Assembly: GCA_021296095.1 (NCBI GenBank)
Contig: JAGWBB010000051.1
Location: 1 to 47,598, forward strand
Source of the DNA: Desulfurellaceae bacterium
GTDB lineage: Bacteria; Desulfobacterota; Binatia; Bin18
Reading direction: 5' to 3'
DNA length: 47,598 bases
In this document: positions 1-47,598 of the stretch, piece after piece
Position numbering within the stretch: the first letter of the stretch is position 1
Layout: every line of letters starts with the position of its first letter
The notes under the pieces: generated by a model
Told to the model about the DNA's origin: nothing
Seen by the model: the letters and a program-made list of their open reading frames with translations, nothing else
Databases searched by the model: none
Program-made: the position numbers and the translations under genes

Positions 1-74
1 TTTGGCTACCGCGAACAGTATAGCTCATCAGGGTAGGCAATTCTCACGGCTTCTCCCTAACTGATGACACGCCC
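1..74. mobile_element. Possible end of an insertion sequence interrupting cas7
   Basis: On the minus strand, cas7 coding sequence runs to a CTAG at 74-77 and then changes to GGGCGTGTCATCAG, followed by in-frame stops. That motif resembles the terminal inverted repeats of some IS5/IS630-like elements, which insert at TA or CTAG targets. I recall the resemblance from the family and have not compared it with a database. Only 74 bases are in the window, so no transposase or second end can be seen. Chance divergence of a decaying cas7 is the alternative. Confidence 0.35.
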
Positions 75-365
75 TAGGAGATCGTCATCAATATGGGTAT
101 TTCCGCCCTTCTTTTTCCATCCTTCAAATTGATGGTCTTGCCATGTGTTTGTCCGTGTATCTTCGTCCCAGCGTCTGTTCGTCTCTTCGACATCCGCCAA
201 GCGGCGACGAAGGGCGAAGCGCACAGCTTCAGCGCTCACCGTCGTATGGACCTGTCCTTGCCACAGCAGCTTCTGAAGAGTGGTGATGTTTCCATCGCTT
301 TCTCCACGGTTGTTCGCGGCGGTTCCGTGATGGGTGATAATAGCGGCAAAAAGATGTTGACTCAT
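57..365 (-). pseudogene. cas7: Cas7 (DevR/Csa2 family), truncated N-terminal fragment
   Basis: This is the backbone subunit of a type I CRISPR interference complex, reduced to its start. Residues 1-34 carry the strongly conserved Cas7/DevR opening (SQHLFAAIITHHGTAANNRG, then DGNITTLQKLL), and HTTVSAEAVRFALR follows. The conserved IDDDLLG near residue 92-98 is the last recognisable part, and a stop comes four codons later. Intact members of the family are around 300 residues, so about two thirds is missing. The start overlaps the end of the cas8a1 C-terminal frame and has its own GGAGG 6 bases upstream of ATG, the usual coupling in this operon. The fragment cannot form a normal RAMP fold, so crRNA surveillance should be lost unless another cas7 exists. 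The break coincides with a possible IS end at 1-74. Confidence 0.75.
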
Positions 366-366
366 A

Positions 367-786
367 TTATTCCTCCACTTCGTCTGTTTCAGTCTCAGTC
401 AGATCAATGTTTTCCTGTTCTTTTCCTTGGTAACTCGCAAGAGCAATTAAGGCTAAATCGCGCGTCAGTTGCCATTTTGTATTGCTCAACAGCGGCAAGA
501 TATGCGGCCAAGATTCCCGTAACACGCTATTGGAACCCGCCCTGCTCCACAGGTCGGCAAGTGCGTGCCTGAGGGCATCGGCAGTCTTCGCGCCGACAAA
601 AGCAAGGCGTTGGCGCTCATACTCGCGAGTCATACGGTTCTTCATTGCAGCTTGCTTCCCTGCATTCTCGGCTGCAATGCGTCCGTACCGACATCGCATA
701 GCCTCATGTACAGCCCGGACGATTACTTCTTCTCCGGGGTGGTCCCAGTGAATTTCTTCGGTCATTGTATGTAGAAGCGGTCTCAA
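367..786 (-). CDS. cas8a1: Cas8a1/Csx13 C-terminal domain (frameshifted from the N-terminal part)
   Basis: The translated frame holds the C-terminal domain of the MYXAN-type large subunit: an HEAMRCRYG segment, KNRMTREYERQRLAF, a DLWSRAGSNSVL helix, and the closing LPLLSNTKWQLTRDLALIALASY typical of Csx13 C-termini. The frame opens at about 818 after a TGA. The TTG at 786 is only a formal start with no good ribosome binding site, so this is best read as the 3' part of the gene that begins at 1942. It lies one frame away from the upstream part and overlaps it by 83 bases. It ends two bases before the cas7 ATG. The two domains are reported as separate genes in some genomes, so a natural split cannot be excluded, but the missing start signal argues for a frameshift. 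Confidence 0.7.
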   Translation of the reverse strand: MRPLLHTMTEEIHWDHPGEEVIVRAVHEAMRCRYGRIAAENAGKQAAMKNRMTREYERQRLAFVGAKTADALRHALADLWSRAGSNSVLRESWPHILPLLSNTKWQLTRDLALIALASYQGKEQENIDLTETETDEVEE

Positions 787-1942
787 AAACCTGTCTGATA
801 AGGTAGAATGGGGGTAAGGTCAAGGACAAGGAGAGGCTGATGGCCGGCCGCGACCAAGGGCGCCCCAAGGCAAGGTTTTCGGCAATAAACGGCCGAGCGT
901 AGCTTTTGGGCCAGAAATACTCGCCTTTCTTGGTTTGCCGCGGCGAAGGGGGCGCGAGAACGGCCATAGCAATCTCGAACTGGTCAAGCGCGATATCCGT
1001 TGCGTCAACGCTTACCTCCGTTACCGCAGAAGGAGGTTGTAGGCGTGAGTTCCAGTCATTTGGGCAACACCAGACACAACGGAGGGCAGAGAGTGTTTCA
1101 AGGTCAAGGAGATTTCTGCTGCGCAATCGAAGTTCCGCTTGAAGGGCGGCATCAGCCACGTTGGAGATTTGGCAGTCCCGCGCGTTCCTGGGGATAATAG
1201 TCGGCAAAAAATACTCTACTTCTAAGAGCGTGTTCAGGTCGGGAATCAGCAGAGCCGCACCGGGTTTGAACCTCCGGGTTCCTCGATCATTGACCTTTTT
1301 CCCTCCAGCCTTCAAAGCCATTGTTCCGACAGGGGCAAACAGCAGTGGAAGGACAAGCTCTGCGCTCTGTGTCACCTGACTTGCAGAATGGGCAGCGTGT
1401 CGCTGAATTGCCCCTGGAAAGAGTGCGCTCGTCAGCCCAATCGGTTCTGTCAGACTGTCAACAATAAGCGCACTTCCATCCTTCCCCTTACCACGTCCTT
1501 GGGTATTCTGATGCTTGTACCACGATAGCGGCAAATACCGGTATGAGACGGGCTTATCGTCAATTTCGTAGGTGCTTTCTATTGCGGTCTCACTCCCCCT
1601 TGAGGTGGGTCCGTGGTCATAGAAGCTTAATAGCAGCCCTTCGTGTAAAGCCGCCCGTACTTCAAGCGGTAGAGAGAGTTCTCCATACTGCCCTGGTAGA
1701 TAGATAAGCCCCTCTTGAATCTGAAAGGCACAGTTGAACAGCCGATCAAAGAATGGCTTAGCTCCTGCTTCTTCCCAACTGAGAGTCACCGAGCGTTCAT
1801 CAATGGTCCATCGCCCAGGCGGGCGCTCCTCATCTGGAAGGCTTTTTTCGATCCAGCGTAGAGTACTGACCAGTCCTCCCAGCCCCGCTCTGTGAAGAGG
1901 GGTCATTCCTGGCGCGAAAAGATCACATGTCAACGATTCCAT
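704..1942 (-). CDS. cas8a1: Cas8a1/Csx13 N-terminal part, type I-MYXAN large subunit
   Basis: This is the large subunit of the Cascade-like complex in the Myxococcus dev-type system (DevT homologue). The start MESLTCDLFAPGMTPLHRAG is the family signature. A ribosome binding site AGAGGAG lies four bases upstream of the ATG, and the start overlaps the end of the cas6::cas3 gene by 13 bases. Similarity to the family persists to YFWPKSYARPFIAENLALG near residues 330-350. The last about 60 residues (from around SLSLTLPPFY) look like out-of-frame translation. The true continuation is in another frame at 367-786. A +1 change between about 784 and 840 would rejoin the two into one protein of about 515 residues, near the normal length. 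It is either a decayed gene or a sequencing error. Confidence 0.75.
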   Translation of the reverse strand: MESLTCDLFAPGMTPLHRAGLGGLVSTLRWIEKSLPDEERPPGRWTIDERSVTLSWEEAGAKPFFDRLFNCAFQIQEGLIYLPGQYGELSLPLEVRAALHEGLLLSFYDHGPTSRGSETAIESTYEIDDKPVSYRYLPLSWYKHQNTQGRGKGKDGSALIVDSLTEPIGLTSALFPGAIQRHAAHSASQVTQSAELVLPLLFAPVGTMALKAGGKKVNDRGTRRFKPGAALLIPDLNTLLEVEYFLPTIIPRNARDCQISNVADAALQAELRLRSRNLLDLETLSALRCVWCCPNDWNSRLQPPSAVTEVSVDATDIALDQFEIAMAVLAPPSPRQTKKGEYFWPKSYARPFIAENLALGRPWSRPAISLSLSLTLPPFYLIRQVFETASTYNDRRNSLGPPRRRSNRPGCT

Positions 1943-3681
1943 CTGGCTCCTCTTTCCGGGTGGTAGTTAATACATTCAGGAGGCGGCACCTTGGCGAACG
2001 CCACTTGAGACCATCTCTTCCAGTCAAGCCAATTCGGTTCTGTCATCGGAATGCGGACCCGGACGGGATCCATTTCCCCGCGTTCTACTGCGAGCGCGTC
2101 TCCCTGGAGCAGGACGGTCAGCCCTGGCGTAGATTCTCTGAGATGACGTGGAGTTGTTTCAAATCCGCCGTCTATCCAGGCGCTTTCCAAGGGTTTTTGC
2201 CGCCCCCCCTCATCCAGTCCACTCCACGTCTGAGCGAGATCGCTTTGAGAGATGGCCCCCATTCCGAGGCGTTCCAGCCATAGACGAGAGGCGGCAAAGG
2301 GGTCCGGTTCGTCTTGGCTTTTATACGGGGCGGGGGTGTCGGGTTCGATGATGAGAAAAGGCTTCGGAGCCTGCGGATTCTTTGGCGTTGAGCGTCGATT
2401 GAGACGGCCTAAGCGCTGTATGAGCGCTGGAACCGGGGCTAAATCCGTCACCAGCAGATCAGCCGAAAGGTCCAGACTCATCTCTGCCACTTGCGTGGCG
2501 ATGGCAAGCACCGGTCCGTCTTGGCGAAAGGCAGAAATAATCCGGCCATGCTGCCGGACGCGGTCTTCGTATCGAAAACGGCTATGGTACACGAGTGGTT
2601 GAAAACCCCGTCCAGAAGCCTCATCGGCAAGGCTGAGCGCACGCCCTACCGTATTCGCGACCCACAAGATTTTCTCGCTGTCTCTGAAGCGCTGCTCTAC
2701 GATACCCCACGGGTCGTCAGTGGCGAGTCTTTGGTAGCGAGGGAGTATTTCCAGGTCTGTCGGACCAGAAACGGTTTCCAAAGATTCACCGATTGAGGAG
2801 AGCGCATCCTTGAGGGCGTTAAGCCGCGATTGTGGCAGGCTTGCTGTCATCAGCAGACATGGCACGCCGCGACAGTTCAAGAGGAAACGGAATAGGCTGG
2901 AGAATAAGCGCTCATCATAGGCATGGATTTCGTCAAAAACGAACGCTGCATTGACGAACGCCGGCCAGGCATACAGCCCCCTGCGTTGGTTCTGTGTCAA
3001 GCCGAGTACGGTGTCTACCGTGCAACTGGTAATAGAGGTAGACCATGCCTCAAGAGCGGCAAGAGGATTGACCTGCTCTCCTTCGTCATCGACTCCAAGT
3101 AACTCCAAGTCCACAGCAGCTCGGCTGTGAACGAGTTGAGTGTTCAATGTTGGGTCAATCAAATAGTCACGAAAACCTTCGGTGGCTGTTCCTGTTGTCG
3201 GGTATGAAAAGAAGAGACGTTTTCCAGGAGCCCTTTGGGATGCCCAGACATACGCCCCGAGTGTCTTTCCGCTACCACACCCGGCTTGAGCAAGGACAAC
3301 CCGTGTCGTTGTCTTTCCGAGTGCTTCTTGGAGAAAGCCCTTGATCGTGACCAGCCGGGCGCGGAGACGAGCGACCGGACGCAGAGCACGGACTTCCGGT
3401 ACCCCGACGCTGAGCGGGTGTTCGTCTACCTCTACCCTTTTCCCGGCCAGCTTCAGATATGCCTGAATCTGTTGGTCTGGAAGACGTAGAATCAGGCGCG
3501 AGAAATCCGCCAAGTGCAGCGCGCCGTTGCCGCTATACATGCCCCGAATGGGCTGCACGCCGATGTCTTTTGCCGTGTGAATGTCCGGCAGAATCCGGCT
3601 CAGCGCGGCGTATAAGGCATAGCCGTGGTCAACCGGAACGACCGATCCAGTCAGGCGAAATGCCAAATCAATCGAATCCAT
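1930..3681 (-). CDS. Cas6-Cas3 in-frame chimera (Cas6 N-half plus Cas3 helicase, no HD domain)
   Basis: Residues 1-116 match the first RAMP half of MYXAN-type Cas6, the crRNA-processing endonuclease (start DSIDLAFRLTG, then VDHGYALYAALSRILP, GVQPIRGMYSG and LRARLVTIKGF). From residue 117 the protein is Cas3 helicase: Walker A GCGSGKT (134-140), motif II DEIH (250-253), motif III TAS (about 279-281), and QRLGRLNRR near 422-430. The second Cas6 half with its glycine-rich loop is missing. The Cas3 HD nuclease domain is also missing, although both belong to the normal genes. The ATG at 3681 has AGGAAAG upstream. The reading frame is intact for 583 residues, so it could be expressed. A deletion between adjacent cas6 and cas3 is the simplest origin. 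Crossing the junction with reads would test an assembly error. Confidence 0.8.
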   Translation of the reverse strand: MDSIDLAFRLTGSVVPVDHGYALYAALSRILPDIHTAKDIGVQPIRGMYSGNGALHLADFSRLILRLPDQQIQAYLKLAGKRVEVDEHPLSVGVPEVRALRPVARLRARLVTIKGFLQEALGKTTTRVVLAQAGCGSGKTLGAYVWASQRAPGKRLFFSYPTTGTATEGFRDYLIDPTLNTQLVHSRAAVDLELLGVDDEGEQVNPLAALEAWSTSITSCTVDTVLGLTQNQRRGLYAWPAFVNAAFVFDEIHAYDERLFSSLFRFLLNCRGVPCLLMTASLPQSRLNALKDALSSIGESLETVSGPTDLEILPRYQRLATDDPWGIVEQRFRDSEKILWVANTVGRALSLADEASGRGFQPLVYHSRFRYEDRVRQHGRIISAFRQDGPVLAIATQVAEMSLDLSADLLVTDLAPVPALIQRLGRLNRRSTPKNPQAPKPFLIIEPDTPAPYKSQDEPDPFAASRLWLERLGMGAISQSDLAQTWSGLDEGGRQKPLESAWIDGGFETTPRHLRESTPGLTVLLQGDALAVERGEMDPVRVRIPMTEPNWLDWKRWSQVAFAKVPPPECINYHPERGARWNR

Positions 3682-3772
3682 ATACTGCTTTCCTTTCCCC
3701 CTCACCCCAGCCCTCTTCCAAGGGAGAGCGAACATAACGGGCATGCTTAGCAGACAGGTGTGACATCCGGGG

Positions 3773-4756
3773 TCACTCGTGCTCAGAAATTTTTCGGGCT
3801 TCTTCCCGAACTTGGTCCCTGAACGACGCCGGGCTGACGACCTGCACCCCGCTGCCAAAGTGCAACACCCAACCGACCAGCTCACGGGTATCCGCAGCGC
3901 GCAGCGACATACGCAGACGGCCATCCTTTTCGAGCGTGGTCTTCTGGCTGGGATGCCACTGGCGGTCTTTGACCCAGGCCGTGGTGGGTTTGTCGAACAA
4001 TAGCTCGATCTCAATCGGCTTGCCGCGCATGACGACCAGGGCGTCTCTGACATAGGCGTCCAGATCGAAATCGAGCGGCATCTGACACGGGCGGTTGGTC
4101 AGCGTCAAGGACCGAATCCGGTCCACTGCAAATATGCGCACATCTTGGCGCAGGTGACAGTGACCGATCAGATACAGCCCGCCGTCTATGTACCGCAGGT
4201 GGTAGGGATCAACCTCGCGGCGGCTGGTCCGGTCGCGCGAGGCCGTGTAGTAGCGCATCTGCACGGTGCGGGTCTGGGCAATAGCCTGGGACAGCTGGTC
4301 TATGGTCTGCCGGTGCTGACTGTAGCGCTTGTGGGCGCCCACACCGACCGAAAAATGGCCGCGTAGCTGTTCGATATAGCGTGTCCCCTCAGCCGGCAAC
4401 GCGGCCGCAGCCTTGTTCAAAGCCGAGTCGAGCGACGCCTTGAGTTCGGTTCCGTCCAGAGGCTTGAGCAAGTCCCGGCTGAAGACCAGGGCCATGAGTT
4501 CGGTTGGCGAGAGGGTCAACGGCAGGGCCTGACGATAGCCGTCCATCAGACGCCAGCGCGTCCGACCGTTGCCGCGCTCCGCTATCAGAGGAATATGGGC
4601 GGCCTCCAGGGCTTCGAGGTCGCGCCGAATCGTCCGGGGATGGCGCGACAAGTCTTCTGGCAGAGACGCGGCCAACTCTTGGAGGGTCGCTCCTCGGGAG
4701 TGCTCCAGCTTCTGCAACAGCAACCACTGACGGGTGACCTGATCGTTACGCGGCAC
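3773..4756 (-). CDS. WYL-domain transcriptional regulator (DeoR-type HTH)
   Basis: This is a ligand-sensing DNA-binding protein. An N-terminal winged helix (residues about 5-60, with RHPRTIRRDLEALE as recognition region) is followed by a WYL domain. In that domain the core reads VQMRYYTASRDRTSRREVDPYHLRYIDGGLYLIGHC, given here as YYTAS, VDPYHLRYIDGGLYLIGHC. A WCX-type C-terminal extension follows. I chose GTG at 4756 because GAGGGAG sits six bases upstream; a TTG at 4777 is the in-frame alternative. WYL proteins are frequent next to CRISPR-Cas loci and phage-defence islands, where they act as repressors or activators. This gene directly precedes the cas genes on the same strand with a 91-base gap. 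Its base composition is like the chromosome to its right rather than the cas genes to its left. Confidence 0.85.
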   Translation of the reverse strand: MPRNDQVTRQWLLLQKLEHSRGATLQELAASLPEDLSRHPRTIRRDLEALEAAHIPLIAERGNGRTRWRLMDGYRQALPLTLSPTELMALVFSRDLLKPLDGTELKASLDSALNKAAAALPAEGTRYIEQLRGHFSVGVGAHKRYSQHRQTIDQLSQAIAQTRTVQMRYYTASRDRTSRREVDPYHLRYIDGGLYLIGHCHLRQDVRIFAVDRIRSLTLTNRPCQMPLDFDLDAYVRDALVVMRGKPIEIELLFDKPTTAWVKDRQWHPSQKTTLEKDGRLRMSLRAADTRELVGWVLHFGSGVQVVSPASFRDQVREEARKISEHE

Positions 4757-4839
4757 CTTCTTCTCCCTCAGTCTCAACAGGGGATGTCAGAGAACGATTT
4801 TCTCTGAAGGCCATAAATTTTCTGAGAAGCTGCCCCCGT

Positions 4840-6420
4840 CTACCCCCCCAGCTTGCGCCTGAGCAGCCGCCACAGTGCCCACACTTCTTCGACCTTGAAC
4901 ACAAAGCCCAGCATGAGGTACAGCCCGCTCCCGGCTGCGACGATGGCGGCCAGCTGCGTGAGGTAGAGCGGCGTCATCAGCGAGCCCGGCACGTCGGCCA
5001 GCGGCTGACTCAAGCCAAACACACACCCGCCCAGGGCTGCGGCCAGCAGGAAATGGGTGGCGAACTGACGGGCCAGCAGCGCTTCGTTCAGCGGCCCGCG
5101 ACGGCGACGGAAAATGGCGTACAGGATCAGCGTGTTCAGGCCCGAGGCGAGCGAGATCATCAACGCAATGCCCCAGTGACCCCACACCTGCATCAGCAGC
5201 CAGCCACCAAGCGCGTTGAGGCCGACCGAGACCAGACCGACCACGGCCGGAGTACGGGTATCCTTAGTCGCGTTGAACAGCCGGACCATGACCTGACTGC
5301 TGCCGTAGGCCACGATCCCGACGCCGTAGGCCATCAGCGCCTGGCTGGTCAGCACGACATCCTCGGGCGTGAACTGACCCCGCTGGTACAGCAGACGCGT
5401 GATCGGCATGGCCAGGCCGACCACAAGAGCCGTGGCCGGCAGGCCGACCGCAAACAGCAGGGACAGACCCGCGGCGGCCTTGTCCTTGAACTCCCGCTCG
5501 GCCCCGTCGGCCTGATGGGCGGCGGACAGGTCGGTCAGCAGCACGGTATACACCGGGACGGCGAACAGACTCACCGGCAGCAGGAAGATGCGGAAGGCAT
5601 AGGCCAGGGCCGAGATGCTGCCCTCGGCCAGAGTCGAGGCCAGTGCGCGGGCAACAAAGGCGTTGATCGGCACCACCGCAGTCGCAATGAACGCGCCCAG
5701 CACCAGTCCGCCCATCTCGCGCAGGGCCGGATGACGAAAGGCGAAGCTGGGTCGGTAGCGAATCCCGGCTCGGGCCAGAGCCGGGATCTGTACCAGCAGT
5801 TGGACCAGGCTGCCGGCCACCACCCCGATGGCCAGGCTGCGAATGCCGTAGGCCCCGGCCAAGCTCAGGGCACACGCGATCATCACCAGATTGAAGAATA
5901 CCCCGGCATACTCGGGCATGGCGTAGTGGTCCAGGCTGTTCAGCGTGCCCTTGATCACAGCCAGCAGACAGTGCACGACCAGCATCGGCAGCATCAGACG
6001 GAACAGGAAGACCGCCAGGTCGTGATCGTCTCCGCCCAGGCCGGGAGCGGCGACGGTCAGAATGGCCGGGGCGGCCACATAACACACCCCGGCCAGCACC
6101 AGGGCGATGCCAAAGGCGGCGTCCAGGGACAGGCTGAAGACCCGGTTCAGCTCGGCCGCACGGTTTCGGTAGCGGGTAATGACCGGCACAAAGAAATTGC
6201 TCAGCACGCCGCTGAAAAACAGGGTCTGGATCATTTCCGGCACGTTATAGGCAACCAGAAAGGCGTCGGTCAGCCGTGAGGCGCCGAACAGGGCAGCCTG
6301 GACAGCCTCACGCACAAAACCCAGCGGCCGGCTCAGCAGGGTGGCGATGACGATCGGGCGGCCCTTGCGGACCAGACCGGAACGGGACGACGGGGGAACA
6401 GGTGAGGCGGGGGGCGACAC
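4840..6420 (-). CDS. murJ: MurJ/MviN lipid II flippase
   Basis: This polytopic inner-membrane protein moves lipid II across the membrane for peptidoglycan synthesis. At 526 residues it has the usual length, and it shows about 14 hydrophobic segments. N-terminal family motifs are seen: LSRPLGFVREAVQAALFGAS followed by TDAFLVAYNVPEMIQTLF and GVLSNFFVPV. The start is GTG at 6420 without a convincing ribosome binding site; an internal start near the first membrane segment is possible. The gene stands alone on the minus strand between the CRISPR regulator and the oxidoreductase block, behind a repeat-rich spacer. Confidence 0.95.
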   Translation of the reverse strand: MSPPASPVPPSSRSGLVRKGRPIVIATLLSRPLGFVREAVQAALFGASRLTDAFLVAYNVPEMIQTLFFSGVLSNFFVPVITRYRNRAAELNRVFSLSLDAAFGIALVLAGVCYVAAPAILTVAAPGLGGDDHDLAVFLFRLMLPMLVVHCLLAVIKGTLNSLDHYAMPEYAGVFFNLVMIACALSLAGAYGIRSLAIGVVAGSLVQLLVQIPALARAGIRYRPSFAFRHPALREMGGLVLGAFIATAVVPINAFVARALASTLAEGSISALAYAFRIFLLPVSLFAVPVYTVLLTDLSAAHQADGAEREFKDKAAAGLSLLFAVGLPATALVVGLAMPITRLLYQRGQFTPEDVVLTSQALMAYGVGIVAYGSSQVMVRLFNATKDTRTPAVVGLVSVGLNALGGWLLMQVWGHWGIALMISLASGLNTLILYAIFRRRRGPLNEALLARQFATHFLLAAALGGCVFGLSQPLADVPGSLMTPLYLTQLAAIVAAGSGLYLMLGFVFKVEEVWALWRLLRRKLGG

Positions 6421-6470
6421 GCCGGCACTGTAGCAAGGAAGCGCGGCAAGATCAGCCAGACCTCAGCGGT

Positions 6471-6495
6471 AGGGGCGGGTTTGAAACCCGCCCCT
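6471..6495. repeat. 25-bp near-perfect palindrome, copy 1
   Basis: Arms AGGGGCGGGTTT and AAACCCGCCCCT surround a single central base. A second copy lies at 34787-34811 and differs only at the centre. Both copies are intergenic. It looks like a dispersed REP-type element; no transposase is linked to it. Confidence 0.7.
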
Positions 6496-6518
6496 GCGAG
6501 ACTCCTCGCCCCCTCCAG

Positions 6519-6597
6519 AAATCCCCCTGCGCTCCGCGCCCTTCGGCGGGCTCAGGACAGGCTTCCCCCTTTGTCAGAGGGGGATTGAGGGGGATTT
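6519..6597. repeat. 79-bp mosaic palindromic element
   Basis: The element begins AAATCCCCCT and ends AGGGGGATTT on the same strand, so its ends are inverted. A second nested inverted pair, TTCCCCCTTT with AGAGGGGGA, lies inside. It sits upstream of murJ with the 25-bp palindrome, filling the murJ-side spacer. Such C-rich/G-rich mosaics are common as dispersed intergenic repeats. Confidence 0.55.
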
Positions 6598-6663
6598 GTC
6601 CGGCGCGGATGCCTCGGTCACCAGCTATACGGGCCAAACGGTTTCAAACCGAGGCAGCCCGCC

Positions 6664-6894
6664 TCAGACCCGGATCGGCGGCGCGCTGTAACAGCTCCTG
6701 CCGGCCTGACACCAGGCGGCGTGGACGGCGGTTCCGTCGGGTCCGCAGTTATCCAAAGCCCGCACACACCAGAAACGGGTCGTCTCGTCGTACTCGGTTG
6801 GCCCCAGCCGAAAGGCGCTCTGCATGCGCAGAAAGCGGCACGGCGGGCCGGGAGTCCGAATCGGGTTGGGCTGAAAGGGTGCGTGTTTGGTCAT
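6664..6894 (-). CDS. Small cysteine-containing hypothetical protein
   Basis: This is a protein of 76 residues, MTKHAPFQPNPIRTPGPPCR..., with five cysteines spaced in PPCRF, FWCVRALDNCGPDG and AAWCQAGRSC. There is no signal peptide or membrane segment. Its ATG overlaps the stop of the FAD-subunit gene by four bases (ATGA), which indicates translational coupling. It closes an apparent operon of ligase and aldehyde oxidoreductase genes, where one might expect an XdhC/PaoD-type molybdenum cofactor chaperone, but it has no resemblance to that family. I do not recognise the family. A metal- or cluster-binding accessory role is only a guess from the Cys pattern and position. Confidence 0.6.
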   Translation of the reverse strand: MTKHAPFQPNPIRTPGPPCRFLRMQSAFRLGPTEYDETTRFWCVRALDNCGPDGTAVHAAWCQAGRSCYSAPPIRV

Positions 6895-7907
6895 ACGACC
6901 ATCACCTCGTCCTCGGCCGGCAGCTGGCCGGCCGCCTTAAGGACGGCCCGCCGCACCAGCTCGGCCAACAGAGTCACTTTGTGTTCGTTGTGGGCCAGCG
7001 GCGTCGCTCCCCGGGTGGCGGCCTGCCCAGCCTGCCGCGCCAGCTCGGCATCAACCGTCCGGCCTTCCAGAATGTGTTCGGCAGCCTGAGCCCGAAACGG
7101 AACGGGCGCGACCGAACCGAGCACAATCCGGGCGGCCTTCACCAGCTCGGCCTCCCTGTGTAAGACCACTGCAACCTCAACCAGCGGCCAGTCAAACGAC
7201 CATTTGTGCTTGAAGTTCAGGTACGCGCTGGCGTCCGCCTCACGTGGCCGGGGAAGCGTCACTGCGGTCAGGAACTCGGTCGGTCGCAGGACGTTTTCCC
7301 GCTGCACGTCGCGCTCGGGAGCAACAAAAAACCGGGCCAGCGGAAGACTCCGTTGCGCCCCGGTCTGGTCTACCATCTCCACTCCGGCATCGTAGGCCAG
7401 CAGGGGCACGGCTGCGGCCGAGGGGTGGGTGCTGGTACACGTGTAGTTGGCAAAAATGGCGTGGTCACGGTGCTCGCCGAGCTGGGCAAAACAGGTCGAG
7501 CCGCCCTTTTTGCGGCACGGATAGGCCTCCTGACGAAAATACCAGCAGCGGGGTCGCTGACACAGGTTGCCGCCCAGGGTGGCCATATTCCTGATCTGCG
7601 GCGTTGCCGCGCTGGCCAGGGCTTGGCCCAGGGCCGGCCAGTGGTGCTGCACCTCGGCGTGCTGGGCGAGCTGGGCCAGGGTCGTCAGCGCGCCGAGCCG
7701 CAGCGCCCCGGTCTGAGGCTCGACCGCGATCCCGCTCCAGTCCGCCACCCGGCTGATGTCGATGACCACGGCCGGCGTCACAATACGCTCCTTCATCAGA
7801 TCCAGCAGATCGACGCCGCCAGCCTTGACCACCGCCTGCGGGTGGCGGGCCAGGGCGGCCAGGGCGGCGGCCGGGGTCTCGGCCTGGATGTAGGCAAAAC
7901 GGTCCAT
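6891..7907 (-). CDS. paoB: FAD-binding subunit of PaoABC-like aldehyde oxidoreductase
   Basis: This is the medium subunit of a xanthine dehydrogenase-family enzyme, carrying FAD and passing electrons from the Fe-S subunit. The FAD pyrophosphate-binding segment VVKAGGVDLLDLMKE is near residue 30, and NMATLGGNLCQ follows near 120. Directly after this comes a Cys-containing insert (CQRPRCWYF, then YPCRKKGGSTC) like the [4Fe-4S] loop of E. coli PaoB. It is absent from most FAD subunits. The CO_deh_flav_C-type domain fills the C-terminus. ATG at 7907 is chosen because GGAGGA lies seven bases upstream; the ATG at 7913 abuts that site. Gene order is paoA, paoC, paoB instead of A-B-C. Confidence 0.85.
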   Translation of the reverse strand: MDRFAYIQAETPAAALAALARHPQAVVKAGGVDLLDLMKERIVTPAVVIDISRVADWSGIAVEPQTGALRLGALTTLAQLAQHAEVQHHWPALGQALASAATPQIRNMATLGGNLCQRPRCWYFRQEAYPCRKKGGSTCFAQLGEHRDHAIFANYTCTSTHPSAAAVPLLAYDAGVEMVDQTGAQRSLPLARFFVAPERDVQRENVLRPTEFLTAVTLPRPREADASAYLNFKHKWSFDWPLVEVAVVLHREAELVKAARIVLGSVAPVPFRAQAAEHILEGRTVDAELARQAGQAATRGATPLAHNEHKVTLLAELVRRAVLKAAGQLPAEDEVMVV

Positions 7908-7928
7908 GCTCATTCCTCCATGGTCCGC

Positions 7929-10289
7929 TCAGGTCTGCCGATGCCGGTCACGCGCGGCCAGGGCGGCCAGCAGCCGGGCCGGGGTAATCGGCAGTTCGGT
8001 AATCCAGGCGCCGGTGGCGTTGTAGATGGCATTGACGACGGCGGCAATGGTCGCCACCTTGGCCGGCTCGCCGAGGTTACGGGCGTCGGTGCTGGTCTGA
8101 CCCTGGTAGACGTTCAGCAGCACCGTGTCGATGTCCGGCATTTCGCGCGCCCCGGCCAGCTTGTAGAACAAGAAGTCGGGGTTCAACATCCGGCCTTCCA
8201 GCTCGTCCATGACCCGCTCCTCAAACACACCGAAGCTCAGGGCGTTGATGACACCACCCTGCAGCTGACTCTCGGCCAGCAGCGGGTTGAACACCCGGCC
8301 GCAGTCCTGAACGGCGACGATCCTGTCAACCGTCAGCTGTCCCAGGCGCTCGTCAACCGTCACCTCGGCGAACTGCACGCCGGCCATCAGATCGTGACCC
8401 ATGGACAGGCGCGAAAAGGCCACGGCCGGTCCGTCGTAATCGTCGGGCCGCTCGCCCAGGGCGGCGGTCTTGCCACCGGGCAGCAGGGCGCAGGCCTGCT
8501 GCCAGTCCAGACGCTCGCCCGAGGCGGCCACAATCGTTCCGCCCGGCTCAAGACGCACGGTCTCGAGGCCGACCCCAAGGTGGCGCGCCGCGCCGCGCAG
8601 CAGGGTGTGTTTAACCCGATAGGCGGCCTGGCGGGCGGCCGGGGTGACGGTCGAGGTGAGCTTGCTGCCGCCGGGAGCCGGAGAGTAGGGGTAGTCGGCA
8701 TCGGCCAGACGCACCTCGATGTGCCGGGCTTCCAGCCCCAGCTCTTCGGCAATGGCCTGGGCAATAACCGTTCGTGAGCCCCCGCCCGGCGCCGAGGTGC
8801 TGGTAAAGGCGACCACGCTGCCGTCTTTGTTGAGCTGGACCTCGACCTGGGCGCCGGGATTGTACACGCTGTACCAGACGCTGTTGGCCACCCCAATGCC
8901 GCGCTTGAGCGGTCCCCGACTCGCCCCCGGCATCGGGTCGCGGCGGGTGTTCCAGCCAATGCGCTGGGCTCCGATGCGCAGCTCCTCGGCTCGCCAGGGC
9001 GTGCGCTGACAGCTGTTGAGAAGCCGGAACTCGACCGGGTCGTGGCCCAGGCGCTCGCACAACATATCGATCGCCACCTCCAGGGCAAACGCGCCCTGGG
9101 GATGACCCGGCGCCCGGAAGGCGCAGGCCGGACCGGTGTTCATCAGCACGTCATAATCCGCAGCCGCCACATTGGCGCAGTCGTACACGCTGAAAAACGG
9201 CCCGGCCGCACCCGCGCCGAAGCCCGCACCGGCCGAGCCGTGGTTGACCAGTTCGACTGCGGCCAGGGTGCCGTCCCGCATGCCGGCCACCCGGACCTGC
9301 ATCCGGTTCTGGGGACGGTTGCCGCCGACGAGGTGTTCGTCCTGGCGGGACAGGACGATCTTGACCGGCCGCCCAGCCTGCTTAGCCAGCTGGGCGGCCA
9401 TGACCGAGTACGGCAGAGCCGAGGCTTTGGTGCCGAAATGTCCGCCGATGAAGTCGTTGCGAACTCGCACCTGCGTGTGAGACAGACCAAAATAGTCGGC
9501 CAGCTCGGCCCGGGCACGGGTGACCGACTTGGCCCCGCAGTGGACGACGAGACGGTCGGCAGCCTCCCAGTAGGCCACCGCAGCGTGGGTCTCCAGACAG
9601 CTGTGGGTCTGCACCGGGGTACGAAACTCCTGCTCGACAACGGCATCCGAGATCTGGACCGCGTGGGGCACGTCGCCGCGATTTTTGCCGAACAGCGAAC
9701 CTGCGGCCGGTCCGACGACGTTACCCTGCTGGGCCGGTCCCTGGGCTGCCCAGGCCAGGCCGACCGGCCGGACCCCGGTCCGGGCTTTGACCTGCTCACC
9801 TGCGGTCGGCCCGCCCGGCATCACCAGCGGGGCGTCGGCCCGCATGGCCTGGTCCAGGCTGACCACAAACGGGCGAGGCTTGAACCGAATCCGCACCGCC
9901 CGCGCCGCGTCATGGGCCTGGTCCTGACTGTCTGCGGCCAGGGCGGCGATTTCGTGTCCCTGATAGCGTACCCGGCTGCGCTCCAGCACGTAGACCGCCC
10001 GCACCCCGGGCATTTTTTCCGCAGCCGTCGTGTCCACCGCCTCGACCTCGGCCGCAGCGTGCGGCGAGCGGATAATCACCCCGTACAGCATGCCGGGCAG
10101 ATGGAGATCGCGGGTGTAGCTCGCCCGGCCGGTGACTTTCTCCCGGGCGTCAACCCGGGGGACGGACTGGCCCACGACTCGCAGTCGGGTGTCGGCGTCC
10201 CAGGGCGGGGGTTCGTCCTCGGGGATGGAACGGGTCACCGTGGTGAAATGACCCTGGTAGCCGATTTTTAACGCAACGCTGCGGGCCAT
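7929..10289 (-). CDS. paoC: Molybdopterin-binding large subunit of PaoABC-like aldehyde oxidoreductase
   Basis: This is the catalytic subunit of a xanthine dehydrogenase/aldehyde oxidase-family enzyme, oxidising aldehydes to acids with water. Of its 786 residues, the N-terminal hammerhead domain spans about 35-140 (REKVTGRASYTRDLHLPGML). Molybdenum cofactor contacts include GGHFGTKASAL, CAFRAPGHPQGAFALE and GGGSRTVIAQAIAEELG. The expected base-catalyst glutamate is present at 741 in NLGEPAKVATIAA. It is slightly longer than E. coli PaoC (about 730), with an extra segment between about 155 and 215. The partner Fe-S subunit has a Tat signal, so the complex is probably folded in the cytoplasm and exported as a unit. 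Only three bases separate it from paoA. Substrate cannot be read from sequence. Confidence 0.88.
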   Translation of the reverse strand: MARSVALKIGYQGHFTTVTRSIPEDEPPPWDADTRLRVVGQSVPRVDAREKVTGRASYTRDLHLPGMLYGVIIRSPHAAAEVEAVDTTAAEKMPGVRAVYVLERSRVRYQGHEIAALAADSQDQAHDAARAVRIRFKPRPFVVSLDQAMRADAPLVMPGGPTAGEQVKARTGVRPVGLAWAAQGPAQQGNVVGPAAGSLFGKNRGDVPHAVQISDAVVEQEFRTPVQTHSCLETHAAVAYWEAADRLVVHCGAKSVTRARAELADYFGLSHTQVRVRNDFIGGHFGTKASALPYSVMAAQLAKQAGRPVKIVLSRQDEHLVGGNRPQNRMQVRVAGMRDGTLAAVELVNHGSAGAGFGAGAAGPFFSVYDCANVAAADYDVLMNTGPACAFRAPGHPQGAFALEVAIDMLCERLGHDPVEFRLLNSCQRTPWRAEELRIGAQRIGWNTRRDPMPGASRGPLKRGIGVANSVWYSVYNPGAQVEVQLNKDGSVVAFTSTSAPGGGSRTVIAQAIAEELGLEARHIEVRLADADYPYSPAPGGSKLTSTVTPAARQAAYRVKHTLLRGAARHLGVGLETVRLEPGGTIVAASGERLDWQQACALLPGGKTAALGERPDDYDGPAVAFSRLSMGHDLMAGVQFAEVTVDERLGQLTVDRIVAVQDCGRVFNPLLAESQLQGGVINALSFGVFEERVMDELEGRMLNPDFLFYKLAGAREMPDIDTVLLNVYQGQTSTDARNLGEPAKVATIAAVVNAIYNATGAWITELPITPARLLAALAARDRHRQT

Positions 10290-10292
10290 GGT

Positions 10293-10937
10293 CTAGCCCT
10301 CGTCGTCCTGTCCCGAGGCGGCCAGGACTGCGGCAAAGACGTGCGGATAGGTGCCGCAGCGACAGATATTGCCGCTGATCGCGGTCTTGATGTCGGCTCG
10401 GCTGGGGCTGGGATTGCGGGCCAGCAGCGCCTTGCAGCTCATCAGCATCCCCGGCGTACAATAGCCGCACTGGAGGGCGTCATGGGCGATAAAGGCGTCT
10501 TGCAGCGGGTCGAGTTGGTCGCCCTGGGCCAGGCCCTCAACGGTCTGAATGTGTTTGCCCTGGGCGGCAACGGCCAGCAGCATGCACGACACGACTGGCT
10601 CGTTGTCGAGCAGCACGGTACAGCCGCCGCACGCGCCCCGGTCGCAGATCACCTTTGTTCCATTCAGCCCCAGCTGATCCCGCAGCGCGTCGGCCAGGGT
10701 CACCCGCGGCTCACACCGCGCCGCATACAACTGACCGTTGACCTGAAAGCGGACCGGAACCGGGTCGGGGCCCAGGGTGACCGCCTCGTCGGGCCGGGTC
10801 TGCTCGGCCTCAAGGGCCGGCAGGCCGAGCTGGCTCGCGGCCAGGCCTGCGGCGCCGGCGCTCTTCAGAAACGAGCGGCGGCTGACACCCGAGCGGGGCG
10901 GGGGAGTCTTGCCGGACGCTTTGTCTCTCGTACTCAT
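10293..10937 (-). CDS. paoA: [2Fe-2S] subunit of PaoABC-like aldehyde oxidoreductase, Tat-exported
   Basis: This is the small electron-transfer subunit, 214 residues. A twin-arginine signal SRRSFLK sits at 19-25, followed by a hydrophobic stretch. It indicates periplasmic location, as in E. coli PaoA/YagT. A ferredoxin-like domain follows with Cys98, 103, 106 and 118 (CDRGACGGC). The helical domain binds the second cluster with Cys157, 160, 192 and 194 (CGYC, CRC). All eight ligands are present. ATG at 10937 is preferred because AGAGG lies five bases upstream; a TTG at 10955 is also in frame. It is the first oxidoreductase gene after the acyl-CoA ligase, 38 bases downstream. Confidence 0.92.
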   Translation of the reverse strand: MSTRDKASGKTPPPRSGVSRRSFLKSAGAAGLAASQLGLPALEAEQTRPDEAVTLGPDPVPVRFQVNGQLYAARCEPRVTLADALRDQLGLNGTKVICDRGACGGCTVLLDNEPVVSCMLLAVAAQGKHIQTVEGLAQGDQLDPLQDAFIAHDALQCGYCTPGMLMSCKALLARNPSPSRADIKTAISGNICRCGTYPHVFAAVLAASGQDDEG

Positions 10938-10975
10938 GGTTTCCTCTGTCCACAAGGGGCGCGCTGGCGCCTCGC

Positions 10976-12532
10976 TCAGTCTTGACCGCCCAGGTCTTTG
11001 AGCTTGGCCCGCTCGACCTTGCCCATGGCGTTGCGGGGAATCTCGTCCAGAAAACAGTAGCGTCGCGGCCGCTTGTAGGGCGCCAGGTCTTGCTCAACTC
11101 GGGTTCTGAGCCGGGCCTCCAGGGCGGTCGGGTCGTGTCCCTGGCGCGGCACGATAAAGGCGGCGATGATCTCGCCGAGGTCCGGGTCGGGCAGGCCGGC
11201 GACCGCGCATTCGTGCACCCCGGCTTCCGGCTCCAGCACCGCCTCGACCTCTCCGGGGGTGACATTGGTGCCGCCGACGATGATCAGCTCCTTCATCCGG
11301 CCCAGAATCGACACATAGCCGTCTCGGGACACCGCGCCGAGGTCGCCGGTCCGAAACCAGTCGCCCGCAAAGGCGGCAGCGGTCGCCTCGGGGTCCTGCC
11401 AGTAGCCGCCAAACACATTCGGGCCCCGGACCCACAGTTCGCCGGTCTGATCGTTGTCGAGCGCGCGGCGCGTTTCCGGGTCAAACACCCCAACCTCCAC
11501 CCCCGGCAGCGGCAGCCCGACGCTGCCCGCTTTTTGCTGTCCGTGGAGCGGGTTGGAGGTATTGATGGCCGTCTCGGTCAGGCCGTAGCGCTCAACCGGG
11601 GCAGAGCCGAAGCGGGCCTCAAAGCGGCGGAAGGTTTCGACCGACAGGGGGGCCGAACCGCAGGTGAACAGCCGCATGGAGGCCAGCGACACCTCGTCCT
11701 CGACATCCAGCATGCGGTGATACATGGTCGGTACGCCCATGAACACGCTGATGCGCTGGCTGTCCAGCGCCCGCACGACCACGGCCGGCTCAAAACGCTC
11801 CAGCAGGACGGCGCTACAGCCGGTGTACAGGCTGCCGTACAGGCCGAGCCCCAACCCGTGCAGATGGTGGGGCGGGAGGGCGTGCAGCAGGCGGTCGTCT
11901 TCCCCCATCTCCCAGGTGTCTACCAGGAGGGCTTGGAGATTGGCCTGGAGATTCCGGTGGGTCAGGCCCACCCCTTTTGGCGTGCCGGTGGTCCCGCTGG
12001 TGAACAGCAGGAGCGCCAGCTCCTGCTCGTCCCGCTCGATGGGCTCCGGGCCGGCCTGGACCGTAGCCAGGATATCGGACATCAGGCTCGTTCCCTGGGG
12101 CTGGTCGGCAGCGCTGCCGCTCACCCACCACGGTCCGGCGACCGCAGCCGTCATGCCTGGCGCTCGGCGCAGCGTTTGCGGCGTGGTGATGGCCAGCTTG
12201 ACCTCGGCCCGGCGTAAGACAGCCTCAGTCTCACGCGGCGCCAGAGCAGGATTCAGCGGCACCACCCCGGCCCCAAGGCCCAGGATGGCCAGGTGGGCTG
12301 TGACCAGGCCGTCCGCCTTGCCCAGCGACAGCGCCACCCGGTCGCCGGCCTCAACCCCCGCCGCCCGCAGAGCGGCCATCCAGCGCGAGGCGTCCTCCAA
12401 CAGCTCGCCGCGCGTTTGCCGTCGGCTCACCTGTCCGTTTGGCTCCAGCCGCTCAAAGACCGGTCGGCTGTCATCGCGGCTGAGACGCCGCCAGAAAACC
12501 TGTGCCAGAGTCATGCTCCGAGTGTCTACCAC
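10976..12532 (-). CDS. AMP-forming acyl-CoA synthetase (ANL superfamily)
   Basis: This enzyme activates a carboxylic acid to its CoA thioester through an acyl-adenylate. The P-loop-like A3 motif LLFTSGTTGTPKGVGLTHRN lies near residue 180, the A5 motif YGLTE near 320, and the A7 hinge GDWFRTGDLG with GRMKELIIVGGTNV after it. The C-terminal catalytic lysine is in the IPRNAMGKVERAKL segment. Length (518) is usual for the family. GTG at 12532 or ATG at 12514 may be the start; neither has a clearly better ribosome binding site. Placement just ahead of the aldehyde oxidoreductase genes suggests it takes the acid they make. The acyl substrate is not predictable here; malonate- and medium-chain-type ligases look alike at this level. 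Confidence 0.85.
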   Translation of the reverse strand: MVDTRSMTLAQVFWRRLSRDDSRPVFERLEPNGQVSRRQTRGELLEDASRWMAALRAAGVEAGDRVALSLGKADGLVTAHLAILGLGAGVVPLNPALAPRETEAVLRRAEVKLAITTPQTLRRAPGMTAAVAGPWWVSGSAADQPQGTSLMSDILATVQAGPEPIERDEQELALLLFTSGTTGTPKGVGLTHRNLQANLQALLVDTWEMGEDDRLLHALPPHHLHGLGLGLYGSLYTGCSAVLLERFEPAVVVRALDSQRISVFMGVPTMYHRMLDVEDEVSLASMRLFTCGSAPLSVETFRRFEARFGSAPVERYGLTETAINTSNPLHGQQKAGSVGLPLPGVEVGVFDPETRRALDNDQTGELWVRGPNVFGGYWQDPEATAAAFAGDWFRTGDLGAVSRDGYVSILGRMKELIIVGGTNVTPGEVEAVLEPEAGVHECAVAGLPDPDLGEIIAAFIVPRQGHDPTALEARLRTRVEQDLAPYKRPRRYCFLDEIPRNAMGKVERAKLKDLGGQD

Positions 12533-12822
12533 ACCCCCCCAGCCAGGAAAAGGCGCGGGCGCAGGCCGGGCCAGATTGCCGGGAATAACCAGTCATATAG
12601 GTCGAAACGGCGGCGGACAGAGAAGTCAGGACAGCCAGAAGACCAGCACTAGGCAATTCGATCCGAAACTGCTCTAGCATCGCTATCGGATTTTGTTTAC
12701 CGTCCAAGACAACAGGGTTGAGATTCTCCACATCCGGCATGGGGCACGGAAGCCCCGCTGAATGATTCCCTCAATGCCTCCCGCCGTGCGTCGTCGATCT
12801 TTTCCCCGAGTCTGCGGATTAA

Positions 12823-13986
12823 TCAGTCGCCCAGCTTATACACCTGGGCCACATTCTCGCCGATAATCTGCCGGCGAGCCGTATCGGACAGTGGTGTGAC
12901 GAGGCGTTGCAGGGCGGGCACATAATCATCGCTGTGATCTGGATGCGGAAAATCCGAGGCCCAGAAGAAGCGGTCGGCGCCGACAAATTCGATGATTTGC
13001 GACAGGGCTTTTTCGTCGGGGTCGGCCGAGATCCAGCACTGGCGGCGGAAGTAGGTGCTGGGCGATTCCTTCATTTGGGTCGAGCGTGACAGGGGACCCT
13101 CAAACACCGCGTCCATCCGGTCGAGCAGATAGCCGATCCAGCCGGCCTGCGATTCCAGGATCACGGCCTTGACGTGTGGGAAGCGCTCGAACACGCCGTA
13201 GTGGAACAGGGAGACCAGACACTGCTGCATACCCTGAGCGACCAGCACGTCAAAGTACCAGTTGAAATCCACCGGTTCACCCATTCGCAGATCGTCAAAG
13301 CGGGTATGCACCGTATGGCTCAACGGCTCAAACGTGGGGTGGATGGCCAGCGGCACATCGAGTTCCTGGGCGGTCGCCCACAGCGGATCGAAATCGGGGT
13401 GACCCGGCGCTTTTTTGTCCCACGAGAAGGGTGCGATAAAGCCGCCCTTGGCCCCGGATTGGACCGCCCGCTCCAACTCGCGGGCCGCTTCCTGGGGGTT
13501 GCTGGCCGGCACATGAGCAATCGGGACAAGACGGCCGCCCGACTCGGAACAGAAATCGACAATCCAGCGGTTATAGGCTCGGCAGTAGGCGGCTGAGATC
13601 TCGGGGTCCTGGACCTCGGCCTCCCACAGCAGGCCGATCGTGGGGTACAGGATGGCTTTGGACAGTTTTTCCCGGTTGAGTCGCTCAACGCGTTCCTTGG
13701 CGTTCATGGAGCCGTACGGCGCGCCCCTGAGATAGGTGCGCTCGGGGCTGGGCACAATGTCTTCGGCGCCCATTGCGCCCATCATGCCCGGCATGCCGGC
13801 ACGCACCAGCCTGGACGCCTGCCCGTCAAACTCCAGGTATTCCAGCCCCTCGTCGTTGGTCCGAATCCGAATCGCCCGCTCCCGGTATTGGGGGTCCAGA
13901 TAGGTTTCCCATAAATCGGGCGGCTCCAGGATATGCCCGTCACAATCAATGGCCCCGTCAACATTAGCCAGATTTTCTGTCGTCAT
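12823..13986 (-). CDS. Metal-dependent amidohydrolase (Amidohydro_2, ACMSD-like)
   Basis: This is a TIM-barrel hydrolase or decarboxylase of the amidohydrolase-2 family, 387 residues. Metal-site candidates are DCDGH near residue 14-18, the histidine in PLAIHPTFEP, and the aspartate in FFWASDFPHPDH near the C-terminus. The ATG at 13986 has AGGAGGAC upstream, counted on the minus strand (TCCTCC at 13992-13997). The family includes aminocarboxymuconate-semialdehyde decarboxylase and many catabolic hydrolases, and the substrate is unknown. A second, divergent paralogue is at 43678-44805. The roughly 290-base gap towards the acyl-CoA ligase holds only a short GGGGC/GCCCC hairpin at 12741-12756. 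Confidence 0.85.
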   Translation of the reverse strand: MTTENLANVDGAIDCDGHILEPPDLWETYLDPQYRERAIRIRTNDEGLEYLEFDGQASRLVRAGMPGMMGAMGAEDIVPSPERTYLRGAPYGSMNAKERVERLNREKLSKAILYPTIGLLWEAEVQDPEISAAYCRAYNRWIVDFCSESGGRLVPIAHVPASNPQEAARELERAVQSGAKGGFIAPFSWDKKAPGHPDFDPLWATAQELDVPLAIHPTFEPLSHTVHTRFDDLRMGEPVDFNWYFDVLVAQGMQQCLVSLFHYGVFERFPHVKAVILESQAGWIGYLLDRMDAVFEGPLSRSTQMKESPSTYFRRQCWISADPDEKALSQIIEFVGADRFFWASDFPHPDHSDDYVPALQRLVTPLSDTARRQIIGENVAQVYKLGD

Positions 13987-14086
13987 GGGTAGTCCTCCTT
14001 GTTTACGTTCCTGTTCGTCTTAGCCGAAATGCCCGGTCGGGACCAGAGCTGTCTCTCCGCAGCGGGCCAGGCGGCACCATGTGGGA

Positions 14087-14114
14087 TTGACACCCACAAG
14101 CGGTGTCGGCTAAT
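14087..14114 (+). promoter_or_regulatory. Sigma70-type promoter for tRNA-Leu (and perhaps valS)
   Basis: A consensus -35 TTGACA (14087-14092) is followed after 16 bases by GCTAAT (14109-14114). Transcription would begin about ten bases before the tRNA. Read by eye. Confidence 0.5.
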
Positions 14115-14129
14115 ACATTCTGCTACCGG

Positions 14130-14218
<89 letters not shown>

Positions 14219-14308
14219 TCGAGACAGGCCCTTTTTTTGTGTACACTGGGGGGCCTTGCCCCTGGTCAGAGCTGGAACACCTGACCCGCTTCCCCGAGGA
14301 GGCTCAGC

Positions 14309-17300
14309 ATGCCACAAGCACTTGCGCCCCAATACGATCCGTCCGGCCTTGAGCAGCACATATCCCGGCAGTGGGCTGAGGCTAAAGCCTTTGCCGCCAT
14401 CCCCGACGACAACCCACACCGCTATGTCATCATGATGCCGCTGCCGAATGTGACCGGCGCGCTGCACATGGGCCATGCCATGGATAATGTCATGCAGGAC
14501 ATGCTGACCCGCTGGCACCGTATGCTGGCCGACAACACGCTGTGGATGGCCGGGACCGATCACGCCGGGATCGCCACCCAGGCGGTGGTTGAGAAGCGAT
14601 TGCTGGAGTTGGAGGGAAAAACCCGCCACGATATCGGTCGGGATGCTCTGGTGGAAAGAATCTGGGACTGGAAAGAGCAGTACCAGGCCCGCATCGTCAG
14701 CCAGCAGCAGGCCATGGGCTGTTCGTGCGACTGGGACCGGCAGCGGTTTACCATGGACCCGGTGTGCGCCCGGGCCGTGTCCTGGACCTTTTTTCGGCTG
14801 TTTGAGGACGGCCTGATTTTCCGTGGCACACGGCTGGTCAACTGGGACTGTCATCTGCAGACTGCGGTGGCGGATGATGAAATCGTGTATGAGACCGTCC
14901 AGGGTCACTTCTGGCATCTGCGCTATCCCATTATTGATCCCCAGCCGGGTGAGCCCGACCATGTGGTGGTGGCCACCACCCGACCCGAAACCATGCTGGG
15001 CGATACTGCGGTGGCGTGTCACCCCGACCCGCGCGGTGCGCTCGAAGATCTCATCGCCAAAACCCAGGCCCGTTTGGCTGCGGCCGGCCAGAAAGAACGG
15101 GCCGAGATCGAGGCCGAGCTGGCCCGGCTGACCCAACGCCGCCAGACCCATCTGCCGCTGTTGGAGCGGCTGACCGCCATGGCCAGGGCGGGCCGCATGG
15201 TCCGGCTGCCGCTCCTCGACCGTCCCATTCCCCTGCTGTGCGATGAGTGGGCAAAACCCGAGTTGGGCAGTGGCTGCGTCAAAATTACCCCAGCCCACGA
15301 CCCCAACGACTACGAGGTGTGGACGCGTCACAGCGAGGCGATTGGTCTGATCAATATCCTGGACACCGACGGCTCGTTGAATGCCAACGCTGGTCCCTAC
15401 CAGGGGCTGGACCGCTTTGCCGCCCGCGACAGGATCGTTGCCGATCTTGAGTCTCAGGGCTTGCTGGAGCAGGTCGAAGACCGCGAAACCGAGGTCGGCC
15501 ATTCCGACCGTTCCAAGACCCCGATTGAGCCGTATCTGTCCGAGCAGTGGTTCGTCCGCATGGGCGACGTTGCGGGCGGGGTGGTGTGTGGACGCGGAAC
15601 GGACAAGGAATTCACCACCCCGGGGCTGGCCCAGGCCGCGATTGATGCCGCCCAGGAGACCTGGCGTTCGCCGTCCGGACGGCAGGTCTCGTTTCATCCC
15701 GACGTACGCTACTGCAATACCTATCTCACCTGGCTGGCCGAGAAACGCGACTGGTGCATCAGCCGCCAGCTGTGGTGGGGACACCGCATTCCGATCTGGG
15801 CGATCCGCCTGAGCGGCCGGGCGGTGGCCGACAAGCTGGCCTGGCTCGAACCCCATCTTGACCGACCGGACCTGGTGGCTCGCCTGCTGTACGCCGACGG
15901 CTCAAGCCAGCTGCTGCGGCCGGGCAGCGACCGGCGCCCGGCCGAGGACGAGGATGCCCAAGATGCCCAAGATGCTGAGGTCCAACTGCTGGTCTGTCTG
16001 CGTGAGCCGGCCGCACAGGAACCGCTGGCTCGGGAACTTGAGGCGGTCGGCTTCGAGCGCGATCCCGATGTGCTCGACACCTGGTTTTCGAGCGGGCTGT
16101 GGCCTCACAGCACGCTGGGCTGGCCCGACCCCGACACCGCTGCGGTCGAGCCCGGTCAGACGCCCCTGGGGCAGCACGGCGGCGCGGACTGTCTGTCGTT
16201 CTACTATCCCGGCAGCTGCCTGGTGACCGGGCGCGATATCATCACCCTGTGGGTCGCCCGGATGGTCATCCTGGGGCTGTATAACTTGGGGGATGTTCCG
16301 TTTACCGATGTCTTTATCCACGCCACGATCCTCGACGGCAAGGGCGAGCGGATGAGCAAGTCCAAGGGCAACGGCATCGATCCGGTCGATATCATCGAGC
16401 GCTATGGCTGTGACGCCATGCGTTACGTGCTGTGTGAGATGCAGACCGGCTCGCAGGACATTCGGCTGCCGGTCCAGGCCCTGTCGCCGTATACCAATAC
16501 GCTGGTCGATCTGGCCACGGCCAAGCACGGCCGCACGATTTTCACCTATGTGTGTCCCGAGACCGGCAAAGAGTTTGACGTGCTGGGCACGATGCCGGAT
16601 ATCCCGGCGGCAAAACTGGTCAGCGAGCGGTTTGAGGTCGGCCGCAACTTCTGTAACAAGCTGTGGAATGCGACCCGGTTTGCCCTGCTCAACCTGGAGG
16701 GAGCGAGCTTCCGGCCGCTGCGTATCTCAGGCCTGGCGCTTGAGGATCGCTGGATCCTGTCGCGGCTGTCGCGGGCCACGGCCGAGGTCCGGGCCCAGCT
16801 CGAAGCCTATAATCCGGCGGCGGCGATTGCGGCCGTCCGCGAGTTTTTCTGGTCCGAGCTGTGCGACTGGTATGTGGAGATGATCAAACCCCGCCTGCGC
16901 GAGGCTGGGCAGGCCGATCCGGCCCGCCAGGTGCTGGCCTTTGCCATTGATCAGGTCCTGCGTCTGCTGCACCCGTTTATTCCGTTTTTGACCGAGTTTC
17001 TGTGGCAGCGGCTCAACGAACAGACGCCGCAGCGCGGGATTGACCAGGCCCTGCCGAGCCCGCAGCTGCTGACTACGGCGGCCTGGCCCCGCGCCCAGGC
17101 CGACTGGCAGGACACCCAACTCGAACACGAGCTTGACTTCTTGCGCGAGACGATCCGGGCAATCCGCGATATTCGCAGCCAGTACACGGTCGCGCCCAGG
17201 CACACCCTGGTGGTCCGCATCAAGGTCGAGGCTGCGGATGCAGCGGCCGCCCGCATGCTCCAGACCGGGACGGCCCACCTGCGTTCCCTGGCCGGGGTCG

Positions 17301-17593
17301 AGTCCCTGCAGATTGGCCCGGATGTGGAGCGAACGACCGATGCGGCAACCGCAGTGGTGGGTGAGGTTGAGGTCTATGTTCTGGGGGTGGTTGATGTGGA
17401 GAAAGAACGCGTCCGGCTGGCCGGCCAGATCAAAAAACTGACCGGCAGCCTGGAGGGCACGCGCAAGAAACTGGCCAATGAGAAGTTTGTATCCCGGGCC
17501 AAGCCCGAGGTCGTGGCCAAAGAACGGGGCCGGCTGGCGGATATGGAGTCGCAGCTGGCGACCCTGCACGCCAACCTGAGCGCCCTGGGGTGA
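14309..17593 (+). CDS. valS: Valyl-tRNA synthetase
   Basis: This class I aminoacyl-tRNA synthetase charges tRNA-Val. The HIGH box is HMGH at 53-56 within PLPNVTGALHMGHAMDN, and the KMSKS box is RMSKS near residues 681-685. An anticodon-binding domain and a C-terminal coiled-coil arm (about 1020-1094) follow. At 1094 residues it is well above the usual 880-960. One extra stretch is a charged helical insert in the editing domain (about 245-290). Another is a roughly 90-residue segment between WGHRIPIW and DVLDTWFSS, which contains the acidic tandem DAQDAQDAE. GAGGAGG lies seven bases before the ATG. The large inserts recall synthetases from planctomycetes and some uncultured phyla. Confidence 0.96.
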   Translation: MPQALAPQYDPSGLEQHISRQWAEAKAFAAIPDDNPHRYVIMMPLPNVTGALHMGHAMDNVMQDMLTRWHRMLADNTLWMAGTDHAGIATQAVVEKRLLELEGKTRHDIGRDALVERIWDWKEQYQARIVSQQQAMGCSCDWDRQRFTMDPVCARAVSWTFFRLFEDGLIFRGTRLVNWDCHLQTAVADDEIVYETVQGHFWHLRYPIIDPQPGEPDHVVVATTRPETMLGDTAVACHPDPRGALEDLIAKTQARLAAAGQKERAEIEAELARLTQRRQTHLPLLERLTAMARAGRMVRLPLLDRPIPLLCDEWAKPELGSGCVKITPAHDPNDYEVWTRHSEAIGLINILDTDGSLNANAGPYQGLDRFAARDRIVADLESQGLLEQVEDRETEVGHSDRSKTPIEPYLSEQWFVRMGDVAGGVVCGRGTDKEFTTPGLAQAAIDAAQETWRSPSGRQVSFHPDVRYCNTYLTWLAEKRDWCISRQLWWGHRIPIWAIRLSGRAVADKLAWLEPHLDRPDLVARLLYADGSSQLLRPGSDRRPAEDEDAQDAQDAEVQLLVCLREPAAQEPLARELEAVGFERDPDVLDTWFSSGLWPHSTLGWPDPDTAAVEPGQTPLGQHGGADCLSFYYPGSCLVTGRDIITLWVARMVILGLYNLGDVPFTDVFIHATILDGKGERMSKSKGNGIDPVDIIERYGCDAMRYVLCEMQTGSQDIRLPVQALSPYTNTLVDLATAKHGRTIFTYVCPETGKEFDVLGTMPDIPAAKLVSERFEVGRNFCNKLWNATRFALLNLEGASFRPLRISGLALEDRWILSRLSRATAEVRAQLEAYNPAAAIAAVREFFWSELCDWYVEMIKPRLREAGQADPARQVLAFAIDQVLRLLHPFIPFLTEFLWQRLNEQTPQRGIDQALPSPQLLTTAAWPRAQADWQDTQLEHELDFLRETIRAIRDIRSQYTVAPRHTLVVRIKVEAADAAAARMLQTGTAHLRSLAGVESLQIGPDVERTTDAATAVVGEVEVYVLGVVDVEKERVRLAGQIKKLTGSLEGTRKKLANEKFVSRAKPEVVAKERGRLADMESQLATLHANLSALG

Positions 17594-17598
17594 AATCC

Positions 17599-18447
17599 AT
17601 GCATCCTTTTGATCATCCTGCTGTGACCCGTCTGATTGCCAGCGCCCTTGAGGAAGACCTTGGCCGGGGCGATGTGACTACCGCAGCGACCATTCCGGCC
17701 GAGTGTCCGGCCGAGGCCAGCATCACCGCCAAAGCGGATCTCAGGCTTGCCGGACTGCCCCTGATTGAACGGGTGGTGAAGGCCGTAGACCCGAACGCCA
17801 GGGTCAGCCTGCGGGCTGGCGAAGGCAGTGCGGTCCAAGCCGGCACGCTGGTGGCCGAGGTGTGGGGTGGGGCGGCCGGTCTGTTGATGGCCGAGCGGAC
17901 CGTGCTGAATTTCCTCCAGCACATGTGCGGTGTGGCAAGCCTGACCCGGCGCTTTGTCGAGGCGGTTGCCGACACCGCCTGCACGATCATTGACACGCGC
18001 AAAACCCTGCCGGGGTTTCGCTTGCTGGATAAATATGCCGTGACCCAGGGCGGGGGAACGAACCATCGGATGGGTTTGGACGACGGAGTGTTGATCAAGG
18101 ACAACCACATCAGTGTATGCGGCGGGGTCGGGCCGGCCGTCCGTCAGGCCCGGCAGCGGGCCTCGGCCCTGCTGCGGATTGAGGTCGAATGTACCAGCCT
18201 GGAACAGGTCGGCGAGGCGCTGGCGGCCGAGGCCGATATCCTGCTGCTGGACAACATGACGACCCGAGACATGCGCGACGCGGTCCAATTGGTAGGCGGC
18301 CGCGCCCTGCTTGAAGCCTCGGGCAATATGAGCCTGGAGCGGGTTCGGGAGGTCGCCCAGACCGGGGTGGATTTTATCTCGGTCGGTGCCCTGACCCACT
18401 CCGCCCCAGCCGTTGACCTGAGTATGGCGGTGTCGCCCCAGACCTGA
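17599..18447 (+). CDS. nadC: Quinolinate phosphoribosyltransferase (NadC)
   Basis: This enzyme converts quinolinate and PRPP to nicotinate mononucleotide in de novo NAD synthesis. The length is 282 residues. Family signatures are present: EEDLGRGDVTT near the N-terminus, the segment TVLNFLQHMCGVA, DTRKTLPGFRLLDKYAV with its PRPP/quinolinate-binding Arg and Lys, the GGGTNHRMGLDDGVLIKDNH motif, and EASGNMSLERV with the phosphate-binding Gly-Asn. ATG at 17599 has GGGGTG six bases upstream; a GTG at 17590 overlapping the valS stop is the alternative. It starts a compact cofactor cluster with birA and coaX. Confidence 0.95.
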   Translation: MHPFDHPAVTRLIASALEEDLGRGDVTTAATIPAECPAEASITAKADLRLAGLPLIERVVKAVDPNARVSLRAGEGSAVQAGTLVAEVWGGAAGLLMAERTVLNFLQHMCGVASLTRRFVEAVADTACTIIDTRKTLPGFRLLDKYAVTQGGGTNHRMGLDDGVLIKDNHISVCGGVGPAVRQARQRASALLRIEVECTSLEQVGEALAAEADILLLDNMTTRDMRDAVQLVGGRALLEASGNMSLERVREVAQTGVDFISVGALTHSAPAVDLSMAVSPQT

Positions 18448-18474
18448 GGTGCCCCCCGTCAGGAGTCCTCAACC

Positions 18475-19311
18475 ATGTCCGAACCAGACTTTGGTGTTGC
18501 CGTCGGGAGCCGACTCAAGACACGTTTGCTTGGCAGACCGCTCCATTTTTTTGAGACGATCGACTCCACCAATACCTACGCCGGGCAGCTGGCTGCCGAG
18601 GGCGCGGCCGAAGGCACGCTGGTAGTCGCCGACGCCCAGACCGGCGGCCGGGGTCGCCTCGGCCGCAGCTGGGTCTCGCCGGCCGGGGTGAACCTGTACT
18701 GCTCGCTCATTCTGCGTCCGCCTATCGCCGCCAGTCTGGCTCCCCAGATCAATCTGGTGGCTGCGGTGGCGGTGGCCGACACGATTGCCGGGCTGGACGG
18801 GCTGCCTCCGGCCATCAAATGGCCCAACGATGTGTTGCTCTCGGGCAAAAAGGTGTGCGGCATCCTGGCCGAGATGCAGACCCGGGGCGAGCACTTGCAG
18901 GCCATCATTCTTGGCATCGGGGTGAATCTCAACGCCCGGCTTGAGGCGTTTCCCGAGGAACTACGCGACAAAGCGGCCTCGCTGTTTGTGGTGACCGGCA
19001 CGCCGGTTGAGCGCGCCGCCTTCACCGCCAGCCTGCTGACCCACCTTGAGCAAGCCTATCTTCTCTGGTTAGAAGAAGGCTTTCCGGCTCTGCGCGCGGC
19101 CTGGGAGCGCTATGCCGCCGACCTGATCGGCCGCCAGATTGCGGTCGCCGCCCAGGGTGAGGCGATCAGCGGGACGGTCCTGGGCCTGGATACGGACGGA
19201 GCCTTACTCGTGCGGGAGCAGACAACCGAGACGCCGCGCCGGGTGGTGGCGGGTGAGGTCAGCGTGATCGGCGGGTATCAACAGGGTGGAACACATGATC
19301 CTCGTGATTGA
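18475..19311 (+). CDS. birA: Biotin-[acetyl-CoA-carboxylase] ligase (BirA, catalytic type)
   Basis: This enzyme makes biotinyl-AMP and attaches biotin to the carboxyl carrier protein. The biotin/ATP loop GGRGRLGRSW and the neighbouring ETIDSTNTYA are conserved, along with KWPNDVLLSGKKVCGIL and LGIGVNLN. The C-terminal SH3-like domain is present (QGEAISGTVLGLDTDGALLV). At 278 residues with catalytic motifs near the N-terminus it lacks the helix-turn-helix of E. coli BirA, so it should not repress biotin genes. AGGAG precedes the ATG. Its end overlaps coaX by 17 bases. Confidence 0.94.
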   Translation: MSEPDFGVAVGSRLKTRLLGRPLHFFETIDSTNTYAGQLAAEGAAEGTLVVADAQTGGRGRLGRSWVSPAGVNLYCSLILRPPIAASLAPQINLVAAVAVADTIAGLDGLPPAIKWPNDVLLSGKKVCGILAEMQTRGEHLQAIILGIGVNLNARLEAFPEELRDKAASLFVVTGTPVERAAFTASLLTHLEQAYLLWLEEGFPALRAAWERYAADLIGRQIAVAAQGEAISGTVLGLDTDGALLVREQTTETPRRVVAGEVSVIGGYQQGGTHDPRD

Positions 19312-20059
19312 CGTGGGCAATACCCACACCGTGCTCGGCATCTATCAGCACGATACGCTCAGCCATCACTGGCGTCTGACGACCGATGCGGGACGTACCT
19401 CGGACGAGTATAGCGTGCTGCTGAGCAGCGTCTTTGCGGCTTCCGACATTGCGTTTGCGTCGATTGAGGGCATCGCCGTGTCGTGCGTGGTGCCGCCGAT
19501 GATTCGGGTCGTTGAAGAGTTGAGCCACTCCCTTTTCCGCCGCTCTCCGCTGATTATCGGTCCCGGCACCAAAACCGGCATGCCGATCCTGTACGATGTG
19601 CCGCGCGAGGTGGGCGCGGACCGGATTGTGAACGCCGTGGCCGCCTATGAGCGCTATCAGGAGGCCACAATCGTGGTTGATTTTGGCACCGCGACGACGT
19701 TTGACTATGTGACGGCCAACGGCGAGTATCTGGGCGGCGCGATTGTGCCCGGCGTCGGGATTTCCCTCGACGCCCTGTATACCAAAACGGCCAAACTGTA
19801 CCGGGTGGAGCTGACCAAGCCGCCCAAGGTGGTCGGCCGCAACACTGTGCATGCAATCCAGTCCGGGATTTGTTATGGATATACCGCGCTCGTTGACGGC
19901 ATGGTTGACCGGATTCGCCGGGAGAACGCCAGCCGCGCCCGGGTCATTGCCACCGGAGGATTTGCCGAATTGATTGCCGACGAATCGTCTACCATCGAAA
20001 CGATAGACGAGTTCCTGACCCTGGCCGGGCTCCGTATTCTATATGAACGCAACCACTGA
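19295..20059 (+). CDS. coaX: Type III pantothenate kinase (CoaX)
   Basis: This enzyme phosphorylates pantothenate in the first committed step of coenzyme A synthesis. It is an ASKHA-fold kinase: phosphate-1 motif MILVIDVGNTHTVLGIY at the start, GADRIVNAVAAYERY, then DFGTATTFDYV and the GGAIVPGVGIS loop. The ATG at 19295 has AGGGTGG six bases upstream and gives 254 residues, the normal size. A GTG at 19286 is also in frame. It overlaps birA, a common bacterial pairing. Confidence 0.95.
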   Translation: MILVIDVGNTHTVLGIYQHDTLSHHWRLTTDAGRTSDEYSVLLSSVFAASDIAFASIEGIAVSCVVPPMIRVVEELSHSLFRRSPLIIGPGTKTGMPILYDVPREVGADRIVNAVAAYERYQEATIVVDFGTATTFDYVTANGEYLGGAIVPGVGISLDALYTKTAKLYRVELTKPPKVVGRNTVHAIQSGICYGYTALVDGMVDRIRRENASRARVIATGGFAELIADESSTIETIDEFLTLAGLRILYERNH

Positions 20060-20110
20060 CACGGGGCGCCGCCGACCGCGCCCCGGCCCGCGACACACAG
20101 GAGGGCTCCG

Positions 20111-22186
20111 ATGGCTGATGACATCCGCCGTATTCGTACTATTGGTCTCTTGGCTGAGGGGGGAGCGGGGAAAACAACCCTGGCCGAAGCCCTGTTGTAC
20201 GCCTCTGGCACCACGACCCGCCAGGGCCGGGTCGATGACGGCAACTCGGCGTTTGATTTTGAGCCCGAGGAGATCCGTCGCAAAGCCTCGCTGTCCACTG
20301 CGGCCCATTCCCTCAGCTGGCAGCGCCACGCCATTTGCCTCCTCGATCCCCCCGGCATGGCCAACTTTTTATCCGACACGCGCTACGCCATGGAGGCCAT
20401 GAGCGGGGCGGTGTTTGTGGCCGGCCCGGCCGGTCAGCTCAAGGTCGAGAGCGAACGCGTGTGGGGCTGGGCCAACCTGTTGCAGCTGCCCCGGCTGGTG
20501 TGCCTGTCGCGCCTGGACCGTGAAGAGGGCAGTCTGGAGACCGCCCTCGGCGGGCTGCGCGACACCCTCGAAGGCCAGTTTGTGCCGGTCCAGATCCCGA
20601 TCGGTTTCCAGGCCGACTTCAGCGGGGTGGTGGACCTGCTGACGATGAAGGCGCTGATGTTCAGCGGGGATAATGGCGCGGTTGAGGAGCAGGATATCCC
20701 GGCTGAGGTGCAGGACGAGGCCGATACCCGGCGTGAGCAGCTGGTTGAGGCGATTGCCGAACTCGACGACGACCTCCTCAACCGCTACCTCGAAGGTGAG
20801 GACATCACCACCGACGAACTCAAACAGGGCCTGGCCAAGGCGGTTGCCGCCGCCCAGCTGTACCCCGTGCTGTGCGTGTCGGGTGGGCAGTGCGCCGGCA
20901 TCCAGCCTCTGCTCGACGCCCTGGTCGCCTATCTGCCCTCGCCCGACCAGACGCCGGCGGTGACCGGTAAACATCCAAAAAGCCAGGACGATGAAGAGCG
21001 GGCGCCCGATCCGGCCGCGCCGTTTTCGGCCCGGGTGTTCAAGACCCTGGACTCGCCTACCGGTCGCCTGTCCCTGGTGCGGGTGTGTTCGGGCACGCTG
21101 GCCAGCGACTCGGTGGCGTATAATGCCAGCCGTGATGCCCGGGAGCGGCTCGGCCAGCTGTTTGGTCTGGACGGCAAAAAACAACAGCCGGTGGCCTCGG
21201 CCCTGCCCGGTCAGGTGGTGGCCATTGCCAAGCTCAAGGAGACTCGCACCGGGGATACCCTGTGTGACGAGAAGACGCCGATTGTGCTGCCGCCGCTGCC
21301 GGAGTTTTCTCCGGCTATCTCTTTTGCCCTGGGGCTCAAGGCCCGCGGCGACGAGGAAAAAATCCTGTCTTCTCTGAGCCGCCTGGCCGAGGAAGACATG
21401 GCCCTCAAGGTTGATCGTGATGCCCAGTCGAACGATATTCTGATTTCCGGCGCCGGCCAGCTCCACATTGAGGTCGTGGTCGAGAAGCTCAAGCGGCGCT
21501 ACGGAGTCGAGGCAGAGCTGAAAGCCCCCAAGGTGCCCTACCGCGAGACGGTCAACGGCACGGCCGAGGCTCAGGGGCGGCTCAAGAAGCAGTCCGGTGG
21601 ACGCGGGCAGTTCGGGGACACCTGGATCAAGCTGGAACCCCTGCCGCGTGGCGCTGGTTTTGAATTTGTCGATAAGATTCGCGGCGGAGCGATCCCGCGC
21701 CAGTATATCCCGTCGGTCGAAAAAGGGGCGGTCGGCGCCCTGGCCAAGGGCTTTCTGGCCAGCTATCCCCTCGTCGATGTCAAAGTGACGCTGTACGACG
21801 GGTCCTACCACGAGGTGGATTCGTCCGATATGGCCTTCCAGATCGCCGCTTCCATCGGCATTCAGAACGCCCTGGAAAAGGCCAAGCCGGTCATTCTGGA
21901 GCCGATCATGCAGATGGAGATCACCGTCCCCGAGGAGTATACGGGTGACATCACGGGCGACCTGAATCGCCGCCGGGGACGGCTCAACAGTGTTGACGCC
22001 AAAGGCCACAATCAGGTCATTCAGGCCTCCGTGCCAATGGCTGAGATTCTGACCTACGCGCCCGATCTGCGGTCAATGACCAGTGGCCGGGGAACCTTTG
22101 AGATGGCGTTTTCGCACTACGAAGAGGTCCCTCACCATCTGACCGACAAGATCGTCCAGGAGTCCAAGCAAGCCCGGGACGAATAG
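20111..22186 (+). CDS. Elongation factor G-like translational GTPase (EF-G-2 type)
   Basis: This ribosome-associated GTPase has all five EF-G domains over 691 residues. The P-loop is GGAGKTTL instead of the AHIDAGKTT form of canonical EF-G. Switch II reads DPPGMANF where canonical EF-G has DTPGHVDF, so the catalytic histidine is methionine. The guanine-specificity NKxD motif is SRLD. Domain IV and V motifs (GRGQFGDTWIKLEP, EPIMQMEITVPEEYTGD, LNRRRG) are well kept. This pattern is that of the EF-G-2 paralogues (like Thermus TTHA1498), whose role is unsettled. The main fusA is presumably elsewhere. AGGAGG lies about five bases before the ATG. Confidence 0.88.
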   Translation: MADDIRRIRTIGLLAEGGAGKTTLAEALLYASGTTTRQGRVDDGNSAFDFEPEEIRRKASLSTAAHSLSWQRHAICLLDPPGMANFLSDTRYAMEAMSGAVFVAGPAGQLKVESERVWGWANLLQLPRLVCLSRLDREEGSLETALGGLRDTLEGQFVPVQIPIGFQADFSGVVDLLTMKALMFSGDNGAVEEQDIPAEVQDEADTRREQLVEAIAELDDDLLNRYLEGEDITTDELKQGLAKAVAAAQLYPVLCVSGGQCAGIQPLLDALVAYLPSPDQTPAVTGKHPKSQDDEERAPDPAAPFSARVFKTLDSPTGRLSLVRVCSGTLASDSVAYNASRDARERLGQLFGLDGKKQQPVASALPGQVVAIAKLKETRTGDTLCDEKTPIVLPPLPEFSPAISFALGLKARGDEEKILSSLSRLAEEDMALKVDRDAQSNDILISGAGQLHIEVVVEKLKRRYGVEAELKAPKVPYRETVNGTAEAQGRLKKQSGGRGQFGDTWIKLEPLPRGAGFEFVDKIRGGAIPRQYIPSVEKGAVGALAKGFLASYPLVDVKVTLYDGSYHEVDSSDMAFQIAASIGIQNALEKAKPVILEPIMQMEITVPEEYTGDITGDLNRRRGRLNSVDAKGHNQVIQASVPMAEILTYAPDLRSMTSGRGTFEMAFSHYEEVPHHLTDKIVQESKQARDE

Positions 22187-22198
22187 CCGGGTGTGACA

Positions 22199-22225
22199 TT
22201 GACAAGCCGAGTCCGCCTGTATTAC
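22199..22225 (+). promoter_or_regulatory. Possible sigma70 promoter upstream of the YdcH-like gene
   Basis: TTGACA (22199-22204) is followed after 15 bases by TATTAC (22220-22225). The spacer is short, so this is tentative. Confidence 0.35.
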
Positions 22226-22260
22226 AGTCGGGGCGTCGTCCAAGTCTCAGGAGGACCCGT

Positions 22261-22494
22261 ATGGAAGCCAAAGAAGAAGAGCTGATCCGCTCGTTGATCG
22301 ATACCGATCCCGAGCTGCGTCGCTGCTACGAAGAACACCAACAGCTCAAGCACCGCCTTGAACAGCTCCGCCAACAGGCCCACCTGACCGAGCAGGAGGA
22401 GCTTGAGGAAAAGCGGATTCAAAAACAGAAACTGGCCGGAAAAGACCGTATCATGCAGATTCTGGCCCGTCACCGACAGCGGACCGCAGCCTGA
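22261..22494 (+). CDS. YdcH/DUF465 family small coiled-coil protein
   Basis: This protein of 77 residues is nearly all charged helix. The family core is seen in LIDTDPELRRCYEEHQQL and in the closing lysine-rich KQKLAGKDRIMQILARH, which matches the usual DUF465 K-x-KD-x-[IL] ending. The function of the family is unknown. Some members are linked to cell-surface stress or cytoskeletal functions, but nothing here supports a choice. AGGAGG lies seven bases before the ATG. It follows the EF-G-2 gene after a 74-base gap and is followed by a strong hairpin. Confidence 0.85.
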   Translation: MEAKEEELIRSLIDTDPELRRCYEEHQQLKHRLEQLRQQAHLTEQEELEEKRIQKQKLAGKDRIMQILARHRQRTAA

Positions 22495-22528
22495 ACGCGT
22501 CGCGATTTTTCCTGCCGTGTGAGTCTGT

Positions 22529-22560
22529 GTGAGGGGGGAGCGGGAGCGGTCCCCCCTCAC
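22529..22560 (+). terminator. Strong hairpin between ydcH-like gene and ilvN
   Basis: A perfect 11-bp stem, GTGAGGGGGGA with TCCCCCCTCAC, encloses an 11-base loop. TTTCTCCC follows, so the U-tract is weak. It may terminate the upstream gene or modulate entry into ilvN, which starts 34 bases later. No leader peptide with branched-chain codons is visible here. Confidence 0.5.
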
Positions 22561-22594
22561 TTTCTCCCACACCCTTCCCCACGCCGAAAACCGT

Positions 22595-23146
22595 ATGCGC
22601 CACACTATCTCCATACTTGTCGAAAACGAAGCCGGCGTCCTGGCCCGGGTGGCCGGTCTGTTCAGCGGCCGGAATTTCAATATCAGCAGTCTGTGTGTCG
22701 CCGAAACGACCGATGACACCGTGTCCCGGGTTACCCTGGTCACCGACGGCGACGATCAGGTCGTCGAGCAGATCACCAAGCAGCTGCATAAGCTGATCTG
22801 TGTCATCAAGGTGGTCGATTTTCAGGACAGCCCGCACGTCGAGCGTGAGATGGCGCTCATCAAGGTGGCGCCGGATGAGCGGGCGCGCAGTGAGGTACTC
22901 AATATCGTCAATATTTTCCGGGCCAAGGTGGTTGACGCGGGTCCGCGTTCCTACGTCATTGAGGTGACCGGAGACGAAGGCAAGATTACGGCCATTCTGG
23001 AACTGCTCAGACCGCTCGGCGTCCGGGAAGTGGTCCGCACCGGCAAGGTTGCCATCCAGCGCGGCGTGCAGGTGTTGTCGGCCGCCAACGGGGGCGAGAC
23101 GCTGGAACTCAACAAGCGAAAAATCCACAAGGAGAAGGCAGCATGA
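22595..23146 (+). CDS. ilvN: Acetolactate synthase small (regulatory) subunit
   Basis: This is the regulatory subunit that activates the large subunit and carries valine feedback inhibition. The ACT domain opens [21 protein letters not shown] and continues [18 protein letters not shown]-terminal ACT-like domain follows after [18 protein letters not shown]. Length is 183 residues, from ATG 22595, the conserved start. An upstream in-frame start would add unrelated residues translated from the hairpin. The catalytic subunit gene ilvB is not adjacent, unlike the common ilvBNC order. It overlaps ilvC by four bases (ATGA). Confidence 0.94.
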
Positions 23147-24159
23147 ATATTTACTACGACAAAGACGCCGACCTGTCCCTGCTCAAGGACAAGAAGATCG
23201 CCATTGTCGGCTACGGCAGCCAGGGCCACGCCCACGCGCTCAACCTGCGTGACAGCGGCATGGACGTGCGGATCGCCCTCAAGTCGGGCAGCGGCTCGTG
23301 GCCCAAGGCCGAAAGCGCCGGTTTTCTGGTCCAGGAGGTCGCCCAGGCGGCCAAAGAGGCCGATATCATCATGATTCTGACCCCGGACGAGGTGGCCAGC
23401 GAAATGTATGAGGCCGATATCAAAGCCGGGCTGCGGCCGGGGACCTGCCTGGCCTGTGCTCACGGCTTCAACATCCATTTCAAAAAGATCGTCCCGCCGG
23501 CCGATGTGAACGTCTTCATGGTCGCGCCCAAGGGGCCGGGCCATCTGCTGCGCAGCGAGTTTGAAAAGGGCCAGGGCGTGCCGTGTCTGATCGCCATCGC
23601 CCAGGACCCGTCGGGCAGCACCAAGGATATTGCTCTGGCCTACGCCTCGGCCATTGGCGGTGGCCGGGCGGCGGTTCTGGAGACATCGTTCAAGGAAGAG
23701 ACCGAGACCGATCTGTTTGGCGAACAGACCGTGCTGTGCGGTGGGGTCACCGAACTCATGCGGGCCGGTTTCGAGACCCTGGTCGAGGCTGGCTATGCGC
23801 CGGAGATGGCCTTCTTCGAGTGCATCCACGAGATGAAGCTGATTGTCGATCTGGTCTACGAGGGCGGCATCACCAATATGCGCTACTCGGTCAGCAATAC
23901 CGCCGAATACGGCGACATGACCCGTGGCAAGCGGGTCATCGGCGAGGAGACGCGCACGGCCATGAAGGCCATCCTGACCGATATCCAGTCCGGCAAGTTT
24001 GCCGACGAGTGGATTGCCGAACACCGCTCCGGCTCGCCCAACTTCAACGCCCTCCGGGAGGCGGCCAAGGGCCATCAATCCGAAGTGGTCGGCACCCATC
24101 TGCGGGGCATGATGCCCTGGATGCAGCAGAACCGCCTGGTTGATAAGGCGAAAAATTAG
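23143..24159 (+). CDS. ilvC: Ketol-acid reductoisomerase
   Basis: This enzyme isomerises and reduces acetolactate or acetohydroxybutyrate in valine, leucine and isoleucine synthesis. The Rossmann motif [17 protein letters not shown] is near residue 25. The short loop after it ([13 protein letters not shown]) is the class I, NADPH-preferring length of seven residues. The knotted C-terminal domain carries the Mg ligands in [10 protein letters not shown] and in [18 protein letters not shown]. At 338 residues it is a standard class I enzyme. It is translationally coupled to ilvN. Confidence 0.97.
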
Positions 24160-24215
24160 GGATGCAGCGCTGGGCCTGAGGCCATGTCCCGGGCCTCCGC
24201 TCCGGCGCCTCGCGT

Positions 24216-24884
24216 ATGCACTTTGCGCCACAGGGCTACCCCTGGATCTTCGGCCTCGGTTCGGCCTCGCTGATCCTCGGCCTGCTTGAGTTTCGTATTC
24301 CCAGCCTGGGGATCTTCTTTCTGTGTCTGTTTGTCGCCTATTTCTTTCGTGACCCGAACCGCACGCCTCCCGAGGGCCAGCGCCTCATTGTTGCGCCCGC
24401 CGATGGCAGGGTCGTGACGGTTGAGCAACCGTGTCAGGACCCCCGTTTTTTGCCCGCTCCGACCATTCGAGTGGGTATTTTCATGTCGCCGCTCGACGTG
24501 CATGTGAACCGTCTGTCGGTCTCGGGCCGGATCGAGGCGGTCCGCTATCAGCCCGGAAAATTTCGTCCGGCCTTTGCCGAGGCAGCGGCCGAGGTCAACG
24601 AACAGAATGCCGTGACCATCCGGGACGAACAGGGGGGCAGGATTGCGCTGGTCCAGATTGCCGGTATCCTGGCCCGACGGATCGTGTGTCGGCTGAAAGG
24701 CGGCGAGCGGGTCGAACAGGGCGCGCGCTACGGCATGATCATGTTCGGCTCCCGGGTCGATGTGTACTGTCCGCCCCAGGTCGCACTGAAAGTTGAGGTC
24801 GGACAGCGGGTGAAGGCCGGCGAGACAATTCTGGCGGTCTATCCTCCGACCAGCGGCGAAGACGGAAGGATCGAAACGGCATGA
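24216..24884 (+). CDS. psd: Phosphatidylserine decarboxylase, short type
   Basis: This enzyme makes phosphatidylethanolamine from phosphatidylserine at the membrane. It is a pyruvoyl enzyme: self-cleavage is expected between Gly178 and Ser179 in MFGSRVDVY. Two hydrophobic stretches (about 8-24 and 31-44) anchor the N-terminus. Conserved PADGRV and FMSPLDVHVNR precede the cleavage site. At 222 residues it is the short archaeal-type (PSD-A) form. Its end overlaps pssA by four bases, so both steps of PE synthesis are co-translated. Confidence 0.94.
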   Translation: MHFAPQGYPWIFGLGSASLILGLLEFRIPSLGIFFLCLFVAYFFRDPNRTPPEGQRLIVAPADGRVVTVEQPCQDPRFLPAPTIRVGIFMSPLDVHVNRLSVSGRIEAVRYQPGKFRPAFAEAAAEVNEQNAVTIRDEQGGRIALVQIAGILARRIVCRLKGGERVEQGARYGMIMFGSRVDVYCPPQVALKVEVGQRVKAGETILAVYPPTSGEDGRIETA

Positions 24885-25738
24885 CACAGGCCACCCCCCA
24901 GACAAAGCTACGCTCCCTGCCGCGACGCAAAATGGGCCCGCCGCTGCGCAAAGGGGTCTACCTGCTGCCCAGCCTGTTTACCACCGGTGGGCTGTTCTGC
25001 GGCTTCTACGCCATTATTGCCACCCTGGGCGAGGCGTATGTGTTTGCCGCGATTGCGATGCTGGTCGCCATGGTCTTTGATGGGCTCGACGGGCGTATCG
25101 CCCGGCTGACCAAGACCTCGAGTAAATTCGGCGTTGAGTATGACTCGCTGGCCGATCTGGTCGCCTTCGGGGTGGCACCCGGGGTGCTGGCCTACTGCTG
25201 GGCGCTCGAATCGTGGCAGGCCTGGGGCTGGCTGGCCGCAGCCCTGTATGTCACCTGTGGGGCGCTGCGGCTGGCCCGCTTCAATGTCAAGTCTGAAACC
25301 GCAGATAAGACCCATTTTGTCGGCCTGCCGATTCCTGCCGCCTCGGCGGTGGTGGCCACGACCGTCCTGCTGGACGATTTTCTGGGTGGAGCCGGGGGCA
25401 GCGCCAAGCAGATTGCCCCGCTGGTGCTGATCTATACCCTGGCCGGTCTGATGGTCAGCAATATTCGCTACTACAGTTTCAAGGAACTCAAGCTGCGCGA
25501 CCGCAAGCCTTTCTGGCTGCTGCTGCTGTCCATCATTGCGATTCAGATCACGATCGCCCAGCCGCACGTCATGCTGTTTGGCGTCTCCTGGTGTTATGCC
25601 GCCTCCGGGCCGCTGTGGCTGCTGGTCCGGTTGGGTCGGCTCGGGTTGGGCAAGCTGAAAAAGGCGCCGCCCGCCCCCCCGCTGGAAAACGTCCGTCCGC
25701 TGCAGACGCTTGACACGGATAAGGAAGGTCCGTTATAG
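24881..25738 (+). CDS. pssA: CDP-diacylglycerol-serine O-phosphatidyltransferase
   Basis: This integral membrane enzyme makes phosphatidylserine from CDP-diacylglycerol and serine. The CDP-alcohol phosphotransferase signature is complete: DGLDGRIARL followed by SSKFGVEYDSLADLVAFG, with all the expected aspartates. About eight membrane segments are visible across 285 residues. It is coupled to psd through ATGA. The promoter of the downstream leu genes lies inside its last codons (25710-25739). Confidence 0.95.
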   Translation: MTQATPQTKLRSLPRRKMGPPLRKGVYLLPSLFTTGGLFCGFYAIIATLGEAYVFAAIAMLVAMVFDGLDGRIARLTKTSSKFGVEYDSLADLVAFGVAPGVLAYCWALESWQAWGWLAAALYVTCGALRLARFNVKSETADKTHFVGLPIPAASAVVATTVLLDDFLGGAGGSAKQIAPLVLIYTLAGLMVSNIRYYSFKELKLRDRKPFWLLLLSIIAIQITIAQPHVMLFGVSWCYAASGPLWLLVRLGRLGLGKLKKAPPAPPLENVRPLQTLDTDKEGPL

Positions 25739-25739
25739 G
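25710..25739 (+). promoter_or_regulatory. Sigma70-type promoter of the leu leader
   Basis: A consensus TTGACA (25710-25715), an 18-base spacer and TATAGG (25734-25739) lie at the end of pssA. Transcription would begin near 25746, about 25 bases before the leader peptide ATG. Confidence 0.6.
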
Positions 25740-25769
25740 TAGCCGGATACAGACTGTAACGGGAACATC

Positions 25770-25877
25770 ATGATTGCGCACAAGGTGACTCTTGGACTGT
25801 TCGGCGAGCTGGGACGTGGCCTGCTGCTAAGCCTACTGCTTAGCACCCCGCCTGCTGGTTCCAAGAGACACGCGTAA
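25770..25877 (+). CDS. Leu-rich leader peptide of the leuA attenuator
   Basis: An open frame of 35 codons plus stop has nine leucines. Six sit in two runs of three separated by serine: LLL (18-20), S, LLL (22-24). Two of the nine are CTA and two are CTT, codons that are uncommon in this high-GC sequence and would slow ribosomes further when leucyl-tRNA is scarce. The start ATG has only a weak GGGAA upstream. The Leu codons lie inside an RNA hairpin, GCTAAGC (25826-25832) with GCTTAGC (25838-25844). A second stem, CCACGGG with CCTGTGG (25897-25903, 25916-25922), and then the terminator follow. This is the classic arrangement of amino-acid attenuators. Confidence 0.8.
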   Translation: MIAHKVTLGLFGELGRGLLLSLLLSTPPAGSKRHA

Positions 25878-25935
25878 ACACAAGAGCTGTCGGGGACCAC
25901 GGGCGGGATTCTCAGCCTGTGGCCTCGTGTTCGTC

Positions 25936-25970
25936 AAAAGGGCTGCGGGATACCTCGCAGCCCTTTTTTT
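25936..25970 (+). terminator. Intrinsic terminator (attenuator) before leuA
   Basis: A perfect stem, AAAGGGCTGCG with CGCAGCCCTTT, encloses GGATACCT and runs into a tract of seven T. It lies 59 bases after the leader peptide stop and 22 bases before leuA, with a GAAGGAGG ribosome binding site after it. As it stands between a promoter and leuA, it must be conditional. Confidence 0.9.
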
Positions 25971-25992
25971 GTGACATCGAAGGAGGACCGCT

Positions 25993-27549
25993 ATGGAACG
26001 GGAGATTGTCCAGATTTTTGACACCACACTGCGTGACGGTGAGCAGTCGCCCGGCGCCACCATGAACATCGAGGAGAAGGTCATGGTCGCCCGTCAGCTC
26101 GAAAAGCTCAACGTTGATGTGGTCGAAGCCGGGTTTGCCGCGTCGTCAGAGGGAGATTTTGAGTCGGTCAGGCGGGTTGCCGAACTGATGCCGACGCCGA
26201 TCGTCCTGAGTCTGTCGCGGACCAAGGAGGACGATATCCGACGGTCGATTCAGGCGGTCGAGGGCGCCAAAAATCCCGGCATTCATATTTTTATTGCGAC
26301 CTCGGATATCCACCTCAAGCACAAGCTGATGATGAGCCGCCAAGAGGCGCTCGACGCCTCGGTGTGGGCGGTCAGCTATGCCAAAAAATATCTCGACTAT
26401 GTCGAGTTTTCGGCCGAGGACGCGTCGCGGACCGACCCCGATTACCTGGTCGAGATTTTTGGCGAGGTCATCAAGGCCGGGGCGGTCACCGTCAACGTGC
26501 CGGATACCACCGGCTATGCGGTACCCGAACAGTACGGCCAGCTCTTCACCTTTTTGCGTAACACCGTGCCCGGTGGCGAAACGGTTAAGTGGAGCGCTCA
26601 CTGCCACAACGATCTGGGTCTGGCGGTGGCCAACTCGCTGTCGGCCATTGAGCACGGCGCGCGCCAGGTCGAGTGTACGATCAACGGCATCGGCGAGCGC
26701 GCCGGTAATACCTCGATGGAAGAGGTCGTCATGGCGCTCAGGACGCGCAAGGACGTCTTTCAGGATGTCACCACCCGTGTCGTCACCGAGCAGATTTATC
26801 CGTCCAGCCAGCTGCTGTCACAGATTACGGGCATTACCGTGCCCCTGAACAAACCGGTGGTCGGGGCGAACGCGTTTGCCCACGAGGCCGGCATTCACCA
26901 AGATGGGGTGCTGAAGAACAAGCTGACCTATGAGATCATGCAGCCCCAGACCATCGGACTGGCCAGCAACAAGCTGGTTCTGGGCAAGCACTCCGGTCGC
27001 CACGCGTTTGTCGACCGGCTGCAAACCCTGGGCATTGACTACACCGGGACCGACATGAACAAGGCTTTTGCGCGTTTCAAAGCCTTGGCCGACAAGAAAA
27101 AGAACGTCTACGATGAAGACCTGATTGCCATCGTCACCGAGGAGACCGTCCGGCTGCCGGATCAGTACGAGCTGCTGTATCTGAATGTGACCTCGTCGAG
27201 CATGGCCGTGCCCCACGCCACCGTCAAAATGAAGGTCGGCGAGGACGAGATCGTCGACAGCGCGGCCGGCGACGGCATGGTGGACGCCTGTTTCAAGGCG
27301 GTGACCAAGATTGCCGGCCTCGACCCCCAGCTTGAGCGCTATACGGTCAAGGCGATTACCGGCGGCGCCGATGCCCAGGGCGAGGTGTCGTGCATGATCC
27401 GCGAGAACGGCACCTCGGTCAACGGTCAGGGCTCCCATACCGATATCATCATGGCCAGCGCCCTGGCCTTTGTGAACGCGCTCAACAAACTCGCCAACCG
27501 CGAGCGCTATTATCAGAGCCAGACGGCCGCCGGACGGGAGGGACCCTAG
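25993..27549 (+). CDS. leuA: 2-isopropylmalate synthase
   Basis: This is the first enzyme of leucine synthesis, condensing 2-oxoisovalerate and acetyl-CoA. The HMGL-like TIM barrel begins with [16 protein letters not shown], and the metal-binding [13 protein letters not shown] and [16 protein letters not shown] motifs follow. The C-terminal LeuA dimerisation domain (about 390-500, with [11 protein letters not shown]) is the site of leucine feedback inhibition. At 518 residues it is the standard bacterial form. It is preceded by the attenuator and followed by leuB after 45 bases. leuC and leuD are not in the window. Confidence 0.96.
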
Positions 27550-27594
27550 GCAGCGGCCCACCGACCCACACGCGTATGAAAAGAAGGAGACAGC

Positions 27595-28668
27595 ATGGCC
27601 CATAAAATTGCGGTCTTTGCCGGTGACGGCATCGGCCCTGAGGTGATTGGCGAGGCTCTGGAAACCCTCAAGCTCGTTGAAAAACGGTTTGGCCTGAGCT
27701 TGGCCTGCGAACAGGCCCTGGCCGGCGGCTGCTCGATTGACGCCCACGGCGTGGCCCTGACCGACTCTGCGCTACGGGTCGCCACCGAGAGCGACGCGGT
27801 TCTGCTCGGCGCGGTCGGCGGCCCCAAGTGGGACGACCCGCAGTCTGCGGTCCGGCCCGAGCAGGCCATTCTGGGACTGCGCAAAGAGCTCGGTCTGTAC
27901 GCCAATCTGCGCCCGCTCCAGGTCAACCGGCATCTGGTCCACGCTTCGACCCTCAAGCCCGAGGTGCTGGACGGGGTGGATCTGATTGTCGTCCGTGAGC
28001 TGACCGGCGGGGTGTATTACGGCCGGCCGAGCGAGCGCCGGACCGGACCGGACGGCCGGGAGGCGGTGGACACGATTTTCTATACCGAGGGTGAGGTCGA
28101 GCGGCTGATGCGAACCTCGTTTGATCTGGCCCGCAAACGCCGCAAAAAGGTCACCTCGGTGGACAAGGCCAACATCATGGCGACCTCGCGGATGTGGCGC
28201 GAGGTCGCCAATGAGGTGGCCAAGGACTACCCGGACGTTGAATACGAGGATGTTCTGGTCGATGCCATGTCGATGCATCTCATCCGCCGGCCGCGCGACT
28301 TCGATGTGATTGCCGCCGAGAACATGTTCGGCGATATTCTGACCGACGAGGCGTCGATGATCGCCGGCTCCATGGGCCTGCTGCCCTCGGCTTCCTTGGG
28401 CGAGGGTTCGCGGGGGCTGTTTGAGCCCATCCACGGCACCGCGCCCGATATTGCCGGCCAGGACAAGGCCAACCCTCTGGCTGCCCTGCTGTCCACGGCC
28501 CTGCTGCTGCGTTTGTCGTTTCAGCACGAAGAGGCGGCTCAGGCGATTGAGACGGCGGTCGATGCGGCCCTGTCCGAAGGCTACCGCACGCCCGATATTG
28601 CCCAGCCCGAATGCCGTCTGGTCGGCTGCAAGGAGATGGGCCGTATTGTCCGAGATAAGCTCGGCTAA
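27595..28668 (+). CDS. leuB: 3-isopropylmalate dehydrogenase
   Basis: This enzyme oxidises and decarboxylates 3-isopropylmalate to 2-oxoisocaproate with NAD. Family motifs are AVFAGDGIGPEV at the start, LLGAVGGPKWDDP, LRPLQVNRHLV, the ELTGGVYYG loop, and the NAD/metal segment NMFGDILTDEASMIAGSMGLLPSASLG. The HGTAPDIAGQDKANP motif near residue 280 supports NAD use. Length of 357 is standard. AAGGAGAC precedes the ATG. It is in the same transcription unit as leuA. Confidence 0.96.
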   Translation: MAHKIAVFAGDGIGPEVIGEALETLKLVEKRFGLSLACEQALAGGCSIDAHGVALTDSALRVATESDAVLLGAVGGPKWDDPQSAVRPEQAILGLRKELGLYANLRPLQVNRHLVHASTLKPEVLDGVDLIVVRELTGGVYYGRPSERRTGPDGREAVDTIFYTEGEVERLMRTSFDLARKRRKKVTSVDKANIMATSRMWREVANEVAKDYPDVEYEDVLVDAMSMHLIRRPRDFDVIAAENMFGDILTDEASMIAGSMGLLPSASLGEGSRGLFEPIHGTAPDIAGQDKANPLAALLSTALLLRLSFQHEEAAQAIETAVDAALSEGYRTPDIAQPECRLVGCKEMGRIVRDKLG

Positions 28669-28698
28669 GGCGAGTCTCGCAGGGCGACTTAGCGCATT

Positions 28699-28724
28699 GT
28701 CGGATTACGCTTCGCTAATCCGAC
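28699..28724. repeat. Palindromic REP-like element between leuB and the Nudix gene
   Basis: GTCGGATTA and TAATCCGAC enclose CGCTTCGC. The same kind of element is widely dispersed in many genomes. It lies between convergent genes and overlaps the last codons of the Nudix gene, so it may stop transcription from both sides. Confidence 0.6.
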
Positions 28725-29287
28725 CTACCGGTCAGCAGGTCGTACCAGTGAAAGGCTACGACCACCAGGGCGTGGGTGATCTGTCCCCGGCGAATGAGGT
28801 CGGGAATATCGGCCAGCGGAACCAGGACCACCTCGGTTTCCTCGGTCGTATCAAAGTGGGTCTCAAACCGCTTCTGCACGTTGCGGGCCACAAAGCTGTG
28901 ACAGCGGTTGGCCTGAATGGCCGGGTTGGGATGAATGGCGCCCAGGGAGACTACCTCAGCCGAGTCATAGCCGGTCTCTTCCTGCATCTCGCGCCGGGCG
29001 GCGTGGAGCGGGGAGGGGTCTTCCGCATCGACCATACCGCCCGGAATCTCCAGCGTCATGGCCTCGACCCCGTGCCGGTACTGCCGAATCAACACCACCT
29101 GTTCGTCGGCGGTGAGCGGAATGATGTTCACCCAGTCGCCCGCCTCCAGGACGTAGAAGTCATGTCCCCGGCCGGTCCGGGGGGAGCGCTTATGGTCTTC
29201 CCGGAGCGAGAAGATGCGACACGAATAGACGATCTGGGAGCGGAGACGTTGCCAGGCTTTGAGCGTGGTTGAGCCGTCGGAACTCAT
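28715..29287 (-). CDS. Nudix hydrolase (ADP-ribose pyrophosphatase-like)
   Basis: This enzyme hydrolyses a nucleoside diphosphate linked to another moiety, most likely ADP-ribose. The Nudix box lies at about residues 84-107: it opens with GGMVDAED and ends with REMQEETG, with one residue more between them than the consensus. The flanking VLIRQYRHGVEAMTLEIPGG is typical of the ADP-ribose subgroup. Length is 190 residues. The extreme C-terminus (YDLLTGRSD) is encoded over the REP-like palindrome, so the last residues may be recently acquired. Confidence 0.88.
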   Translation of the reverse strand: MSSDGSTTLKAWQRLRSQIVYSCRIFSLREDHKRSPRTGRGHDFYVLEAGDWVNIIPLTADEQVVLIRQYRHGVEAMTLEIPGGMVDAEDPSPLHAARREMQEETGYDSAEVVSLGAIHPNPAIQANRCHSFVARNVQKRFETHFDTTEETEVVLVPLADIPDLIRRGQITHALVVVAFHWYDLLTGRSD

Positions 29288-29302
29288 GCCGTGTCCCGCC
29301 GG

Positions 29303-29719
29303 CTAAAAGAGGCGGCGATACTCAATCGCCGGACACCGATCCATCACCACCGTTAGCCCGGCCTGCTGGGCTTTGCGGGCGGCGGCCTCGTCAATGACGT
29401 CGAGTTGGAGCCACAGGATTGAGGCTTGCTCGGCAATGGCTTCGTCGGCGATCTGAGCCACAAACTCCGAGCGGCGGAACACGTCAACCATGTCAACCGG
29501 CTCGGGAATGTCGCTCAGGCTGGCGTAGCAGCGCTGACCGAGGATTTCCCGGCAGTTGGGGTTGACCGGGATGACGGTGTGGCCCCTGGCCTTGAGCAGG
29601 GCGGCAATCTGGTGGCTGTCGCGGTCCGGGTCGGGCGAACAGCCAATCACGGCAATCGTTTTGGGCGCAGCCAGAATGTCGTAAATCTCGGGATCCGACG
29701 GGTTTTCAAAGGTTTTCAT
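29303..29719 (-). CDS. CoA-binding domain protein (YccU-like)
   Basis: This is a single Rossmann-type CoA_binding_2 domain of 138 residues, with KTIAVIGCSPDPDRDSHQIA at the nucleotide-binding turn and VIPVNPNCREILGQRCYASL after it. The C-terminal MDRCPAIEYRRL is the conserved family ending, with its Cys near CoA. The biochemical role of the family is not defined. It overlaps the phosphatase gene upstream by 14 bases, so the two are probably co-translated. Confidence 0.88.
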   Translation of the reverse strand: MKTFENPSDPEIYDILAAPKTIAVIGCSPDPDRDSHQIAALLKARGHTVIPVNPNCREILGQRCYASLSDIPEPVDMVDVFRRSEFVAQIADEAIAEQASILWLQLDVIDEAAARKAQQAGLTVVMDRCPAIEYRRLF

Positions 29720-30206
29720 GGGCCAAGCTCAACAGATCGTCAAAGGAGTTTTCCAGACAGCGCTGGATCTCGACCATGCGGGCTCGAAAGGCGTCTTCGC
29801 CCTGCATCGCCGGGTCGTCGATATCGCCCTCCTCGCCGGCAAACTCCTTGAGGGTGTAGGCTGGCGTGCCCTCGGCCTCGGGGTAGGCGTCAAGCATGTC
29901 TTTCTGCTCGTGGGTCATGGTCAGGATCAGGTCGGCCTCGTCGATCAGATACCGGTGGCGTTTGAGGTCGGTCGAGACAAAGTCTTCGGCTTGCAGGTGA
30001 ATGTCGTGTTCGCGCAGGATCAGACGCGCGTCGAGCGAGGCGTACATCCGATCCCGGGCGTAAATCGCAATCCCGCCCGAACGGATAGTGATATGCTCAA
30101 CATCCCGCTCTGCGAGCATTTTCTCAAGCAGGGAGTGAGCCATCACGCTGCGGCTGGTGTTGGCGTGACAGACGATCAGCACGCGGTAGGGGTGGGGATG
30201 GGTCAC
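29706..30206 (-). CDS. Low-molecular-weight protein-tyrosine-phosphatase-like protein
   Basis: The P-loop CHANTSRS at residues 14-21 matches the C-x5-R-S active site of low-Mr tyrosine phosphatases and related arsenate reductases. The general-acid aspartate is in DIDDPAMQGED near residue 130. The helical LILTMTHEQKDMLDAYP is typical. Length is 166 residues. Whether it acts on phosphotyrosine, an arginine phosphate or another ester cannot be told. It overlaps the CoA-binding gene. Confidence 0.85.
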   Translation of the reverse strand: MTHPHPYRVLIVCHANTSRSVMAHSLLEKMLAERDVEHITIRSGGIAIYARDRMYASLDARLILREHDIHLQAEDFVSTDLKRHRYLIDEADLILTMTHEQKDMLDAYPEAEGTPAYTLKEFAGEEGDIDDPAMQGEDAFRARMVEIQRCLENSFDDLLSLAHENL

Positions 30207-30219
30207 AGGGCTCTGGGAG

Positions 30220-30248
30220 ACGCGCGGCCGCAGGGCGCGGCCGCGCGT
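30220..30248 (-). terminator. GC-rich hairpin after the SDR gene
   Basis: A perfect 12-bp stem, ACGCGCGGCCGC with GCGGCCGCGCGT, has a five-base loop. There is no U-tract. It lies just after the stop of the SDR gene (minus strand) and before the phosphatase gene. Confidence 0.5.
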
Positions 30249-30255
30249 GTGGGAT

Positions 30256-31185
30256 TCAGGATTTGAGCGACTTGAAGACGGAGCCGAGGTCTTCCTTGGC
30301 CGTTCCGCCCTTGGCCAGCTCGCCCTTGAGCGTGTCGCCCAGCTCGTTCGGGTCCCAGTCGCCCAGCTTTTTGACTGTGCCGGCCGAGTGCCAGCCCTTC
30401 ATCAACCATACGCAGCCGCCGCCGACACGGAAGACCTCGCCGTGGACCCCGGCCGCGTCATCACTCGCCAGCCAGGCCACCAGCGGGGCGACGTGGTGGG
30501 GGCTGAAGTAATCGTGCTCGCCCTCTTTGGCGTCCATCAGGCCGGCCGTCTGGGGCGTAGCGTCAACCGTCAGGCGGGTGCGCGCCAGCGGGGCAATCGC
30601 GTTGCCGGTTACGCCATATTTCTGCATCTCGCGGTCAACGATGATCGCCATGGTGGCGACCGCAGCCTTGGCCGGGCCGTAGTTGGGCTGGCCGGGGCTG
30701 CCCAGCAGGCCGGCGTCCGAGGAGGTGTTGATCACCCGGCCGTTCAGGATAGTGCCCGCCTTGTGCTGCTCGCGCCAGTATTCGCAGGCGTGACGGCTGC
30801 AGTTGAAGGAGCCTTTCATGTGCACGTTGATGACCGCATCCCACTCTTCTTCCGACATATTGAAGATCATCCGGTCGCGCAGGATGCCGGCGTTGTTGAC
30901 CAGAATGTTCAGATGCCCGAAGGTATCGACCGCCTGTTCGACGATCCGTTTGGCGCCCTTGAAGTCGGTCACGCTCTCGGTATTGGCCACCGCTTCGCCT
31001 CCGGCGGCCTTGATTTCATTGACGACCTGTTGGGCCGGACCGACATCTGATCCGGTTCCGTCGAAATGACCGCCGAGATCGTTGACCACCAGCTTGGCGC
31101 CGTGTTTGGCCATGAGCAGGGCTTCTTCGCGGCCGATGCCTCGACCGGCACCGGTGACGATGGCAACCTTGCCGTCTAGTAACAT
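30256..31185 (-). CDS. Short-chain dehydrogenase/reductase (MFE-2-like hydroxyacyl-CoA dehydrogenase type)
   Basis: This is an NAD(P)-dependent oxidoreductase of 309 residues. The cofactor motif is VTGAGRGIGREEA (TGxxxGxG), with VNDLGGHFDGTGSD after it, NNAG near residue 95, the catalytic Ser in INTSSDAG, and Y-x3-K in NYGPAKAAVA. The long N-terminal insert GGHFDGTGSDVGPAQQVV is typical of the 3-hydroxyacyl-CoA dehydrogenase part of peroxisomal-type multifunctional enzyme 2 and related bacterial SDRs in acyl-CoA or steroid breakdown. The C-terminus continues about 50 residues beyond the common SDR fold. The exact substrate is unknown. Confidence 0.88.
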   Translation of the reverse strand: MLLDGKVAIVTGAGRGIGREEALLMAKHGAKLVVNDLGGHFDGTGSDVGPAQQVVNEIKAAGGEAVANTESVTDFKGAKRIVEQAVDTFGHLNILVNNAGILRDRMIFNMSEEEWDAVINVHMKGSFNCSRHACEYWREQHKAGTILNGRVINTSSDAGLLGSPGQPNYGPAKAAVATMAIIVDREMQKYGVTGNAIAPLARTRLTVDATPQTAGLMDAKEGEHDYFSPHHVAPLVAWLASDDAAGVHGEVFRVGGGCVWLMKGWHSAGTVKKLGDWDPNELGDTLKGELAKGGTAKEDLGSVFKSLKS

Positions 31186-31309
31186 GATAGGCTCTCCTTT
31201 TGCGATGTAGGCAAGATGGACAAGATGAACAGCGTGAAGTCCGCCTCTTGTCTGCCTGACTTGCCCGGATTTGTCAACCGGTTTGGGGCTGAACGGAATC
31301 GGACTGGAA

Positions 31310-31350
31310 AGGGAAAAACAAAAGAGGGGGAAGAAACCTTCCCCCTCTTT
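31310..31350 (-). terminator. Intrinsic terminator of glnA
   Basis: On the minus strand AAGAGGGGGAAG and CTTCCCCCTCTT form a perfect 12-bp stem with a four-base loop, followed by TTGTTTTT. It begins 25 bases after the glnA stop. Confidence 0.9.
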
Positions 31351-31374
31351 GATATCCGTCAGACGGACTGCGGT

Positions 31375-32787
31375 TTAGACGTCGTAGTACAGCGAGAACT
31401 CGTACGGGTGGGGCCGCAGACGGAGCGGGTCAACCTCGTTCTCACGTTTGTAGTCCACCCAGGTCTCGACCACATCTTTGGTGAACACGTCGCCCTTGAG
31501 CAGGAACTCATAGTCGCTCTCCAGGGCGTCGAGGGCGGCGGGTAAGGAGCCGGGCACGGATGGCACGCCGGCCAGTTCCTCGGGGGTGAGCGAGTAGATA
31601 TCCTTGTCGAGCGGATCGCCCGGATTCAGTTTGCGCTCAACGCCGTCAAGCCCGGCCATCAGCATGGCCGAGAAGGCCAGATAGGGATTGCTCGACGGGT
31701 CCGGAAAACGGACTTCGATGCGTTTGGCCTTGGGGCTCGGCGAGTACATCGGGATGCGGACCGCCGCCGACCGGTTGCGAGACGAGTAGGCCAGGTTGAC
31801 CGGCGCCTCAAAGCCGGGCACCAGACGCCGGTAGGAGTTGGCAGTCGGGGCGACAAAGGCGCACAGGGCCGGGGCGTGGGCCAGGACGCCGGCGATGTAG
31901 TGCAGGCCGAGTTCGCTGATCCCGCCGTAGCCGTCACCAGCAAACAGGGGCTGGTCGTTTTTCCACACCGACTGGTGGGTGTGCATACCCGAGCCGTTAT
32001 CGCCAAAGATCGGCTTGGGCATGAAGGTGGCGGTTTTGCCGTGCCGCTTGGCCACATTCTTGACGATATACTTGTACCACTGGAGCGCGTCGGCCATTTG
32101 GACCAGGGGCAGGAAACGCATGTCGATTTCGGCCTGTCCGGCGGTCGCCACCTCGTGGTGATGCTTCTCGATCCGGATCCCGATGTCCTCCATTATCCGG
32201 ATCATTTCGGTTCGAATGTCCTGGTAGGAGTCCAGCGGCGACACCGGGAAATAGCCCTCTTTGTGACGGGGCTTGTAGCCCAGGTTCGGCCCTTCCTCCT
32301 GGCCCGAATTCCAGCTGCCCTCAATTGAGTTGACATGGTAGTAACCCTCGTGGGCATTCTGGTCGAAGCGAACGTCGTCGAGGATGAAGAATTCGGGCTC
32401 CGGCCCGAAATAGGCCACGTCGCCCACGCCGCTCGATTTGAGATACGCCTCGGCTTTGCGGGCGATATTGCGCGGGTCGCGCGAATAGTCCTCTTTGGTG
32501 ATCGGATCGACGATATTGCAGATCAGGGACAGGGTCGGGGCTTGACAGAACGGATCGAGGCGCGCGGTAGCCGGGTCGGGGATGACGAGCATGTCCGAGG
32601 AGTCAATCGACTGCCAGCCGCGAATCGAAGAACCGTCAAAGCCGAGCCCGTCCTCGAAGATCTCTTCTTCGTATTCGCTCAGCGGGATGGAAAAATGCTG
32701 CCAGGTGCCGATAAAGTCCATGAACTTGAGGTCCACGACCTCGGCGTTTTTCTCCTGCGCTAAGGCAATCGCGTCTTTGGGTGTCAT
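31375..32787 (-). CDS. glnA: Glutamine synthetase, type I
   Basis: This enzyme makes glutamine from glutamate, ammonia and ATP; type I forms a dodecamer. Length is 470 residues. Motifs seen: FDGSSIRGW, the ATP-binding [16 protein letters not shown], and [10 protein letters not shown]. Tyr398 in [11 protein letters not shown] corresponds to the adenylylation tyrosine (397 in E. coli), so control by GlnE-type adenylylation is likely. It lies downstream of glnB with a 45-base gap on the same strand and ends at a strong terminator, so the two form a nitrogen-regulated unit. Confidence 0.97.
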
Positions 32788-32832
32788 ACGTCTCCTGTCC
32801 TCCTGTACTCCAGTGCGTTCGGATTCGTCAGC

Positions 32833-33207
<375 letters not shown>

Positions 33208-33236
33208 CTAGTGTAAAACGGTCGGCTTGTAAAGCA

Positions 33237-33265
33237 TCTATAGAGAGCAGCAAAAAGAATACCAA
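33237..33265 (-). promoter_or_regulatory. Possible sigma70 promoter for glnB-glnA
   Basis: On the minus strand TTGGTA (33260-33265) is followed after 17 bases by TATAGA (33237-33242). I looked for a sigma54 GG-N10-GC element and did not find one. Confidence 0.35.
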
Positions 33266-33280
33266 ACCCCTCGACCTCTG

Positions 33281-33335
33281 AATAGGCGGTTTCCGGCCCG
33301 CGGCTCTCTTTTTCCGGCCCCCGGCTTGCCTATTT
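33281..33335. repeat. Imperfect inverted repeat between plsY and glnB
   Basis: AATAGGC (33281) and GCCTATT (ends 33335) flank two direct copies of a TTCCGGCCC-x-CGGCT unit. It lies after the plsY stop on the minus strand and could act as its terminator. Confidence 0.4.
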
Positions 33336-33354
33336 CGCGGGCAGCGCTCTTTTT

Positions 33355-34002
33355 TTAGGCAGAAGAATCGGGCTCTTCAGGCGCGGTGTGTTTTCCGTCA
33401 GAGGCGAGTCGAAAGGGAGCCTCCTGGCCTTTCCACAGGCGCCTGATATTGTCGCGGTGGCGGGCGACGACGAGCAGGGCCAGCAGCGAGACGGCGAACA
33501 GGTAGGGCCGGGGATAGGCCAGAACGGCCAGCAGGGGCGGCACGGCGAGTGTGGCGGCCAGAGACGCCGCAGATACGATTCGGCTGGCGGCAAAGACGCC
33601 GATGAACACGACCAGGGCCGACAGGGTGGCCAGCGGAGTCAGACCCAGCAGCACGCCGAAGCCCGAGGCTATGCCCTTGCCGCCGGTAAAGCCCAGGAAA
33701 ATCGAAAACATATGGCCGACCACCACCGCCACCGCAGTAGCGGCCTGAACGACCTCTCCAAAGCCGAGCAGTCGCACTGCCAGCACCGGGATCAGCCCCT
33801 TTGCCATGTCGCCGGCCAGGGTCAGCAGGCCGGCCGTTCTGCCGGCGGTGCGGGCCAGGTTGGTGGCGCCGATATTACCGCTGCCGGTCTGGCGGACCGC
33901 AATGCCCAGATGGCGACCGATGAGATCACCGGTCGGGATCGAGCCGCATACATAGGCGATGAGGGGAGATAGCAGACAGGCGACACAGGCGAATTCTTGC
34001 AT
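33355..34002 (-). CDS. plsY: Acyl-phosphate glycerol-3-phosphate acyltransferase
   Basis: This inner-membrane enzyme acylates glycerol-3-phosphate using acyl-phosphate. The three PlsY motifs are present: GSIPTGDLIGRH, SGNIGATNLART and the later GHMFSIFLGFTGGKGIASGFG. About six to seven membrane segments span 215 residues. I start it at ATG 34002 because the open frame further upstream runs through the tRNA-Pro gene. No strong ribosome binding site is seen. The last 20 residues are hydrophilic and not conserved. Confidence 0.93.
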   Translation of the reverse strand: MQEFACVACLLSPLIAYVCGSIPTGDLIGRHLGIAVRQTGSGNIGATNLARTAGRTAGLLTLAGDMAKGLIPVLAVRLLGFGEVVQAATAVAVVVGHMFSIFLGFTGGKGIASGFGVLLGLTPLATLSALVVFIGVFAASRIVSAASLAATLAVPPLLAVLAYPRPYLFAVSLLALLVVARHRDNIRRLWKGQEAPFRLASDGKHTAPEEPDSSA

Positions 34003-34040
34003 GGCCGATGCGGGAAGAAGACCGAGGGACGGAACAAACG

Positions 34041-34117
34041 TGGTCGGGGTGACTGGATTTGAACCAGCGACCCCACGGTCCCGAACCGTGTGCTCTACCA
34101 GGCTGAGCCACACCCCG
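34041..34117 (-). tRNA. tRNA-Pro(CGG) with encoded CCA
   Basis: The acceptor CGGGGTG pairs with CACCCCG, followed by A and an encoded CCA (complement of 34041-34043). The anticodon arm is CACGG-TTCGGGA-CCGTG with anticodon CGG. The T-arm CTGGTTCAAATCCAG is regular. The 3' end lies 38 bases upstream of the plsY ATG, so both may be in one transcript. Confidence 0.95.
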
Positions 34118-34163
34118 ACCTGCCAGGGAGGAGGGTCAAGTAGGGGATAGTGAGAAGAGAAGG

Positions 34164-34200
34164 CAAAACTCAAATGGCAAAAGGCAAAGGTCAAATGTAG
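34164..34200. repeat. CAAATGGCAAAAGG-type low-complexity repeat
   Basis: Short units GGCAAA, CTCAAATGGCAAAAGG and GTCAAATG are strung together. A related run at 37071-37125 (AAGTCAAAAGGCAAAGGGC and so on) overlaps the start of the DUF2231 gene. Such runs are frequent in intergenic DNA of uncultured bacteria. Confidence 0.45.
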
Positions 34201-34224
34201 AGGGCGACCCGACGGGTCGCCCTC
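34200..34224 (-). terminator. Hairpin after the GNAT gene
   Basis: An 11-bp perfect stem built from GAGGGCGACCC and GGGTCGCCCTC closes on a GAC loop. It begins 21 bases past the GNAT stop. No U-tract on either side. Confidence 0.5.
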
Positions 34225-34244
34225 GGGGGAGAGGCCAAAGGCGG

Positions 34245-34679
34245 TCAGTCCAGGGAGCAGGCGAACAGAGGGCCTGTTGCGGCGAATCCGTTTTGCGTCA
34301 ACAGCTGTCGGTCGGCTCGGTCGGATTGCACAAGCAGCTGTTGACAGCCCCGGCGCCGGGCTCGGGCCTTGGCAAAGCCGAGCAGGGCCTGAACGATATC
34401 CGGTGCGGCAGCAGGACGAACGATGAGGTCAAGGAGGGCCTGCCAGCCGGGCGATCCCAGGGTCCGCACGTAGCACACTAGCAGCATGCCCTGAACGGCG
34501 CCGGCCTGTTCGGCGATGTAGAAGTCGAGCCGCGGGTCACTCGCCAGGCGTCGCCAGTAGCGGGTTTCGGCGCGGCTGACCAGCTCAGCCCCAGCCGGCG
34601 CGGCGAGGAGCCGCAGGGCCGGGATGTCAGTCCGTTTCGCACGACGTATGCGGAGTCTCTCGTATGATCGCTGAGCCAT
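34245..34679 (-). CDS. GNAT-family N-acetyltransferase-like protein
   Basis: This 144-residue protein has the GNAT layout: beta-1/alpha-1 LRIRRAKRTDIPALRLLAA, the central strands DFYIAEQAGAVQGMLLVCYV, then LLDLIVRP and ALLGFAKARARRRGCQQLLVQ, ending in the beta-5 region RQLLTQNGFAATGPLF. The acetyl-CoA pyrophosphate loop (usually Q/R-x2-G-x-G/A) is poorly conserved, so activity is uncertain. The substrate is unknown. It stands alone between tRNA-Pro and the methyltransferase gene. Confidence 0.65.
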   Translation of the reverse strand: MAQRSYERLRIRRAKRTDIPALRLLAAPAGAELVSRAETRYWRRLASDPRLDFYIAEQAGAVQGMLLVCYVRTLGSPGWQALLDLIVRPAAAPDIVQALLGFAKARARRRGCQQLLVQSDRADRQLLTQNGFAATGPLFACSLD

Positions 34680-34786
34680 GGCCCGCCGTACTTACCATAA
34701 AGCCCGCTGACGCGGAAGGAATGCCGCAGACTGCTATCGCCTCGGTTTGTGTTGCTGCCCCGGAGGGGGATTTCTGAGGGTGGAGC

Positions 34787-34811
34787 AGGGGCGGGTTTCA
34801 AACCCGCCCCT
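34787..34811. repeat. 25-bp near-perfect palindrome, copy 2
   Basis: Same palindrome as at 6471-6495, with a C instead of a G at the centre. It lies in the 268-base spacer between the GNAT gene and the methyltransferase gene. Nothing else was recognised in that spacer. Confidence 0.7.
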
Positions 34812-34947
34812 CCCGCTTTCCAAACCGGACACCGGCCACAGACCTGCTGCCCGCCGCTCTTTACGTCCGGGGTGGGACGGTTTAGGGTGCAGGCACTGCG
34901 AGCCTGGGCGCTCTTGCCCGGGCACCCCCGAAGCGCTGTTGAAGCCT

Positions 34948-36240
34948 ATGTCTGCCGAGTCCCACCGCCTGACCATCGAGCGTCTGTCCTACGGCCCGGC
35001 CGGCATCGGCCGGCTCGACGGCAAGGTCGTCTTTGTGCCCGGCACGGTGCCCGGCGACACGGTCGAGGTGGTGATTGAGGAGGACAAAAAGACCTATGCC
35101 GTGGCCCGTCTGGTGGCTGTCCACCGGCCCTCGGCCCAGCGTCGGCAGCCGCCGTGTCCGTATATTCCCCGCTGTGGCGGCTGTCCGTGGCAGCACATAG
35201 ACTATGCCGAGCAGCTGCGGGCCAAACAGGAGCTGGTCGAGGAGCATATGCGACGGATTGGCGGCCTGTCCGCCCCGCCGGTCCTGCCCATTATTCCCAG
35301 CCCCCGGGAGTGGCACTATCGACACCGCATTCGGCTGCGGACCGAGCCGCTGGCCCGGCTGGGCTTTTATCAGGCGCGCTCGCACGAGCTGGTTGAGATC
35401 GAGTCGTGTCTCATCGCCGGGGAGACGAGTCCGCAGCAGCTGCGGACGGCGCGCCAGTGGTTGGCCGGGCTGCAAACGGTCGTGCGGCGGCTTGAGTTGC
35501 TGAGTGGCGAAGCCCGAACCGGACCGTCCCCAACCGTGTTGGTCGGCAACGCCGAGGGGCTGTTCCAGGCCGCTGACGCCGAGACGTGTGAGCGTTTTGT
35601 GGACGACCACCCCGAGCTTGGCGGGCTGGTGTTGTTTGGCCGTGGCTGGCGTCGTGAGTGGGGTGAGGTCGGGATCAGCCTGGACCTCGGGGTTGACAAT
35701 CTCTGGCTGTCCGTCAGCAGCGGAGTTTTTACCCAGGTAAATCTGGCCGGCAACCGGACCCTGGTTGAAACCGTGCTGCGGATGGGTGACTTCAGCCCCC
35801 ACGACCGGCTGGTCGAGCTGTACTGCGGAGCCGGGAATCTCAGCCTGCCGCTTGCTTCTCGGGTCGGCTCGCTGATCGGCATAGAACAGGATCGGGTGGC
35901 GGTTGCCGACGCCCGCGCCAATGCGGCGCGGCTCGGGTTTGACACCCTGCGCTTTGTCCACGCCTCGGCGCGCCAGGGCATTGAGGCCTTGCTCGCCAGC
36001 GGACAACAGGCCGACGTTGTGGTGCTGGACCCGTCGCGGGCCGGAGCCGCGGATATCATCGACAGGCTGCCGCAGTTCGGGGCGCGCAAGATCGTGTATG
36101 TGTCGTGCGATCCGACCACCCTGGCCCGCGATCTGCGGCGTCTCGGACAGCATGGCTATCGGCCTGTCAGCCTGCAACCGCTCGACCTTTTTCCCCATAC
36201 CTACCACGTGGAGACGGTCGCCCTCGCTGTATTGACTTGA
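34948..36240 (+). CDS. 23S rRNA (uracil-5-)-methyltransferase, RlmD/TrmA family
   Basis: This SAM-dependent enzyme forms 5-methyluridine in RNA. An N-terminal TRAM domain (about 5-60) is followed by the iron-sulfur cysteines of CPYIPRCGGCPWQHIDY, then the Rossmann domain with LVELYCGAGNLSLPLA. VVLDPSRAG follows, and VYVSCDPTTLARDL carries the catalytic Cys. At 430 residues it fits RlmD/RlmCD. The substrate uridine (U1939 or U747 class) cannot be told apart here. I chose ATG 34948, where family similarity begins; an upstream in-frame start would read through the palindromic repeat. Confidence 0.88.
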   Translation: MSAESHRLTIERLSYGPAGIGRLDGKVVFVPGTVPGDTVEVVIEEDKKTYAVARLVAVHRPSAQRRQPPCPYIPRCGGCPWQHIDYAEQLRAKQELVEEHMRRIGGLSAPPVLPIIPSPREWHYRHRIRLRTEPLARLGFYQARSHELVEIESCLIAGETSPQQLRTARQWLAGLQTVVRRLELLSGEARTGPSPTVLVGNAEGLFQAADAETCERFVDDHPELGGLVLFGRGWRREWGEVGISLDLGVDNLWLSVSSGVFTQVNLAGNRTLVETVLRMGDFSPHDRLVELYCGAGNLSLPLASRVGSLIGIEQDRVAVADARANAARLGFDTLRFVHASARQGIEALLASGQQADVVVLDPSRAGAADIIDRLPQFGARKIVYVSCDPTTLARDLRRLGQHGYRPVSLQPLDLFPHTYHVETVALAVLT

Positions 36241-36327
36241 CGATATCCAGCCCCTATGCTTCCTGGCGCCAGCGATGAGTTCCGGTGTGGCAGAGGACGC
36301 AGCAGGCGTGCGAGTCGGAGGTGAGCC

Positions 36328-36594
36328 ATGTCAACGACGACCCAGAAAAGCCCCAACCCAGAAAGCCCCAAACGACCCAAAGTCACCCTGATTCCCGGCA
36401 AAGGAGTCTCGCTGACGATTAACTATCTGCTCGAAGACCGCGATGAGCTGGAGTGGCTCGTCGCCGTTGGCCGCAACAAAAAGGGCGAGATTTTCTTCTA
36501 CGATACCGGCGGAGATATTATCGAGGACCTTGGCGCGCTGGAGTATCTGAAACAGCGTCTGGGCCGGGCTCACCTCGGCGAGGAATGGGACTAA
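36328..36594 (+). CDS. Small hypothetical protein
   Basis: 88 residues. The first 20 are polar and Pro/Lys-rich. The rest looks folded, with a strand-rich segment VTLIPGKGVSLTINYLL, then LVAVGRNKKGEIFFYDTGGDIIEDLGALEYLKQ and RLGRAHLGEEWD (quoted here in pieces LVAVGRNKKG and YDTGGDIIEDLG). GGAGGTGAGCC directly precedes the ATG, a strong initiation site. There is no signal peptide, membrane segment or Cys pair. I do not recognise the family. It lies 87 bases after the methyltransferase gene and converges with the Rieske gene. Confidence 0.65.
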   Translation: MSTTTQKSPNPESPKRPKVTLIPGKGVSLTINYLLEDRDELEWLVAVGRNKKGEIFFYDTGGDIIEDLGALEYLKQRLGRAHLGEEWD

Positions 36595-36634
36595 GAACGA
36601 GAAACGGCCGGCGTGGAACCGGACACCGGCGCTG

Positions 36635-37021
36635 TCAGTCGTCCGGCGCCTCGGGCTGCCCGGCAATGACCTGCTGGCCCTCAATGGTGAGCGGCACTCT
36701 GGCCAGGAACTGACCGCACGGCGGACCAAAAATACACTCGCCGGTATCCGGCTCGTAGGCCGCGCCATGGGTGGCGCACAGGATATAGCGGCCGTCCTCA
36801 TTCAGAAACTGGTTTTCCACCCAGTCCATCGTCATCGGCACATGGCGGCAGCTGTTGATGTAGGCAAACAGCTCACCCCCATAGTTCACAATGAAGCACT
36901 CGGTTTCGCGTCCGTTCACGGTGCGGATGAATTTCTTTGTACAACCGGGTGCGATCTCACCCAGCCGAGCCACAACCCGCTCCCTGGTGTAGGCTGGTTC
37001 GTCGTCGTTCTGATACGCCAC
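36635..37021 (-). CDS. Rieske [2Fe-2S] domain protein
   Basis: A single Rieske domain of 128 residues. The cluster ligands are Cys and His in SCRHVPM and in LCATHGAAY, spaced as in Rieske ferredoxins. The following PDTGECIFGPPCGQFL matches the third conserved loop and contains two more cysteines. There is no signal or membrane anchor, so it is a soluble ferredoxin-like protein. The start GTG at 37021 has GGGAG six bases upstream; earlier in-frame codons lie in the low-complexity repeat. It is divergent from the DUF2231 gene. Confidence 0.88.
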   Translation of the reverse strand: MAYQNDDEPAYTRERVVARLGEIAPGCTKKFIRTVNGRETECFIVNYGGELFAYINSCRHVPMTMDWVENQFLNEDGRYILCATHGAAYEPDTGECIFGPPCGQFLARVPLTIEGQQVIAGQPEAPDD

Positions 37022-37097
37022 GTGTGTCTCCCGTCCCGCCCTTGTACCACACGGCCGGGCAGAGCATAAGAAGGCCAAGTCAAAAGGCAAAGGGCAC

Positions 37098-37724
37098 ATG
37101 TCAAAGGGCACATGTCAAAAACGCTTGGTTTGCCTGTTGGGTGGCGTGGCGTGGGGGCTGTGGCTGGTGGCGGGGGCCGTGGCCCAGGACGGCGCTCCGG
37201 TGCCGCCGCTGGAGGCCGGGCTGGTGCTGACCCTGCACCCGGTGTTCGTCCATTTTGCGGTAGCGCTGACGGTCTGGGGTTGTGTGCTGGACTGCGCAGG
37301 CAGTGTGTGGCGCCGGCCCGGCTGGCAGCGGCTCGGTCGCCCGAGTTTCTTTGCCGGCGTCGGGGCGCTGGGTCTGGCCGTGCTGAGCGGCTGGATCGAA
37401 CAGCAACTGCCCCAGCCGAACAGTGCCTTTGACGCTCAGATCCAGGACCTGCTCGTTTACCATGAGTATCTGGGCTATGGCCTGTTCGGATTTTTTCTCG
37501 TCCTGGCGGTGGTGCGGACTCAGATTGCGGGCCGTCTGCCGCTGTTTTTTGTGCTGCTGACCGGGCTTGGCCTCGGTGGGTTGATCGTGCAGGGCCACTG
37601 GGGCGGGGAACTGGTATACCGCTATGGAACGGGAGTGCGGGCGGTTCACATCCTGAGCCAGCCGGCGTCTACACATGATAACGCCCCGAAGCGTGGCTCC
37701 GGGGCGTCTGGTGTGGACGAATAA
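37098..37724 (+). CDS. DUF2231-family membrane protein
   Basis: This inner-membrane protein of 208 residues has a signal-like first helix (about 10-28, LVCLLGGVAWGLWLVAGAVA). Four helices follow, including LTLHPVFVHFAVALTVWG with the His residues that mark DUF2231. The family is often found with cytochromes or other redox carriers and may bind haem, but its role is not established. The start lies inside a GGCAAAGGGCACATGTC repeat. Its last codons overlap the hairpin at 37681-37707. Neighbouring Rieske and CDGSH genes suggest a redox context. Confidence 0.8.
   Translation: MSKGTCQKRLVCLLGGVAWGLWLVAGAVAQDGAPVPPLEAGLVLTLHPVFVHFAVALTVWGCVLDCAGSVWRRPGWQRLGRPSFFAGVGALGLAVLSGWIEQQLPQPNSAFDAQIQDLLVYHEYLGYGLFGFFLVLAVVRTQIAGRLPLFFVLLTGLGLGGLIVQGHWGGELVYRYGTGVRAVHILSQPASTHDNAPKRGSGASGVDE
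37681..37707. terminator. Bidirectional hairpin between convergent DUF2231 and CDGSH genes
   Basis: ACGCCCCG and CGGGGCGT form a perfect stem. It lies within the last 15 codons of the DUF2231 gene and 23 bases after the CDGSH stop on the other strand. Confidence 0.6.
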
Positions 37725-37730
37725 GGGAGC

Positions 37731-37934
37731 TTAGCCGGCGGTTTCTTCGGCCACAAAGCCGCAGCTCTGGTGGGTTCCGTCACAGAACGGCTTGTTGGAG
37801 GACTGGCCGCAGCGGCACAGATACATGGGGTCTTCCTGGCCGGTGTACTCGGCCCGCTTCTGATCGGTAAGTTTTGCGCCGCCCCGCACCTCGTACGGAC
37901 CGTTTTTCAGCGCACGAATCGTCACATCTGCCAT
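37731..37934 (-). CDS. CDGSH iron-sulfur domain protein
   Basis: A 67-residue mitoNEET-type protein with one [2Fe-2S] site: LCRCGQSSNKPFCDGTHQ carries the three Cys and one His ligands of the family (C-x-C ... C-D-G-x-H). The N-terminal VTIRALKNGPYEVRGGAKL is the usual strand region of bacterial members. No signal peptide. Such proteins are taken to carry clusters or electrons. AGGAGGGACAGGT precedes the ATG on the minus strand. Confidence 0.93.
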   Translation of the reverse strand: MADVTIRALKNGPYEVRGGAKLTDQKRAEYTGQEDPMYLCRCGQSSNKPFCDGTHQSCGFVAEETAG

Positions 37935-38176
37935 ACCTGTCCCTCCTTGGTGTATGAGAAAGTGCCATATCGGTCTGGCGCCAGAATTATGGCATACCCC
38001 CTATCCAGCCGCAATCTCCGCCCGGCTGTGGGTACTGGCCTAATTAGGCTGTGCAAAGTCAAATTAGGCTGTGCGGCCCCGTCCTCCCTGAATGACACGC
38101 AACCTCGGCCGCTCCCGTGGCGCTGGGTCAGGCGCGCGACTCGACTGGGCCGTCTCAATCAACTCCCCGACCTCCG

Positions 38177-38203
38177 AAGCCTGAAGATTCCGTCTTCAGG
38201 CTT
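38177..38203. terminator. Hairpin next to the transposase remnant
   Basis: AAGCCTGAAGA and TCTTCAGGCTT form a perfect 11-bp stem with loop TTCCG. It lies seven bases after the stop of the transposase remnant and is followed on the plus strand by TGTTTAT. Confidence 0.6.
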
Positions 38204-38209
38204 TGTTTA

Positions 38210-38362
38210 TCAACCGCTCGGCGCGCTCTCAAGAACAGCAGCGCCCGTCAACTCCTCATACGTCAACCGTTTATCGGTCAAGGCATTGACGATATAGACA
38301 AAGCGGTCGGCGTCGCGGCCACCCCGGGCATTGAACCGGAACACCTGCTCATCCAGATACCG
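38210..38362 (-). pseudogene. IS1595-family transposase, C-terminal remnant
   Basis: About 50 codons on the minus strand read RYLDEQVFRFNARGGRDADR, then FVYIVNALTDKRLTYEELTG. This is the closing region of ISXO2-like DDE transposases, where RYLxEfxFRxN and GKRLTYxEL are conserved. There is no start codon and no catalytic domain; upstream the frame runs into a C-rich stretch without similarity. The stop is at 38210. The fragment lies inside the element bounded by inverted repeats. Confidence 0.75.
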
Positions 38363-38415
38363 GTCTGGCCGTGGGGGGGGCGAAGACGATCATGACGGCA
38401 GGGAGACACCCACCC

Positions 38416-38523
38416 ATGGACTATTTTTGGCGGACATTCGGGATTGTGTTTGGGGCGCTGAGTGCGATTGTCGTGTTTATCGTGCTCATGTTTTTTGCAG
38501 CAGTGATGTTGGAGGGATGTTGA
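38416..38523 (+). CDS. Single-helix membrane microprotein (hypothetical)
   Basis: A 35-codon frame begins MDYFWRTFGIVFGALSAIVV and continues FIVLMFFAAVMLEGC. It encodes one clear membrane helix (about 8-31) with an aromatic/Arg N-terminus. AGGGAGA lies ten bases upstream of the ATG. It sits inside the IS1595-like element, opposite to the transposase remnant. It could be a passenger gene. Its short length makes chance possible. Confidence 0.4.
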   Translation: MDYFWRTFGIVFGALSAIVVFIVLMFFAAVMLEGC

Positions 38524-38681
38524 AAAAGAAAGGCCCCAGCAAGATATAGTGGTCCCGGCTCTTAGCAGAAACCGAGCCGGTGGGGAACAGCCTACATAAT
38601 TTCCCTAATTAGGCTGTGCGTGCGGAAAGTGGGCTGTGCGGGGTCAAACTAGGCCAGTACCCGGCTGTGGGACCTGCGGTC

Positions 38682-39812
38682 TCACTCGGCCTCTTCCACA
38701 GCGTGGTGCGGCTCGGCCGGCAGCCCGAACGGCTCGAGCGACAGGCTGGTGCGGCCGGTCGTAATCAGCTCGCCGACCAGCTGCCCGGTAATCGGAGCCA
38801 GGAGAATACCGTTGCGGTGATGGCCGGTGGCCAGCACGACATTCTCCAAGCCGGGCGCCCGACCCAATATCGGTCGCCGGGTCGGAGAGTAGGGGCGCAG
38901 CCCCGCCCAGCAGCGGCTGAGCGGGGCTTTGCCGATGCCCGGCACCACGCTGTCGGCCCACTCGGCCAGACGCCGCACCGCTTCGAGCGTCACGTCCTTG
39001 TCATAGCCGGTGAATTCAACCGTGGAGCCAAGAATGACCTCGCCGTTCTTGCGCGGCACCAGATAGCGGTCGTCGCTCGCAATGACATGGCGGAGCTGGC
39101 TGGCGCGAATGGCCAGCATCTGTCCCTTGGCCGGTTGGACCGGAATCCGCAGCTTAAACAGCTCGCCGACCTGGGCGGACCATGAGCCGGCGGCGATCAC
39201 CACGCTGCCGACGCTCACCCAGTCGTCACCGACCCGGACCTCGGCGACCCGCCCATTGCTCATGCGGGCCTCGGTGACCGTTGTGTCTGTGTGCAGGCTG
39301 ACCCCGCGCTGGCGGGCCGCTTCGGCCCAGGCCCGGGCCAGCTTGCCGTTGTGCAGGTGATGGTCTGCGGCAAAATGGACGGCCGCCCGCAGGGCCGGGG
39401 TGAGGCTCGGCTCGTGGCGCCGGGCCGCCTCGGCCGACAGCCAGCTGACGGCGTGGCCCTGCTCGGCGCGCAGTTCGTACAGCCGCCTGTAGCGCTGCTC
39501 GTCCGCCTCGGTCAGCAGAATCTCGAAGATGCCGGGGGTTTGATACTCGATATCGATTCCGGTGCGTTCTTCCAGCTCACGCACCAGGGCCGGATACAGC
39601 GCCTGACTGGCGCGTTTGAGCCGATACATCGGGCCGCGCTTAGAGCCGCCGCTGGTGGCGGCCAGCATTCCGGCGGCGGCGGCGGACGCTTCCTGGCCGG
39701 GTTGCCCCTTGTCCACCAGCCAGGTCCGGATCTTCTGCCCGGCCAGCTGATAGGCCACCGCGATGCCGATGGCCCCTCCGCCGATAACGACGACATCCGT
39801 TGTGGTTGCCAT
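38682..39812 (-). CDS. thiO: Glycine oxidase ThiO (FAD-dependent, DAO family)
   Basis: This flavoenzyme oxidises glycine to dehydroglycine for the thiazole ring of thiamine. The dinucleotide-binding motif VVVIGGGAIGIAVAYQLAG is at residues 8-26, with EASAAAAGMLAA soon after. The C-terminal GLRPYSPTRRPILGRAPGLENV and ATGHHRNGILLAPITG match ThiO rather than other DAO oxidases. Length is 376. Its thiamine partners (thiS, thiG) are not nearby. The degenerate IS element lies directly beyond its stop. Confidence 0.9.
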   Translation of the reverse strand: MATTTDVVVIGGGAIGIAVAYQLAGQKIRTWLVDKGQPGQEASAAAAGMLAATSGGSKRGPMYRLKRASQALYPALVRELEERTGIDIEYQTPGIFEILLTEADEQRYRRLYELRAEQGHAVSWLSAEAARRHEPSLTPALRAAVHFAADHHLHNGKLARAWAEAARQRGVSLHTDTTVTEARMSNGRVAEVRVGDDWVSVGSVVIAAGSWSAQVGELFKLRIPVQPAKGQMLAIRASQLRHVIASDDRYLVPRKNGEVILGSTVEFTGYDKDVTLEAVRRLAEWADSVVPGIGKAPLSRCWAGLRPYSPTRRPILGRAPGLENVVLATGHHRNGILLAPITGQLVGELITTGRTSLSLEPFGLPAEPHHAVEEAE

Positions 39813-39850
39813 GGCCGGGTATTGTAACGAGGGGGCGGAGAAAGAAAAGC

Positions 39851-40696
39851 TCAGGCCGGACTGCAGTTGAAGGCCGGCAGACGGCCGCCGAGCAGGGCGC
39901 CGAGGTCTGCGGCTGCAATCCGCAGGCCCAGATAAAAGGTTCCGAACAGGCCGTATACGGCGCTGGCCTCATCAAAACGCATCTCATACACCAGCTGCTT
40001 GAAGACCTGCGGGTCGTCGGCAAACAGGTCCACCCCCCACTCCCAGTCGTCAAAGCCGACCGAGCCGGAAATGATCTGGTTGACCCGACCGGCGTAGCGG
40101 CGGCCGACCATGCCGTGTTCGCGCATCATTTTCTGGCGCTCGGCAATCGGTACGTGGTACCAGTTGCGGACCTCGCCCCGTTTTTTATCCATCGGGTAAA
40201 AGCACAGGTAGCGCCGGGCCGGGATGGCCGGCGCCAGACGCGCGGCCATGGCTTGGCGCTGGCGTTCGCGTTCGGCCGCCACCGCCTCGTCCCAGTCCGG
40301 CGTGTAGGGCTCAAGCCCCCGCTCGTGCAGGGCCGTATACAGCCGTACCGACGCCTCGTACAGACCCAGTTCAACCGTTGACAGATACGAACTGCTGGGC
40401 TCCAGAAACTCCAGCAGTTGCAGCTGGGCGAGGCGCAGCTCGACCGCGTTCAGCTCGTCAAAGCTGGGCCGGAAATGGACCAGCATCAGGTCGCCCTTGT
40501 GGCCGAGTTGGGAGAACACGGCGCTGGTGCCCGCCTGTTCCATCTCGGTCAATACGTGGGCGGCGTCCTCCACCATTGCCTGTTGTTCGACAGCCGCCAC
40601 GGCGTTCCAGGCCGGCCAGCGAATACGAAACATCTGGTGCAGGATGGCAGACCCGTCAAGGGTGAGCGGAACGGGCGGGATAGGCTCGACTGTCAT
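39851..40696 (-). CDS. hemQ: Coproheme decarboxylase HemQ (chlorite dismutase family)
   Basis: This haem-binding enzyme of 281 residues catalyses the last step of the coproporphyrin-dependent haem pathway. The core motifs RRYLCFYPMDKKRGE, NWYHVPIAERQKMM, RRYAGRVNQIISGSVGFDDW and EWGVDLFADDP are those of HemQ-type, pentameric family members. The tyrosine in CFYPMDKKR matches the catalytic Tyr. ATG at 40696 has AAAGGA upstream; GTG at 40717 is the in-frame alternative. The other genes of the pathway are not in the window. Confidence 0.9.
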   Translation of the reverse strand: MTVEPIPPVPLTLDGSAILHQMFRIRWPAWNAVAAVEQQAMVEDAAHVLTEMEQAGTSAVFSQLGHKGDLMLVHFRPSFDELNAVELRLAQLQLLEFLEPSSSYLSTVELGLYEASVRLYTALHERGLEPYTPDWDEAVAAERERQRQAMAARLAPAIPARRYLCFYPMDKKRGEVRNWYHVPIAERQKMMREHGMVGRRYAGRVNQIISGSVGFDDWEWGVDLFADDPQVFKQLVYEMRFDEASAVYGLFGTFYLGLRIAAADLGALLGGRLPAFNCSPA

Positions 40697-40839
40697 ACGC
40701 GCGTCCTTTGGTGTCACAATCTTTGTCTTTCATCTAACGGCTGCGGTCTGCGCTGTCAAAGCGCCAACGCTTTCTTCCGGTCGGCGGCCTGTGCTAGAGT
40801 CCGGTGGTATTCCGTCTTGCGATAAAGGAGGGCACAAAC

Positions 40840-42034
40840 ATGGCGAGACCTCTGGATGGTATTCGGGTGCTGGACTGGACGATTCACCATGATGCTCGGC
40901 GACCTGGGGGCCGAGGTGATCAAAATCGAAGAGCGGGTCGGTGGCGACCCCGGCCGGGGGGTGATGCAGATTGCCGGCAGCAAGACCGGCGGCACAAAAC
41001 GCAACTACTACTTTGAGGCCAACAACCGCCAGAAAAAAAGCCTGACCCTCGACCTCAAAAAACCCGAGGCGCGGGAGATCGTGTATCAACTGGTCGAGAA
41101 ATCCGACGTGTTTGTCCAGAATTTTCGTAAGGGCGTGGCGGCCAAGCTCGGCGTCGATTACCCGACCCTGTCCCGCCACAATCCCCAGCTGATCTATGCC
41201 AGCGCGACCGGCTACGGCCCGAGCGGACCGGATTCGGGCGAGCCGTCGTTTGACTACATGGGCCTGGCCCGCTCGGGGATCATGAACACGGTCGGTGAGC
41301 CAGACATGGACCCGATGAACATCACCGGCGGTATTGCCGACCAGATGGGCGCCATCATGCTCGCCCACGGGATCGTCGTGGCCCTGCTGGCGCGGGAGCG
41401 CCTGGGCGTCGGCCAGGAGGTGAACACCTCCCACCTGGGCAGCATGATGGCCCTCCAGGGCCTGAACCTGGCCTGCCGGCTGACCCTGGGCAAGGAGTTC
41501 AAGCGCTTTTATCGGACCGAGGCGGTCAACCCGCTGTGGAATCACTACAAGTGTCAGGATGACAAATGGATCTGCCTGGCCATGCCACAGGCCGACCGCT
41601 ACTGGTCGGATTTCTGCACGGCGCTGGGCATCGCCCACCTGGAGAACGATTCGCGTTTTGAGACCATGCGGGCTCGGGGCAAGAACGCCAAGGAGTTGAT
41701 CGCCATTCTGGACGAGATCTGGGCCGGCAAACCGCGTGACGAGTGGATGACCATCCTGAAAGGCGGCGGCGACTTCATCTATACCATCGTCAACAGCATC
41801 AACGACCTGCCCGACGATCAGCAGATGATCGACAACGACTATGTGGTCGATTACGACCATCCGTCCTGGGGACCGAGCAAGATTGTCGGCTCGCCGCTCA
41901 TCCTAAGCGAAACCCCGGCCGACCCCAAGGCGCCGGCGCCCGAGTTTGGCGAGCACTCGGAGCAGATTCTGCTCGATCTGCTGGGCTATTCCTGGGAGCA
42001 GATCGGTCAGCTCAGAGAGCAGGAAGTGATTTAG
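40840..42034 (+). pseudogene. CaiB/BaiF family CoA-transferase with an N-terminal frameshift
   Basis: This is a type III acyl-CoA transferase. AAAGGAGG precedes ATG 40840 and the family start MARPLDGIRVLDWTI, after which the frame is lost (40885). The rest of the protein, from MMLGDLGAEVIKIEERVGGD to the stop at 42034, is intact in another frame. Family members have WQQGPVA or a similar stretch here. A 20-base loss would explain the join exactly. The catalytic aspartate is present in SFDYMGLARSG. An internal ATG (40889) could give a shortened protein lacking the first strand of the CoA-binding fold. It is a real mutation or an assembly error. Confidence 0.85.
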
Positions 42035-42042
42035 CGCCTGGT

Positions 42043-42065
42043 GGGGAGGAGGGCTTCTCCTCCCC
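42043..42065 (+). terminator. Hairpin after the CoA-transferase gene
   Basis: GGGGAGGAG and CTCCTCCCC form a 9-bp stem with a five-base loop, eight bases after the stop. There is no U-tract. A related hairpin follows the orphan tail at 42931-42990. Confidence 0.5.
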
Positions 42066-42222
42066 CGCCAAAGCTTGTGAACTCGACGACGAGTGGTTTG
42101 CAAAGGCGCGTCCGGCGAGCGATATGCGCCCCCGAATCGTTGAACGCGACAGACGCCGCAGGGGCCGGCAGACACGCTTGGACGACACCCTGCGGCCGGC
42201 GGTCTTCGGTCAGAGGGAGTGA

Positions 42223-42852
42223 CTACGCCTTGGCGCTCGGTCGTGAGGAAACGTCCGCGTGCCAGCGCTTGGTGTTGGTATTGGCCTCGGGAATGCCCAT
42301 CTTGGCAAAACTGGCAAAATCGACCACACACAGCGCGGTGATATCGGCAATCGTGTACCGTTCTCCGGCAATATAGGTGCTCTGGCTGAGGCGGTGTTCC
42401 AAGCGCTCATAAAAACGCTCGACGCCGGCCTTCCCCCGGGCGGCCAGTTCGGGAATGGCCTGGACATTCTCCAGACCGGGCAGCCCCCGATTCTTAAAAG
42501 GGTCAAACGAGTTGCGAAACATTTCGCCCGTAGGATTGAGGCCGTCGAATTCCATATGGCGCTGCCACGACTCGATCCGGGCCTTCTCCAAGGCGTCCCG
42601 GCCCATGAGGTTGGGCTCCGGCTGCGTCTCCTCGATATAGCGGCAAATCGCGATGGTCTCGTCAATGCGGCTCCCGTCGTCGAGTTCAAGCGTGGGCAGC
42701 AGGCCGCGCGGATTCACCGCCAGGTATTCCGGCTTGAGGTTTTCTCCTTCGATGATACTCACCTCGGTCTTCGGAATATCGACCCCCTTTTCCGCCAGAA
42801 AGACACGCACCCGACGTGGGTTAGGGGCCATTTGGCAATCATACAATTTCAT
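42223..42852 (-). CDS. Glutathione S-transferase family protein
   Basis: 209 residues. The N-terminal thioredoxin-like domain starts MKLYDCQMAPNPRRVRVFLAEKG and has the cis-proline in NPRGLLPTLELDDG and the E-S/T glutathione contact in IDETIAICRYIEE. A helical C-terminal domain contains the conserved YTIADITALCVVDF. The N-cap Ser/Tyr catalytic position is occupied by MAPNPRR, similar to bacterial GSTs with unclear catalysis. It lies in a catabolic block between two CoA-transferase sequences. Substrate unknown. Confidence 0.9.
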   Translation of the reverse strand: MKLYDCQMAPNPRRVRVFLAEKGVDIPKTEVSIIEGENLKPEYLAVNPRGLLPTLELDDGSRIDETIAICRYIEETQPEPNLMGRDALEKARIESWQRHMEFDGLNPTGEMFRNSFDPFKNRGLPGLENVQAIPELAARGKAGVERFYERLEHRLSQSTYIAGERYTIADITALCVVDFASFAKMGIPEANTNTKRWHADVSSRPSAKA

Positions 42853-42930
42853 ACTGTTCTCCTTTCCTGTGGTGTGAAGGCCGGGAAGAACAATAGCCCT
42901 CCCAAGCCGGGATGCAAGCCCGGCAGGGCC

Positions 42931-42990
42931 GACTGCCGGACTATTCCTGGGAGCAGATCGGCCGCCTCAGAGAGCGGGAAGTGATTGAGG
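42931..42990 (+). pseudogene. Orphan 3' end of a CaiB-type CoA-transferase
   Basis: The translation LPDYSWEQIGRLREREVIE nearly repeats the C-terminus of the CoA-transferase at 42034 (LLGYSWEQIGQLREQEVI). At DNA level 42 of 46 bases from CTATTCCTGG to AGTGATT agree. The stop codon TAG is GAG here. A G/C-rich hairpin follows in both copies. No other part of a CoA-transferase is upstream; the GST gene on the other strand begins within about 80 bases. It appears to be what remains of a tandem paralogue. Confidence 0.8.
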
Positions 42991-43029
42991 GCCGAACGCG
43001 GGGGGCTTTCCCTCCCGCGCCACCCGTTC

Positions 43030-43488
43030 CTAGTCCTTGACCATCTGCATGAGTTCGAGGGTTGTGCCAAACGGGTCTTTGCAATACACCGCCTTGGCCG
43101 TGCCATAGCCCTCGAGGCTGAACGTCTGCGGGCGCGAGTAAAACTCCACGCCGTGGCTGCGCAGCGCCTCGTAGGTCTTGTCAATATCTTTGACCCAGAA
43201 GGCAATCTCGGTAATTCCGTTGTGGGTGAGGCCCTCATACGGCTGTCCACCCTGTCGGGCGGATTCGCTGAAGCACAGCAATTCAACCGGGGCGCTGCGG
43301 TGGTCGTCTTCGTTGCGCAGGAAGACCGACCGCACCTTTGTGCCAGGCACCTGGATCATATCGCTGATCTCTTCCCCCTCGACACTGAAATCGCCAATCA
43401 CTTTCAGCCCCAATACGTCCTGATAGAAGGCAATGGCTTGGTCCATATCCGGGACGGTGATACCTACATGTGCGACAGCTCCGAGCAT
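43030..43488 (-). CDS. VOC (glyoxalase/dioxygenase superfamily) protein
   Basis: 152 residues with two beta-alpha-beta-beta-beta modules. Candidate metal ligands are His in AVAHVGITVPDM (residue 7), Glu in PVELLCFSES, and Glu in TTLELMQMV near the C-terminus. The second histidine, usually near GITEIAFWV, is not obvious. The family includes glyoxalase I, methylmalonyl-CoA epimerase and ring-cleavage dioxygenases; the sequence does not decide. It diverges from the amidohydrolase gene with a shared 190-base upstream region. Confidence 0.88.
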   Translation of the reverse strand: MLGAVAHVGITVPDMDQAIAFYQDVLGLKVIGDFSVEGEEISDMIQVPGTKVRSVFLRNEDDHRSAPVELLCFSESARQGGQPYEGLTHNGITEIAFWVKDIDKTYEALRSHGVEFYSRPQTFSLEGYGTAKAVYCKDPFGTTLELMQMVKD

Positions 43489-43575
43489 ACTGACCTCCTT
43501 ATGGTCTGTGTCCCCGAGATTGTCCTGTCATCGCCGGTGGTTTGTCAAGCCGGCAAGACTGCGTCGCAAAAAACC

Positions 43576-43605
43576 TTGCAAGGTCCGCAAGCCGAGTCCT
43601 ATAAT
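43576..43605 (+). promoter_or_regulatory. Sigma70-type promoter of the amidohydrolase gene
   Basis: TTGCAA (43576-43581), an 18-base spacer and a perfect TATAAT (43600-43605). The transcript would start about 65 bases before the ATG at 43678. Confidence 0.65.
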
Positions 43606-43677
43606 TCTTTGGCTGAGAGCACTGTTTCATTGCCGGACTATATCTCACAGATGGGTAACCAGTCAGGAGGAATGCAA

Positions 43678-44805
43678 ATGGGAAATTACAGAGTCATTTC
43701 ATCCGATAGCCATGTCTTTGAGCCCCCGGATTTGTGGACCAGCCGGGTGGAGTCGAAGTTCAGGGACCGTGCCCCACATGTTGTCCATCGCGCGGAAGAT
43801 GACACCGACTGGTGGGTGTGTGAGGGCATGAAAGGAGTGAGTGGGGGGTCGGGCGGCTCCCAAGCCGGCAAGCGGTTTGACGCACCCGAGACGCTTACTA
43901 TGGCCGATAAAATGGAAAACGTGCGGCCGGGGGGCTACATTCCCGCAGAGCACCTCAAGGACATGGAGTTGGATGGGGTGCAGGCGAGTATCGTGTATCC
44001 GAGTCAGGGCTTATTGCTGTACAGCGTCCCCGATAGCGAACTGCTGTCGGCCCTGTGTCGAGCCTATAACAACTGGCTGGCCGATTTCTGCCGACCGTTT
44101 CCTGACCGGATCAAAGGCATTGCGATGCTCAACCTCGATGATGTTCACGAGGGCGTGAGCGAACTCACCCGGTGTGCCAGGCTCGGACTTGCGGGAGCCA
44201 TGATCACCGTGGCTCCACCCGCAGGCAGGAGCTACAACTTGCCGGAGTATGAACCGCTGTGGGCTGCGGCTCAGGACTTGGCCATGCCTTTAAGCCTCCA
44301 CGTTGCCACCAACCGGTCCACCTCGCGGAACCCGACCTTGGATCTGGAAGCCTTCGATCCGGCTTTTCTCACCAACATCGACCATTGGGTGCGCATGTCC
44401 CTGGCCTCTATCATTTTCGGCGGTGTCTTCGAGCGCTATCCCAGGCTCCAGATCGGCTCGATAGAGCAGGAGCTGTCGTGGGTGCCGCATTTTCTGGACC
44501 GGCTCGATTACACCTATACCCAGCGCGCTCAAAGCACAGCGTGGCGGAAGTTCAAGACCGACCTGCTGCCCAGCGATTATTTCCATCGCAATGTGTTTCT
44601 GAGCTTCCAGGAAGATGCCCTGGGCATCCGCGACCGGCACCTGATTGGCGTCGATAACCTCATGTGGGGATCAGATTACCCGCACCCAGAATGTACCTTT
44701 CCACGCTCGCGACAAGTGTTGGAAGAGGTCCTGGCCGAGTGTAGCGAGGCGGAGAAGGCCAAGATTGCCGGGGGCAATGCCGCCCGGGTGTACCATTTCG
44801 ATTGA
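43678..44805 (+). CDS. Metal-dependent amidohydrolase (Amidohydro_2)
   Basis: 375 residues. The start MGNYRVISSDSHVFEPPDLW is the family opening with its D-x-H. Other metal-site candidates are His in PLSLHVATNRS and Asp in LMWGSDYPHPECTFP. The ATG at 43678 has CAGGAGG seven bases upstream; the frame is open further upstream but unrelated. It is a distant paralogue of the gene at 12823-13986. Members of this branch hydrolyse or decarboxylate aromatic or amide substrates. It forms a catabolic neighbourhood with the VOC, GST and amidase genes. Confidence 0.9.
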   Translation: MGNYRVISSDSHVFEPPDLWTSRVESKFRDRAPHVVHRAEDDTDWWVCEGMKGVSGGSGGSQAGKRFDAPETLTMADKMENVRPGGYIPAEHLKDMELDGVQASIVYPSQGLLLYSVPDSELLSALCRAYNNWLADFCRPFPDRIKGIAMLNLDDVHEGVSELTRCARLGLAGAMITVAPPAGRSYNLPEYEPLWAAAQDLAMPLSLHVATNRSTSRNPTLDLEAFDPAFLTNIDHWVRMSLASIIFGGVFERYPRLQIGSIEQELSWVPHFLDRLDYTYTQRAQSTAWRKFKTDLLPSDYFHRNVFLSFQEDALGIRDRHLIGVDNLMWGSDYPHPECTFPRSRQVLEEVLAECSEAEKAKIAGGNAARVYHFD

Positions 44806-44812
44806 GAGTTCA

Positions 44813-44839
44813 GGGTGGATACGCCGCGCGTATCCACCC
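44813..44839. terminator. Hairpin between convergent amidohydrolase and amidase genes
   Basis: GGGTGGATACGC and GCGTATCCACCC form a perfect 12-bp stem with loop CGC, eight bases after the amidohydrolase stop. No U-tract. Confidence 0.6.
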
Positions 44840-44910
44840 GATGGGGCTGTCGCTCAAACGACCCTAGCCACGCATTGAGGAGTCATGACGCACGAGTCTT
44901 GCCCGGCGCG

Positions 44911-46311
44911 CTACAGTGTCGGGTGTCGCTCGTGCCATCCCGCCGCCTGTTCGTAGGCATGGCCGACCTGGAAAACCGTTGTCTCATCAAACGGCCGCCC
45001 CGCCAGCTGGAAGCCAATCGGCAGCCCAGCGCTACTCACGCCGCACGGCAGAGCCAGGGCCGGGAAGCCCGTCAGATTGAACAACGGCGTATAAATAGCG
45101 AAGTCCGGCGCCATCAGATACAGGCCGGGCGACTCCGACCGGATCGGCGCCGGCATCACCCCGGTGGTGGGCAGCATGAACACATCAACCGTCTCCAACT
45201 GCCGCAGCATGTGCGTGCGGATTTGCTCCCGCACGCGCTGACATTGCAGATAGCTCGTGCCTCTGACCAAATTTCCGAGCGCCAGTATGAGGCGCAGGTC
45301 GGGATTATAGTCCTCAGCCTGGGTCTGCATGTCGGCCAGATGATAGGCGGCCGCGTCAGCACAGGTGAGCGGCCAGAACGTTGCCTGGAGTTCGGCATGG
45401 GTGACGGAGTCCACATCGACGATCTCAGCCCCCAGCGTTTCCATCTGGGCTACGGCGGCATTGAAGGCGTCGAGAATCTCCTCCCCACAGGTGTCTTGGA
45501 AGAGCGTACGGGGAATACCGAGACGCAGGCCCTTGATATCGTGTCCCAGCTTCTCACTGAAATTGGGCACGGGGATATTGGCCGAGGCTGGATCGAGGGG
45601 ATCGTAACCGGCACAGGCCTGGAGCATGAGGGCATTGTCCCGAACGGTCCGGGTCATGGGGCCGGTATGGTCGAGATTCCACGACAGGGGGAACACGCCG
45701 ACCCGGCTCACTCGGCCATAGGTGGCCTTCATGCCGACAATACCGCAGCAGAACGCCGGCCAGCGGATGGAGCCGCCCGTATCACTCCCCAGCGCCCCAA
45801 AAATCAGTCCGGCAGCCAGCGCTGCTCCCGAACCGCTGCTCGATCCGCCTGGATCATACTCGAGGTTCCACGGGTTGCGGGCCGGTTGGAAATGTGAACT
45901 CAGCGTCGGTAAGCCAGCCGCAAATTCGTAGGTTGCCAGTTTGCCAAGCAGCAGTCCGCCGGCGTCCTTGAGTTTCGCCACCGTCGTGCAGTCCTGCTCG
46001 GCGGTATAGTCTGTGCGTAACTTTGAGCCGCCGGTCGTGCGGCCGGCCTCATAGATGTCTTTGACGGCCAGCGGAATGCCGTGTAACGGCCCCTTATAGT
46101 GCCCCGCCTGGATTTGTTGTTCGGCCTCCTGGGCGGCGGCCAGCGCCTCTTCGGCAAAGACGGTGACGTAGGCGTGGACCTGCGAGTCGAGCGCCGCAAT
46201 GCGTTCCAGCATGGCTTGCGTCAGCTCAACGGGCGAGAGTTGTCCGCTTTTGATCAGATCAGCCGCCTCAGCCAGCGACAGGAAAGCGAGATCCGAGCTG
46301 TGGTGTGTCAT
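44911..46311 (-). CDS. Amidase signature family hydrolase (GatA/AtzE-like)
   Basis: 466 residues of the amidase signature fold. The catalytic triad is visible: Lys in GIPLAVKDIYEAG (near residue 80), the cis-Ser in the glycine/serine loop PGGSSSGSGAALAAG (near 155), and the nucleophile Ser in GSDTGGSIRWPA. The C-terminal LPCGVSSAGLPIGFQLAG is conserved. A small protein encoded four bases upstream looks like a GatC/AtzG-type partner, as in biuret-pathway and other two-part amidases. It is not the tRNA amidotransferase GatA by context, since gatB is absent. Substrate unknown. Confidence 0.9.
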   Translation of the reverse strand: MTHHSSDLAFLSLAEAADLIKSGQLSPVELTQAMLERIAALDSQVHAYVTVFAEEALAAAQEAEQQIQAGHYKGPLHGIPLAVKDIYEAGRTTGGSKLRTDYTAEQDCTTVAKLKDAGGLLLGKLATYEFAAGLPTLSSHFQPARNPWNLEYDPGGSSSGSGAALAAGLIFGALGSDTGGSIRWPAFCCGIVGMKATYGRVSRVGVFPLSWNLDHTGPMTRTVRDNALMLQACAGYDPLDPASANIPVPNFSEKLGHDIKGLRLGIPRTLFQDTCGEEILDAFNAAVAQMETLGAEIVDVDSVTHAELQATFWPLTCADAAAYHLADMQTQAEDYNPDLRLILALGNLVRGTSYLQCQRVREQIRTHMLRQLETVDVFMLPTTGVMPAPIRSESPGLYLMAPDFAIYTPLFNLTGFPALALPCGVSSAGLPIGFQLAGRPFDETTVFQVGHAYEQAAGWHERHPTL

Positions 46312-46314
46312 GCT

Positions 46315-46506
46315 TCAGCCCTCCACTTTTGCCTTGAAAATCAGAGCCGGTTCGGTCTCCGGTCGCACCATGCCCTGCACCACAGCTTCCCATTCGAGCA
46401 GGGTGGCATAGGCTGTGGTGAGCTGTTCAAGGTCCTCATTGCTCAGCGTGATGCCGACTTCTGACAGCTTGGCTTCTACGAGTTGTCGGTGGTCCATCCG
46501 GTCCAT
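46315..46506 (-). CDS. Small GatC/AtzG-like partner of the amidase
   Basis: 63 residues, two predicted helices and an extended C-terminus. LVEAKLSEVGITLSNEDLEQ and LTTAYATLLEWE resemble the helical part of GatC, and the ending PETEPALIFKAK recalls the EP-x-x-xF tail that wraps round the amidase in GatC and AtzG. GGAGG lies six bases before the ATG. It is separated from the amidase start by three bases. The assignment rests on pattern and position. Confidence 0.6.
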   Translation of the reverse strand: MDRMDHRQLVEAKLSEVGITLSNEDLEQLTTAYATLLEWEAVVQGMVRPETEPALIFKAKVEG

Positions 46507-46543
46507 AGTGCACCTCCTTACATGTGTGCGCGAAACCCCCGAC

Positions 46544-47503
46544 TCAGCGGCCCAGGCTGGCCTTGTCTGTCGGGTCGTACAGGCCCAGGGACTGTTCGTA
46601 CTTGCTCAGCTGCTCCTGGGGCAGGTATTTTTCCTCCCATTCCCGTACCTCGGGGAATCCCACTAGGTCAAAGAAACGCAGGCCGCCCAGGGGGTGATCC
46701 TTGGTCCGCTGGAGGAACTCCTGTTCCGCCTCGACACCCCGCCGCTGAAAATCCTGGAGAAAGTCCCACGAGGCGATCATCCCGGCAAAGGCGGCCAGGG
46801 CGGGATAAAAGGCTGCGCTCAGCCCCAGCTGTTGCAGCTCCTCCAGCGGCGGTGACGGCTTGATGGCCACGACCGTGGCCATCAGCGGGCCTTCGATCTC
46901 CTGGCGCACGATTTTCACTTCCTCCAGGGACTGCGGCGCCTCAAAGTAGACCACATCCACGCCCGCCCGCTTGAAGGCTTTCATCCGGGTCAACGCCTCC
47001 TCCAAGCCGCCGCCCACAGCGGTGCGGGCATCGCACCGGGCGATGATCACGAAGTCGGGGTCCAGTTCCCGCTTGGCCTCGACCGCCGCCCGGTACTTTC
47101 CGACCGCCTCCTCGAGCGGAATGATTTCCTTACCTTTGACAAAGCCACAGCGCTTGGGGAAGGGCTGGTCCTCGATGTGAATGCCGGCCACTCCAGCCTG
47201 GATAAAGGACTGGACGGTCCGGCGCACGTTGACCGCATTGCCAAAGCCCTGGTCGGAGTCCGAGATGAGCGGCAGGGAGATGGCGTTGGCCATCCGCCCG
47301 GCGTTCTGGACCATTTCGGTCATCGTGATCAGCCCCGCGTCGGGCAGGCCCAGGACATGGGCTGTGGTCAGGGCGCCCGACATATAGGCGCACTCAAAGC
47401 CACACGCCTCGACCATCTTGGCGTGTAGCGCACACCCCCCTCCGGCGATCACAAAAATCTGCTCTTGCTGAAACAGCTCTTGCAGGCGGCTTGTCTTTTT
47501 CAT
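46544..47503 (-). CDS. Isocitrate lyase/PEP mutase family protein
   Basis: 319 residues, a TIM barrel of the methylisocitrate lyase/PEP mutase superfamily. Metal-binding DSDQGFGN and the strand GVAGIHIEDQPFPK are present, as is FVIIARCDAR. The catalytic loop reads KRCGF, where lyases have K(K/R)CGH, so the His is Phe while the Cys is kept. The C-terminus lengthens into a helical tail ending with LSKYEQSLGLYDPTD. The ATG at 47503 has AGGAGG nine bases upstream. Possible activities include a C-C lyase on a 2-hydroxy diacid, but the change makes it unsure. Confidence 0.85.
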   Translation of the reverse strand: MKKTSRLQELFQQEQIFVIAGGGCALHAKMVEACGFECAYMSGALTTAHVLGLPDAGLITMTEMVQNAGRMANAISLPLISDSDQGFGNAVNVRRTVQSFIQAGVAGIHIEDQPFPKRCGFVKGKEIIPLEEAVGKYRAAVEAKRELDPDFVIIARCDARTAVGGGLEEALTRMKAFKRAGVDVVYFEAPQSLEEVKIVRQEIEGPLMATVVAIKPSPPLEELQQLGLSAAFYPALAAFAGMIASWDFLQDFQRRGVEAEQEFLQRTKDHPLGGLRFFDLVGFPEVREWEEKYLPQEQLSKYEQSLGLYDPTDKASLGR

Positions 47504-47598
47504 ACGCCCCTCCTTTGTTTTGGTGTCTACTCCCACCACAAGGAAAAAGAAACCGGTTTTGCGAAGATTGACAAAACAGGATTGTCCGATTATGGGCG

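What the first reader, a model, noticed from the sequence alone, without database searches (positions are those of the whole stretch)
3300..3370. In-frame Cas6-Cas3 chimera lacking the Cas6 C-half and the Cas3 HD nuclease
Residues 1-116 read as the first half of MYXAN-type Cas6 and end in VTIKGF. The next residues, LQEALGKTTTRVVLAQ, are the approach to the Cas3 Walker A. The frame is open for 583 codons. If real, it is either a clean deletion between neighbouring genes or a new architecture linking a crRNA-binding RAMP half with a helicase without nuclease.
Basis: partly seen in the sequence, partly recalled or inferred. Interest (0 to 1): 0.72.

Follow-up and report, generated by a model that had tools for sequence, protein, structure and literature searches.

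The report
Decayed CRISPR locus with gene-fusing deletion
A bacterial CRISPR defence operon that is falling apart has lost about 1,060 bases between two neighbouring genes, which happened to join the front half of one (cas6) in frame to the back half of the next (cas3); it is most likely a dead remnant rather than a new kind of enzyme.

Summary
Window 1933-3681 (-) encodes one open 583-aa frame. Residues 1-117 are the N-half of a MYXAN (type I-B) Cas6 and residues 118-583 are the Cas3 helicase; the junction is at 3330/3331.

The closest relative, G012/L036 (86% DNA identity), keeps separate, complete cas6 (204 aa) and cas3 (743 aa, with HD), followed by cas8a1-cas7-cas5-cas4/1-cas2. Against it the window lacks exactly 1,060 bp (2 nt shared at the breakpoints). 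The joined frame is the one-in-three outcome.

Of 39 relatives with both genes readable, 38 keep them in separate frames. One (L089) merges full-length genes through an apparent frame slip near the cas6 end. None has half-Cas6 plus HD-less Cas3.

The operon is broken elsewhere too. cas8a1 is split, whereas it is one frame in 26 of 26 testable relatives. cas7 stops after about 98 codons at the end of an IS4/IS5-type element, which also ends the contig. The deleted segment, cas5, cas4/1, any cas1 and a matching CRISPR array were not found in this 97%-complete genome.

Best reading: a decaying type I-B locus with a fortuitous in-frame deletion; a functional half-RAMP helicase is unlikely. Without reads, an assembly or strain chimera is not formally excluded.

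The parts
1933..3681 (-). 583-aa open frame: Cas6 (Cmx6) N-half joined to the Cas3 helicase (stop codon at 1930-1932)
   Evidence: TIGR02807 1.3e-35 and TIGR01587 1.3e-41 in one protein; Pfam Cas6, DEAD, Cas3-like_C_2, no HD
3331..3681 (-). Cas6-derived part, residues 1-117: first RRM-like domain with the invariant His18-type position, plus the residues of the first strand of the second RRM-like domain; G-rich loop missing
   Evidence: alignment with 24 complete Cas6; AlphaFold of intact Cas6 and of the fusion
1933..3330 (-). Cas3-derived part, residues 118-583: complete helicase from just before motif Q/Walker A; HD nuclease (about 270 aa) missing
   Evidence: 89.5% aa identity to G012 Cas3 residues 276-743; motifs located
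3330..3331 (-). deletion junction: 1,060 bp missing relative to L036 (between L036 4405 and 5466); 2 nt exactly shared (TC), 6 of 7 imperfect
704..1942 (-). cas8a1 N part (csx13_N, 412 aa); frame broken before the C-terminal domain
   Evidence: TIGR03485 1.7e-41; one frame with the C part in 26 of 26 testable relatives
367..786 (-). cas8a1 C part (csx13_C, Cas11-like region) in another frame
   Evidence: TIGR03486 1.9e-31; 96% aa identity to the G012 C part
78..365 (-). cas7 (DevR/Cst2), first ~98 of ~296 codons only
   Evidence: TIGR01875 / TIGR02585 profile 1-100; 91% identity to G012 Cas7 residues 2-99
1..77 (-). end of a repeated insertion element (IS4/IS5-type) inserted in cas7 at a CTAG target; also the contig end
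   Evidence: same sequence at 12 places in G000, often at contig ends; relative in G007 encodes DUF4096 + DDE_Tnp_1 transposase
3773..4777 (-). WYL/WCX-domain transcription regulator upstream of cas6, conserved at the same place in G012 (82% DNA)
   Evidence: PF13280 2.1e-23, PF25583 1e-18

Best explanation
This is a type I-B (MYXAN-type) CRISPR-Cas operon in decay. A single ~1,060-bp deletion, with little microhomology, removed the 3' end of cas6 (most of its second RRM-like domain and the glycine-rich loop) and the 5' part of cas3 (the HD nuclease), and by the one-in-three chance left the two remnants in frame. The same operon has a broken cas8a1 frame and an IS4/IS5-type element in cas7, and cas5, cas4/1, cas2 and a CRISPR array were not found. 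Inferred consequence: no crRNA processing, no Cascade and no target cleavage; if the 583-aa protein is made at all it is at most an orphan helicase with a useless RRM-like cap. Shown: the deletion relative to the relative, the co-occurring lesions, the intact relatives. Inferred: that the deletion is in the living cells and that the product has no function.
For: Closest relative G012/L036 has cas6 (204 aa), cas3 (743 aa with HD), cas8a1 (513), cas7 (296), cas5, cas4/1, cas2 in order. DNA alignment is colinear on both sides of one precise gap: 84% identity on the cas6 side, 86% on the cas3 side. The deleted segment is nowhere in G000 at DNA or protein level. cas4/1 gives no protein match and cas1 no family match in G000, while the same family search rings in G001, G012 and 9 controls. 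The CRISPR repeat of the relatives occurs more than 20 times in G477 but only once, degenerate and isolated in front of an oxidoreductase gene, in G000. The cas8a1 split is unique against 26 relatives. The contig begins in an IS end inserted at CTAG in cas7. 38 of 39 relatives with both genes keep cas6 and cas3 in separate frames, all with HD. Window-branch helicase changes are 31 nonsynonymous to 39 synonymous against 16 to 52 on the G012 branch, p=0.012, weakly pointing to relaxed constraint.
Against: The 583-codon frame has no stop, helicase motifs are intact, and both parts still look conserved overall (dN/dS window-G012 0.09 for the Cas6 part, 0.13 for the helicase), so if it is a pseudogene the loss is recent. 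No reads were available. Missing cas5/cas1/cas2/array could lie in unassembled DNA beyond the IS at the contig end. The cas8 break could be a sequencing error or a real split of Cas8 and Cas11.
Confidence: 0.85

Rival explanations
1. Assembly or strain chimera: the cells carry intact cas6 and cas3 and the assembler (or a library chimera) joined the two wrongly.
For: The genome is a fragmented draft (185 contigs, contamination estimate 3.46%) and no reads were available. The cas8 break would also fit error-prone sequence.
Against: The breakpoints share only 2 nt exactly, too little for a k-mer assembler to jump; the missing 1,060 bp are absent from the whole assembly, whereas a misjoin usually leaves the skipped piece as its own contig; flanks are colinear with the relative; independent lesions in cas7 and cas8 fit decay.
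Confidence: 0.1
2. New functional architecture: a half RAMP (first RRM-like domain of Cas6) tethers a nuclease-free Cas3 helicase to crRNA or Cascade, giving binding/unwinding without cutting.
For: In-frame, complete helicase motifs, no stops; the RRM-like half is predicted to fold by itself (pLDDT 90-96 over residues 1-100).
Against: Found in one genome only; no intact Cascade partner is left in the genome as assembled (cas7 cut, cas8 split, no cas5) and no array was found; the strand 104-110 of the second RRM is kept but no longer forms, junction pLDDT 31-53.
Confidence: 0.03
3. Partial function retained: the helicase part survives as an orphan repair or unwinding enzyme that merely uses the cas6 start and ribosome site.
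For: Overall dN/dS of the helicase between window and G012 is 0.13 and motifs are intact.
Against: Pairwise dN/dS mostly reflects the time before the deletion; the window branch shows relatively more amino-acid changes (31:39 against 16:52).
Confidence: 0.05

Closest known systems
Type I-B (former MYXAN; Cas6/Cmx6, Cas8a1/Cmx1) CRISPR-Cas operons, e.g. G012/L036 (contig JAJDZM010000168.1, Candidatus Binatia MAG) and L077 (Nitrospirales MAG)
   Same: Same gene order WYL-(...)-cas6-cas3-cas8a1-cas7 in G012; 84-86% DNA identity; protein families match.
   Different: Window lacks the cas6 3' part, the cas3 HD region, an intact cas8a1, the rest of cas7; cas5, cas4/1, cas2 and the array were not found.
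Decayed CRISPR-Cas loci disrupted by deletions and insertion sequences
   Same: Several independent lesions in one operon, an IS insertion, no adaptation genes and no array found.
   Different: Here one deletion happened to leave a long in-frame chimera.
HD-less Cas3 helicase (Cas3') and stand-alone HD (Cas3'') arrangements of other type I systems
   Same: A Cas3 helicase without a fused HD domain.
   Different: In those systems HD is encoded elsewhere; here no HD segment was found in the genome, and the N-terminal extension is a truncated Cas6.
L089 (Gemmatales KatS3mg105) cas6-cas3 merged frame
   Same: cas6 and cas3 read as one open frame (981 codons).
   Different: Both proteins are full length with HD; the merge comes from an apparent frame slip in the glycine-rich end of cas6, not from a deletion.

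Membership tests
Functional Cas6 endoribonuclease (Cmx6, TIGR02807) | First RRM-like domain with conserved histidine after strand 1 | tested here: met
   Invariant His18 column of 25 aligned sequences is kept; domain predicted with pLDDT above 90
Functional Cas6 endoribonuclease (Cmx6, TIGR02807) | Second RRM-like domain and glycine-rich loop near the C-terminus (defined in PMC3150331) | tested here: not met
   Alignment ends at VTIKGFL; GLGGRRxMGCGxF motif and the preceding strands/helix absent; no other cas6 found in G000
Functional Cas3 (helicase-nuclease of type I) | SF2 helicase motifs | tested here: met
   GCGSGKT, DEIH, TASLP, QRLGRLNR present; TIGR01587 1.3e-41
Functional Cas3 (helicase-nuclease of type I) | HD nuclease domain, fused or in trans | tested here: not met
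   No HD hit in the 583-aa protein; G012 HD segment finds nothing in G000
Functional type I-B CRISPR-Cas system | Intact Cascade genes cas8, cas7, cas5 | tested here: not met
   cas8a1 split, cas7 cut at ~98 codons by an IS end, no cas5 DNA match; the part beyond the contig end may be unassembled
Functional type I-B CRISPR-Cas system | Adaptation genes and CRISPR array | tested here: not met
   No cas1 in G000; no array with the relatives' repeat, only one degenerate copy
Functional type I-B CRISPR-Cas system | crRNA processing and interference activity | not testable with these tools
   needs expression and plasmid-interference assay

The most novel reading that the evidence does not exclude
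The fused protein is expressed and selected as a nuclease-free, RNA-binding Cas3 helicase that works without the rest of Cascade.
Probability: 0.02. Interest if true: 0.7.

Novelty: new member of a known kind. Interest (0 to 1): 0.12.

Why it matters
It is mainly a caution for annotation and domain-fusion mining: a good-looking, long in-frame chimera with two significant domain hits can come from one chance deletion in a dying operon. It also gives a clear snapshot of step-wise CRISPR loss (deletion, frame break, IS insertion) with an intact relative available for comparison. If the fusion did turn out to be functional it would be a new crRNA-binding/helicase design, but nothing here supports that.

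Tried and rejected
Sought the same fusion elsewhere: the 23-base junction in the genome collection (0 matches), the fusion protein in genome and viral contigs, the Cas6 family in 16 order-level and 395 phylum-level genomes: no half-Cas6/helicase fusion. Considered L089 as an independent natural fusion; its merged frame runs through a garbled cas6 C-terminus that becomes normal one frame over, so it reads as a frame slip. Considered that the cas8a1 split is the normal state (separate models TIGR03485/03486; Cas11 from an internal start in type I-B, PMC11096372): in all 26 testable relatives it is one frame. Considered a second cas6/cas3 copy in the genome that would make the fusion dispensable: none found. 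The isolated repeat-like site in G000 (C43) is not an array. The C78 match to the relative's cas5-cas4/1 interval was looked at for continuation of the locus; the contig turns to an ABC-transporter gene, so it is not the missing half. Structure of the fusion: the low confidence of residues 130-215 may come from the shallow mixed alignment and is not used as evidence. Paper searches found no 'Cas6-Cas3 fusion'.

Full report
What is there. The window is the whole of contig C51 of a 4.32-Mb draft genome (185 contigs, 96.9% complete). On the minus strand, 1933-3681 is one open frame of 583 codons from an ATG. Residues 2-142 match the MYXAN Cas6 model TIGR02807 (E 1.3e-35; profile 2-142 of 197) and residues 129-434 the Cas3 helicase core TIGR01587 (E 1.3e-41). 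Pfam agrees (Cas6 1-117 of 191; DEAD; Cas3-like_C_2) and gives no HD hit.

Where it came from. The most similar locus found is G012 contig C193 (L036; the genome collection names it JAJDZM010000168.1, a Candidatus Binatia MAG). It carries a WYL regulator, two small minus-strand genes, cas6 (204 aa), cas3 (743 aa with Cas3_HD), cas8a1 (513 aa), cas7, cas5, cas4/1 and cas2. DNA alignment is colinear on both sides of the junction: 84% identity over cas6 up to ...GG(C/T)TTTCTC and 86% from CAAGAAGC... in cas3 onward. Exactly 1,060 bp of L036 (4406-5465) are missing in the window. The exact overlap at the breakpoints is 2 nt (TC), or 6 of 7 nt imperfectly (TCAAAGA against TCCAAGA). This is what an illegitimate deletion looks like, and one in three such deletions keeps the frame.

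What was lost. Aligned with 24 complete Cas6 proteins, the window keeps the first RRM-like domain with the invariant histidine and loses the conserved RRT, VGF and GLGGRRxMGCGxF elements. AlphaFold of the intact G012 Cas6 (pLDDT 94) shows that the cut falls right after the first strand (104-110) of the second RRM-like domain. In a model of the fusion the first domain is still confident, but that strand no longer forms and the junction is at pLDDT 31-53. Cas6 proteins as a rule have two RRM domains with a glycine-rich loop before the last strand (PMC3150331). The HD nuclease of Cas3 is gone, and no HD segment is found elsewhere in the genome.

The rest of the operon is broken too. cas8a1 is split into csx13_N (412 aa) and csx13_C (139 aa) in different frames with an unalignable ~90-nt stretch between them; in 26 of 26 testable relatives they are one frame. 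cas7 follows the relative for about 98 codons and then runs into CTAGGGCGTGTCATCAGTTAGGG..., a sequence found at 12 places in the same genome, often at contig ends. A ~0.87-kb copy of a related element in G007 has matching inverted ends and two ORFs hitting DUF4096 and DDE_Tnp_1 (IS4/5 transposase), and the G000 copies abut CTAG. So an IS4/IS5-type element sits in cas7 and ends the contig. Searching the genome with the whole 11-kb relative locus finds only the pieces in C51 plus unrelated short repeats; cas5, cas4/1 and cas2 are not found. cas1 is absent by protein and by family model, while the same family search rings in G001, G012 and nine control genomes. The CRISPR repeat that occurs more than 20 times in the genome of L077 and at the end of L036 occurs in G000 once, with three mismatches, isolated before an oxidoreductase gene.

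Is the fusion found elsewhere? The Cas6 family was searched in 395 genomes of the phylum and in the order, and the fusion protein in genome and viral collections. Of 39 distinct loci where both genes could be read, 38 have cas6 and cas3 in separate frames, and every one of the 39 has HD and helicase in the same frame. The single exception, L089, reads complete cas6 into complete cas3 over 981 codons, apparently through a frame slip in the last ~25 codons of cas6. The junction sequence itself occurs in no other genome of the collection.

Selection. Between window and G012 both parts look conserved (dN/dS 0.09 and 0.13), but that mostly reflects time before the deletion. With L077 as outgroup the helicase has 31 nonsynonymous to 39 synonymous changes on the window branch against 16 to 52 on the G012 branch (Fisher p=0.012). 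This suggests some relaxation, though counts are small and G012 and L077 are not close. Together with intact motifs and no stops it points to a recent loss.

How it most likely works. It most likely does not work: without the second half of Cas6, HD, an intact Cas8 and Cas7, Cas5 and an array, neither crRNA processing nor interference is expected. This last step is inference. What cannot be settled here is whether reads support the join; the assembly context argues for a real deletion (almost no shared sequence at the breakpoints; the missing piece is absent from the assembly), but a chimera is not formally excluded. Confidence in 'decaying type I-B locus with a fortuitous in-frame deletion' is 0.85.

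Noticed in passing
L089:4471-7413 (Gemmatales bacterium KatS3mg105): Full-length cas6 and cas3 (with HD) share one 981-codon open frame; the cas6 C-terminal glycine-rich motif is garbled and reads normally one frame over, so a one-base slip (real or sequencing) is likely.
   Followed up: partly
L036:3072-3985 against window 3749-3804: In G012 two small minus-strand genes of unknown family (113 and 168 aa) sit between the WYL gene and cas6, flanked by two copies of the ~50-bp 3' end of the WYL gene; the window has one copy and no insert.
   Followed up: partly
L104:2096-2818 and 5856-6500: A MYXAN-type locus (Planctomycetales MAG) with two cas6-like genes, one before cas3 and one between cas3 and cas8.
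   Followed up: no
L059 (G474:C175): Another apparently decayed relative: cas6 frame of 166 aa ending at profile position 145, then an HD-only frame of 194 aa, no helicase in the 3.3 kb seen, cas7 fragment following.
   Followed up: no
window about 1255-1557 (middle of cas8a1): The middle of cas8a1 in the window is closer to the Nitrospirales locus L077 than to G012, although the flanking genes are closer to G012; possible recombination in cas8a1.
   Followed up: partly
window 1-77; G000 C1, C3, C16, C39, C44, C49, C53 ends: Many contigs of this genome end in the same IS4/IS5-type element, which explains part of the fragmentation of the assembly.
   Followed up: partly
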